Shown piece after piece: positions 1 to 64,000 of a stretch of DNA of 64,000 nt. Source of the DNA: Protula sp. h YS-2021 (taxonomy: Eukaryota > Annelida > Polychaeta > Sabellida > Serpulidae); the NCBI GenBank assembly GCA_949752745.1, contig OX457028.1:5494188-5558187 (forward strand), read 5' to 3'. Position 1 is the stretch's first letter. Each line of letters starts with the position of its first letter. The notes beneath the pieces are model-generated. The model was not told where the DNA came from. It ran no database searches and worked only from the letters and a program-made list of their open reading frames with translations. Position numbers and translations under genes: made by a program.

Positions 1-582
1 AGTTTATAAACTTTTTCCTATAGTAAAGTGACTTTTAAGAAGAAACAATGATAGTTTATGTAGCTTTCCGTTATTACGAAAACTGTGCAGCGATTTTTAG
101 AGGTCTGAAAATATCAGCTTCCCGCCATACCAAGTTCACATCCCCACCATCTTGAGGTATACCCTACACGTGCTTTTAATTTGCCGCCATGTGATTGATC
201 CAGCAAACATGTGAAAACCACGCTGAGGCCACCTGATTGACCAGAAATTGTCAGAAAACATAATTAATATGTACAAACCGTTCACACACTTTTCTATTGC
301 AGTACCCCCTACAGTTTCAGTGAAACACACCAAACACACTGAAATTTAAGTGAAAACCAGATTTTATGCAAAGTGGGCCCAAGGCGGATATGGAATTAAT
401 GTCTACTTTGCACATTCGAGCCAAAATAAAAGTGTAAACCTAGTTGGCTTCCGGCTCGAGAAGCCCACTTTGCAAAAAAAGGTCCACTTCGAAGGTCTTA
501 AATTGACGAAAAAAACTAACACACTGCCGAGTTCGCGGGGTACACGACCTCTCTCACACACACACACAGAACGTAGAAACAC

Positions 583-614
583 TGTATGTCTCCCCTTGGT
601 CGGGGAGACATAAT
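583..614. repeat. Hairpin repeat end (ATGTCTCCCC/GGGGAGACAT)
   Basis: A perfect 10-bp inverted repeat with a short loop, close to a GACGGACAGACAAGACGG stretch. The same arrangement, a GACGGACGGACGGACAC run followed by TATGTCTCCC..GGGAGAGACATA, recurs at 11229-11297. It is probably the end of a dispersed repeat family. Positions 1-580 otherwise show no gene I can recognise. Confidence 0.5.
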
Positions 615-723
615 GACCTCAAAGCAATCCGCATCATAGTTGGAGAGATAAGCTGTCGACAAAACAGGGCATAAAAAAGTGACAGATAGACGGACAGACA
701 AGACGGAGAACACCCAATCTAAT

Positions 724-1815
724 ACCTCTCTCCCCGGGTCTAAAGCCCCTGGCTGGGGGTTAACAAACTGTATTCGTGAGTCAAAAATACAGACCAGACG
801 ATGATGATCTACATCTGAAGAGTTGCAAAGTGATACGTATAACAGTTTGTGGTTTGAGACCAAGTGTGCCAGAGACTGCAGTGTCACATACGTTCACGCA
901 TTGTGGACGTCTCGCAGGTGTCTTTTTAGGTCAAAAGCCCTAGAATAAGTTTTTCCACACATGTCACAGATAACAGCATGCACTTGCATATGCCCTTGCA
1001 ACTCTGCGCTGGTCATAGATTCCCGTGTCCTGCATCTGGAGCATTTATAAGCAAAGTCCTGTTTGGTTTTTTTAATTGTCTGTTCTTGGAGGACGTCGTC
1101 AAGGTTTAGCTCTTGTTCGATGTGCAACTGCTCGGCTGCGTGTACATCACCAGATATCGCTGTGACAGCCGAGGTTGTGCTTGCACTTCCTCTAGCAACA
1201 CTGCACGTGGATGAAATGTCTGCAGATGTACCAGTGGAACAAATCGTAACCCTGGCTCTTAATGGCTCCTCCCCTCCCGGGTTTAAAGCCCCCGGTTTGG
1301 GACTAACAAACCGGATTCGTGAGTCAAAAATACAGACCAGACGACGATGATCTACATTTGAAGAGTTGCAAAGTGATACGTATAACAGTTTGTGGTTTGA
1401 GACCATGTGTGCCAGAGACTGCAGTGCCACATTATACTTCACGCTTTGTGGACGTCTCGCAGGTGTCTTTTTAGGTCAAAAGCCCTAGAATAAGTTTTTC
1501 CACACATGTCACAGACAACAGTATGCACTTGCATATGCTCTTGCAACTCTGCGCTGGTCATAAATGCCCGTGTCCTGCATCTGGTGCATTTATAAGCAAA
1601 GTTCTCTTCGGGTTTTTTAATTTCCTGTTCTTGGGGGACATTGTCAAGGTTTAGATTTTGTTCGATGTGCAACGGCTCATGTGCTTGTACATCACCAGAT
1701 TTCACTGTTACAGTCGAGGTTGTGCTTGCACTTCCTCTAGCAACACTGCACGTGGATGAAATGTCTGCAGTTGCACCAGTTGAACAAATCGTCACCCTGG
1801 TTTTCAAAGACTCCG
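724..1815. repeat. Tandem duplication, two units of about 545 bp
   Basis: Units about 724-1266 and 1267-1815 align throughout. For example GTGAGTCAAAAATACAGACC occurs near 776 and 1318, and TGTGGACGTCTCGCAGGTGT near 902 and 1447. Each unit carries one C2H2 exon plus non-coding flank, so this is a genomic duplication and not a retrocopy. Confidence 0.85.
894..1260 (-). CDS. Duplicate of the C2H2 terminal exon of the JmjC gene (alternative last exon or decayed copy)
   Basis: An open frame repeats the terminal exon of the JmjC gene: serine/threonine-rich leader, then two C2H2 fingers (FAYKCSRCRTR.., VICDMCGKTYSR..) ending in HLRDVHNA and a stop. All zinc ligands are kept. It lies directly downstream of the copy at 1439-1838 in a tandem genomic duplication. 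I see no clear splice acceptor in frame just upstream, because the start of this copy diverges from the first. It could be an alternative last exon or a non-functional copy. Confidence 0.5.
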
Positions 1816-4800
1816 TTGTTTGTCTCTCCTGGATTAACCTGCAATTTTATGTTACATGTAAATATTTCTCTCAACAGTCTAATAATCATTGTACTACCGC
1901 GAATCTTAAATCGCACTTTAAGAACTTAACACAAAAACGGTTGCACTTTCTGCCACTTTACTAAGTATATATATGTATACAGATGAAATCACTTAATCGC
2001 ATACCGGTTAAACGCATAAATCGGTTAACTGTATATTATTCGCAAATCCCAAACCATTTCCAATGCTATCTGTTGGAAATTTAACCGGATAATTGAATAC
2101 CGCTTAATCGCATTAACTGGATAAAATGGGAAGCACACCGGTTAATTGCATAATTCTGGGTGACTCTCCAAGCATACCACACTTAAAGCAAACTAAGGCA
2201 GTGAGCTGCTCCTCATTTATTTATCTAATCCATTGTCTTCTGTTTGCTTGACCCATTGTGTACATGTACCAACCCACTTGCGGTTGTTAACAGTGAATCT
2301 CTAACTCTTAATCAGCACACTCTCTCAGTTCTCACTAGATAATGACCGTTAATATCTGCACTGCCTTAGCTGACGCTAGATAATGGCCTGCAACTCTAAT
2401 CCCCGCGCTGCCTGAGCTCTCACTAAATAATGGCCTGAAACCCGTAATCCCCACGTTGCCTCACATAACCCTGAGTGCAAAGTCATCATTTAAATACGCG
2501 GCCAAGAAGAAAAAATGAAATGCGGGGAGGAGGGGTGGGGGTGCACGTCTAATAACAACCGCTGAAAATATAGACAAGAGTACTCCGAATAAACGCATAT
2601 ATCGGATAAACGCATAACAGGGCTTGGCAAATTGGCTATGCGATAGACCGGTTTCGTCTGTATATATAATTTTTCGGTCTCTCTAAACCTTACAAATCAA
2701 TACGTGAGGTCTCCTTAAGCATTACGCTATATATATATATTTTCAATGTTACCTTAGGGAGGCAACTTGCCCTGTCATTTCCCCAATTTCACGTTGAAAT
2801 TGCTCTCTCTCATTCTCCACCTTCTCAAGTCTACATGCTTGAAGAGAGAGCTCTCGTTTGAGGTTTTCATTCGCAGCTCGGAGAGACAAAAGTTCCTGAG
2901 TCATTTCCTCCTTTTCCTTTTTGAGTTCGGCAATCTATAAATATGCAAATACATTTATAAACACTTTCCTTTCATTCCAAATGAAAGCCCCTCTCCCTCA
3001 CAGTCTAAAATACGTTCGAATATTTACCGGCGACGCTGTTACGCTTAATCCCACGAGGCACAAGGCAGTTCCCTTATCAAGCCTAGTTCACACTAAGCAA
3101 CCCCTACTAACGCCTGCGCTTCCAGACTAGTACTCACGGCATAGGTGCATCTATTTGGTTTCAATATGAGAACCTCTGGCCCTGGGCTTCTTTTTGGAGA
3201 CTCCCGGTATCATTTTGAAAGTTAATTATAGCAAAACTATTGTCACTATCCAACCAATTTCATTTCATGGACATTTGAACTGTGTAGGTTATCTCCATAT
3301 GTAATAATAGTATTATTTTATGTACAAACCTCTGTCTTGTTTTCGGCAACTTGTTTGCGGACCTCATCAGCGCTTTGCAAAGTCTTAAGTGCTCTCAACA
3401 GGCCGTAATATAGAACGCGCTCAATGCCAATATAATCTTCTCTGTGAGTTTCTTTCTTGATTCGTCTCAAATTCCTCAGATACTCATTGGTATTGAATGG
3501 GCTCACATAATCAATGGCTAACTTAATTGTAGCACTTAAGTTGTTCACCTGTAACAGAAAATAGGATACTATATTTCCTTTCGCAACATCCACTTGTAAC
3601 TCGTGGCCGCTGTGTGTACCATAAGTATCAATGCATGAATTTCTTGCTTGTACTGTCTACAATAGTGTACACAAATTTTCTCTAATTTCTAAATTAACTA
3701 GACTGTCGAGTGTTTTTGTTAAAACAAAAACGGATATGTCTCTCCCGCCCCCAATCAGTCACGAGGAAAAAATTCCTTGCTTAAAAGTACAACATTGGCA
3801 AGCCCAAAAAAAAAATCGCCAAAAATACATTTTTACAGAAAATGAAGACATAATTAACTTCTGATTCATTTCGATTTACTCTTACAAAACTTTATTTTTT
3901 CATTAAACTTTTTCATTGATTATAACTTTACACCATTGACAATAAAATTGACTCCTTTTTAGCTATAAATAATGGCCTACTATACGTATCACACCTGATG
4001 GAGAAGGTTTCCTGGTACAACTACCAAATCCCCAACACATTGAACAATTGTCAAGGGCTGTACGCCATAATCTTCCTTTAAGCGTGCCATGTCTTCTGCA
4101 GACAAGTAGCATTCACGCTGTTGGATTGGGTCGTAGCTGACGCCCTTCTTCCTTTGCAAATATCTGCCTCAAAGATTTTAATAAATCACAGTTCAATGAA
4201 TTTAATATGAACATGCTGCGTCCCGACAGTTCTTAGCACACATTTATACAAATGAATTCGAATTAACGAATATACTGTTTATCTGAAGAAAACAATTGGC
4301 TTTTTTCAGGTCTATTGCTGTGATAAAGTAGTAGACAAAAACTTACATAGATACAAACAGTTAAACATCGCAGACAGTTTCAAAATATATACCTGCTTCA
4401 TTGTGTGGGGCAACTAATTCCCTCCCTATCCAGTCACCAGGTAAATGAAAACTTGAGAATCCACTCACCTGACTACGAGGTTGTAGTCGTGCCTTTGAAA
4501 GATATGCCACTTGGCTGCCGCCCTTTTCTTCTTGCCATCAAGGGTATCTCTTTCAACTTTTTGAGGCAACTCTTGTGCAAAGACACAAAGGTTGGCAGCA
4601 TCAGCAAGGTCTGAGTGGAGGTTTGTGGGGTCCTCTTCGGTCAGCGATCCATGCCCGCAGAATAACTTTGGGCCGACGTCCGGATAGTACGTGGCCCAGT
4701 GGCATACAGATACCTGGAACGTTGAAATATGTTAATGTCAGTGACAAAATGATGAGGACCCAACTTTTTTTTCTTCTGAACACTGCCATGTTAACATTAC

Positions 4801-7800
4801 AACCATGTCTACATGAAAATATAATATTTACTTTCACTCTTTTCTCCTTCATAATGCTTTTATTACGTACGTACCATATTCATTGGGCCTTCTGGAGCCA
4901 AGAATCGCTTGAATGGCAGGATTTTTGTGAACTCTTCCACAACGCTTGGAAGAGAAAGTTGGAGGCATGGGTCTGTTTCTGGATAGTCGCATATCTTGAC
5001 CTTTTCGGCTCCAACTTCATCTAATCCTCTGTAACACAACACATGTCTTTTATGTATAACAAAATAATTTATTGCGTTTCGTGTCGATATAATTGACACA
5101 ATTTCTTTGCTATTGCTACTATACGTATTACGGCCATATCAAAACTTATTAACTGCTATACGCAATTATAATATTTACCTAAAGAAGTCCGATAACAGCA
5201 TACGCTTCGACTTCTTATTCCCCATAACTCTGACAGTGGCTTCAACGTCGCCGCATTTCTCTGCAACTGACTCAGGTCGCCAAAAGTCATCGTTTACCTC
5301 CTTGTGGCATTCGACGATGAAAGGATACCCTTTAACAACATAAACAAGTAAGTATTTGTGAAACACAAGCAGGCCCCAACCGCCCCCCAAATTCATAGGG
5401 GAATAAAGCGATGACGGACAGACGGACGGACACCCCCAAACCTACAGGACTCAGTCCGAAGGGTTGGGGCCTAATAATAGTTTTTCTTCATTATCTGATC
5501 CACCACTCATATACAAATGAAACCATGCTAAATATTATACAAATTTCGTTTCTAATTTCAATAACCAGATCATTGCATACTACACAAATGTAAAAAATGG
5601 AAACAGGAAACGTCGTATAAAAAGACTACAATTTTACAATATGCATATATACATTTAACGATAACACCATTACTTGTATTTATGTAACATAGATGAAACT
5701 CTTATAAATCATATACAGTCAATGCAAAGTTCGTGTAATCACCTTCTGCAGATAGATATTCAAACAACGGAGCGCTGTTGGCAGAATTGGTGATGGTGAC
5801 TAGTGTTTCACCACTGACACCAATCTCACAGCCGGGATACCGAGCACGCATTTCCTCAAGCAGTATTGGCTTTAACTTGCCCGAGCCACTTATCTGCTTC
5901 TCCACAACACCCCACTTTTGTGCAATATCTATCGCATTGTCAATGAAGTCTTCACAAACTGTAAATAATTGCATTTGTGAAATCATTATCCCATTATACA
6001 TAATTTGCTGAAAACGGGATGCTTACTAAAAACATTGAAACACTGTTTACTCGAAATCGCCAGGTATTTCCAATTTTATCGAGTAAATCGTATTTTCGAG
6101 TTAGCCGTGTTTTTTTGGTTTCTGATGGGAGCAAATTCCCAGATTATAAAATGCTGAAAGTTTTAAGGTGTGATATTCCGATGTACCGGTTATACCGCGC
6201 TGCCCTGAAAGATTCTGGCACAAATTTTTTTCATACGTTCTTTACCTTTTAGTGAGCTGTGTACCACTGCAGGTTCAACGACATGTTCGGTACGATGACC
6301 GGTCGCAGACTTGCAGGTGTCCTCAAAGCTGCAACTTATGCACAGGCTTCTTCCACATTGTGTACACAGTTGGTGTGCATTGAAGATCCCCAGGTCGCAC
6401 TTGTCGCACACATCTGTCCTTCCTGGCGTTTCCAGTCTGGCAATGACGCCATCACCATTTGCTTTCATGCGCTTAAGGAAGAAGCGATCCCTCAAGTTAA
6501 GAAACGGAAAAGATGCCTTAATATCGGGGCTTTATATTAACGACTGCCCCACTTGTCAGGGCAAGTGAAAGGCCTGGTGGGGCAGGCAGACTCGCCCGGT
6601 TAGCTACTCCACCTGGCAGATAGATCCGTTGGGGGGAAGGGAGCGTTGCGTGACATAATACCTTAACAACATACTTGTCAAGAAAGCGACTGTAGTAATT
6701 GAATCCGCTAGCTGCACCTGACCTACATACTAGCCACTCGCACGTTGCCAGTTTCTATGTTGATGATGGACTGTGCCTAGACATGCACCAGATATAGCGT
6801 CGCGTCACTTGTGATACAATAATTGCAGCATAATATGAAAAATTATCGAAGTTAAGAACTTAAAAATTTCTTTAGACAAATAAGGATTTAAAGTTATTTC
6901 AAAGACTGAACAGGAGAAAACATATTCCGAACAAGGTGCTGAAGAAGAAACATCGGATACCAAAGCTAGCAAATACGTTAAACACGATGTCAAGCGGTCA
7001 CGACACTTTCAAGATGGAAAGCTGATTTTCCTGGACTGTTTGAGAAAGATGGAAAACTTTATCGTGATACATGTATCAATCATGGACCTGGAGCCACAGT
7101 AAAATCTAGCTTTGTTCTTGGAACTGAATCTTTTAGACATTCCAATATTAAGAGTCACTTTGTCTCAAACGAACACAGGTTGTCCCGCTGTATTTTGACC
7201 CATTTGAGTGGCCTGATGATAGAGAAAACCTGACCCAACACGGCACAGCAAATTAAGAACTGCTGTCAATTTGACAAATCATTTTGAACCACTGCTTAGA
7301 CAGTTTGACAAAGAGGATCTTTTTCACGGGTATACTACGTTCAAAGTGTTAGGCAGTCGGGCTAAGTAAGTCCCGGAATTTAAATGCGCCGACTTTCATG
7401 CTACCACTTTTCAACAACACGCGAACGAATTGCAGAACATTAAAAAAACATTCAGAATGTATCAACCCATATCAACCGCGATATGTGAGCGAGATTTCGC
7501 TGCAGTGAAACTTGTTAAAAGCGACTGGTGCGCCAGCTTAGAAACTGAACTGCTGTCGGATTTATTTCTGATATCAAATGAAGGACCGCCGTTTGAAGGT
7601 TATCAATCACACACAACACTATAGCGCTGTTCATGGGAGGCCAGCGCAAGAAAAAAAAACCTTTACCAGCTGCCGCCTGGCCGAAGAACATGCTTAAGAT
7701 GTAAGACTTTTTTTAGGGCATCTGCGTTTTGACATTTACTCAGGAACTGCTATATTTGATACACAACGTCTATACATTGATGCATGCTATATAAGTGGAA

Positions 7801-8304
7801 TGTTTATGAGTGTCGCGGATGGGGGAGTGGGGGAAGGGGCGGGGAGAAGGGTGACCAACAGAAGAGACAAAAGGTGGGGCAGGTAAGAGTACTGTTGGGG
7901 CAGGTAGATTTAAAATCTACTTGCCCCATCGGGAAGTTGCCGAAAAAGTTAACGTAAAGCCTTGAATATTAAATCTCTTATATATCAATCCATGTACTTC
8001 ATTATCATACCGCTTTTAAAGTAATTCTAAAACAAATGAAAGTACAATACCAAACATCTCTATATGCTTCGAAAATAAAATATTACAGGACAAGCCACAT
8101 TAATCTTGGCAAAGATATACTATTCCATACCTGTTCACAAGATTCGATACTGGCACAAGCAAATGGGAAAGTACATCTGAAGCTTCTCCTGAGGACATGA
8201 CAACATCCGCTGAAGCTTTCTCAGAACCTGCATGCTGCGGAGTCTGGTTTTTTATTCTGGTAAAACCTCCGGCCACGTATATGCCAGGTCCGACTGAAGC
8301 TATC
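1439..8304 (-). CDS. KDM3/JHDM2-like JmjC histone demethylase with coiled coil and C2H2 C-terminus (5' end not found)
   Basis: Exons in gene order: 8131-8304, 6246-6490, 5743-5958, 5179-5329, 4875-5028, 4469-4713, 3995-4163, 3330-3548, 2753-2934, 1439-1838; every GT-AG junction keeps phase, giving about 718 codons. Counted from the first visible residue, a KDM3-type cysteine-rich finger lies near 85-118 (CDKCDLGIFNAHQLCTQCG). The JmjC region covers about 212-465: PKLFCGHG, TNLHSDLADAANL with the H-x-D metal pair, GNLLHQ with the distal His, and IKLAIDYVSP, matching the IKVAEDFVSP region of KDM3. KDM3 enzymes are Fe(II)/2-oxoglutarate oxygenases that remove H3K9me1/2 in the nucleus. Then follow a coiled coil (about 525-585) and two C2H2 fingers (FAYKC.., VCDMC..), which usual KDM3 proteins lack after JmjC. 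The first exon found has an acceptor, so upstream exons are missing. A hAT fossil lies in the first intron. Catalytic residues look intact; activity is inference. Confidence 0.85.
1979..2661. repeat. Non-autonomous inverted-repeat element, family with ACAGAYGAAAYC ends (copy 1)
   Basis: Begins ACAGATGAAATC and ends GTTTCGTCTGT. Both subterminal regions repeat ACCGGTTAAACGCATA-type words. A second copy in opposite orientation is at 46884-47712, with the same internal direct repeats around GCGCTGCCTGAGCTCTCAC. There is no ORF. It lies in the intron before the C2H2 exon of the JmjC gene. Confidence 0.75.
5343..5474. repeat. ~130-bp dispersed repeat with GGCCCCAA hairpin end (copy 1)
   Basis: Starts near AAGTAAGTATTTGTGAAACA, passes a GATGACGGACAGACGGACGG run and ends GGGTTGGGGCCTAA. 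Two more copies in the same orientation are at 9476-9604 and 42977-43123. In the third, the 3' end forms a near-perfect hairpin (TAGGCCCCAA / TTGGGGCCTAA). It lies in a JmjC-gene intron. Confidence 0.75.
6900..7705 (+). pseudogene. Internally deleted hAT-type transposase remnant
   Basis: Broken plus-strand frames look like a ZNF862-type hAT transposase. The first is a TTF-like start (FPGLFEKDGKLYRDTC, then FRHSNIKSHFVSNEHRLS). After a gap that removes the catalytic core comes the C-terminal dimerisation region (ICERDFAAVKLVKSDWCA, LFLISNEGPPFE). Stops and frame changes occur near 7210, 7366 and 7622. TGCCCCA-rich inverted segments at about 6541-6600 and 7870-7930 may be the old termini. It is dead and sits in the first intron of the JmjC gene. 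Confidence 0.7.
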
Positions 8305-9470
8305 CTGCACAAAATATGTCCTATAAACGTTCGATTATTTTTAACATGTAAAATGAAGTGAGTGACAACGTTTTAATTAGTACAAGTACTATTGCTCCTT
8401 CATTTGTGCGGGCAACAACGTCATATCTGTGACATGTAGGGACCTCAATCAACATCAACAACAGCAAATACATGTGCTCTGTAGTTTTAACCTAGCTAGC
8501 TAGTGGAAAATTATGAAAAACAAGTTGCTGATAGTAAACCGTGAACGTAAGTTTGCATGCAGCAACTGAAGTTGGCTTTTGGCCTATCTAGATCAAATTC
8601 ACTTCTTTTCTTCCTCTCATGTATTCACTCCACCTCGTGGATTTTAAATTGACCATCCTTGAAAGTATGAAAGTACGAATTGGTTTATTCAAAACTACTT
8701 CAGAACAAGTAGTAGCACTAGTCAGCCACCAGCCTCTACGGCATCTAAACCGGGCCAGGGGATCAGTATTTCCATGAATAAAAACAGCCGAAGTGCATTT
8801 CTTTTTACCTTCTAAAGTTGATAAAGGAGCATTCTGCATCCGAATGTGGATGCATGCAATTGGCACATGGCTTCAACCCTTTTAAATCACGGCAAATCTG
8901 GCTTTGTACCAAAGAGCATAAAACGATATGGAGTAGACACTGTCACACTTTCAGTCGATGCCAAACCTCGGGTTAGCAACACAGGATTTTTCCAGGCGTT
9001 TCGGGCAAAAAAACGAAATATATTGATGTTTAAATGTTTACCTACAAGGGCGAGACAGTAATTGGGACACAATTATGGGTTTTTAATGATTTTAGGGAAA
9101 TATCCCTCAACTTACACGTGAACAAATACGTACCATCGACAGAAGAGGTCTAACCAAACATTGCTAATATTAAACACAGTAACTTCCCAGTATACGGACA
9201 TTAAAATACACAAAAGTATAAATTGTGTTTCTAAGGTAAACAACAGACAAATTTGGGACATAAAATGTTGGCCTGAACATGAACCAATCACAAACAGCGT
9301 TACAACCGATGTCCCAGGACCAAGATGGCGACGTCAACAAATAAACAGCTGATCAATCTGGCTGGTTTTATTAACTTTTCTCTTGAACAACAAATGATAC
9401 TTTCAATTTTATGTTACAATATTATGAGATACACTTTCCCCAAGTATATGGATCTAAGGAAAATGAATAG
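8305..9470. other. No gene recognised upstream of the first visible JmjC-gene exon
   Basis: The missing 5' exons of the JmjC gene should lie here or further right, but I found no exon with the required phase and splice sites that I would defend. Short open frames around 8588-9072 on both strands overlap each other and match nothing I know. Confidence 0.4.
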
Positions 9471-9475
9471 TAAAA

Positions 9476-9604
9476 CAAGCAAGTATTTGTGAAACACACG
9501 CAGGCCCCAACCGCCCCCAAATTCATAGGGGTATAAAGCGATGACGGACAGACGGACGGACACCCCAAACCTATAGGCCCCAATCCGAAGGGTTGTGGCC
9601 TAAT
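9476..9604. repeat. ~130-bp dispersed repeat with GGCCCCAA hairpin end (copy 2)
   Basis: Same layout as the copy at 5343-5474: AAGTATTTGTGAAACACACG, then the GACGGACAGACGGACGGACA run, then CCCCAATCCGAAGGGTTG. The final hairpin has one mismatch (TTGTGGCC). Confidence 0.75.
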
Positions 9605-10354
9605 GTGTAAAGCAGGTTTCAGCCTATCTGCGTCAAATGTCTTATTCCACCCTCCGTCCCATTCTACGGTTTGGGCCTTGTACCGTTTCAGCACAAGTTT
9701 TTTTATGGATTTCAGATTTCTCTGGAGATACATAGATTATTCAGAGTTTGCGCTGGGTTCTCAGGAAAGTGAGTAAAAAAAGGAAAGTGTGACTCAGTTG
9801 GTTCCAGAAAAACTCCGTGGGTTCCGAAAAAGTTAGTCATTTCGTTAAGAAAAGGACAAAGAACAATAAGGGACAAAGTGGACAACGCGAACCCTGGTAT
9901 TACATGAAATCATAAACATTTTTGCATTTATCTGGTATGTAGCAAACTCTTGGTCCCGACACAGCGGGGCATTACATTACAAAACGATATTCTGAGATAT
10001 ATAATTATCTCGTAACTTGCTCGATACATATGTATGAGAAATTAATGTTAGCAGCTCTGTACCTCCATGCTTATACAAGCAGACTCTTCAAGGTCGTTGT
10101 AGTGCACATCCATTAATAAAATAGTGCAACATGTTTCTAGCAATACGTTACTACTAGAATCTGTGGAATATGAAGAGAATTATATTCCATTACATTTCTG
10201 CTAAGACACAAAAATTATGGAAAAGAGGTTGCAAATAAGTATCCATATATACAAATTTATCCAACATCATACACATATTCATACGCTCGAACTCTTTTTA
10301 TTCTAAGTAGCAAGAAATATGTACTTCCGCAGCTTCTTCCGCAAGATATGTGTT
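9605..10354. other. AT-rich intergenic DNA, nothing recognised
   Basis: No long frame, splice-consistent exon, RNA gene or clear repeat pair seen. Confidence 0.4.
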
Positions 10355-11580
10355 TCGACTGTTTGCGACGCCGCCGCAGGCCATTCAAAGAGTAAGACAC
10401 AAGCATACCTAAAATCCCCGAGAATTTTCTTAATTTTATACATTATATACATATATATATATATATATAAATACTATGGTCTCCGTATGAAAAATTAGCA
10501 TTTAACTTAGCTAATATTTAGATGGCTGCTATAGGGAGCATAAGCCATGATATGCAAAAGAACGATCGAACACATTTTTACAATGCATACAAGCCTGGTG
10601 TCTATAGATAAAACCTAGTAACCAACATTTTACTGTTTTGAGTAAATAAATATCATTGCACAAGGTAAGGTTATAAATGAGTTGCAGCTACTAGGTTTTA
10701 CAATTATAAAACGACGGTATATGAAGGCTTATTTGCAATGGGGTATAGTAAATTATTTTGTACATTAGCTAGTAACGACTTTGAAAATATAAACATAATT
10801 TTGACAATATTGCAGTTACTAGCTTTACCTTTACTAGTTTTACCTTTGGACACTAGAAGCTTGGTCAAACAAAATAGTACACTGATACTTATATATGTTA
10901 TCTGTCAAATCAGTTAGTTTATAAAATCACTGAAAATTTCAATGACTTTGTAAAGTCAATGGTTTACTCAGTGACTTTGTAAGGTCCCTGGAATTTTCAG
11001 TAACTTTATAAAGTCACTGGTTTTGGCCTCCAAAATTTGACAGATTCACTGAATTGTGTTTAAATGCAACAGAGTAATAAAAAACAAACAAGCAAACAAA
11101 TTTGCCAAAAATAGATTTTTTGAAGGAACGAAAAAATATAACATTATCTGTACATGTTCATCTATACATGTAGCGCAATATGTATGTATGTTTTGAGAAA
11201 AATCTACTCATTAATTTCATAAGAACTCACTGCGGATAGACGGACGGACGGACACACCAAATGCTACATATGTCTCCCTTAGGGAGAGACATATAATTAT
11301 GGAATAACAAAGTGCTAAAAATGAAATTCTCGGATTTTAGGTACACTTGTGTATTGCATATTGAATGTTGACCTGCGACGCCGCCGCAGTTCATTCAAAG
11401 AGTGAAATACAAGCATACCTAAAATCCCCGAGATTTTTCTTTATTTTTTATACATTTATTTTAAACTGCAGTACCATATTATTCCATTTTATTTAAGAAA
11501 AAAATTGTGCAGCTATATCAAATTGGTCTCCGTATGTGGGTTTTTAAATACAATGGTCTCCCTATGAAAAATTATGACAT
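10355..11580. repeat. Direct repeat pair about 1 kb apart (GCGACGCCGCCGCAG family)
   Basis: Segments at about 10361-10500 and 11370-11580 share GCGACGCCGCCGCAG, CATACCTAAAATCCCCGAGA and, further on, ATGGTCTCCSTATGAAAAAT. Both have the same orientation. The interval holds AGTCACTGG-type short repeats (10920-11030) and the hairpin end at 11229-11297. No coding potential. Confidence 0.6.
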
Positions 11581-12139
11581 TAAAACTATGATAATGAAAG
11601 TAGCCTAAAGAGTTATGTTGACTAAAATCATGTAAATAGCAATGGGTCTCTTGATTTATATTTTAGTTTGAATGCCAAAACAAAAATAAAACAACCAGGT
11701 ATCTGTCATTTTTTTTATTTGTAAAATACCTTAAAATCAAAAATGCAAAATTCTTCTGTCTGGAACTAAGTCTTCTCTGCCACTTAAAACCTGATGTTGT
11801 GGGCAACTCCACGCAAAAAGTCAACAATCCGTCGGTTTTCGAAGTCGCGGACTATTTGACGAATGCACTGCGCAGAGTCGGCGTCTGGCGAAGTAGTGGC
11901 TCGGGCAAGTGGCCACCCATAATACGACCAGGTGCACCGCGAGCATAACTGCAGATCCAACCAATGTGCACGTAAAAACCAACGACTCCGGAATTTCCAG
12001 CGTTTTTGTTGGCCCTGATTTGGCTAACTCAAAGTTCATTGGTCTGGATAAGGCATATTAATTGCAATTGCGACAATGTTGAAAGGACAATTACACGACC
12101 TCCAATAAGAAGATAAAAGGGCAATAATTTGTTTAAAAA

Positions 12140-12223
<84 letters not shown>

Positions 12224-13135
12224 CAAAGAAAAGAAAAAATAAGAAAAATAAATTGGGGGGGGGGGGTAGGCCTCGGGGAATTGCCCTACGAGGAAATTGT
12301 TTAGGGAGGAATTGTCTATGGGAATTGACTGGGGGGAAAGTCGTGTTCCCTGCAGCAATACATTAAAACTTTATTCTGCTCGTGCAAGTCGCAAACAGTC
12401 GAAACAGATATGATGCGGAAAAAAATTGAAGTTCAAATTTTTGTCTCTTTCGATTGGCATCTGCACTCAATTCTGGGTCACATGCATTAAAATCTAGGTC
12501 ACAGAATTCGCGCCATACGGTTTGTTCTAGCAGCAATATGAATGTTATTGAAAAATCACAGAAAACAGGTATGTTTTTCTTCAAAAAAGATAGCTGGTTT
12601 AAGCATTCTTGTTCTACTATGATATAAAGACCCATTTAGGGAGACCAAGCGGATCCGGTTAAATATAACCAAGACCCGGTTAAAAATAACCGGGTAAAAA
12701 TGAAAGAAATGATAGAGAGATTTCACCTAAATATCAAATTTCTCTTGCATCAAAGGGCAACCGGTCACTTTACCACTTGCAGTCGAAACAACACATCCGT
12801 GAGGAAGATCCGAAAGTGCGAAATGGCTTATTTGCCACTAGCTATTTTGCCGCCACCCCCGTACCATTTTGCCATTGATTTTTTTGAAGGTCTAATATTT
12901 CATAAGTTTAATTGCTTAGCTCTTTTCGATAACTTTTTTCATTTGTTTATGTTTCGATATCAGTGCTTATGTTTTATCTCGAGCCGCAATTGTCAATTAC
13001 TTTATGGTAAGGGAATTAAGACTGTGTATGAGCTTTGGGATTATGATTAGTGACGGCATGATAGCTCCGAGTCAGCTCTGACTTCTATAACATCGTATGT
13101 CTCTCTGTGACTTTGTACCACACCGCACCTACACC
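11581..13135. other. Intergenic DNA with (AG)n microsatellite at 12142-12219
   Basis: Contains a pure ~78-bp (AG)n tract and a nearby G-run (12255-12266). A fragment near 12690-12830 shares AAATGAAAGAAATGATAGAG with 43960-43980 and ends in the GTGCGAAATGGCTTA terminus of the MITE family described at 48735. Open frames across the microsatellite are low complexity. Confidence 0.6.
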
Positions 13136-13141
13136 CAATTG

Positions 13142-13354
13142 CAGGGTTGAGATTTCGCGGTCGCCCCTGGCGACCAACTTTTGGCTCGGGCGACCAACTT
13201 TTTTTCTGAGTATTTTCAGATAAATAAATTTTCACTTTGTTGTTGTTTTTTTTCATGTGAGACGGGCTAGACAGATGTTGCAAAAATTGCGCCGGGCGAC
13301 TAACTTTTGTGCCGGGTGACTAAATCTTTAAAATTTTACGAAGTCTCAACCCTG
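13142..13354. mobile_element. 213-bp hAT-like MITE with CAGGGTTGAGA termini
   Basis: Inverted termini CAGGGTTGAGA...TCTCAACCCTG are flanked on both sides by CAATTG, consistent with a target-site duplication. The interior repeats GGGCGACCAACTTTTGGCTC-like words. CAGGG ends fit hAT-type elements, although the visible duplication is 6 bp and not the usual 8. Confidence 0.75.
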
Positions 13355-13785
13355 CAATTGCCAACGTTAACATTTTCCCACAATTTATGGTACAATCGTA
13401 AATTTATATTTAAGGAAAAGATATTTCAATTGATTTTGCGTATAATATTCAAAAATAACGTATAAAATATAACCAAATCGGAGGTCCCGATTTGTTCCAG
13501 CAATTCGTGCGTCTCAAGGCGGCGGTCTCCTTAAATTTGGGGATTTTTGTATATTTTCTCGAAGTTTGTCGATGAAAATGCAGGATTTTGACACACCCAT
13601 TATTTCGCCGCTTTTTGGCAATCGGGTAAAGCTGGAAACACCAATGAGCTAAATTGCACTTTGTTTTTTTCGAATGTTTGTTTTTACCCACACGTCACTA
13701 TCACTGTTACCAAAAATCTTTGTTTTTACCCTGCACAAGCCATTGAAAATCTTCCGCGTGTAGCTGGTTATTTGGATCAGAAGTC

Positions 13786-14151
13786 CAGGGTTCGAACTTT
13801 GGTCTTCTGACATGGTGGCGATAGTCGCCGCCAACGTTTTGTTCTGGGGGCGAAATTGAGGTGACTCATGGAGAAAGTGGCCAACTGGCAACAACATGAA
13901 AACAACAAGTCAAATAAGCGCTCCATTGTTTATTATCAATAAACTGGTAAAGTGTTAATCTAACAACTTTAAGATCGCCTGTTTACCAGTTAATAATGTT
14001 ATTTATGAAAAGAAAATTGTTTAAATTTGTGAACTATGTTTTCCTCAGGTTTTCTGGCGGCAAAATTTCACCACCATGATTTTTTTCTGGTGGCAAAATG
14101 TCAAAACTGGGTGGAAAATCGCCACCTCGCCACCGTTAATTTCGAACCCTG
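13786..14151. mobile_element. 366-bp hAT-like MITE with CAGGGTTCGAA termini
   Basis: Inverted termini CAGGGTTCGAA...TTCGAACCCTG, with AAGTC on both flanks. The interior has GTGGCGAAAAT/GCCACC-type repeats. It is a second CAGGGTT-type element only about 430 bp from the first and not closely similar inside. Confidence 0.75.
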
Positions 14152-14536
14152 AAGTCCAAATTGGCTTTTCCACCATATATATACCATATTTCTACCACCT
14201 AAATATACCACCATCCTTATGTTACTGATTATAGAGAGGTTGCCGACACAGACGTTGGTATCGGTCGCAATGTCGAAGACGGCACAGTCGTATTCATCAT
14301 TTATGTCAGTATTTACACAAGCAAGAGTGGTATATATATTTTACGGAATAAGGATAAAAATACAGAGCTAATGAAGATTCAAGATAGTGTTGAATAAATG
14401 TTTTTAGGATATTATATATCATACGTTTCACGTCACATTTCAGATAGAGATGTGAGTGGGTGTGCTGGCTGGTACAGCGTTTCCCTGAAGTAGGCAGTGA
14501 CAGCCGTAGCAGCGCGGCAGCACACAGCTCCTTCAG

Positions 14537-14716
14537 GTGAGTACAGTTTTTAATACCGCTGCAGAGTTGGGTGTAGCCGCTGAGCTTTAAGGGCGACTTT
14601 GTGATGGCGTCGGTATGTCTCAGTTGTTTTTCAGTTCCATCTGTAGAGTAGGTCAACGTCCATGTCCTTGCAACTTGCACTGGCGTCGTCGCACACATGT
14701 CTCTTTCCACTTTCTG
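14537..14716 (-). other. Exon-like fragment, copy of a small repeated segment
   Basis: On the minus strand TTATTTACAG is followed by AAAGTGGAAAGAGACATG, an acceptor-like junction with an open frame behind it. The same junction (TTTACAGAAAGTGGAAAG) occurs near 16590-16612 and 16697-16722, also on the minus strand. I do not recognise the protein. It could be a duplicated exon or simply a repeat. Confidence 0.3.
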
Positions 14717-14867
14717 TAAATAACAGATAAGGCTTCGGGGTCAAGAACGAACAATATTTTACAATTAGCATTGCAAATTAAACCCTAAGTTACACGGACC
14801 ACGAACGTCACACGTCAGAGTTAATCTATCAAATACTAAGAATAAAATACAGACTTCCAAACTCCCG

Positions 14868-14988
14868 AAAATAGAAAGAAAAGTTGGATTTTGTGAAGTA
14901 AAATAAACTTTTTTAAAGGGCATGGGAATTGTCAATGAGAGTAAATTGAGAAACTAGTTACAGTAAACGTGTTGCTTTGTACGATAAC

Positions 14989-15084
<96 letters not shown>

Positions 15085-15571
15085 GCTGGTTTTTTATATA
15101 GCGCTTTATTCCAAAGCGCTTCACATAATGCATTAGCCTAGAGTTTACAATGTCCAAATATGCTACGTATTAAGCCAATCATTATTATTAGACAAACCAT
15201 ACATGTAATTGCTACTGGGCATTTTAATACTACACAACATATTATAGAATATACATAAATTAACCCTACGTGGTCATTGCACTGTTGGTACATTTACAGT
15301 GTATGACAGACAGATAACCTATAAACACATTATAAATACAGCCATTGATTTGCCCATTATTAGTCTTACATTATTAACAAAATGTAAGACATTCTAAATT
15401 GCGATGTATTTATGTCAGGAAAAGGTGTTTTTGCAACGAAGAAATTCCTTAATAGGGATTTTCCTTTGCAATACCGTGGCGAATACCTCAATAGTCGCCA
15501 ATATCGCGACAGAAAACGCCAATACACAATGGACGGAAACGATGGATCCTATATATTTGAATTTATTACTA
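14868..15571 (+). pseudogene. Inverted genomic duplicate of the first SET exon and its upstream intron
   Basis: Positions 14868-14990 plus 15381-15571 match the reverse complement of 36572-36890 at roughly 95 percent by eye. The match includes intron sequence, the acceptor TTTATGTCAG and the SET exon (GKGVFATKKF, QYRGEYLNSRQYRDR). Intron retention shows a DNA-level copy. It is cut by a ~390-bp insertion (14991-15380) and ends at TTTGAATTT, where it runs into TAGGGATGGGAACCG repeat DNA, so the second half of the SET domain is absent here. Confidence 0.85.
14989..15380 (-). mobile_element. SINE-like insertion with (TTA)n tail inside the SET-exon duplicate
   Basis: The sequence absent from the parent copy at 36.7 kb reads, on the minus strand, into AAAGCGCTATATAAAAAACC followed by about 95 bp of (TTA)n (plus strand 14989-15084, AAT repeat). 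A structured 3' end plus simple-repeat tail is typical of RTE/CR1-mobilised SINEs. AACA at both edges may be a short target duplication. I see no clear A and B boxes. Confidence 0.6.
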
Positions 15572-15735
15572 GGGATGGGAACCGCGAGCATTTCTGAACC
15601 GGTTCGATCCGCGGTTTTTGTTAAAAACCGCGGTTTGGAACCGCGGTTTTTTGCCAATTAATAATAACTCTAAGTTGACTGTTTAATTAATGCCAATTAA
15701 TAATAACTCTTAAGTTGACCTGTTTAAGTTGACTA
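15572..15735. repeat. Palindromic GGTTCCAAACCGCGG repeat fragment
   Basis: TAGGGATGGGAACCG is followed by AAAAACCGCGGTTTGGAACC, which is rich in inverted repeats. Then comes a short tandem duplication of CCAATTAATAATAACTC (about 15655 and 15693). It is probably one end of a transposon, as it marks the breakpoint of the SET-exon duplicate. Confidence 0.45.
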
Positions 15736-16504
15736 TTCTTAATTAACCATATGGAATTTATTTTTATTGTTTAATAACAAAAAGAGATCAAAGTAAATTT
15801 AAATCATAAATCAGTTGAATTAGGTCAAACAAAACCACGATGAAAATTACAAAGGAACTTGTTTTACTATAATCACATTTCTAGAAAAAAACAGAACTTG
15901 AATAAAATTAATCTGTCCAGAAATTCATGTTAGTCAGTTTTCTAAACTATGTTCTTGTTAAGGAAAATGAGCATGTCGACGTTATCTGCGGATAGTCGTG
16001 ACAGCTTTTTCTTCTAAACACTGGGAGGCAATGGCACTACGATGGAAAAATGAAACAATACGCCGAATACGGCACATGAATGTTGCACTTTTCTCTGTAA
16101 TTTGAGTGGCGGAAGCTTGCTCTGTAGCATGTTTTCTAACGTTTGCTGTACCGGTTTCTTTTCGGCTTTGCCTTTTGTTTCTTTCAGTTTCTCTCTGGTC
16201 GCGCTCGAACATTCTGAATGTAACATGGGCGTGGTGTCGTTTAGGTCGTTTATTTGTCCAAGTTGCTAGGAACCCGCTTCAAAAGGCTCTGATTTCTTAG
16301 CAAGCTTATCACGGAGAAGTACTTCGTGTATGAACTGGCTTTCCGCTTCCTTTGACGTTTCCACCAGACGAGTCAATCACACCAACTCCTTGTCCTAAAA
16401 TGTAACTAAAATGTAACTACATCATGTCTTCTATATACCCTACACGTTATATCTATATGAATATCTATATATTAAATTTGATAAGTTTGTTTGTATTTGA
16501 AATT

Positions 16505-16935
16505 GAGATTCCTCTTGATGGCGTCAATGAATTTGTGACCTATCGTTGTTCAGTTCCACCTGGGCAAGAAGGCGACGTCCGTGCGCTTGCAACTTTCCAC
16601 TTTCTGTAAATAACAATAAAAAACTTACTCTGGCGTTGTCGCATACATTTTTCAATTTGGGCCGAACTTGTTTTGGGCCGAATCGACCAAATCCCGTTTC
16701 TTTCCACTTTCTGTAAATGACAGATAAGGCTTCGGGGTCAAGATTCCTCTTGATCGCGTCAACGAATCTGCGACCGATCATTACTTAGCTCCATCTGTGT
16801 GGGCATCCTGGAGTCAAGTAGTTTGCTCTTCCTTGGGCTTCCACGCTCAATAAGATTCCCTTTTCAATCAGCACCTCATTGAGGCAACGGCCAACTTTCT
16901 GTCCATAATAAAGCAGCACCTCGCAGTAGTCATCC
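16505..16935 (-). other. Exon-like cluster of unknown function with internal duplication
   Basis: A minus-strand frame at about 16788-16930 opens after an acceptor-like GATTGCAG with ATGGATGACTACTGCGAGG (MDDYCEVLLYYGQKVGRC) and stops after CPHRWS. Below it a segment of about 110-240 bp is present twice (TTGATSGCGTCAAYGAATYT near 16515 and 16752; TTTACAGAAAGTGGAAAG twice). I do not recognise the family. Codon-like conservation between copies is too degraded to claim a working gene. Confidence 0.3.
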
Positions 16936-18105
16936 ATCTGCAATCAATAGATTAATCAACGAACAAGTCAATCAGATAAATAATCGCTCATTCCATTTGT
17001 CGATTAATTGGACATATAAACAAATTAATATCACAGTAACATAATACGTATAGTTTTACATATAAATCTGTTAAAAAGAATTTTACTGTTAGCCGCGTGT
17101 ATCTTCGGGCCCAAGCGTTGTGTGTCATTGACTTTCACGAAGGTGTATCACGATGAACGGACAAAAGACTGATTACAATATATTACACTTTCTGAAATTC
17201 CGTTTCTTTCCTTTATATCCCAGTACACTAATCTCTCCCTTGAATATCCGTTTCTATTTTCCTTATTTACATTTTATCCGTAACAACAACTCTCCCTGCA
17301 CCAGCACCACAAGCACAACACCCCGTGCACCATTAGGTATCACACCTAACGTGTGGCCTCTATGCCCTCGTAAAATCGCCCGCAGGTCGCCCAGCAACAC
17401 GTTCCTTATATAGTTGCTGGCAGAACAGCCGCCGCTAATTAAAAATGCAGCCAATCAAAGAGCTTCCCGCCTAATGCATGAACCAATGAAAAAATAGCTG
17501 CCCAAAAACATACCTTGCAAGTAACGTAGCGACCAAAAAGTGATGTTTTCAAAACGATCACGAAGTTCTTTACAAAGTTGCACTATCGGTTCTAATCTGC
17601 AGAATTTTTAAATACTTGAAAACTACATGAAAAGTTTGTGATAGATAGCACAAAAATTTCCCTGGTCTGAAAAACCGACAAAATGAAAAGTTCCAAACAC
17701 AAAAACATTGCCATATGCACAATCTTGACTCGCTTTACGCAACGCTCTGTGAAGCTTAAAATTTCGTCGCCGACTTCCGAAGATACCCGATATACTTGAT
17801 ATATAAGTAAATTTTAAAATGGCACAAAATCTATCGAAAGGACTTCAAACGAACTTGAAACTAGTACCAACGTGTTCACTACACTACGATCCCTCCAAAT
17901 TCTAAACCGATCGGCACGGGCCTGTCACTCAGTATACCCAATGCGACACGTCAACAGTTTCCCAATGAGTTCACTCGACTATTCACCACTTCTTAACACA
18001 TGAAAAGAAACGACTGCACCAACGGGCGCTTTTCTGCATTTCCACGAAGCGGACGCATCCTCCACCACAACAAACGTCTATTTTAATTGATTTTAGTTTC
18101 AACTG
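16936..18105. other. Intergenic DNA, nothing recognised
   Basis: No defensible gene. Short frames at 17153-17454 on both strands overlap and resemble no family. No tandem repeat or inverted-terminus element was identified. Confidence 0.35.
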
Positions 18106-18111
18106 AGTCTT

Positions 18112-18196
18112 CCTATAATAACAGAAAAGACACAATATGACCCTAACGGGTTGCCGGTGTCGTTAAACAAATCAATCAATCAATCAATCAAAATCC
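18112..18196 (+). mobile_element. 3' end of a non-LTR retrotransposon with (CAAT)n tail
   Basis: GACACAATATGACCCTAACG is followed by GGTGTCGTTAAACAAATCAA and a tail of about five CAAT repeats. The same terminal sequence in reverse orientation ends the RNase H-bearing copy at 19165-20440, so both are 3' ends of one family. Confidence 0.7.
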
Positions 18197-18736
18197 TTAG
18201 AGGCACCGAGAGTTGGAAGTCATCGGACGAAGGTCTCGGTGTGAACCAGTTGTTCTTGCTTGAAGCAGCTTTGTAGTAGAGTTTCGAGTAAGGCAGAGAC
18301 CAGTACAAGTTGGATGGCGTTAAACAGCTGCTGTGTGTGACCTTGCCTTTACTCACTGCAGCCTCTGGAAGGCCTTCTACCTTCCTGGGGTTGCAGGCTG
18401 TTTATTTCCATTTTGTAGGTCTAATTTCGAGGTAAAACGGCCCGGCCCAGAGACGGCGGCAATGCCTGACAAAGAACAACGTCAAGTTACTTCATCGCAA
18501 CATGAGGGTGCCGAAGACATGTCATGAGAACGGGATGCAATGACGAGCGTGTATTGTTCGACCATCAGGAGTTATCAGTGCTGGGACCTTGTGTTTCTCT
18601 ACCCAATGGTACATTATGACAATTTGGCTCAGTGACATCATACAATGACATCAGTGTGTGTCTGGTATTAAGTAACAGTGATAATACAGTGAAGTAAAAT
18701 TGTTGACTGGATGCCAGACGCCATATATTTATTGAA

Positions 18737-19090
18737 ATGGGCTGGGTGCTATCCCCTGATGTCGAACTGATCAAGCCACTACCATTGTTAGCTTTCAGCC
18801 AATGTTGGCTGAGCATTGCTATCGGTCTGTCCGTCCGTCTGTCCATCTGTCTGTCTGTCCGTAAACTTTTTTGTCCGGTCGATATCTCAAACTATTTGTC
18901 GGAGCTTCACAAAACCTTGCAGGAAGGAGTATATATAGTGCAGATGTGCAACGGAGGATTCAATTTGTCCCACGTTCATTCATCTGTCCGCAAGTCGCAC
19001 TTTAAACTTTTCTTGTCCGGGGGTTATCTCAACTATTCATCGGATCTTAACCATACTTACAGGAAGAAAGTATATATAGTGTAGATGTGC
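18737..19090. repeat. ~350-bp dispersed repeat (copy 1; inverted partner at 21975-22235)
   Basis: Begins at a TTCAGCCAATGTTGGCTGA hairpin, passes a CTGTCCGTCCGTCTGTCC run, and contains two similar subunits with GTATATATAGTGYAGATGTGC. The reverse complement of this layout is at 21975-22235, ending TTCAGCCATATTGGCTGAGG. Confidence 0.7.
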
Positions 19091-19164
19091 AAGGACTGTC
19101 GCTCCAAAAGTTGCACCTTGTATATTGTTTTTGTCCGGGCAGTATTTCAAAAGAGTAAATGGAT

Positions 19165-20440
19165 AACAGTGAGTTAGTTAGTTAAATGATTTGTTTAACG
19201 ACACGACCGACCTTAGCGGGTTACATTGTGTCAGAACATGTCAGTAATCAGTGACTAGAAGACAATGCTACAAGCTAAAATCAAAGTAAGCTAAAACCAT
19301 GTATATTCTAAATTCATAAAGTAAACAACGACTAGAAATACTGATACAGGTTGATTTCTTTTAAAAATTGCATAAATTTGCTAGGTTCTACTTCATCAAA
19401 GAGCTGCCTCAAGGAGTCAGCTCTGAAATGACGTGAGCGGGTACAGTCTATTAAGATATGTTTAACGGTGTAAGGTTCCTGTCAGCCGACACAATCGGGT
19501 GCCGGCTCGCCTCTTAACAGATATTTGTGGGTGATATATGTATGTCCTATACTGGCTCTATGATAAACCATTTCATCTCGCACACTGTTAAGTGGCGGGT
19601 GTTTTTGTCCGACTAAAGGTTTTGTTTGACACAGCTTGTTTGTTGGTTTGTTCAATATTTCTTGCCACAATCTTTTTGTGTATCTTGTGATGTGGTATTT
19701 AAAATCGGAGGCTGGTATGAGCATATCGATACAATTATCATTTAGAGCCTCTTTTGCGGCTTTGTTGGTTATCTCGTTTCCTTGGATACCCACGTTACTT
19801 GGAACCCAGCAGAACACTATGTCTTTGCCAGCTTTGGTGGCCTCGTCATACCTTTCCAGAAGGTCAAGGATAAGTGGGTTTGATATTTGTAGGTTTTCAA
19901 TTGATGGGAGTACGGACATAGAGTCCACGCATAACAAACTTTTTGTATCGACTAATCTTCACTATCTGGATAGCGAGATGTAGAGCTTTAATTCCGGCTG
20001 AGAAAATAGTGGAACCGTTTGGAAGTCTTGTTTTCAAGGTGTTATTTTCAGTTACAACGGAAGCAGCCGATTTGTTGTCGAGCTTTGAGCCGTCCGTGTA
20101 GACGAAATGATAGTCTTTAAATTCATCCTTGAGCAAATTTTGATCGAAATAGAAAGGGGCTAGTTGTTTCCTTTGCATAGACCGAAAGGTTCTTTAGTAC
20201 CACAGGTTTGGTGAGTTTCCACTGTGGTAGTTTTAGCACTCTGTATTTTGCAATTGACTCTATGGTGATGTCAGCGTTATCAAGGTGAGGCTGAACCCTG
20301 GCTCCAAATGGAGGTATTACGGTAGGGCCTCTTTCATGGAAGCGAGAAAAATCTTATCCAAAGACTGAGTTGTAGGTGGGGTTCTTCTTATTTGCATAAA
20401 GCTTTGTTGTGTACTGCATAGCGAGTTTAACTCGATTTTT
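19165..20440 (-). pseudogene. Truncated non-LTR retrotransposon: RNase H domain and 3' UTR
   Basis: The minus-strand frames encode the end of a reverse-transcriptase ORF (near 20320-20430) and an RNase H domain: FVYTDGSK, then VDSMSVL and WVPSNVGIQGNE, then a C-terminal GEPAPDC region. The expected catalytic Glu is Gly in IFSAGIKALHLA, and the usual PxHxGI is PSNVGI. One frameshift lies near 19930. The 3' end carries the GTCGTTAAACAAATCATT terminus and a short (TTAG)n-type tail at 19165-19185. It is 5'-truncated at the repeat starting near 20442. Nimb/I-like affiliation is an inference from the RNase H context. Confidence 0.8.
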
Positions 20441-20441
20441 T

Positions 20442-20884
20442 TAACCCGATTTTTTGTGTGTTCTTCTTCTCTGACACTATGGGGCCTACGACCATGAAAC
20501 TTGGGACTTATGAAAAGCTTGATCTGAACATGTGCATGACACTTTTTATTTTCGTCTTTGATTTCGTTTTCTTTGTTAAAACGCCATGTGAAAAGAGTGT
20601 ATTTTCTGCAAGTAAATGCGCAGCATGTAACGTATAGCACAGAACACCACACAGTTGGTCAGCTTTGTGCGAGCTCTCACTGCGTAAACAGAAAACACAG
20701 CGTATGCCTGATCAGTCATTCAAACCTTAAGTCAACAGAAAGCAAACACTACTCGGCTTATAAGACGTATTCAAGCTGCGTTGTTTGCTAATATATTTAG
20801 CTGGTATTAAGTTATGAACCTATGGGGTTCAAGAACAAACCCATTGAAGAAAGTTTTTTTGTGTTTTAATTTTTGTCAAGTGTT
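20442..20884. repeat. Truncated copy of the AACACTTGACAA inverted-repeat element
   Basis: It matches the reverse complement of 39499-39930: CGATTTTTTGTGTGTTCTTC, GACCATGAAACTTGGRACTTA and the TTGTCAAGTGTT end are shared. The left terminus is missing where it abuts the retrotransposon remnant. Confidence 0.75.
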
Positions 20885-21974
20885 TAACATTTTGCTAGCG
20901 AAACGCGACTCTAGTTACACAAGAAGTGAAATATGATGTACTGTTTTTATTTGTGTTTCACACAGATAGTTTTCAACAATGAAGCAATGACACATTGGTT
21001 GTTATTTACCTTTAACCCTAACCCTAATACAGGCACATAAGCAAGAAATATTAAAAACAACAAAAGCACACGAACTCTGCAAATCCTCTCGCTCTTCGCA
21101 CGTTTTATAGCATAAACACAGTGTGACATAGTTAATAAGTCACGTTTGTATGCATGCATTACTTTCAAATAAAATGGCTAAGTTTCGACCCTAATTTTGG
21201 CTATATAAATGAAAAGTCGGAGCTATGTTTTCCCAGCTCTTCCGGTATCTCGTAACAAAAGCCGTCGAAGGTACTGTTGATGGACAAAAACTCCTTATGC
21301 ATGCCTGTGAGTCTCCCGCGGGAGTCCAATCCTAAGATTGTAATACACTTATTATGCAAAAAGTGTGATTCTTTTACGCATTCCCAAAAACGCATTCAAG
21401 ATACCCAGGTGCACAACCACAACATATGTTCTATCCTTATGCAAAGCTGGAATGGAATCCCCTTGTATTTCTCGTAATTAGTAGCAGAAACGACTCCTCA
21501 TTCCAAATGTTGACAGACGGACGAACCCAAATCCAATACAGCTGTAGTCACTTGCCCCGTACTACGTGGCAGAGGGCTAATAAAGCAATTCTCATGACCT
21601 GGCTGTGTCAACAGAATGTTTTGGGATGCTTACTCAGTCACCAGACAGCAGGTCAAAATAATGTAAAAAGCAACTGGTGTCAGGTAGTGAGACAAGCACA
21701 ATCCCTCGTCACCTCACACTCTTTAACAATTAAAATGTTTGGAAGAGCTCTATTCAGGAGAAATCCATTTAGTAAGCAAAGAGGGGGAAGGAAGTCTTAT
21801 AGTGTGCGTACGCTTATATTAAACTTCAAAATGGCTTCACAATTGATGCGTGGAGGGAAGGGGGATAAAAACGGGTAAATTTTTGCGTACGTACTAAATG
21901 GAAGGCCTCTTATATTTGCCAACTTTTGACACCCCTACCCCCGTACGTAAAAACATAGGCATCTCAGATGCAGA
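20885..21974. other. Intergenic DNA, nothing recognised
   Basis: Several 60-150 codon frames on both strands (21201-21395 minus, 21426-21878 plus) have no recognisable domain or splice context. The short AACCCTAACCCTAAT stretch near 21013 is too short to be telomeric. Confidence 0.35.
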
Positions 21975-22235
21975 GCCCTCAGCCAATAGCAGTTACATCA
22001 CTGTGGGCGGGTTACCTTTTTGAGATATCGCCCGGATAAGAAAAAGTTTAAAGTGCAACGGTCACGTGACAAATCGAACCACTCGTTGCACATATAGACC
22101 CTATATACTTTCTTCCTGTGGGGTTTGGTGAAGATCTGATGAAGAGTTTTCGAGATATCGTCCGACAAAAAAGTGGACGGACAGACAAATAACAATAGCC
22201 TTCAGCCATATTGGCTGAGGGCTGAAAATGTGACG
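21975..22235. repeat. Inverted partner of the repeat at 18737-19090
   Basis: Shares CGGATAAGAAAAAGTTTAAAG, the CATATAGACCCTATATACTT region and a GGACGGACAGACAAATAACA run with the reverse complement of copy 1, and ends in the CAGCC..GGCTG hairpin. Confidence 0.7.
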
Positions 22236-22698
22236 TCAATATGGAGATCAACATTAGCGTCCGCACAGGGCTAGACCCCCTCTCTTCACTTAGGTAATAT
22301 ATGGATAGCCCCTTACTGAAATAACACACAAAAGTAAACACAGATTAAACAGAAATGCATGAATACTATGAAATCTATACACTGTTGATGTGACTGAGAT
22401 ATGCCATACTCATTTATGGTACATCAGGAGAACTTACATATTATCTTTTATTTTACAGTTTTCATAATTACTTATGGGGCTTTACATTAGGAAGGAACAA
22501 TGTCACACTCGTTCACAAGCAAACCGTTGAGTATGCCAAGAAATGTTTTTATTTAGAGAATATACATGAGGTCTCCCTACTTTCTTTTCTCGAGCATGGT
22601 CTACTTAAGTCTGGCATTAGGGGTTCACAAATAAATGAAACGTTAAAGTACGCTATCACAGTCGATAATATGCTCAAAATTCATATATGAGAAGAGTA

Positions 22699-23315
22699 GG
22701 GGTGTGCCGGTTTGAGCGAAATCCAAGCAAATTTTCTCTGTTGGGTGAGAACAAAAACCGAATTCCAAAATTTCAGTTCGGTTTGGTTGTTTTTTAGATT
22801 CAATACCTTACTCAAAGACAGGCATTTAAAAAGTGATGAAGGAATTATGTGGTCGTTGGCAGGTTGCCAAAAAGGGGTTACACTGCCATAAAATGACATG
22901 CTGCTGCCTACGCATTTGCGTAGCGACGATATATGTGCCAGGCATAAACTTATGGACCCGCAAGGGCGTTAATATATAATATATATACTGGAAATGTGCC
23001 CGTTGGAAAACAGATACTCCGACCAACGTTTCCAGTGTCACGCTTTTTTAATAAGATGTAAGTAAAATTATTAAATTTTAAAGTATCAGTGTGGCCGTGG
23101 ACTCAGCTCTAGAACATATTGTATAGAAGCCATATACCAGCTTTGATTGAATCCGCCAATTGGAACTTATGTCATTCGTAACACACACCCTGGCAGAGAC
23201 AAGTTAAAAACATTATGCACCTTTTGACCTTAGTTCGGTCGGTGCAAAATAAAAAACCGAACCGAACGTTTTGCCAACCGAACCTTACCGAGCTCAACTC
23301 AAACCGACACACCCC
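22699..23315. mobile_element. 617-bp non-autonomous DNA transposon with GGGGTGTGCCGGTTTGAG termini
   Basis: The left end GGGGTGTGCCGGTTTGAG and the right end CTCAAACCGACACACCCC are inverted with one mismatch over 18 bp. Subterminal blocks AAACCGAATTCC/GAACCGAACG are also inverted. There is no coding capacity. Flanks AAGAGTA / AAGAACAG give no convincing target duplication. It lies just downstream of the SET-recombinase gene. Confidence 0.75.
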
Positions 23316-23547
23316 AAGAACAGCCTTCCCTTGACTATTCATACATGAGAGCCGCATCAGCAAACAACGGCTCTGATGCAAACTTTCTGTGTCTCATGCA
23401 CACACGTCACTCAGCGATCAATAGCAAGAGCCAACAAGAGTTCACTGGCAAGAACGCTAAGAATATCACAGATCAACTGTCACAAACTTGAAAGACTGGG
23501 TACTTTTAAGACAAGTGTTCCATCATCCTTCAACTTTATCAGCTATG

Positions 23548-25733
23548 TTAACCTGCTGTTTTCTTTGGTAACAGTACCTTAAGATTTTTATTTATGTTGA
23601 TGTGCACCGTCTTTCTTTCGTTGATCACTTTCGCTCGTATCTTTTTGTACTGTTCTTCTCGGGTTAAGTGTTCAATACTCTTTATGGATTTCATGCCGTG
23701 AAATTTCAGAATCTCTGCCTTGCCTTAAAGGAAAGAAATAGCCACTTAAAATTCAACCAATTGACACCGTAATGGAGAGATGTATACCTCAATTTTTTTA
23801 AGAATAACTAAACCGCCCAGGTAAACTTTCCTTTACCTCATAAATTACAAGCTATAATGATTCCTAAGAACAGATCGTCCTGAAAACTCATTGAAACTAT
23901 TTATAATTTTTAATATCTATAATTTTATTTGGTTCAATGACAGGAGTGAGAAACATACTAGGATAAGGCCCTTTTGGTTTCTGCAAAAATGCAGAAAAGT
24001 GTGTTTTCACTGCAAGAGTATCTTCTGCAGACCACTTGACAGCACATCCAGTACCTAAAAGGGAAACATCAAACAAAATGCCTCACTGCATAAAAATAAA
24101 ACAACATACTAGAAAAAGTTGTTGATTTTCAAAACCCTAAACTGCTGTAAAAGTATTCTTGAACGACTTCAAACAGTGACTTAATTATAACGTCGAAGCC
24201 AAAATTGTACCAATTGGCCTACCAAAACTCGACATCTGAAAATATTTGCACAATTTACTGCTTCAAGAAGAGATTCTAACAGTTTTCTGTATGTTAAAAG
24301 ACATAAACAAATTAAGAAACTGCTTATCTAACATGTCGGGGTTGTTTATTGTAAGGTTTGCCCAGACACTGGGGATCATATTGTGGCACCAATTTCTCTT
24401 TTAGCTGGCGAAAATCCTTACAAATGCTTTGCAACTGAAGCTTCAAATGAATAAATCAATGTTTCTATACCTTTTGCTTTCTCAACACGCTTTCTAGCCA
24501 TAGAACCCTCTTCTTCCTCTTCAAGCATTGGCTCATATTCGCCTAAATTAAATCAGATTTATTATATATCATAGTGACAATGTCATCTTTTTAGCCAATC
24601 TAGCCAATCGTACCCCTTGTACGCAGTGCGTACGCTTTGGACCATACCCCCTTCCCACCTGTGGCACGCTGGTGGCTTGACCCCCCTTCCCACCTGTGCG
24701 CAGTGCGTATGTTTTGGCTGCGACCCCCTCCCTGCGTACGCACTACATGAATGGCCCCTATCCCAATTTCATGATCATCAAGCAGAAGGACTGCTTACAA
24801 GAAGAGGTGCATTTGCTATTATTTTTGCAGAATTATATGCTTTTATTTCATTTTACCCAAGAGCACATGGTTTTTACAGCTGCTCGGCTGTATGGTGAAC
24901 ATATGCATAGTTGTCATTTGATAAAACTGCAAGCTTTATTGCTTATGTAAATCAAAAGTCTATAAGCTTAAACGGATATGTCCTGGAACGTTCCTCCTAT
25001 TTTTGTGAAATACAATCTACAAAATAAAGGGTAAAGGGACGTTTTAATGCGTTTAAAGAGATAAACGGGAGCATTCCAGGATATTGCCGATTTTTCATAC
25101 TATCAGTATCCAGGCAGCCTCGTGTCCGTTTTCGGTGTGACTTCCCTGAGAAATCTTCCTTAGGCGCGTCTGAAACTCGCGATTCACTCCAATCTGAGTC
25201 TGAATCGGAGTCGCTATGGGCTCTCTCACACGCTTTCATATATCTAATTAAAAGGGCCTGATCATCATCACTATCAGATGAATCCCTGGTTCTTAACACC
25301 TCACAAGTGCTCCGAGATTGTTTTCGGGCTGTTGCTGCACACGGCTTTTCAAGGGTTCTTGCAACTGTTCATGGGAATTATTTAAGCCTAATTGTAATTT
25401 AGTTTGTGCATGAAGCTTTTCAATTTGCTCAAGTACCAAGATGTTTACTGCGTAGTGCCCCTATAGCACCGGTGAATAGTTAGGTTTAATCACTGCGAAA
25501 ATATGCCAGTGACAACATCAACACTTTAACTTATAAGAAAACATAAATTAATTTATTAAATCAATAGGTAAAGCATATTGAGAGGCAATCTAAAAAGTCA
25601 ATACAATAAATGGAAAAACACACACCTAAGAGACTGCGCCTAGGTTTCTTTGGTTTAGCACCGGTTGAAGCAGTAGCAGCAGCTGACGCGCTACAAGTGG
25701 CAACGCTGCCGTCCATACCGGGCCTACTTTTAC
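23548..25733 (-). CDS. C-terminal exons 12-16 of the SET-recombinase gene
   Basis: Exons 25626-25733 (Ala/Ser-rich, GAKPKKPRRSLL, a possible nuclear signal), 25101-25334 (SDSDDDQALLIRYMKACERA and an (SD)n run), 24471-24542 (YEPMLEEEEEGSMARKR), 23959-24054 (VKWSAEDTLAVKTHFSAF) and 23548-23723 (SKAEILKFHGMKSIKSIEH to stop TAA). All phases fit. The W.....AV..HF....KPKG..KAEI pattern looks like a Myb/SANT-like helical tail that I associate with the C-termini of this family; that is recollection, not a search result. Confidence 0.7.
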
Positions 25734-26066
25734 CTTTTAACAACATTACAGGATTACAGTAAATTTAGAAATCTATCTAATCGGTGAATTTTCAACGCAA
25801 GTTACAAACGCGATATGACTCCACAAGAAACAATGTTATCCTTTTCACGGTCGTCGTTAAAATAAACTCAACAATCAACTTGCATTGGAGAAGTTAGTTA
25901 AGTAGAAAAATCCAGATTCTACAGAGGTTGGATATTGTTTTAGACCATTGGAAAAATCGCTGTTATATATGATATTACTGATTTTTATTTTTTAATGGAA
26001 CATTGCTCTTATTTAAGATATTTTGAAAATAAATTTTGACAATAAAGATAAAACGAAAGTGTTTAC

Positions 26067-27617
26067 CTTCGTCAACACTCTGCAAAAATCGGCCCATCAC
26101 CAATGTCTCTTTTAAACCTGGCGGACATCTGTAGTTCTCACTGGCCGTCACATCGGAGTGGCTCAAGTGATTAAAGTATATTTTGGCATCAGCTGGAGAC
26201 ATATCCAAAGATGAATAAATCGTCGAAATCCTATGACGATTCATAGTCGCGTTTAGCGCGATTGGAATCATCTTTGTAACTTGATTCATTGCATGCCACC
26301 CAGAACAGTGATTGTATGAGCCTCTTGAAGCGAACACGAAATTGTTATTTTCTTTGATTCCGTACGCTTTGCGATACTTGACCAAGATGTCCAATGCGCC
26401 AACGACATTTTTGGGTATCAGTATGGGAACGAATTTTTTCCCTTTACCATGCAAGTAGGCCAATAGATACTGATTTGCCAGGAATTTTTCTGCTGGGTCT
26501 ACAACCGAATCTATGGCCTCGTCACTAACCCAGACTTTATTTTTGGCATCCTCCCATTCCGTGATCAGCATCCTCGCACCTTCCTCACCGCGACGCGCGT
26601 TGTACAGAGTGAGTCGACAAACGACGAGATTCCTGAGCAAGGCATATTTTTCGACACCAAAGTCGTTCACAATGGCACTCACTCGATCATTCACAAACGT
26701 ATGCAAGCGCTGGACCAGTTTGTCACATGGTAGCTCATTAGGCCTTCGCCTTTCAAAAGTGCGCTCGGTTGCGAGGTATTCCGCTTCAGCGAATACTTCG
26801 GGATCTCGAAAATGAAATTGCCTTCTGAACCCTTGCACATCTAATACTTTGTCATTTTCGGATCTTTCGTCATAAATGGCCTCGAGATGTTTCGCCGATC
26901 TCCTGAGCACTGCCTTGATGTTCTTCAAAAGCCCGTGCTTCGTTTTAGCTGAGGAAGAACTTTGTCCCCTTCTTTTTATGGCTTCATACAGAATGTTCAT
27001 GTTTTCTCTACCTTTGCGGAACATGTCTTCAATGGAAGCATTTTGAGGAGCTCCAGGTACTTTCTTGTATTCCAGGAAGAGATTTCGGTCATTGAATTCT
27101 TCCTGCATTCGGCTGCTTTGGATTTTGAATAGCGCTTTTTGTTGAAAATGCGATAACCCATTTCCTTCAGAAAGCTATTACTTCTGCACAACATTCCCGT
27201 TTCATCCTCTTGAAATTTGTCGAGGATTCTTTCCTTGAACTCCTGGTCGTGATGTAAATTAGTCACAAGCGTGGATGGTCTTATCGCAGTCGGTTTTGAC
27301 TTGCACTGATGCTTGTAAAACGTTGAGCTTCCAATGAACTTATTGCATTCGCGACACATTTTTATCACATCATGTGTGGACTTTGTTCTTCGCTCGCGCA
27401 TCAGGTCAGCTTGATCAAAAGACAATTCACTGAGTACTCTTAGATTGTGCTTCTTGATGCCTTCTATTCGCTTTTCGTTTGCAAATTGGCTATCAAGTTT
27501 ATTCTCATGCATGTTGGATTTCACTTCTTGCAAACGCTTGTGCACATTCGTGATGTGGCGTTTCAATTTACCACCCGTTATGACTTACCCACAGAAAGGG
27601 CATTCTCTTGGTGGCTT
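26067..27617 (-). pseudogene. C2H2-like finger and tyrosine recombinase core (exon 11, one stop and one frameshift)
   Basis: Begins after TTAATGTTTCAG with ECPFCG, an in-frame TAA, then VITGGKLKRHITNVH: a C2H2 finger with the stop in the middle. A second Cys/His cluster follows (CRECNKFIGSSTFYKHQC). Near 27112 the frame shifts by one base. The next frame carries the recombinase: box I Arg in RLTLYNARRGEEGARM, the Lys hairpin in GKGKKFVPILIP, then NRHRISTIYSSLDM (catalytic Arg), FNHLSHSD (His) and ENYRCPPG (Tyr nucleophile). All signature residues are present, so the fold was probably functional recently. Donor GACGAAG|GTAAAC. It differs from phage integrases in spacing; a Crypton-like relationship is possible but untested. 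Confidence 0.8.
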
Positions 27618-27890
27618 CTGAAACATTAATAACAAATCTTCTAAGGCAAGTAAAAAAGCGTAATACAAATTGTTGATTAACGATGCAGGAATCTCCGCAT
27701 GAGTGTGTACTAATCAAAAGCAGTTTTGCACAATTAAGTTTTACGCAGTATGAACAAGGTATGATTTTTTCCGAAAATTAATAATGCCTACAAGATTCCA
27801 CAATTATTGTTGAATAACTAGAAAACTTTTCGTGTGAAATGGAAAGTTTTGGACTGATCTACATTAAGCATATGTACAATAGCAACAAAC

Positions 27891-32984
<5,094 letters not shown>

Positions 32985-33283
32985 CTGAAGCAAATTAAAA
33001 AGAATGTCTAGTTAATTACGATTCCAAAAGGATTTTCATGAGCCGGAAAAACTTCTGTAAAGTAAGAATTGTTAACCAAGTGTTACTTAACCTTGTTAAC
33101 TAACTTAAAGGATACCAGTTCAAATATCAGGGAGTCTTTAGTAATACCATAGCGCTAAACGACTACAGACAGTAATAAAATGCAATCAAAGCATTATCCG
33201 AATGTGCGCTCCCTTTTGTTGCACCTTTGAAAAGATTACGTGGACTGTATACATAAAATTTTTTAACACTTAAGGAGACTCAC

Positions 33284-35480
33284 AGTTTCAGCGTCCTCTG
33301 CTTTTGAAATCGTTGCTGGAATCAACTTTGATGGAACACTAGTGACAAATTTATCATCAGTGCCCATACGAGTGATTGAACTGAGTCCGTGAAAGGTCTT
33401 GAGCATGATATTATCAAAGTGCGCCTTCCGGACAGTTGAAGTACCCTTGTCCACGTGCGCCTCCTCGATAGGGGATGTGTCCATGTGAACCTGCATGTCC
33501 TCTACAGGGGTGAGGTCATGTCCATATGCGCGTCCTCGACAGATGGTACGGCCATTTCGGTGATCGACTCCTCGACAGGGGGTGTGACTGTCTGAACCTG
33601 CATGTTCTCTACAGGGGGTGAGGTCATGTCCACGTGCGCGTCCTCGACAGATGGTACGGCCATGTCGGTGATCGACTCCTCGACAGGTGGTGTGGCTGTG
33701 TGAACCTGCATGTTTTCTACAGGGGGTGAGGTCATGTCCACGTGCGCGTCCTCGACAGATGGTACGGCAATGTCGGTGATCGACTCCTCGACAGGGGGTG
33801 TGGCTGTGTGAACCTGCATGTTCTCTACAGGGGGTGAGGTCATGTCCAGGTGCGCGTCCTCGACAGATGGTACGGCGATGTCGGTGATCGACTCCTCGAC
33901 AGGGGGTGTGGCTGTGTGAACCTGCATGTTCTCTACATGGGGTGAGGTCATGTCCACGTGCGCGTCCTCGACAGATGGTACGGCCATGTCGGTGATCGAC
34001 TCCTCAACAGGGGGTGTGGCCATGTGAACCTGCATGTTCTCTACAGGGGGTGAGGTCATGTCCACGTGCGCGTCCTCGACAGATGGTACGGCCATGTCGG
34101 TGATCGACTCCTCGACAGGGGGTGTGGCTGTGTGAACCTGCATGTTTTCTACAGGGGGTGAGGTCATGTCCACGTGCGCATCCTCGACAGATGGTACGGC
34201 AATGTCGGTGATCGACTCCTCGACAGGGGGTGTGGCTGTGTGAACCTGCATGTTCTCTACAGGGGGTGAGGTCATGTCCACGTGCGCGTCCTCGACAGAT
34301 GGTACGGCCATGTCGGTGATCGACTCCTCAACAGGGGGTGTGGCCATCAGTGGAGGTCATGTCCACGTGCGCGTCCTCGACAGATGGTACGGCATTGTCG
34401 GTGATCGACTCCTCGACAGGGGGTGTGGCTGTGTGAACCTGCATGTTCTCTACAGGGGGTGAGGTCATGTCCACGTGCGCGTCCTCGACAGATGGTACGG
34501 CCATGTCGGTGATCGACTCCTCAACAGGGGGTGTGGCTGTGTGAACCTGCATGTTCTCTACAAGGGGTGAGGTCATGTCCACGTGCGCGTCCTCGACAGA
34601 TGGTACGGCCATGTCGGTGATCGACTCCTCGACAGGGGGTGTGGCTGTGTGAACCTGCATGTTCTCTACAGGGGGTGAGGTCATGTCCACGTGCGCGTCC
34701 TCGACAGATGGTACGGCGATGTCGGTGATCGACTCCTCGACAGGGGGTGTTGCTGTGTGAACCTGCATGTTCTCTACAGGGGGTGAGGTCATGTCGACGT
34801 GCGCGTCCTCGACAGAGGGTGAGGCCATGTCGACGTGCGCCTCCTTGGCAGGACGTATGGCCGTGTCGACGTGATTGACCTCATTGACATCTACAGTGGA
34901 CGTGGCCGTGTCACTGTGCACGTCCTCGACTGGAGATGGGGCCGGGTCAACGTGAATGTCGTCGGCAGGGGATGTGGCCGTTTGAACGTGCGCCCTCTCC
35001 ATAGTAGACATGGCTGTGTCCAAGTGCGCCTCCTCGTTGGTAGTCGTGGCAGTGTCGAAGCGCGATTTTTCGTCACTGCTCGCGTTATTGTCAGAGTGCC
35101 AGTCATCGCTACTGCTCGCGTTATTGTCAGAGTACCAGTCATCGCCACTGCTCGCGTTATTGTCAGAGTGCCAGTCATCGCCACTGCTCGCGTTATTGTC
35201 AGAGTGCCAGTCATCGCCACTGCTCGTGTTATTGTCAGAGTGCCAGTCCTCGTCATTATTCGTTTCCTCAACACCGGGAGCCTTGGCCTTTTTGCGCCAT
35301 TCAAGACCTTGGACGCCATAGTCATACCGAATTTCATCTCCCACATTTATGTCTTTCGACGCAAAAAACGCTACATAGGGCTTGTCTCTTACGACTACCT
35401 TTTTGACCGCTGCATTTGCCTTAGAGGCGCATCTATCATTCAAGTAGTGTGCTGGACACTGGTTGTTCGTCCCATCAATG
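33284..35480 (-). CDS. SET domain C-terminal half, acidic repeats and 36-residue tandem repeats (exon 5)
   Basis: Starts with IDGTNNQCPAHYLNDRC and FASKDINVGDEIRYDYG, the end of the SET domain with its catalytic-type Tyr; the NHS motif reads LNDR. Next come about five DDWHSDNNASSG units (35080-35250). Then come twelve 108-bp units plus a degenerate thirteenth from about 33520 to 34830. Each unit encodes 36 residues with VENMQVHTATPPVEESITD and VPSVEDAHVDMTSPP. Unit starts fall at 108-bp spacing except one of 85 (near 34340), a 23-bp deletion that shifts frame to a stop at 34328. A second shift is a missing G near 33507. Together they remove 24 bp, so the exon's overall phase is kept. Confidence 0.85.
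33520..34830 (-). repeat. Coding minisatellite, 108-bp unit, 12-13 copies
   Basis: AGATGGTACGG marks the units at 33541, 33649, 33757, 33865, 33973, 34081, 34189, 34297, 34382, 34490, 34598 and 34706, with a degenerate unit near 34814. Units differ at only a few sites, so the array is young or homogenised. Confidence 0.95.
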
Positions 35481-36309
35481 CTGAAATAAAAGCAAAAGTC
35501 ATCGTTTAAAAACACGTTTGCACATATTGTGGTGCTGAAAAAGTTATATCTTTAATATTTGACCTTATTACTTGAAAAAAGTGTGTCTTCTCCAGTTTCA
35601 TTACAGCAAGGATTTTGCATGCAATCGTATATCTTTCGGTATAAATTTTAAAATAATCTTAAAATAAATAACCAGCGACATAAGCGGTTGGTGCATTCAT
35701 TAAAACTTCACAACGAGAATATGTACTTTCGCACAAACGAAAAAGTAAAACGATGAGGCTAGGTTTTTCCTACTCATAAATAGCTCGCCGTAGTAATAAT
35801 TTTTTTTTCAAAGTAAGCCTCAAATTTGTCAAATAAGATCCACACAAAAAGAACACAAACATGTCAGTAAAAGTCAACAAGTATTTCTTAGTTAGCAAAC
35901 AAGAAAATGGACAAAATTGAGGGACATAAAACCATTCAAGGTTGCAACTTGAAGCAACAGTACATAAAAGCAACACACACAGTCAGTCAGTCACATTCTG
36001 TACTCCGTCAGGACGTTTTGTTACTCTGTCGGGTGAGTACATCTTAGTAATCCATTCTATTTACTAGAGCTGTCATGGGTTCCGAGGCATACCCATCCCG
36101 CGGACATCCCGGTGCGAATGGCATTATGAAATTTGGACCCCCTGTGAAATTCTGATCTCCCCCCGCACCTGTTTTTGTTTTTCATCTAACACTGCAGTAT
36201 TTCGTGCAAATTATATAACTGATTTATTTCAAGTTTATTTCAACAGTCCCTCTCGCGCACACACTGCATAAAACTTCAATTAAAGGCACGTAATCATTGG
36301 CATTTCACA

Positions 36310-36383
<74 letters not shown>

Positions 36384-36555
36384 GAGGATTCTGCTTACTT
36401 GCTAGATGAAAAGCGTCTTTGGTTCAAAGCATATCATTGCAATTATGCTACTTATGCTAATATATGTCGGTAGTGGACAAAAAACCACATTGGTACTGCT
36501 CGTCATCAGAGCTAACCTAACTAAACAACTTAATTAGAGGTATATGAATACGAAC
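35481..36555. other. Intron 4 of the SET gene with (GAT)n at 36312-36382
   Basis: A ~70-bp pure (GAT)n microsatellite lies about 170 bp from the weak donor of the SET exon. The rest shows no gene. Confidence 0.7.
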
Positions 36556-37139
36556 TATCGTTTCTCTCCGCCATGATGAAATTCAAATATATTGGACCCA
36601 GACTGTCCGTCTATTGCGTATTGGCGTTCTCTGTCGCGATATTGGCGACTATTGAGGTACTCGCCACGGTATTGCAAAAGAAAATCCCCCTTAAGGAATT
36701 TCTTCGTTGCAAAAACACCTTTTCCTGACATAAATACATCGCAATTTAGAATGTCTTACATTTTGTTATCGTACAAAGCAACACGTTTACTGTAACTAGT
36801 TTCTCAATTTACTCTCATTGACAATTCCCATGCCCTTTAAAACGTTTATTATACTTCACAAAATCCAACTTTTCTTTCTATTTTCTTCCTTTATAAAAAT
36901 TTAGTATCATTCCACTGAATGACGCTTGATAATGTGCAGGGGCTTTTCATTTAAGTCAAAATCAAATAAGACAGCTCGACTAACCGTAGAACCATAACCT
37001 TCATGTTAGTCATTTTAGCATTTACCAATGTTGAAATTGTATCAGACTTACCTATTTTCGAGTTTATGAATTTAATTTGAAAGCCGTCTCTGTCTATCCC
37101 GAGCTTGCAGTAGAATTGTGCTTCTTCCATCGGAGTTCT
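36556..37139 (-). CDS. SET domain, N-terminal half (exons 3 and 4)
   Basis: Exon 37052-37139 (RTPMEEAQFYCKLGID, KFINSKI) splices in phase after acceptor TTTATGTCAG into 36556-36724, giving FINSKIGKGVFATKKF, KGDFLLQYRG and GSNIFEFHHGG. This is the KMT5A-type GKGVFA...F.KGDF..EY.G start of a SET domain. The donor ending exon 4 is weak (GATA|GTTCGT), but it is the only GT in the right phase and joins to give KRYIDGT, matching the YCVDAT region of KMT5A. The exon and its upstream intron are duplicated in inverted orientation at 14868-15571. Confidence 0.85.
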
Positions 37140-37802
37140 CTTGAAAGGGTAAAAATAGGTAGAGTAAAATAAAAATAAGATGCAAATTGCCCTTTCAAAA
37201 CTTGAAAGCTGTTCAAAAGAGTAACCTCTTTCATGAAATATTGAACTAGATGTTTGTCTTACTGTTAATCCCTATAATGAACCAGTTAAATTAATAAAAC
37301 CAATCAAAAGTTAAGTAAATATACCCGCCTATACGCAGCTGTAAACGACGATCAATTTCTAAATAGCAGTATTCAGCTTACCTGCACATTTCCAGCAGAC
37401 TTTTCTCTGGCAGCAAGAAGCTGAAAATTATGCAGAAAAATACACGATCAATTTGTCTAATTTAATATTTTAAGATTTTTTAAATCTTATCTCACCTCCT
37501 CATCGAAGTTAACATAATTTAGGTCTACCAAAATTTTAGGTGTCACCAACACTTATAAATTAGCAAACGTCTCTCAAAGTGGCACGTTCTAGTGCCTTAT
37601 GAAAGTATATACATATTTGTTATGTACGAAGAATAAAAGGAGACCTCTGATTGGCAGCTGTCACACCCAGCTTCATTTATACGCCTCAAAACCCAGTATA
37701 AAGTTGTCAATGTGAAGATAAAAGCACAGGTACTTCTTAAATAATAATAAATAACGCACCATACACTGAGCCCGAGTCCGAAACGCCATTTCGTCCAACT
37801 TC

Positions 37803-39498
37803 TGGAACGATAAAATAGTAATACTTCAACCCAGATACGTGTAATGACATTACTTTTATTATATGCCTAAGGGATCATACATTTCAGATGTATTTAAAGA
37901 GGGTGGGGTGTGTCTAGGCAAGTGCGTGAGCTAATGTTCAACCCCATATTAACGTAACTTTGGCGTACCTGGGAAAGGTTTAGAAAATTGGCAAATTTTT
38001 TGCGTACGTCCTAACGATGGCTACGAAAACATATTTCTTGTTTCAACCAATAGCCATATTATTTTGTTACAAAAGTAACAGTCATCACAACATACAACAA
38101 GCTGATTTGATACACAAAGAAGTCCAAGGTATCTTCAATCATGTTTTCTTTCACTTAGTTTTTTTCTGCAAATTACAAAAATCTATTTTAGAAGCTCCGT
38201 AAACAACTTTCTACAACTGATTTTTAACAATGGAACTTTAGTACAGTCTTACAGACTTAGCTGAGTCTTAACTGACGAGATCTTGCAACAGAAAAGATTT
38301 TAAATAAAATAACACATACATGTTAAGGAACACGATAGCATTCGTTCGTGTTAGTGCAAGAAATTTTAGGTTTTAAAAACCAAGTCTTAGTCTCCTTAAT
38401 TATATGGCTACCTTTCAAAATGAGTGATACCGCACATAAAATCTCTTGTTTACCCATCCTAAAGCTTTCAGAAAATCTACTTCGCAGAAAAACAAAATTC
38501 CATTCTTATCGCCACAGAAATAAGTTTGGATCTCAAGGCCAAAAGACTGGCAAAAGGATAAGGTGGCCTGAAAATTGTTTTTTTCATTTATATACATGAT
38601 GTAGCGTACTTTAGGATGGGTAATCATCTTCTAAAAATAATAATTAAAAAAAACATGTTAAAAATCACTCATTTGATAGTGAAGGACAACAGAAAATCGA
38701 TGAGAAATATATATCAGCGTCATGATTGCTTGATAGACTGAGTAGTTTAACGTCTCTCTCACCCCGTTAAGGTAATATTGTGTCAGTTCTGTAACAATAG
38801 GGTAACTCAATCCATATGTTCTTTCGATAACTTATGTGTCTGTTTAAGTAACTTGATGTTCGCCAGAATGACACTTGGAGCCCACTTGTGTTATTGTATT
38901 ACTGGTTGATGTGGTATAGTGGTTGAAAGATGATAGAGTGTGTGTTTCATGTAGTTTACGCTCCACTGTGTTTAATTCTAATATCTTAAATATGTGTGCG
39001 TTGTCAGAATACCGAGCAGTCTCTTCCCTTTCTTATGTATTAAGTAGAGAATGAGCTTTTGGCACGAGCTAACTTTGTGCGAAACTAGTGATGTGATGGA
39101 TTTATTACAAAGCGCGATAGGATCACGACGAGCAGCTTTGGATCTAGAGGGATCTTGTCGTGAGGAGCACCGTGAGATTGGTTTCGAGTTTGTTTGAAAT
39201 GTTTTTGATAGATTTTACATTTAAAAATTTGCTTGTTTTAAGTACAGGGGATATCTCAGGAACCAGGCTCTGGATTTACAAGTTTTATATGTGATATGAA
39301 AGAACTCATTGAGATGGGGAGGGTGGTTGCAATTTCGGTTTGAAACTTCCGGTTTTAGTGGTTTTTGAGAGGAGTAAATTTGTTGTGCTACCTAGCACAA
39401 AATTTTGTTCGAGACTGCTGGTGTAGTATGAAATCAGTGTCACAACTGCACCGTAACAATCAATATCAACTAGAAGCTCATTCCGCTAGCGAAATGTT
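37803..39498. other. Upstream flank of the SET-recombinase gene; retrotransposon 3' end fragment
   Basis: The first coding exon is preceded by TTCCAG, so it may follow a 5' UTR exon, which I could not place. GAGTAGTTTAACGTCTCTC with TTAAGGTAATATTGTGTCAG at about 38735-38785 is a diverged copy of the non-LTR 3' end seen at 19165. A GCGTACGT-type repeat end is at about 37990-38020. No other gene recognised. Confidence 0.45.
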
Positions 39499-40005
39499 AA
39501 ACACTTGACAAAAATTAAAACGCAAAAATACTTCCTTTAATGGGTTATTTCTTGAATAACATATTGCAAACAATATAGCTTGAATACGTCTTTTAAGCCG
39601 AGTAGTGTTTGGTTGTTGTTGACTTTAAGTTTTATTGACTGATCAGGCAGGCATACTCCTTGCTATCTATTTACGCAGTGAGAGCTCACACAAAGCTCAC
39701 TAAGCAATTTGTGTAATGTGTAATTTGTGCTGTCGTTAAATGCTACGCATATGCTTGCAAAAAATACAATCTTTTCACATGGCGTTTTAACAAGGAAAAC
39801 GAAATCAAAGACGAAAATAAAAAGTGACATGCACATGTTCAGATGAAGCTCTTCGTAAGTTCCAAGTTTCATGGTCATAGGGCCCATAGTCTCAGAGAAG
39901 AAGAAGACACAAAAAATCGGAAAAAGTGTAAAGAAGAAAAAAAAGGACGAATTTTGCTCGCAGAAATTCATATAACACTTGCAAGCCAAAGGCTTGTCAA
40001 GTGTT
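39499..40005. mobile_element. 507-bp inverted-repeat element with AACACTTGACAA ends
   Basis: Left end AACACTTGACAA and right end TTGTCAAGTGTT are exact 12-bp inverted repeats. The right end also forms a local hairpin (AACACTTGCAAGCC / GGCTTGTCAAGTGTT). A 5'-truncated inverted copy is at 20442-20884. Non-coding. Confidence 0.8.
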
Positions 40006-42976
40006 AATTAATACTCGACTCGTAAGGCCAGGAAGACTCCGTAATATTGGTACATTTTGTGTGCGATCTTTTTTTTGTCAACATTCAACAGAGAGTTTAC
40101 AGATGTTGTTATTTTGTCGTTCTGGGCAGTTTGGAGTCTCTCGTTTGAACCCCGGTCGCAGTATTTAAGACTCAAAACGTTTGTTTCCAATGCAAATTGG
40201 GTAAAAATGTGCTGATGTGTTTATTGACAATGTTAACATCGTGAAAGCCCCAATCTGAGAGGTCACAGCACCCAAAGCAAAGGCAAAAGAATGAAAAAGT
40301 GATTCTTCTCAGCGACATTGACATGGTTTATTTCCAATAAAACGACAACGTCATATCTTTAAGTTTGTGTAGAGAGGGGAATGGCATGGAAAGAGCAGAA
40401 ACAAGGTAAAGTTCACCGCCTCGTAACCCTGAAAGGCAAATTTCAGTATTCCGTTTCTTGGCTGAACGAGAGCAATCCAGTAAAGATCGATATGAAGCTT
40501 CCAACAGACCTCAAGAACCCATTGTGATAAAACAAAGTGAATATGACAAAAATTTCCGTTGAAAAGATACAAAGATACCACTAAGAGAGACCTAATATAA
40601 AAGTAAGTAAACAGGGGGACCAAATGTTCATCGGTTATTTTTGCTCGTATATAACCCTAAAATACGACTTTGGGAGACCATACTCAGAATATGCCAACAT
40701 GGATAGACCTTTCGTATATCTTAAAAGACACTGAAGTAAACATTTAGCGAGACCATACATGAAAAAGGGGTAAATGTGGAGACGAAATGCAGGGTTGGCA
40801 TGTTTCTTCCATGGAGGGAAAAAACCATGGTTTTTTGCCGTGTTTTTTCCCATAGGGAAGAAATACTTTCTTCCCTCCAATTTCAGGGAAGAAATGGAAG
40901 TAACCTTAAAAGGTGTAATATTTGGAATTTGTTTCAAATAATTTTCTTGAAATGCACTCAGAGTAATTCTTAAATAGGTGCGAATTCACACATCAAACTT
41001 CTGTGTGATAAATTGGATCAATAGGGATTAGATAAACGGTCGTGTTTCAATGTGTGTTGGAAAGCTGGGCAGGCTGCAATATAGTCTGAGTACTTTTGGT
41101 CAAGTGTTTAAACTTTGACTTTGTGTATGAGAATTAGTGTTTCATTTTGTTTGCTCTTAATGTGCCAGTGAAAACAAAAGACAAAGGCTGTGTTTACCTT
41201 AAATGGGGGGTTAAGTATTATCTTAAGATTAAACGGGGGTGATAAGAAAAGGGTCTTGCGGAAGCACATTTGCAAAGCATATGGTATAAGGTCATTATTT
41301 CTTCATTGTGTTTTGGTGTTACCATGTATTTTTTTTTTCGTTTGTTTTTTTTTTTCGTTATTTTGTATGATAGTACAATAGAACACAGTAAATATTGGTT
41401 CTGTAAAATCAATAAATAGATAGTACGTCGCATTGATGTTTTCTTTACAAAGTAGGTTTCTTCAAATTTTCGTCCCACTTTCTTCCTTTTCTTCCTGGAA
41501 GAAAGGTATTTCTTCCCGTTTCTTCCCAGTTTCTTCCCTATTTTTTCCAGTGAAGGGAAGAAATGCCTTTCTTCCCGGAAGAAAACCATCATATACATTC
41601 ACTCATATATATATAACCCTAAAATACGACTTTAGGAGACCATAAACAGAACATGCCAACATAGGGAGAGCTTTTTTTATATCTTAAGCAGGGCTTGAAA
41701 TTAATTCTTTTGGGAGGTAGCAAATAGTCGTATATCTCTCTTTCAGAGTTACGAAGCATTTCATTGTTCCACTAACAGGGGTCAACTTCATATGCACTGA
41801 GGCACGAATCATGCATACCAGTCCCTACTATTCAAACAGTTACAGAAAGTTCATGTCCATACACCCTTTTGTAAAACAGGCACAATTTTTAGTGAGTTGT
41901 ATATCATTTATTTGTTCATAAAAGTGCAGAAAAGTTAGCTTCAGCAATGTCAATGTTTGTTTACATTCTGGCCTTTAAATGCTACGTGGCCAAAGCCAAG
42001 TGACCAAATATTTAAACAAAGGGGTTATGGTTTTTTGTGGAGCACGTATATTCCTCCACTTTAAACCTTTTCAATGCACCTGGTTATTAATTATGATAAA
42101 TAATGATTTAAACTCTCGTATTGATCTCACTTTTAAATCCTAACAATGGTAAAGTAAGAAAAAGCACACATTTATTTCGGTGGCACCGTTATCATGAAAG
42201 TACTCGCACACGTACACTTTACCGTAAAACAACCTACTACTGTTTCCGTTTCACTTCACTTCCACACTTCACAGAAACCAAAGAAAAAATAATAATGCCG
42301 CCTCACTTCAGCGTATATTTTACTATCTGTTCACTGAAATCACTAGCTCACGCCCCCCCCCCCCCAAAAAAAAAACGAGAACGAGGGGAGGGGGGTTTAC
42401 GACTGACCTTACGGTCAAAATCCAGTTACGTTTGATCAACAGGCAGTAACTTTTGAATTTTTTTGTTTCATTTTTTTAAATGGAGTCAACCCAGCACTGC
42501 ATGAACACAGCTTTACACATTGACTGAGGATAGACGCAGCTTCCAATCGGCAGTTACTTAAAACCACAGGTTTCACGGATTGATTTTACTTGGCAACGCC
42601 TCTTGTATATCAGCCCATTGCTTCATCCAATTCATTTAAATAACTGAAATAACTCTAGCTTAAATTAAAAAATAACAATAACTTGGGAGGGGGGTTCACA
42701 CTGACACTCAGGTCAACATGTAATTAAATTTGATCAACAGGTAGTAACCTCTAAATGTTTTTTAAGAAGGCGATACGGCCACTTGCCGCTTTAGTTTAAT
42801 GCAAAAAAAAAAACAATTTACCGGACTCCACCACACCTAACGCACCACCAAGCAACTGTCTTGTTTTTTTCTCATAAAACAAGGCGACCTAACATATCTA
42901 CCCTACACTGGGATACACCTTTGCTGTGAATCGACCCCTAAACACACTGACTGAAGGGAAATGCAACTCTCATTTA
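40006..42976. repeat. Repeat-rich intergenic DNA: direct repeat pair and GGGAAGAAA inverted block
   Basis: TATATAACCCTAAAATACGA plus GGAGACCAT and CATGCCAACAT occur at about 40649-40705 and 41612-41665 in the same orientation. Between them, TTTCTTCCATGGAGGGAAAAA (40800) and CTTCCCGGAAGAAAACCATC (41590) begin opposed GAAGAAA/TTTCTTCC-rich blocks; the left one starts CAGGGTTGGCA, as hAT MITEs do. Short poly-C/poly-A runs at 42353-42375. No gene recognised. Confidence 0.5.
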
Positions 42977-43123
42977 ACAAGTAAGTATTTGTGAAACACA
43001 CGCAGGTCACAACCGCCCCTCCCCCCAAATTCATAGGGGTATAAAGCGATGACGGATAGACGAACGGACGGACGGACGGACACCCCAAACCTATAGGCCC
43101 CAATCCGAAGGGTTGGGGCCTAA
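42977..43123. repeat. ~145-bp dispersed repeat with GGCCCCAA hairpin end (copy 3)
   Basis: The best-preserved of three copies: AAGTATTTGTGAAACACACG, a CGGACGGACGGACGGACACC run, and the terminal hairpin TAGGCCCCAATCCGAAGGGT into TTGGGGCCTAA. Confidence 0.8.
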
Positions 43124-44639
43124 ATACAGCAAATACAGTACTTTGATGCGAAACTTCACGGTGACAAGGATGTAGTATAGTACCGTGAAATGCTGATTCA
43201 CCAGAGAAGAACGCACACAGCGTCCCAGACACGCAATGTACCTTGACACGCAGGCTCGTAGCACGCTAACTTGTAACGATCACTCCTCTTGGCCAGGAAC
43301 TGTTCAAAACTAATAGCGCACTGCGATATGAGACGCGTTCTTACTGGTTCAATGCATTTGACGAGTCATCACGAACAGGCGGACGGATTCCAGACAGGAA
43401 ACTACATCAAGACTCCCACAGCATTGCCTCCACGGCTACCAGGAACACACCGCCAGGTGCTGATATCTTCTTCACAGGTGTTTATATTTACATCCTTGAC
43501 ATAACTTTACATGTCTCGTGATTCTGTCGAATAACCCTCACTTTCATTACAAAACCTATTTATTGATGACGTTCCTTGGACCTGATTCGCTAAGGTTGCA
43601 TTTGTTTTCCGTAGTCAAGAGTACCACACTGCGAGTCTGCGAGGCTGCAGCTAAAGTAACAAGTTACCATACCTCTCGAATCTCCCGGGAATTTATCATA
43701 TTTAGACTGCTTCAACTCTTCACATTAAATAATCAACAAAAGTTTTTTCTGTCATACTTGACACATGCGGAGCTCCAAAGAAATATATAAGGTATAAATA
43801 AGGAAGAGCTGACTTGGAGCTAGATACATGCGGTGACAGGTTTTTCACTAGCATGACAACTCAATATCGAAAAAAGTCAAAATACTATGTCAAAATAAGC
43901 CAAATCACAGTTTAAGCATTCCCATTAAAATGCGCGAAAATTCTGCGTTTCGAATAAAAATGAAAGAAATGATAGAGAAATTTCGCCTAAATGTTAAAAA
44001 TTTCTCTTGCACCAAATACCGGTCGGGTTGTTAACAACCCCAATGCTATTTTAAAAACTTATTTAAGATTTTAACAAATGGTTTCAAGTTCAGTTTCTTC
44101 TATGTGTTTGCAATATTTCTTCTATATTTTTCTACCAGTAACCTAGGACCGTCTGCCACTTTTCAATGGTTTTTGCGCAATAACGTTCGTATTTTAGACG
44201 CGATCGTGATATGCTTTTGTATGTAGCAAATATAGGATTTTACACAAGCTTTCTGTTATGTACGAAGTAAAATGTTATGATTTACGAAAATGCAAGGCCG
44301 ATGTATTTTTTCGGGCAGGATTTTTGAGCTGTAACTCGCCACTTTATTCTATCATCCGGAAATATAAATTTTAAGTGGAAACTGTAAGACTATCGCTTCG
44401 CTAAGAGCTATAAGGATTACTTGTGAGCATAAACCTGATTTCATATTGTATACTGACGGTTTACTTATAGCAGCTCAGTATTTTGCATTAGAGAACCAGT
44501 GGCAGTTGTCGGAAAGTTCGGCAAAAATATCGTTTCTGGGATAATTGTTGTTTTCGGGAGGTGGCGACACTACAGGCACAGGCGGATTTAACCTAAGTTA
44601 CATGTATTTTTGCCCCGTTCTTGGCAGTCGAAATTCTTG
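43124..44639. other. Intergenic DNA, nothing recognised
   Basis: Only short frames without domains. AAAAATGAAAGAAATGATAG at 43960 is shared with 12690-12720, a small dispersed repeat. Confidence 0.35.
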
Positions 44640-45888
44640 CGCATTTTACTCGAAACACTCAAAGTGTGATTTGGCTTATTTATCTATGTTAAAAACAGTA
44701 AGGTTAGAACATGGATAATTACTGATTATGATGAGCAAATGATGTTGATCAACCAATACGCCAATGGGCACTTTACACTTTTGCTCATAAGTTTTGCGTT
44801 TCGACTTCATTCAGTTGGGATAAGGATATAAAGACATGAATAGAAAAACAAACGACCCGGAAATTTTTAGTAGTATAACTTATACTTACTGAAACACGCG
44901 GTCGTCGATACTTTACATAGCAAAGCTCTGTGCGTTTCTATACAAGTCTCTCCACCTAATTCGGTTATGTGCTAATTTTTTTGCCTTGTGAAATTGAGTA
45001 GATGCATTTATTTTGTAGATCGTGTTTTATCGTAGACAGGTACATTGTTTTTTGCATTCCTGGAGGTCTTTTTAGTTTTTCGAAACACGCGGCAAAATAA
45101 GCCAAATCACACTCTCGAGACTTCTTGCGGTATCTTCGAGTGAGCTCTCGTGGGAAGCGAATAAAATTGGCATCTGAGAAATAATTAGAAAATGGTAACA
45201 AAATGAAGTACTGAACACCCTCCTTGTAATATTGAAAAAAAAAAACAATGGCTCCTGGTTTTAAATATGCATTCGTATTCTAAAGCCATTTGTTAAAGTA
45301 GTTCAAATTGTAATTTTACCATATTATCACTCATATAAACAAATCGCTGTCAAATAATTCCGTGTAATTTATATGTTTGATTTGTTATTCACAGTACATA
45401 TTTCAGTGTTATCGTTTAGGATATGAATGTTACGATATATTTTGTAGTATATAGCATGTTTATGCATATTTCACAAGAATCTTGATGAATAGAAGTAACT
45501 AAAGGTCAGTATAAACCACTTCAGAGTTCCGAAGCCGCAATGCGTAAGACAAATCACACTTTCGGGTCTTTCCGGTGGAGGTGTTGTTTCGACTGCAATT
45601 TTTTTCTGATAGATTATAAAGAAATGATAGGGGAAAAATATCAAAATTCTAATTGTCTTTCAACATGCACACTTTCAAATTTATAAAGCCATCGCATGAT
45701 CTTTTAAAAACTATTTTACATATTATTCAGTCACTTTAACAACCATGTGAATATGTTTCTGACAAAATGGAATTTTGTTGATTTTTGCCGGTTTTTTTCT
45801 TCTATCATTTCTTTATATGATCCTATCCCAAATGAATTCAGCCGAAACGCAGAAACTTTTCGGCAAAAGTTAAAGTGCGAATTGGCCT
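44640..45888. mobile_element. Two copies of the AAGCCAATTCGCACTTT MITE family (one diverged)
   Basis: About 44640-45120 is a diverged copy with TGTGATTTGGCTTATTT and AATAAGCCAAATCACACT. Then 45545-45888 is a typical copy, with TTTCAACATGCACACTTTCA inside and AAAGTGCGAATTGGCC at the end. The segment between shows no gene. Confidence 0.65.
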
Positions 45889-46484
45889 GTTGTGGCATGT
45901 CTTGAAGCAAACCAAACCCAGTTACAGGCGAACACTATTAACAATTTTATGCCCTTTTACCGCTCTCTATGTGCTGTTAAGCCATTAAAAAGTTTGGCCA
46001 GGATGACCGGACACTGAAATGAATTATAGGTTCTTGCTTGTCATTGTTGTAAAGAGTAGTAATAAAGAAAAAAAGAGGCGGGAAGAGGGGAGTGGAGGGA
46101 TTGGGGAGGGGGGGGGTCGGAAGAATTCTTAAAATTTCCATTTCGAGCAACAGCAGGACGATTGGAAACAATACATAATTATAACAAAATTAATGTGTTC
46201 GACTTTTAACTTTGATTATCCTGAAAAATTTTATCTAGGGATATCCATTTTTCACTACCATATCTAACTCTAATCATGACTGTTAATTTGTTTTTTGTCA
46301 AGTTACTTTAATTAAAAATAAAATTGTCAAGTTCAATATTATGGGTAAAAAATGGAAGCATGATTATGGGCTCAAAATTATAATACATAATATGCATAAT
46401 ACTTTTGAAAATTGCCAAACATGCCATTAAAGATATGTAGTTAAAAGAATACAAGAAAAAAGTTTTATATTATTATAAACTTAT
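45889..46484. other. Intergenic DNA, nothing recognised
   Basis: AT-rich with a G-rich tract at 46078-46117. No coding or RNA signal seen. Confidence 0.35.
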
Positions 46485-48405
46485 CGCTTTTTGCTATTGT
46501 GGGTTCGACTCCCACAGGGTGCTGGCATAACGATTTCTTATGCAACAAACAAGCACTCTCCGGTGGTAGTACAGCGATTTAGGTGTGACTGTTTGGTTCA
46601 AGTGTAAAAACCGTTTGCTTAAGACATTAAAGCAGTTTATCTATAGTTATTTATAGTTGTACATCTATTACAGTAAACTCTCGATAAGTCAAAGTGGTCG
46701 GAACCAAACAAAATACTTTGAGTTAACCGAAATTTGAGTTATCCGAGATTGGCCCTGTCGAGTGGTCACGTGACTATCATGGTTTCGCATAAAGTGTTTG
46801 TTGTTTTTATGGTATGGCGATTGTTTTATATGATGAATAATATTCGGCTGTGACACAAATAATTTATCATATTAATGCTTACTACAGACGAAACCGGTTA
46901 ATCGCATAGCCAATTTGCCAAGCCCTGTTATGCGTTTATCCGATATATGCGTTTATCCGGAATACTCTTGCCGTACCTATTTTTTTCATTTGCGGTAGTT
47001 ATTAGAGGTGCACCCCGCCCCTCCTCATCGCCGCATTTAATTTTTCCAACAAAAAAGAAAAGTAACGATTGCTTAGGTCTTTTCATTTCGATTTACTTTC
47101 TGCCATTTTGACGAATTAACCATAACCGACACAGTTTCGAATTATAAATGGTAAAATTTCTTTTTGGCTGCGTATTTAAATGATGACTTCGCGCTCACGG
47201 TTATCCGAGGCAACGTGGGGATTAAGGGTTTCAGGCCATTATTAGTGAGAGCTCAGGCAGCGCGGGGATTAGGAGTTGCAGGCTACTATCTAACGTCAGC
47301 TAAGGCAGTGCGGGGATTAAGATAAAGGTCATTATCTAGTGAGAACTGAGACAGTGCGGTGAGTTCGAGACTCACTGTTAACAACCGCGAGTGGGGTTGG
47401 TGAATGTACACAATGGGTCAACAAACAGAAGACAATGCATTAGATAAATAAACGAGGAGCAGCTCACTCCCTTACTCCGCTTTAAGTGTGGCACTGTTTG
47501 GATAGTCACCCAGAATTATGCAATTAACCGGTGTGCTTCCCATTTTAACGGGAACAAGCTATGCGTTTATCCAGTTTATGTGATTAAGCGGTATGCAATT
47601 ATCCGGTTATATTTCCAATAGATAGCATTGGAAATGGTTTGGGATTTGCGAATAATATGCGGTTAACCGATTTATGCGTTTAACCGGTATGCAATTAAGT
47701 GATTTCATCTGTATTTATAACAGAGTTACAAATGTTTTTTTTATATTTTATTTACAGCGACCTTCTGACATATATATGATTTTACGCCACCGTTTACTTC
47801 TAGCAACACTGTCATAATATGTAGAGGCAAAGTCACACTAATTCTACACAAAGGGGGTTGGCATATGCAAACAAATGAGACATGAGTTTCCGTGTTATTT
47901 TGGTGAAAATACAAGTATTTTCTTCCAAAAAAAATTTTGAGGGTTCAAAAAAATTACTTTGAGTTAAAAATTTGACTTAAGTGGTGAATTTAAAAGACTT
48001 ACATAGTAAAATATATCGGGACTTTTAATTTAATTTGAGTAAAGCGAAAATTTGACTAAACCGATTTTGACTAAAATGGAGGCTACTGTAGTTATAATCA
48101 TTTCGTTCTTTTTTCTCTGTCATGATCTAAGCTACAGGTGGAACTTCATGTATAAAATTTTCAGACCTCTTATCCATCTAACACAGTGTCAACATACAGC
48201 TTCTGTAGAAAATAATTATATCCTGTGAAGATTTGTTCGGGTGGGGGTCCCAACCAGTTTTATTTCTTACTTGTTCTAGTTTCATGCTCATCTGGTTGTG
48301 CTACCACCGGTGAGTACAAGTTTATTGCATAATAAATCGTTATGCAAATACTCTGTGGGAGTCGAACCCACAATAGCAAACAGCAATAAGCAATGACCTT
48401 TGACA
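46485..48405. mobile_element. Nested inverted-repeat structure with tRNA B-box-like arms
   Basis: Outer arms at about 46490-46600 and 48285-48400 are inverted copies sharing GGGTTCGACTCCCACAG, GCATAACGATTTMTTATGCA and CCGGTGGTAG. GGTTCGACTCC matches a Pol III B box. Inside is a pogo/mariner-like pair of ends: ACAGTAAACTCTCGATAAGT at 46670, and the complement of CTACAGTAGCCTCCATTTTA near 48072-48091. Nested in that is copy 2 of the ACAGAYGAAAYC element (46884-47712). No ORF. Confidence 0.65.
46884..47712. repeat. Inverted-repeat element with ACAGAYGAAACC ends (copy 2)
   Basis: The reverse complement aligns with 1979-2661 through TATGCGTTTATCCGATATAT, the internal direct repeats (GCRGCGCGGGGATTA and variants, three units of about 45-50 bp) and ACCGGTATGCAATTAAGTGA. 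Confidence 0.8.
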
Positions 48406-48451
48406 TAAAAATTTAACAGTTATTGTGGTTTTGCATGAGAGTACTTATATA

Positions 48452-49138
48452 AGCCAAATCGCACTTCGACTTTTGTCGGAAAGTTTTTGCGTTTCAGCTG
48501 GATTTAGTTGGGATAAGGATCATATAAAGAAATAATAGAAGAAAAACGGCAAAAATCAACAAAATTCCATTTTGCCAGAAACATATTCACATGTTGGTTA
48601 TTAATGGGACTAAATAATATGTGAAACAGTTTTTAAAAGATCATATGATATCTTTATAAATTTGAAAGTGTGCATGCTGAAAGAAAATTAGAATTTTGAT
48701 GTTTTTCCCTTAAGATGTCATTATAATCTATCCCAATAAGCCAATTCGCACTTTTGACTTTTGCCGAAAAGTTTTTGCGTTACGGCTGAATTCAGGTGGG
48801 ATAAGGATATAAAGAAATGATAGGAAAGAAACGGCAAAAATCAACAAAATTCCGTTTTTCTAGAAACTTATTCACGTGTTGTTTATTAAAGGGACTGAAT
48901 AATATGTAAAATAATTTCTAAAAGATCATATGATGGCTTTATAAATTTGAAAGTGTGCATGTTGAAAGAAAATTAGAATTTTGATGTTTTTCCCTTATCA
49001 TTTCTTTATAATTTATCCCCCAGCATTTTCAGTCGAAACAACACCTCCACCGGAAAAATCCGAAAGTGCAAATTGGCTTATCAATTTGTAGTCGAAACGA
49101 CACCCATCGGTAAGATCCGAAACTGCGAATTGGCTTAT
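48452..49138. mobile_element. Three abutting copies of the AAGCCAATTCGCACTTT MITE
   Basis: 48452-48734 (missing its right end), 48735-49080 (complete, AATAAGCCAATTCGCACTTT to GAAAGTGCAAATTGGCTTA) and 49081-49138 (right end only, CGAAACTGCGAATTGGCTTA). Head-to-tail packing suggests repeated insertion at or unequal exchange through the shared ends. Confidence 0.75.
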
Positions 49139-49139
49139 T

Positions 49140-49235
49140 GTTGTGCTACCACCGGACAGCGTCCATTTATTGCACAAGACATCGTTGTGCGAGCACTCTG
49201 TAGAAGTCGAACCTACAACAGCACAAACTGTCAAG
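49140..49235. repeat. Third copy of the B-box-bearing GTGCTACCACCGG repeat
   Basis: GTTGTGCTACCACCGG and CACTCTGTAGAAGTCGAACC match the arm at 48285-48400 with substitutions in the box. Confidence 0.6.
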
Positions 49236-49997
49236 TGCCAACTGTTGCCAAAATAGGCTGAACAAATAAAAATGAGCAGTTTTTGCCTCATAGTGCTTAC
49301 CGTGTTGTGAGCGATAATATGGTATTTTCACTTATTCCACATTACACAACTAAGAGAGCCATTTATTAAAGATAATAAATAAAATGGGACAATATGCTTG
49401 TTTAATATAAGGAATAATGATTTATGACCTGTTGTAATGAGTGAGATTTGCAATTCAAATTTCGACAGATATTTCGCGCATGCGCCTTCAGAATGTTTTT
49501 GTTTTGATTTTGTATTTTTGTTTTGATTTTCGACAAATCAAATCGAAGCACGTGCTATTTTTCAGAAAGGTTGAATTTACAGGCCAAGAATTAAAAAAAG
49601 GACTTTTTTTGTCTATCCTTTATGAAACTTTGCCATGTGATAGAATAGACTTCTCTAAATATGGGAAAAATTTTAGTTTGCCCATATACAGCCGATTTTG
49701 TTAAAAAATGACAATTACAAATGGTCTCCCTGAGTGGTATTTGATATGGTTGTGAAATATACAAGGGGTAGACTTAAGGGCGGCTTTTCGAATTTGTCTT
49801 TCAGTCATAATTTTTCATTTTGGTAATGTCTTATACACATTATGCTTAAGTTTAGTGTCCGTCTTAAAAATGTAAGAAGAATTGGCTACTTCTGAGTTTT
49901 CTGGAGGCCTTATAAATAAGGAGACCTGGTTCTGGTCTCCGAATTTTTTCGGTCTCTCTAAACTTTATAAATCAGCACGTGGGGTCTCCTCAAGCAT

Positions 49998-50062
<65 letters not shown>

Positions 50063-50464
50063 TACCAACAATAAAATTTTCGTATAAAATAATTAGAATG
50101 GCACAAAAATGGCAATGTAAAGAGTAAGCCATTCCTCTGGTAGGGTTTTTATGCTAAAGAAAAAAAACACAACAAGACTAAGTTCCGCTAGGTATGGCCC
50201 ACTTTCAGATTATACCATCTATGGCCTTCACATTAGGAAGTCGCTAAACTTATGACTCGGTAAGCAGAGTCATGGTAAAGATCACAAAATACTGGAGTTT
50301 TTGGAGATGTCAGTGGTGCTTCAGCTAATTAAGAGTTTCTGCAATACTTGCCTGTAGTCGTTTCATTTACAGCCTTAAGAGTCAATGTGTGCTAAAACAA
50401 AACAATTCAGCAATTCTATCATTTTGCGAGGTTTGTTGCTGAACTTCCCCGTATATGGATGAAT
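49236..50464. other. Intergenic DNA with (TA)n at about 50003-50058
   Basis: Apart from the microsatellite and scattered GGTCTCC words (49724, 49934, 49985), nothing recognised. Confidence 0.5.
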
Positions 50465-51278
50465 CCCGGACAAAACGGAGACGGCCAAAACGGCGATGGC
50501 CAAAACGGCGACAAGTGCAACCCCGGACAAAACGAAGATTAATAATTTAATGTTGAAAATCAAAATAAAAAGAATAGTGTTGCTAGATAAATCAATTCAT
50601 TTCTATTTGAAGATAAGTATAATTTGAACCAATATTTAAATTTTAAGGGCAAAATAAAATCGATAATTTGACACTTATTTTCTCATATATTCATAATTGT
50701 AATTATACGACAATCCATCGTGTGTGTGTGGGGGGGGGGGAGGGGGGAGGGGGGGGGTAAATAAGTACATTTTGAAAGACAATTGCATTTAGCGACTGTG
50801 CCCACTAATCCGTTATTGCACGTGAATCCACATCAATAAAAGGCAAAATAAAAATGCCACTAAAACGACTTTGGATTATCAACAATGAAAGACCGAGGTA
50901 TTAATCGCCTTAATGAGTTAATCTGTATCGGTTATGTGAAATGCTGTTATTATATACGAATCCACACCAATGAAAGATAAGATTAAATTTTATTTTCCTT
51001 GAGAAAATAATTTTCAGCTTTACCTGAGAAAACGTAACTGAGTAAATCATTTCTTGAGCAGATTACTGAGACAGTGACTGGTGACAGGAAGGAGGTGGTT
51101 AGGGAGGTCAGGAAGGGCACGTTGGGAGAAATGCTGCACTGTTTTCAAATTTATTTATCTCTGATAGTTAAATAAACTGTGTTGGTAACGTTGTTACTTT
51201 TTTTTTTAAATAAACGTTTTAAAGCATAAACTTAAAAAAACTGCGTCGCCGTTTTGTCCGGGGTTGCACTTGTCGCAT
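50465..51278. mobile_element. ~815-bp element with inverted CCGGACAAAACGG / CCGTTTTGTCCGG ends
   Basis: The left block holds three CAAAACGG repeats (CCGGACAAAACGGAGACGGC and others). The right block GCCGTTTTGTCCGGGGTTGC plus ACTTGTCGC is the complement of GCGACAAGTGCAACCCCGG on the left. The interior has TAATCGCC/GAATCCACA repeats and a G-run (50730-50757). Non-coding. Confidence 0.65.
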
Positions 51279-52050
51279 GTCAGAGCACCTGTATACCAAA
51301 AATTACTGCATTGTTTTGAATTTGAATTTAAACCACCGACACAGAAAAGATTGTACCAGCTTCAAGCTTTAAAAATATTCAGCAACAACTCAAGATACAC
51401 TGTGTAAGTTTTTTTTTAAGGATTGTATTCTGTACTTTCCTCGCCTTGGATCGTAGATGTTAAGGTAGTAATTTTGATATTTCCATGGAGATGAACAATT
51501 AAGTAGAATTAAGGAGAGGATGTGCGGGGGGGAGGGGGGGGGGGGGTGGGGGGACGAGGATGTTTCAAAGCTTTGAAAATTTGAATTTTGTCAAAACCGG
51601 TATGGTTCCAAATTGATTCGAATTTTGTATACCAGAACTCATGTACAACAATTCAATACCGGTCTGTCAGTCCCTTTGCGGTACAAATCCAAATCAATTC
51701 GAATTTGCTATGAAATCGATTCGAATTCGGTATACCGTCTCAGCGACATACCGATTTAATACTGCTGGTTTTTGAGGTATGGTTCCAAATCGAGTAGTTG
51801 GAAAACGAGAGTTCGAAAACAGGAAGTGACGTCTTCAGACCCCCCTCCCCTCCCCCTCGCCCTCCCCTCCCCTCCCCCTCCCCTCCCTCTCCCCCTCCCC
51901 CTCCCCCTCCCCCTCCCCTCTCCCCTAGGAGGCATAACCCTAAGTCACCTCTCATTCATCATGACGTCATTAGTCACGTGACCTCTCAATCATCATTAGC
52001 CACGTGACCTGTCAATCATGTGTGATGTGACCCCAACCCTATATGAGGAA
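51279..52050. other. Low-complexity DNA: G-runs and (CCCCTC)n
   Basis: G-rich tract 51523-51556; ATTCGAATTTTGTATACC-type inverted words at 51560-51790; C/T-rich tract 51840-51925; CACGTGACCTSTCAATCAT repeated at about 51976 and 51999. The glycine- or proline-rich frames across the tracts are artefacts. Confidence 0.55.
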
Positions 52051-52315
52051 TGTTCCGGCCTGAATGGTTCACTTGGTAGAGCAGAGGACTCGTTAGCGGA
52101 CCAATGATCTGATGGTCGGTGGATCGATCCCGCCCTCGGGCATCACTTTCACCTTCTGTCTATCATACCATGGGGACCCCCTCCTCCCTCCAGGGGTCCT
52201 CCATGTGAGGACTTCCACCATCTGTCTATCATACCATGGGGACATCCATCCCCTCTCCCCCTCCCCGGGTCCTCCATGTGAGAACTTCCACCATCTGTCT
52301 ATCCTACCATGGGGT
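52051..52315 (+). repeat. tRNA-derived SINE-like unit with tandem CTGTCTATCATACCATGGGG body
   Basis: A box TGGTTCACTTGG (52065-52076) and B box GGATCGATCCC (52121-52131) are followed by three ~60-80 bp units sharing CCATCTGTCTATCATACCATG. The body word is related to ATGATAGACAAATGGTAGAA in the unit at 56983-57400, in the opposite sense. No cloverleaf closes, so it is not a working tRNA. Confidence 0.6.
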
Positions 52316-52529
52316 GAAAACAGTGGCTCTTGCTGTTGTACTGTTGTACTTTTGTGCTCTTCTTGGATATTACATGAAGAACAAGTGAAGGATTGGTTGG
52401 AGTACACATAGGAGACAAAGTGAAAGATTGGTTATTCTTTGAAAAAAAGGAAGTGACAGATTGGAGACATAGAGACGAATTGGCACGAGTCGTGGTAAGT
52501 GACCTTTTTTTCTTGTTTTTTTGTAACAT

Positions 52530-53070
52530 TATGTGACATTATTTAGCATTATGTAACTCTGTAACATTATGTAACATTATGTAACATTATGCAACATTAT
52601 GTAACAATATGTAGCATCATGTAACATCAGGTAACATCATGTAACATCATGTACCACTATGTAACATCATGCAACACTATGTGACTATGTAACCTCATAT
52701 GGCTATATGACTATGTAAGGAGTATGTAATTGCTATGTGAGCATAATTAGTCTAAAGGATGTATGTCATTATCAGATCTTTCAATAGATCTGCCTCCGTG
52801 GCTCACTTGGTAAAATCGCAGACTCGTAAGCAGAAGATTGTTGGTTCGAGTCCGGCTCGGGACAAACTTTTTTTTTGTTTACTTTTGTGACTCTGTAACA
52901 TCATGTGACATTATGTGACATCATGTGACTGTTACTTTATGTGACTCTGTGACTTTATGTGACTATGTAACATTAGGTAACATTACGTGACTCTGTAACA
53001 TCATATAACATCATGTGACACTATGTGACATCATGTGACACCATGTGACATTATGTGACATTATGTGACT
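52530..53070. repeat. Decamer satellite (ATTATGTAAC)n interrupted by a tRNA-like unit
   Basis: About 15-20 imperfect copies of ATTATGTAAC/ATCATGTGAC lie on each side of 52791-52866. The period is about 10 bp, one helical turn. Confidence 0.8.
52791..52866 (+). repeat. tRNA-Thr(CGT)-like sequence, probably SINE head or pseudogene
   Basis: A box TGGCTCACTTGG (52799-52810), loop CTCGTAA, B box GGTTCGAGTCC (52843-52853). The acceptor and anticodon stems do not pair well, so I do not call a functional tRNA. Confidence 0.55.
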
Positions 53071-53084
53071 CTTTTTTTAAGTAT

Positions 53085-53290
53085 ATGGAAGGTCTCAGAC
53101 TGTAGGAAACAATCGATACATTTCAGAGTGTACTCGTTCAGACCTCGGAAACGATCAATAAATTTCATAGTGCACTCATTCAGAGCGTGGGAACGATCAA
53201 TAAATTTCAGAACATCAAAGGCCTCAGACCGTGGTAACGATCGATAAATTTCAGAGTGCACTAGTTCAGAGCGTGGGAACGATAAATAAA
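53085..53290. repeat. ~55-bp tandem repeat, four units
   Basis: ACGATCAATAAATTTCAGA with TTCAGAGCGTGGGAACGAT repeats at about 53095-53285, immediately left of the large inverted-repeat element. Confidence 0.75.
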
Positions 53291-53330
53291 TTTGAGAAGG
53301 AATGGGATTTTCCCCCACTCTAAGTCTTAT

Positions 53331-54203
53331 GTTATAGTAGTGGGAAAATGGTGGTTCTAAACCAACTTTAACAAATGTAGTTTTTGGAAAACATATGATA
53401 TATAAAATAAGTTTTAGCATTTTACCATGCTACTTATTCAAATGTTCAAAAGATTTAGTAGTGCGAAAATGGTTCTAGAATAACCTTAACAAATGTAGTT
53501 TTTGATAACATATGATATATAAAATAAGTTTTACCATTTTACCATGCTACTTTTTCGAATGTTTTAAAGCTACAGTAGTGGGAAAATGGTGGTTCTAGAC
53601 CAACTTTAGCAAATTTAGTTTTTGACAACATATGATATATAAATTAGGTTTTAACATTTCACCAAGCTACTTATTCAAATATTCTAAAGTCGTAGCAGTG
53701 GGAAAATGGTAATTCTGAACCAACTTTAACAAATTCAGTTTTTGAAACATATTATGTATAAAATAGGTTTGAACATTTTACCAAGCTACTTACTCGAATG
53801 CTTTGGAGTCATAGTAGTGGGAAAATCAAGGTTCTAAACCAACTTAAACAAATTTAGTTTTTGACAAGTCCCATTCGAAACACGTGTTTGAATTATTTTT
53901 TGGAACATATTACGTCATGGTATTGTTCAATAATTTTTTTAGCAAGTTCAACAATTGTTCAGTAAAATTGTTCAACAAGTTGTTTAACATGTTCAACATG
54001 TTCAACATGTTCAACAAGTTGTTCAACATGTTCAACATGTTGTTGCTCAACATGTTGTTCAACATGTTCAACAAGTTGTTGTTCAATAAGTTGTATGTAA
54101 AGCTATGTTTAAAGACTTTCTCATCATTTGAATAGTGTACGTTGAACCGAAAGGATGTATAAATGCAACATTTGTTCGAAATTTTACAATTGGCCACAAA
54201 GTC
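53331..54203 (+). repeat. Left terminal inverted repeat
   Basis: Unit starts near 53337, 53457, 53576, 53696 and 53815, the last truncated at about 53868, where CCCATTCGAAACACGTG begins. The GTTCAACATG array covers 53940-54090 and is self-complementary. The final ~100 bp (CTTTAAAG... to CCACAAAGTC) contains the first codons of the plus-strand gene. Confidence 0.9.
54155..54175 (+). promoter_or_regulatory. TATA-like block shared by both terminal repeats
   Basis: GGATGTATAAATGCAACATT occurs at the inner edge of each arm (plus at about 54153, minus at about 56118). It overlaps the ATG of the plus-strand frame, so it may be coding rather than promoter there. On the right it precedes the PC4-like gene by about 190 bp and could act as its TATA box. 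Confidence 0.35.
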
Positions 54204-54862
54204 TTAAAAGACACTTAAAGGCTGCTCACACTTCAGAAGTGGATGAAGAATAGGATATGGAAAACGCTGTAAAACTACCCTTCACGGAAACTTTAGATGA
54301 GTCTTCTATGGAAAGTCAAAGCGTCAATATAACTGAAAAGAATGCACATGCTTGCACAGAATGTGGTGCATTATACAACAGCGAAGAAGCTTTACTCAAA
54401 CATACGGAGACGTGTGGTAAGGATGCTGATGACAGGAGTTCTGAAAGTGAGTCAGAAACAGACTCTGAAAATGAGTCAGAAATAGACTCTGTTTAGCATG
54501 ATATGGTTCAAGAAGTCTACGATGACTATGATGACAAATTTCAAGAAAAGGTTTTAGAATATGAAGAACAAGGACTTGAAGATGCGCGTGAAATAGCAAG
54601 TTATGACCTTCGACCCATTTATAAGCATGGACTAAAACAACTGTTTATGAGACTGTTCAACTATACCCATCGTCTAGAACAAAGCCAACATTATCAAAAG
54701 ATTTTAGAGGACTTTAATTACTTTGTTGATGAAAAACATTATAAGTATTCAAAGGCACTAAAGGCGGCTGTAAGGAAAAACAATGCATTATTTGAAGAGC
54801 TACTAGATATGGAGGAGGAGGATGGTAGCAGTGACGAAGAAAGTGGGTGGCATGGACAGTGA
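54155..54862 (+). pseudogene. Zinc-finger / acidic / helical protein frame with two in-frame TAG codons
   Basis: A single frame of 236 codons starts at ATG 54155 inside the left terminal repeat. Residues 1-25 form a C2H2 finger (YKCNICSKFYNW.., RHLKAAH). TAG occurs at 54251-54253. Residues 34-112 include a second CxxC..H..C finger (HACTECGALYNSEEALLKH) and a Ser/Glu/Asp run. The second TAG is at 54494-54496. Then a helical acidic part follows (MVQEVYDDYDDKFQEKVLEY, LRPIYKHGLKQLFMRLFNY) ending TGA at 54860. AATAAA lies 46 bp further (54908-54913). The similar layout before and after each stop argues for one ancestral protein. From memory, related C2H2 plus W..-type helical proteins are common repeat-borne ORFs in molluscs and cnidarians; the function is unknown to me. 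Confidence 0.7.
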
Positions 54863-54907
54863 AGTACAACAGATGCAGAAGAATAGTTTTATTTGACTAA
54901 ACTTTAT

Positions 54908-54913
54908 AATAAA
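54908..54913 (+). terminator. Candidate polyadenylation signal AATAAA
   Basis: Canonical AATAAA 46 bp after the stop of the plus-strand zinc-finger frame, within the element. Confidence 0.5.
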
Positions 54914-55396
54914 GACTTTGCAAATGTAGTAATATTTTATTAACTTAAGCGTTTTGTAATATATGTCTTGCTTCACAACATATGAAGTCGCGAGAGGCTA
55001 TGGTCCCTGGTGTGGTGTGAATTCACCCGTAGACCATGTATCATATATTGTGTATTATAATTAATTTTGTATTATTATGTATTATATTCAAGTATATTAT
55101 CATTATGTATTATATTCAAGTATTGTATTATTATGTATTATATCCAAGTATTGTATGAGAAAAATAAATAAGTTGAAAACATCATACGTGTTTCTTTTAT
55201 TAAATATTACAAATATTTACAATTATGATAAAAAAACTATTTCAAATACATATTATGCTAATACATGTACCTACACATGCGAACTTAAATTGATAAGTTT
55301 ACAAATGTTATAAAATCTGACTTTACGTCCACATAGATAATGTTAATTCATTTCAAAGTCATGCTGTTAAAATTGTATACAGTCGCATATAACTTT
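54914..55396. other. Intergenic spacer of the element
   Basis: Between the two converging genes: a run of TGTATTATATTCAAGTAT repeats (55055-55150) and the inverted pair TATGGTCCCTGG / CCGTAGACCATG near 55000. No further gene. Confidence 0.5.
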
Positions 55397-55930
55397 CTAC
55401 TCAACCATCTTCTGACAGTCACTACATTTATACACATCCATTTTCTGAAGCATGAGATCCACTGACGTCATTTGCTTCTTCAGCATTTGCCAGTCTTTCA
55501 ATGATAACAAAATTTCCTTCTTGGTAGGATATAACCTCCCAGATGCATGATTTGTAATATATTTACGAATGTTAACCATCACTTTCTGTTGATATTTCAC
55601 TAATTTAATATATGTTTCTCCATTAATGGGTATCATAACCGGTGAATAGTCTACACGCATCTTCTTCATGGTGGTATCAGCTTTACGCTCCGGTTCTCGC
55701 TTCATATTAGGCTCTGTCTTAATTTTTCGCATTTTACACGGCGCCGTCTTAGCTGGTAACTCATCTCGTTTTATCTTTCTAAAATGTGGTCGCTGCTGAC
55801 GTGACTTCACCTTGGACTCTACCATGGGCATTGCCTTAGACTTTGCTGTAGGTGCTGTCTCAGGCTTTGCTATAAAATTTTCTGCAGGTATTGCCATAGA
55901 TGGTAGTTGTTCTTCACTCACTGCAGACAT
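55397..55930 (-). CDS. PC4-like single-stranded DNA-binding domain protein
   Basis: Intact 177-residue frame; ATG at 55930 (MSAVSEEQLPSMAIP) chosen over an upstream GTG. Residues 1-100 are basic and low complexity (KAMPMVESKVKSRQQR, PCKMRKIKTEP). Residues about 103-165 match the PC4/Sub1 fold: PINGETYIKLVKYQQKVM, VNIRKYITNHASGRLYPTKK and EILLSLKDWQMLKKQM, corresponding to GK.LVDIREYY....G...PGKKGISL...QW..L. The tail has CSDCQ. PC4 domains dimerise and bind ssDNA or melted duplex in transcription and repair. In this element it could coat ssDNA during replication or serve transcription; that is inference. It runs toward the plus-strand gene, and its upstream side abuts the right terminal repeat, which carries the same TATA-like block. 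Confidence 0.8.
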   Translation of the reverse strand: MSAVSEEQLPSMAIPAENFIAKPETAPTAKSKAMPMVESKVKSRQQRPHFRKIKRDELPAKTAPCKMRKIKTEPNMKREPERKADTTMKKMRVDYSPVMIPINGETYIKLVKYQQKVMVNIRKYITNHASGRLYPTKKEILLSLKDWQMLKKQMTSVDLMLQKMDVYKCSDCQKMVE

Positions 55931-56067
55931 GTTCACTCTTCAGTATCTTGATACAGAATGTGCGTTATGTCTGAGGGCAGGTGCCTTTTGTGCTCTATAG
56001 GGAGTTGTCACACTCGAGGTTGGACACACTATGTCCCAATATGTTTAGAAATAACTTTATCATATGT

Positions 56068-56884
56068 GACTTTGTGGCCAATTGTAAGATTTCGAACAAA
56101 TGTTGCATTTATACATCCTTTCAGTTCAACCTACACTATTCATATGATGAGAAAGTCTTTAAACATAACATTATATACAACTTGTTGAACATGTTGAAGA
56201 ACATGTTGAACAACATGTTGAACAACATGTTGAACATGTTGAACATTTTAAACATGTTGAAAATGTTGAACATTTTAAACATGTTGAACATGTTGAACAA
56301 CTTGTTGAACAATTGTTGAACTTGTTAAAAAAATTGTTGAACAATACCATGACGTAATATGTTCCAAAAATAATTCAAACACGTGTTTCGAATGGGGTTT
56401 GTCATTCGAATACATGTTTGAATGGTGTGCTGTTCTCACCAACTTATTTTTTACATCATATGTTGTCAAAAAACGAAATTTGTTAAAGTTAGTCTAGAAG
56501 CATCGTTTTCCCCTGCTATGTCTTTAGAACATTCGAAAAAGTAGCATGCTAAAATGATAAAACTTATTTTATACATCATATGTTATCAAAAACTACATTT
56601 GTTAAAGTTGGTTTAGAACTACCATTTTTCTCCTATTATGACTTTAGAACATTCGAATAAGTAACATGGTAAAATGCTAAAACTTATTTTACCTATCATA
56701 TATTTTCCAAAAACTACATTTTTTAAAGTTGGTCTAGAACTACCATATTCCCACAACTTTAACTTTAGAATATTCGAATAAGTAGCATGGTAAAATGCTA
56801 AAACTTATTTTACACATCATATGTTGTCAAAACTAAATTTGTTAAAGTTGGTCTAGAACCACCATTTTTCCACTACTACAACAT
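56068..56884 (-). repeat. Right terminal inverted repeat
   Basis: Reads as the reverse complement of the left arm, with unit boundaries (AAAGTTGGTCTAGAA) near 56478, 56598, 56718 and 56838 and the CATGTTGAAC array at about 56175-56345. It keeps the ATG-TATAAATGCAACATT start, but that frame closes after about 17 codons because the homology stops there. Confidence 0.9.
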
Positions 56885-56982
56885 GGGGGTTTTTGGACGG
56901 GGTCGAGGAAGGGGTGTTTGGACCAGACATGAATGTGTGCATTATAGCCTTATATGGCATGTTTTCACAAAACATTCTGGTT

Positions 56983-57400
56983 CAGTCCGGAATAGCTGAG
57001 TTGGTAGAGCGTGGGACTCCTGGTCGGACCCATGCTCGGAAGGTTGGTGGTTCGAGCCCGGGGATGGCAGCCTAACGATAAACCATAGATTGCATTATGA
57101 GAGTGTATTATGAAGGTATGATAGACAAATGGTAGAAGGGACGTCTCCTAGGGGTCTGACGTCATTATGACGTCACAAGTGGCGTGAAACACCCATGGGG
57201 GTTTTGGACCAATAGAATGTTCTAGAAAAAAGTGGCGTGGAACTCTCTTTTCCTCATGATAGACAGATGGTAGAAGGGACGTCTCCTAGGGGTCTGACGT
57301 CATTATGACGTCACTTCCTGCAGTAGAAGTCTCGTTTCCTCATGATAGACACATGGTAGAAGGGACGTCTCCCAGGGTCTGACGTCACTATGACGTCACA
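56983..57400 (+). repeat. tRNA-derived SINE-like unit with repeated GATAGACAAATGGTAGAAGG body
   Basis: A box TAGCTGAGTTGG (56993-57004) and B box GGTTCGAGCCC (57049-57059) fit Pol III consensus well, but the middle is too long for a normal cloverleaf and lacks a pairing acceptor stem. The body repeats GATAGACARATGGTAGAAGG with GTCTGACGTCATTATGACGT three times (57119, 57259, 57346). It lies just outside the right end of the 3.55-kb element. Confidence 0.65.
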
Positions 57401-58055
57401 CTTCCTGTGCTGGAACTGTCGTTTTCCAACTAATAGCATCCTTGTTTTTCAAGACTTTTTTTTCAGGGATACCCGTGTCAGTTTGGTTATCTAGCCCCAT
57501 GTGTAGTTGTATTCGATAAGTAAAAACTAATACCAATAACAAATAAATAAGAAAGAGATACGGAATTAGCCAATAATACTTCAGGATTTCTGTTGACTGA
57601 CAACTGGCGTGTGTGACGTAAACACTAGACCTTATGACGTCATGGGTTTTCTACCACTCAGTCCTTGTGCTTCATCTTAATCCTAATGCCCGCTAGTCTA
57701 ATGTTTAGTACGTGTCGTTGTTTTTCAACAGCCGACCTCTTCGGCCGGTCGGTCCGTTGTGTATAACACCTTTTTACTCCACAGATCCCCTGGGATTCCA
57801 CGAAAATAGTACTCATAAAAGAGAGGAACTGCTTTTTAAAATATGTTCAACAACCAATCTGTTGTGTGTAACACCTTTTCGCCCCCCCCCCCCCGACCCA
57901 CTGGGAATTCAACTAAAATAATACTAATAATAGAGCGGAACTACTTTTTAAAATATCAATCCGCTCTGTGTTTACACGTAATAGATAGATCACATCAGAA
58001 GTCAGCTGTCTTATAACAACGAACACTCAGAAGTAGGCCTGCCATTTTTTCTACT
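57401..58055. other. Intergenic DNA, short duplicated segment
   Basis: GTTGTGTRTAACACCTTTT with CCCACTGGGAATTCAAC/CCCCTGGGATTCCACG occurs at about 57755-57815 and 57863-57925, a ~105-bp tandem duplication. No gene. Confidence 0.45.
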
Positions 58056-58625
58056 CTCAAGAGTTTTGAACTGAGTGAATGGGAAAGAATCTATTTTAAG
58101 GGGTAATCATTCCTACAGCTTTTGTATTCAAGAGCTTTTATACTCAAGAGTTTTTTGTCAAGAGCTGTTTTTAAGAGAATGTTATGCAATGGCGATACAT
58201 CAATACAGACGCAATCAGTAAATAAAGATCAATAGAAGTAGCCACTGAGAAATAACACATAGAAAAAATAACTTGCTAAGAAATTTTGCTTTAAGTGAAC
58301 ACGTTCTCCATTTACTTTTCCTCTCCACACTAATAGAAAATCTTTATTATTTTTATTTGTACAGTTCCTTGAGGTCCTGTCCAGCCCGTGTATATAAATT
58401 GTTTTCTTCTATATCCACGTCACACTTACTTTAGTCAGTAATAACAGTGATGGATTCCTTGAGTAATCAGGGAAAAAATGCAAATCTTACCTCAACAGTG
58501 ATTAAAAAAGGTTCTTGAATGCAAAATAAAATGTTCTGTACCATAAGTTGACAGTAAATGATTAACAAGTGATTAAAAAAAGCTCTTCGCAAAAAAACTC
58601 TTGAGAGTCAGAAAAGGCTCTTGGC
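58056..58625. mobile_element. ~570-bp inverted-repeat element with CTCAAGAGTTTT/AAAACTCTTGAG words
   Basis: TTTCTACTCTCAAGAGTTTT at the left is answered by AAAAACTCTTGAGAGTCAGA at the right. Inner AAGAGCTTTT/AAAAAGCTCTT words are also opposed. Non-coding. The limits are approximate. Confidence 0.55.
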
Positions 58626-59106
58626 GAAAAAAACCGGTCTTAGGTATCGATTATCTCATTTTGATTTTTCACGGATATACATCTATTGCGCATCAAAATC
58701 ATCGTGGATCATTGTTTCCAAGAAACCCTTGTTGAATGTCAAAGAGGACGGGTTTTCCCTCAAACTTTCTGTGTCCTCTAGTAAAGTTCTAGATCCACTG
58801 CTGATATTACAGATCTTTTATCTTTCAGTAAATAGTTACACATATCATGTGCCAAGTTTCCATTCATTTGTTTGCTTTTTTATCAGCATATGTTAAATGT
58901 ACTATAACTGAACAAATTATCTGATTATATTGAAGTGTGGCATGGTTAAAAAACGCACATAAAGGCAAATGAGATATGTAAATAAATGACATGACTCCTA
59001 TTTGGCTTTCTGTTCTCACACTGGAGTCAGAAGCAAACCCAAGAATATGTTTTTAAGGGGAAAGAGGTCAGTTAAGTGATTTCCAAAGTGAAACGGTTTC
59101 TCTCTC

Positions 59107-59167
<61 letters not shown>

Positions 59168-60764
59168 ACTCTCTCTCTCTCTCTCTCTCTCTTCTTTTCT
59201 TGCCTTTTTTGACGAATTTAGAACATATATTTATTATTTTATTATTTTATATTTTAAATGTCTTATAATTTTTTATATACAAATATTAATAAATAAATAA
59301 ATGTTATGTGATAATAGACATATGCCTTTAAAAATGAGGTTTTCATGACGTTCTCCTTACCAGACAACGATTTATAAAAGATTTTATTCGCAGAAAACTA
59401 ATTGAAAATTAATGTCGTTTTCAAAATTGGTTTGTGGGCACCATCCACATTTCAATGCTTTCAGGTTTCTTCTTTGCAAACAGTCGGGTGGGGGAGGGAG
59501 GGGGAGGGGAGGGGGCTTCAGCAGACGAGAGTTTCAGGTGTGATCATTGGTTATTTTCCCAGCAGTCTGTCTGAGATAAATCGGTTTTGGCTTGTCAGAA
59601 ACAAATTTACACGAAGTTCCTGATTTTTGTTCGGGCCATTTTCAGTGTCTATCAGGTTTCCGTCTTCGTTAACAGTGGAATTGACCTCAAGTATACAAAG
59701 AGTTAAAAAGTCACTTCGTTTTGACAGTCTTTTTTGCATGTTTAATCTATAGGTAGAACACGTCTGATTGTGAAGTAAGAAGGAAGTGAAAAGTGAAGGG
59801 CAATATGAAGAAGGATTGCTGAGATCGGTTTTATTGCAAAAACGCATCCCCCCACCCCACCCCACCCCCACTCACTCCCGAAGAGTTCGCCGCTGAAAAA
59901 TACGTAAATTTATAACCAGGTTTTAACCCCAATAATTTTACCAAAGGCAAAAAATGCCGCACAAATCCAATAAAACTGGCGTCACCTTAAGCTAATTGCC
60001 TATATAAGATCATGTGAATATATATGGTGGATCTAGTAGCCCAAGTTTAATGCATTATCAGACAATCAAGGGTTAACAATAAAAGTCGAGAGTTTACGAG
60101 TGCAATAAACGGATATACTGAAGCGAATTTAGAAGATAGAATTTGTTATTTAATTCTTTTACTGAATATACGAGCAAATTTAATATTCATCGAGCATGTT
60201 TTCCTGATCAGGTTTGTTCAAAGTGTTTCATTGCTTTTTTTAAAATATAATTATTAGACCACACAATGAAGAATATGCCTTTTTTAACGAGATTAGACTT
60301 TGGAATGATCGCATTCACAGTTACGTCAGATGTGTTAATGTTATGAAATTAAAACCTTTTAGCGAATACTTAAAATTTATTTAAATAGTCCAAAAATATA
60401 TTTCAATCACTGTAATCATAATATAAACAACTAATTCTTAATTGGTTGATAAAAAGTAAACATTCCAACGACGAATCAGTGTCGATTTGAGGTTGTGACG
60501 TCTACCAAACCCAATCGCAGCATTAAATCCAGCTGTAATTTTGTTGTGATGGTTTCGCAACCATAGATCAACGTGCAATCAACGTCTTTGAAGCAAAGAT
60601 GAACTGGCTTCGTATAAGCAACTTTGTTTCGTCGTTGGTTTTTGGTCGCTATCAAATCCCAACTTTCTGAGTTTATTCAACGTTGCACCAAAGGCGCTGA
60701 TACGGCGTCGGAACATAGAAACTGTAAAGTAAATGGAAATTGATCGGGGGGGTAGGGTTGAGGG
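58626..60764. other. Intergenic DNA with (CT)n at 59099-59192
   Basis: One long (CT)n microsatellite and G-rich/C-rich tracts at 59489-59512 and 59848-59874. A minus-strand frame at 59551-59725 (SKRSDFLTLCILEVNSTVNE) has no recognisable domain. Otherwise nothing. Confidence 0.45.
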
Positions 60765-60838
60765 TGACGGTTAGCTCAGTCGGTAGAGCGTTGGTCTTGT
60801 AATCCTAAGGTCCCTGGCTCGAAACCAGCCAGGGTGGA
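60765..60838 (+). repeat. tRNA-Thr(TGT)-like sequence, probably tRNA-derived repeat head
   Basis: A box TAGCTCAGTCGG (60772-60783), anticodon-loop CTTGTAA, B box GGCTCGAAACC (60816-60826). The D stem GCTC/GAGC and a T stem TGGCT/AGCCA pair, but the acceptor stem does not close, so a working tRNA is unlikely. Confidence 0.55.
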
Positions 60839-61580
60839 AAGCGGAGGATTGGCTTTCGCTCAAATTGCCTTAGCTAAGCGACTGCGCAACAAATTCACCA
60901 CCACGGAATTCCAAATTAGCACAAATGAGTCTTCCGGCCATCCCTTAAAAAAAATTGATGTCAGCATATCCCGCGTTAGCGAAAGACCCAAATTCAACGG
61001 AGTGGTGTTCACGACATTTTACGATTATCTTCTTTTTGATGCGATTCTAGATTACCATTTCCAAGTCTTGACACTGTCGGGAGACGTTGTAACCTTCTCG
61101 TTACGTTCTCAAAGACGTCCCCTAATCGACGACTCTTCAACGTCGGCAGGTAGACATATCGACTTCCACAAATAACGCAGACCAGACGTTGATCCGACGT
61201 CAGGCGAAGGTTATCTAAAGTTGATCGAACGTCACCATGTTTATTGGTAGAATTTAAAAGAAAATCCATGCGATAAGAATCGTTAAGCAATTAACGAGTT
61301 CAAGAAAAATGAAAAAAAAATGTTCAGAAAAATTGTCACCTGCAAAATTCAAAGACAATATTTTTCATGGTGGGGTTACTCTGCTTTATTTGCACCTTGT
61401 TTCTGGCCTGTGTTGATTTTTTCAACAATCATTGACTTGACAAAATATCTAATTATTTCTTGTTTAGTTCGAAAGGTGTTAGTATTTTTCTTTTATTTTA
61501 CAGAAAACGAATACGTCACAAAATGAAAGGACTCACAAAAGGGTTACGAATAAGCTCGTTTCAAACAGCAACCGTGAGAA
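60839..61580. other. Repeat-like DNA rich in CGTTGATCCGACGTC-type words
   Basis: A plus frame at 60834-61175 overlaps inverted words such as CAACGTCTTTG, GACGTTGTAACC and GACGTTGATCCG. The frame is probably a by-product of a body following the tRNA-like head, and no domain is recognised. Confidence 0.4.
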
Positions 61581-61589
61581 TAATAAAGT

Positions 61590-63468
61590 AATTCAAAAGA
61601 GGCGAGAGAACTGATTGGTATTTTAGAAAAGGATGAAGTTGGCAAACTGAAAACGCTGTTTGATAAAAAGAAAATAAATATCGATCAAAAAATAGAATGG
61701 GGACGCCATAGAAATCCTGGTGAATTGGTAAAGCCATTTTTCATTGCTGCCACCAGCCGTATGTTAAAATGATCACATTATTCTTAAACAATGGGGCAGC
61801 ATCAGTCCACGAAAAAACGGATTCGGATGAGACCGCGTTGCATTTTACAGCGATGCATAGTGGAGCGAACCGGACATTGTGGACAAACTGGTAGACGCAG
61901 GGATCAATATAAATGCCCAAGATTCTGACAGGAAGTTCACAGCTCTCCACTGCGCATGTCAGCAACGCAATCATGGCGTCGTGAGGAAATTACTCAAACA
62001 TTTAGCTAAAACGTCACTGAAGGACATCAACGTAATACGCCTCTAGCAATTGCTGAATCAATGGGCTGTGATCAAACTGTTGAGCTGCTGAAGAAAACAG
62101 TGAGTGAAAACAAGTCAGTTGATGAAAAGGTGAGCATGAGATTGGAGGTGGGGAGCAGAAACTGGAGGAGCAGAGTATGGTACTGCAGCATCAGCAATGT
62201 TTACTCAACACCGTCCATGCAGAATTTCACCGATCCAACACTGGTTTAAATCGATGGACGAGTGCTCCGGATTTGGTGCGTCATCCCTGCTCTCCCGCTA
62301 ACGTCAGCCTCGATCAATATTCGGCTTTAAATAATCCCGGAAGTCAGTCGACTGGCCGATATGCAAGCGGAATGACCATGTACCATGGCAACGCACCGCC
62401 AGGTGGCATCACCCCGATGGGTAATCTCAGCTGTGTAGGTCCTTACCAACACTGGGCCAGCATGTCATTCGCAGGGTTTCCAAGCGGACCATCCTTCAGG
62501 GCCTGCCTATCAAAGTGTAATGCCGATGCCAGCGACTTTCCCCACTAATATGAATCCAGTATACCATGGCTATCCACAAAGTATCGGTGCGCATCAGCAT
62601 TACGTGAATTTCCAGCCAAGTATATCATCTTCACACCACAGTATCCCTCACCAAATTCAGCCAGTACCGCCAGCACTGTGTCGTCCAGCGTCCGCTGTTA
62701 AGCGTCAGTACCGCTGACGGGCAGACACACAATAGCACCGATGCGACATCTGGTGTTTTTGATGTGAGCTTTCCAATGGACAGAAGCGGATGCTCTGCGT
62801 CGGCCACAAAGGAGACAGCTCTCGATGATAAAAGGCCAGTATACATTATAACTTCCACATGTTTATTTCTGTTAACCTGCTTGCTTTCGTATGGGTAGGG
62901 GGTGGGGTGTGGAATTTTGGTTTCATAGGTATTGAAAATAAAAAAAACGCAGAGAAGGTAGGGGGATGGGGTCATTTTACGCGCATGGCAACGCCACTCC
63001 CACCCCCCTCCCCCTACACACCACTTTTAAACTCACCCATTTCTTTAAACCTTTACCTCAAGGTTTTACGGAAACTATATACTATTTACTATTAGCAAGG
63101 TGTATTTTATACAATCATTCATGAAATTATAACTACTTTTTTTTTCTTGCAGATCGTCCCCTGCAGCTCTCACGCCGCAGATATATTAGCGTTCAATCGA
63201 ATTTGGAAGCACTGGGTAAACAACATGAAAGCGGACATTATGATCACGAAAACTGCTCACGAAAAACGTCATGAGCTTAAAAAACTACAGCAAAATTAAG
63301 GACAAGACACCGCACGATCAAAATATGCATATCGTCCATTGAGGAAATAATGAACGGCACCAACAGCGATTTCGATATTTTCATAGAAATACTTCGCGAA
63401 GAGAGCCCGTATTTAGCGGAGCTATTGGATGCTGATTATGCAGATGGCGACGACCCAGTTCTACAATG
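61590..63468 (+). pseudogene. Ankyrin-repeat gene with several frameshifts
   Basis: From 61590 the frame reads ARELIGILEKDEVGKLKTLF, then after a stop at about 61770 ankyrin-like units in changing frames: LFLNNGAASVHEKTDSDETALHF (split), ININAQDSDRKFTALHCAC and NHGVVRKLLKH, then TPLAIAESMGC. A Ser/Pro/His/Tyr-rich region follows (62180-62720), with another shift near 62505. An exon ends near 62835, and a strong acceptor (TTTTTTTTTCTTGCAG, to 63152) starts the last exon, with HEKRHELKKLQQ and, after a shift near 63297, IEEIMNGTNSDFDIFIEIL and SPYLAELLDADYADGDD to stop 63468. The last segment is faintly death-fold (CARD)-like. Ankyrin repeats mediate protein binding. At least four frame breaks: pseudogene, or partly sequence error. 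Confidence 0.65.
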
Positions 63469-63835
63469 AATGCCATTTTAATTTAATGGCAATATAGCCA
63501 AAATGACACCCCCACCCCACCCCCAACCCCCCCCCCCCAAAAAAAAAGACGTGGGGAAGTGGGGCAAAGCGCCAAACAGGAACAAAACCTATTATAATAG
63601 AAGATTGAAAAATATGATTTCACAAAACCCTTGCTAGCTAGAGTATTAGTCGGGTGATATATTTTGAACGACGTCATGGAAATGAAATTGAAAAATACCT
63701 AAAGAATGTATGTAAATATATAAAAATACATGTAAATATCTGAGACAATAATTTTAATTGATAAGCTTGTGTTGTATTGACCCCAACGCAATCTACAATC
63801 GACCGAATCCATGTACCTGTGTGTACCGAAGTCCA
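63469..63835. other. Intergenic DNA with C-rich tract
   Basis: CCCCCACCCCACCCCCAACC followed by a poly-C/poly-A junction at 63507-63548. Otherwise AT-rich with nothing recognised. Confidence 0.45.
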
Positions 63836-63935
63836 GGACACGTCACGGTGACAGAGCATTCAGTCAGTCATCCAGCTCCTGTATTGTGGAATGCTCTGCC
63901 TCCTCGCATTAGAACTCAACCAAATTTAGCAATTG
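63836..63935 (+). pseudogene. C-terminal end of a non-LTR reverse-transcriptase ORF
   Basis: HVTVTEHSVSHPAPVLWNAL followed by PPRIRTQPNLAIVQT matches the (A)PxLWNxLP..IR....L..FK signature at the end of CR1/jockey-type RT proteins. It then breaks into GGTCATTTACTCACC / GGTCATTTGCTCACC repeat DNA at the window edge. Confidence 0.75.
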
Positions 63936-64000
63936 TTCAAACGGGTGTAGGTCATTTACTCACCTGACAGTTTGCTCACAGGTCATTTGCTCACCGACCA

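Follow-up and report, generated by a model that had tools for sequence, protein, structure and literature searches.

A two-gene element with Maverick-type ends in the annelid Protula sp. is probably a satellite of the resident Mavericks

The window analysed here is a stretch of 64,000 nt of the Protula sp. h YS-2021 genome (GCA_949752745.1, OX457028.1:5,494,188-5,558,187, forward strand), and all element coordinates are counted from its first letter. It contains a small element in which two genes, a zinc-finger gene (ORF1) and a gene encoding a PC4-domain protein, are enclosed by long inverted arms (Table 1). A preliminary description of this DNA had reported inverted arms of 873 and 817 bp, built from ~120-bp tandem units, a unique block and a GTTCAACAT array. 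Both the arms (53331-54203 and 56068-56884) and their layers were confirmed. The unique block is short, and a second one follows the array, 94% complementary between the arms over 124 nt. The boundaries given there (53331 and 56884) were wrong: the arms of other copies run on to a sharp terminus outside them.

Table 1 Features of the element in the window
Feature	Position	Strand	Basis
Whole element, Maverick-type ends	51793..57434 (5.64 kb)	.	Termini by comparison with 20 loci
Left terminal motif AGTAGTTGGAAAACGAGAGTTC...	51793..51840	+	Comparison with other copies
Outer left arm, integrase-side end of lineage C Maverick	51793..53870	+	Aligned along L059:75-2291
Degenerate tRNA-like unit in left arm	52058..52142	+	Rfam tRNA, 22.3 bits, below the 29-bit cut-off
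10-bp tandem arrays, two stretches	52522..53069	.	Repeat analysis
42-bp tandem units	53095..53297	.	Repeat analysis
~120-bp tandem units, left	53334..53867	+	Also present in the Maverick ends of L059 and L053
Inner arm specific to the satellite: GTTCAACAT array between two unique blocks	53868..54210	+	
ORF1, two-finger C2H2/acidic/helical protein	54155..54862 (about)	+	Comparison with intact copies
PC4-domain protein gene, open, 179 aa	55397..55936	-	Pfam and PDB matches
Right-hand inner arm: GTTCAACAT array between two unique blocks	56068..56440	-	
~120-bp tandem units, right	56441..56884 (units to 56878)	-	
Shortened outer right arm ending in terminal-motif variant (rc)	56885..57434	-	

The left end of the window element begins AGTAGT. 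In PMC8097293 this is given as the commonest end motif reported for vertebrate Mavericks, and a 6-bp target duplication is reported there as well. When up to two mismatches were allowed, the 863-Mb genome contained 3,729 occurrences of the terminal motif (1865 + 1864), versus one (1 + 0) for the reversed motif used as control. Target duplications of 6 bp flank the family copies in which both ends could be placed: 6 of the 11 are perfect (L011, L013, L018, L019, L025 and C1:92268716), three match at 5/6 positions and one at 4/6. The window copy, which ends at the right in the variant ATTAGT, is alone among the 11 in having no duplication. Thus, the family has Maverick ends and the 6-bp target footprint. 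Boundaries are conserved between copies, and target duplications as well as both genes are seen among them, which upholds the multi-copy element proposed in the preliminary description. Its arm DNA gave at least 67 genome matches, the window's own included (among the best 40 of 4983 candidates scored), which is beyond chance, and is not ordinary satellite DNA.

Pairs of the same ends lying 14-16.5 kb apart were found to be Mavericks, the larger relative that had been suspected earlier. Maverick-type frames were present in pieces of all eight pairs, with Pfam support for an integrase (rve), a chromodomain, an Adeno_IVa2/Pox_A32 ATPase and PC4; a probable protease scored just under the cut-off. 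Polymerase and capsid gave no profile match in PDB, Pfam or PHROGs, and none of at least 84 PF03175 matches (among the best 89 of 4183 candidates scored) lies inside the eight pairs. The polymerase-like frames are putative polymerases by their motifs, and the capsid assignment is a candidate one by size and place. Each of the eight pairs has its own PC4 gene, broken in one, the C-type copy that bears the end matching the window. Six of seven Maverick target duplications are perfect and the seventh matches at 5/6 positions.

The outer left arm of the window element aligns with the integrase-side end of the lineage C Maverick L059 at 82% identity, with 1859 of 2078 bp covered. In six C-type copies all 12 arms match the L059 integrase-side end over 1505-2153 of its 2226 bp, and in two other copies the outer part of both arms matches the integrase-side ends of A/B Mavericks instead. 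Matching arms are 73-87% identical. The outer arms therefore reproduce, as an inverted pair, the integrase-side end of a Maverick in the same genome, and that end sits at both termini. In the window copy the right arm is shortened: of the 2226 bp in the Maverick end it covers 498, the left arm 1925. The arms of the satellite and the Maverick part company after the ~120-bp units, which in L059 pass straight into genes without an inner arm of the satellite type. One variant is an almost perfect palindrome (99.7% over 1,883 nt), and is compatible with replication through single-stranded or hairpin-ended DNA while proving neither.

The PC4 assignment made earlier holds by sequence. PF02229 scored 30.5 bits for the window protein (curated cut-off 25), 42.7 bits for that of L052 and 34.9 bits for that of the Maverick L034, and the window protein aligns along PC4 chains of PDB (best E 5.4e-5, or 2.7e-5 with a three-copy profile). 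A single-sequence structure model (pLDDT 50.5, no strands) was too poor for a test of the fold, and searches of a large protein database and of viral contigs with the protein as single query returned nothing useful. The element protein differs from PC4/Sub1 coactivators in being encoded by a mobile element and in having its own basic N-terminal tail and a CxxC tail. Its identity to the PC4 of the Mavericks is only 38%. Four proteins from other contigs (P0003, P0004, P0006 and P0007) show 45-62% identity to the PC4s of satellites over 67-129 aa, compared with 32-39% to that of the Maverick, and being closer to the former they indicate that the satellite PC4 line is not young. Values of dN/dS were 0.43-0.91 (14 pairs of six stop-free copies), indicating weak constraint.

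The zinc-finger frame noted previously is real but belongs to a single, longer gene that encodes two C2H2 fingers. In the window this gene is broken by two in-frame stops; its first finger sits within the inner arm. Stop-to-stop frames of 238-254 codons are found in L051, L052, L055 and L056. ORF1 is under constraint, with dN/dS of 0.23-0.79 among 12 stop-free frames and 38 of 56 pairs at 0.30-0.50, and it was present in five of six mid-size pairs picked by their ends alone. It was not found in L032-L034, three ~5-kb pieces from different copies that tile a same-ended Maverick. The ORF1 fingers bear a weak likeness to fingers in a frame of other Mavericks (E 0.007 in L030), and P0001, which with P0002 is a relative of ORF1, matches a Maverick frame in L029 (E 3e-4). 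Note that the Maverick lineages were only sampled and that one with ORF1 could exist. The ORF1 alignment retrieved nothing useful from viral contigs, and a match of the first finger to phrog_6283 (function unassigned, 32.5 bits) was taken as a generic finger match. The helical part was modelled as six helices (pLDDT 68.8), too weak for a fold search.

The small elements were then searched for the other Maverick genes using 26 sequences (20 loci, five mid pieces and the window element). None of the nine Maverick frames tested besides PC4 was found within the element in any of these: not the retroviral-like integrase present in the same-ended 14-16.5 kb elements, nor polymerase-like frames, packaging ATPase, protease or candidate capsid frames. 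The single polymerase-like match, in L027, is about 1.1 kb beyond its traced arm. Apart from ORF1 and PC4, inspection by eye of the window element showed no long frame resembling a transposase. The small copies searched thus have none of the tested Maverick frames, yet carry ORF1 and a PC4 gene of their own. Some are poorer still, L011 being without both genes, L009 and L012 without PC4 and L025 without ORF1, so neither gene is needed in cis by every copy.

These data suggest, with a probability of roughly three in four, that the element is a non-autonomous, helper-dependent, gene-bearing satellite of Maverick/Polinton elements with switchable ends. Its ends are those of resident Mavericks of the autonomous type, on which it would depend as helpers. 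The helper integrase would insert the satellite and the helper protein-primed polymerase would copy it from the shared ends, while PC4 may coat the single strands displaced during strand-displacement replication and the two ORF1 fingers may bind the arms. A packaging or origin signal present in the integrase-side end but missing from the polymerase-side end may explain why the former is retained at both termini. Snap-back or panhandle copying could give rise to the symmetric ends and palindromic variants, and satellites would follow their helpers through end exchange, so that the ends match resident Mavericks though PC4 has diverged.

The most serious alternative, to which we give a minor share of the probability, is a plain internal-deletion derivative of a Maverick, MITE-like and moved in trans, with both genes as leftovers that have no role. 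In its favour, the element consists of Maverick DNA at its ends and in its outer arms, the same-ended Mavericks carry PC4 as a standard gene, PC4 is weakly constrained in the satellite, and genes are missing from some copies. Genuine deletion derivatives are also present, one being L053, which lies in a 6.6-kb pair and contains frames for integrase and ATPase. However, the internal DNA of the satellite is not a subset of that of the Mavericks sampled, as ORF1 was not found in the tiled pieces and PC4 is far more diverged than the matching arms. The age of the PC4 line, the constraint on ORF1 and the integrase-side end on both sides also argue against simple deletion.

Long, internally tandem-repetitive inverted arms and arm-length variants are also typical of Foldback and Galileo elements. 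A cut-and-paste transposon of that type, with a transposase-bearing copy still unseen and a likeness to Mavericks acquired by chimerism, is nevertheless disfavoured and very improbable. Collinear similarity to the end of a Maverick over about 2 kb, the Maverick terminal motif with 6-bp duplications, conserved genes that are not transposases and the integrase of the same-ended elements all oppose it, and a P- or MULE-type transposase was not seen here. Equally improbable is an origin as the relic of a separate small DNA virus, integrated by a Maverick-like integrase since lost from these copies. It would fit the two genes and the relatives of both proteins in other contigs, but the copies searched yielded none of the integrase, polymerase-like or capsid-like frames of Maverick type that were tested, and the arms are those of at least two lineages of resident Mavericks.

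As a satellite, the element shares with Maverick/Polinton elements the AGT-AGT ends, the 6-bp duplication of the target, long inverted termini and, in this genome, the end DNA of the resident Mavericks and a PC4 gene. It differs in size (5.5-7 kb versus 14-16.5 kb) as well as in gene content and end symmetry. Adenoviruses provide a parallel in their symmetric left-end mini-genomes and defective genomes, protein-primed linear replicons in which one end is duplicated on both termini and a helper is needed. The present elements likewise have one end at both termini and would share the helper requirement and protein-primed replication, but form a heritable family that has genes of its own and is integrated in many places. 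Phage satellites (P4, PICI) and virophages are likewise small, have their own genes and use the machinery of a larger element, as the Protula satellite would. Here the helper would itself be virus-like and integrated in the genome that houses the satellite.

Mavericks are commonly regarded as viruses that live as transposons. It is conceivable, though we regard it as doubtful, that the element is a satellite virus of an endogenous virus, replicated and packaged by Maverick particles. The integrase-side tandem arrays might then be the packaging signal and hence stand on both termini, PC4 and ORF1 might tilt replication from helper to satellite, and end exchange might allow jumps between lineages. 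Our literature search found nothing on gene-bearing Maverick satellites, on PC4 in Polintons, on Polintons that are non-autonomous or satellites, or on palindromes of the adenovirus left end. Non-autonomous Polintons may have entries in Repbase. The family supplies many similar copies, a helper with matching ends in the same genome and natural end swaps between helper lineages, and thus the end requirements of Maverick replication, integration and perhaps packaging become testable. So does the question of whether endogenous viruses have parasites of their own, like those of phages and giant viruses.

Several minor features of the family were also noted. True tRNA genes in the window were rejected, as ARAGORN found none and the Rfam score was below the cut-off; a low-threshold ARAGORN list was dismissed as noise. 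In other copies tRNA-like units reached 29.4-31.8 bits, with six matches in the 16 loci searched (three in L016 and one each in L011, L019 and L022). MicroRNA families on the GTTCAACAT array were rejected, every score being far below the cut-off. Finally, an internal piece containing the PC4 gene has been turned into a 1.92-kb tandem satellite at C9:41.77-41.92 Mb.

The inverted arms of the preliminary description, with their ~120-bp units, unique blocks and GTTCAACAT array, are present as described, although they do not end the element at 53331 and 56884 as proposed there but continue to the outer termini given in the table. Comparison with 20 further loci fetched from the 863-Mb genome, which contains the window, showed that the arms extend to a well-defined outer terminus. 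Most ends begin with AGTAGT and continue with TGGAAAACGAGAGTTC or a variant of it, and some begin with AGTAGG; the right end of the window copy reads ATTAGT. Both ends were placed in 11 family copies (eight of the 20 loci, two terminal-motif pairs and the window). The 6-bp flanking repeat is perfect in L011, L013, L018, L019, L025 and C1:92268716, matches at five of six positions in L009, L012 and C1:1743862 and at four in L021, and is absent at the window copy when the flanks of both ends are compared. For L011, L013 and L018 the boundary was shifted by 1-4 bases to the AGTAG start before the flanks were read. The alignment of genome copies suggested in the preliminary description thus yielded both a common terminus and target duplications in the family. 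Gene content varies among two-ended copies: both genes are missing from L011, PC4 from L009 and L012, and ORF1 from L025. Note that a tRNA-like unit in the right arm (window 56981-57060) has the orientation seen in the left end, rather than the inversion that arm symmetry demands.

Features of the proposed satellite copy in the window
Feature	Position	Strand	Basis or content
Left terminus	51793		Comparison with other genome copies
Left inverted arm	53331-54203		~120-bp units, GTTCAACAT array, unique blocks
PC4 gene	55397-55936	minus	Pfam 30.5 bits (cut-off 25); PC4 structures in PDB
Right inverted arm	56068-56884		~120-bp units, GTTCAACAT array, unique blocks
Right terminus	57434		Comparison with other genome copies

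In vertebrate Mavericks, as described in PMC8097293, AGT twice is the commonest start and the duplications are of 6 bp. Judged by sequence, the satellite ends are Maverick ends. With up to two mismatches allowed, the 863-Mb genome has 1865 occurrences of the terminal pattern on the plus strand and 1864 on the minus strand; the reversed pattern has 1 and 0. Among 100 places listed, at least 24 inverted end pairs were picked by eye: five of 0.7-2.2 kb, nine of 4.1-7.7 kb, one of 9.7 kb, eight of 14.3-16.5 kb and one of 22.5 kb. The 9.7-kb pair (L057) has frames that we take to resemble Harbinger transposase and the 22.5-kb pair (L058), within which a Maverick PC4 was also located, frames that we take to resemble the BEL/Pao integrase region; both are probably nested insertions. 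The five shortest of the 24 form a third, MITE-like class with the same ends.

Pieces of all eight 14.3-16.5 kb pairs gave one common set of frames and, on the sequence evidence, this large class is Maverick. Pfam support was drawn from five of the eight copies (L032, L033, L034, L064 and L065): an integrase core (43.9 bits in L032; 19.1 bits, under the cut-off, in a partial frame of L064), a chromodomain (35.7 bits in L065), a packaging ATPase in L032 and L065 (Adeno_IVa2, 32.3 and 30.5 bits; Pox_A32, 28.5 bits), an adenovirus-type protease in L033 (20.8 bits, just short of the 21.3 cut-off) and a Maverick PC4 in L034 (34.9 bits). A pair of frames in L034 (555 and 632 codons) carries what we take to be family B polymerase motifs; profile searches gave no match for the polymerase-like frames or for a 463-codon capsid candidate. 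The genome has many PF03175 polymerases (84 matches among 89 scored of 4183 candidates), and none of the 84 lies in the eight large pairs. Pieces adjoining three PF03175 places (L029-L031) have end sequences that differ from the satellite type. The Maverick PC4 sits 4.0-4.3 kb from one end in seven of the eight large pairs and is broken in the eighth; in a genome search, 145 of 150 scored places were stop-free. Among seven Mavericks tested, the 6-bp duplication is perfect in six and matches at 5/6 in the other. The dependence on a larger relative that the preliminary description had considered thus gains a candidate helper, same-ended and equipped with an integrase. L029-L031 represent other Maverick lineages, and 12 of the scored PF03175 places have a 1351-aa open frame; L029 and L030 converge at AGTAGTCTATTGCC, a different end sequence that retains the AGT-AGT start. 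One PF03175 polymerase, at C5:57716368, lies ~15 kb left of satellite copy L010 (C5:57731500-57739500).

The arms consist of DNA from Maverick ends. L059, one end of the 15.9-kb C-type Maverick C1:94391274, is 82% identical to the window left arm with 1859 of 2078 bp covered, and the alignment passes 10-, 42- and 120-bp arrays before running into Maverick genes. L059 is taken to be the integrase side from its gene order, as its first frames are the ones found ahead of the integrase in L032 and L053. With the other end of this Maverick, on the polymerase side (L060), the arm shares no more than its outer ~0.7 kb. In L009, L011, L012, L013, L021 and L025, all 12 arms align with 1505-2153 of the 2226 bp at the integrase-side end (73-86%) and with 346-797 of the 960 bp at the polymerase-side end; since the outer part is common to both Maverick ends, it is the inner ~1.4 kb that tells them apart. 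Therefore the same Maverick end stands on both sides of the element. In C1:92268716 and C1:1743862, the outer part of both arms is instead from A/B-type Mavericks. Matches of these arms cover 602-826 of 1101 bp of the A integrase-side end (86-87%), 551-846 of 942 bp of the B integrase-side end (82-85%) and 114-292 of 379-424 bp of B polymerase-side ends; with C-type sequence they extend over only ~400 bp of inner 120-bp units. Five C-type left arms tested against A/B ends matched over at most 147 bp.

By sequence comparison, the interior does not correspond to known Maverick DNA. A search of 26 sequences (20 loci including their flanks, five mid pieces and the window element) for ten Maverick frames found none inside the traced elements apart from PC4 relatives (33-53% identity). 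The one other match, a polymerase-side frame at L027:7383-8501, lies ~1.1 kb outside the traced arm and suggests neighbouring or nested elements. Seven of these ten queries did recover parts of further Maverick copies. Conversely, ORF1 was not found in L032-L034, which tile ~0-5.0, 5.1-10.1 and 10.05-15.05 kb of a Maverick from three copies, or in Maverick pieces L059-L065; frames in L029-L031 have a weak, finger-only likeness (E 0.007 for ORF1, 3e-4 for its relative P0001). Six mid-size pairs were chosen by their ends alone. ORF1 was found in five (L051, L052, L054, L055 and L056), with PC4 alongside in four, in two pieces in L056; the sixth, L053, is a deleted Maverick.

The plus-strand zinc-finger frame noticed at the outset belongs to a single gene, ORF1, which is broken in the window copy; most copies compared read through the place of its later stop. 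The longest frames, in L051, L052, L055 and L056, span 238-254 codons from stop to stop and include an acidic stretch and a region predicted to be helical, and L052 has two C2H2 fingers over Pfam cut-offs. The ORF1 relatives P0001 and P0002 are encoded on contigs 1597 and 871 bases long. The minus-strand gene is indeed PC4. Satellite and Maverick PC4 are 38% identical over 91 aa, and in a tree of 19 sequences five satellite PC4s cluster apart from Maverick PC4 with support of 91/99, the program's mark of 95/80 not being reached. Four proteins encoded on other contigs (P0003, P0004, P0006 and P0007) share 45-62% identity with satellite PC4s across 67-129 aa and 32-39% with Maverick PC4. The window protein gave 6669 candidates in the genome; the 150 scored are all 89-99% identical and 136 are stop-free. 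One C9 tandem array accounts for 37 of the 150, leaving 113 places including the window (102 stop-free), which are gene matches and do not imply a whole satellite around each. Within one equal-scoring group, DNA identity among four copies is 96.2-99.4% across 1385-1582 bp. With pairs of ≤5% synonymous difference excluded, dN/dS was 0.23-0.79 for ORF1 (12 stop-free frames from 10 loci, two giving two each; 38 of 56 pairs at 0.30-0.50) and 0.43-0.91 for PC4 (six copies, 14 pairs), and thus ORF1 looks constrained and PC4 weakly so.

We read the element as a helper-dependent Maverick satellite with the helper's integrase-side end on both termini and two genes of its own, and as one that has changed ends between helper lineages. 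Adenovirus genomes with left-end symmetry offer a comparison for such end duplication. The 6-bp footprint and the shared ends imply that the Maverick integrase inserts the element. The helper polymerase would replicate the satellite, PC4 may coat single strands, ORF1 could bind the arms and the satellite might be packaged. Full-text literature searches, with subscription papers and Repbase outside their scope, listed no paper that describes Maverick satellites carrying genes or a PC4 gene in Polintons.

Several copies are palindromic or dimeric. Inverted dimers carry two copies of ORF1 in L009 and L019 and two of each gene in L017 and L022; in L051 two ORF1 copies stand in direct order. The L067 palindrome is 99.7% identical over 1,883 nt around a centre of ~11 bases, and inverted PC4 pairs with an identical 157-bp gap occur at three loci. 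The palindromes suggest that a linear replicon was copied by a snap-back or panhandle route, and the palindromic forms themselves may have spread. The array at C9:41774501-41919028 (L066) has a 1.92-kb unit holding the satellite PC4 gene, with an orientation switch; neighbouring units are 99.8% identical over the 579 bp compared, and the array is satellite DNA born from the element's interior. Elsewhere in the window, long open frames run across a 108/36-bp tandem repeat of high G+C at 33461-34873, perhaps encoding a repetitive protein.
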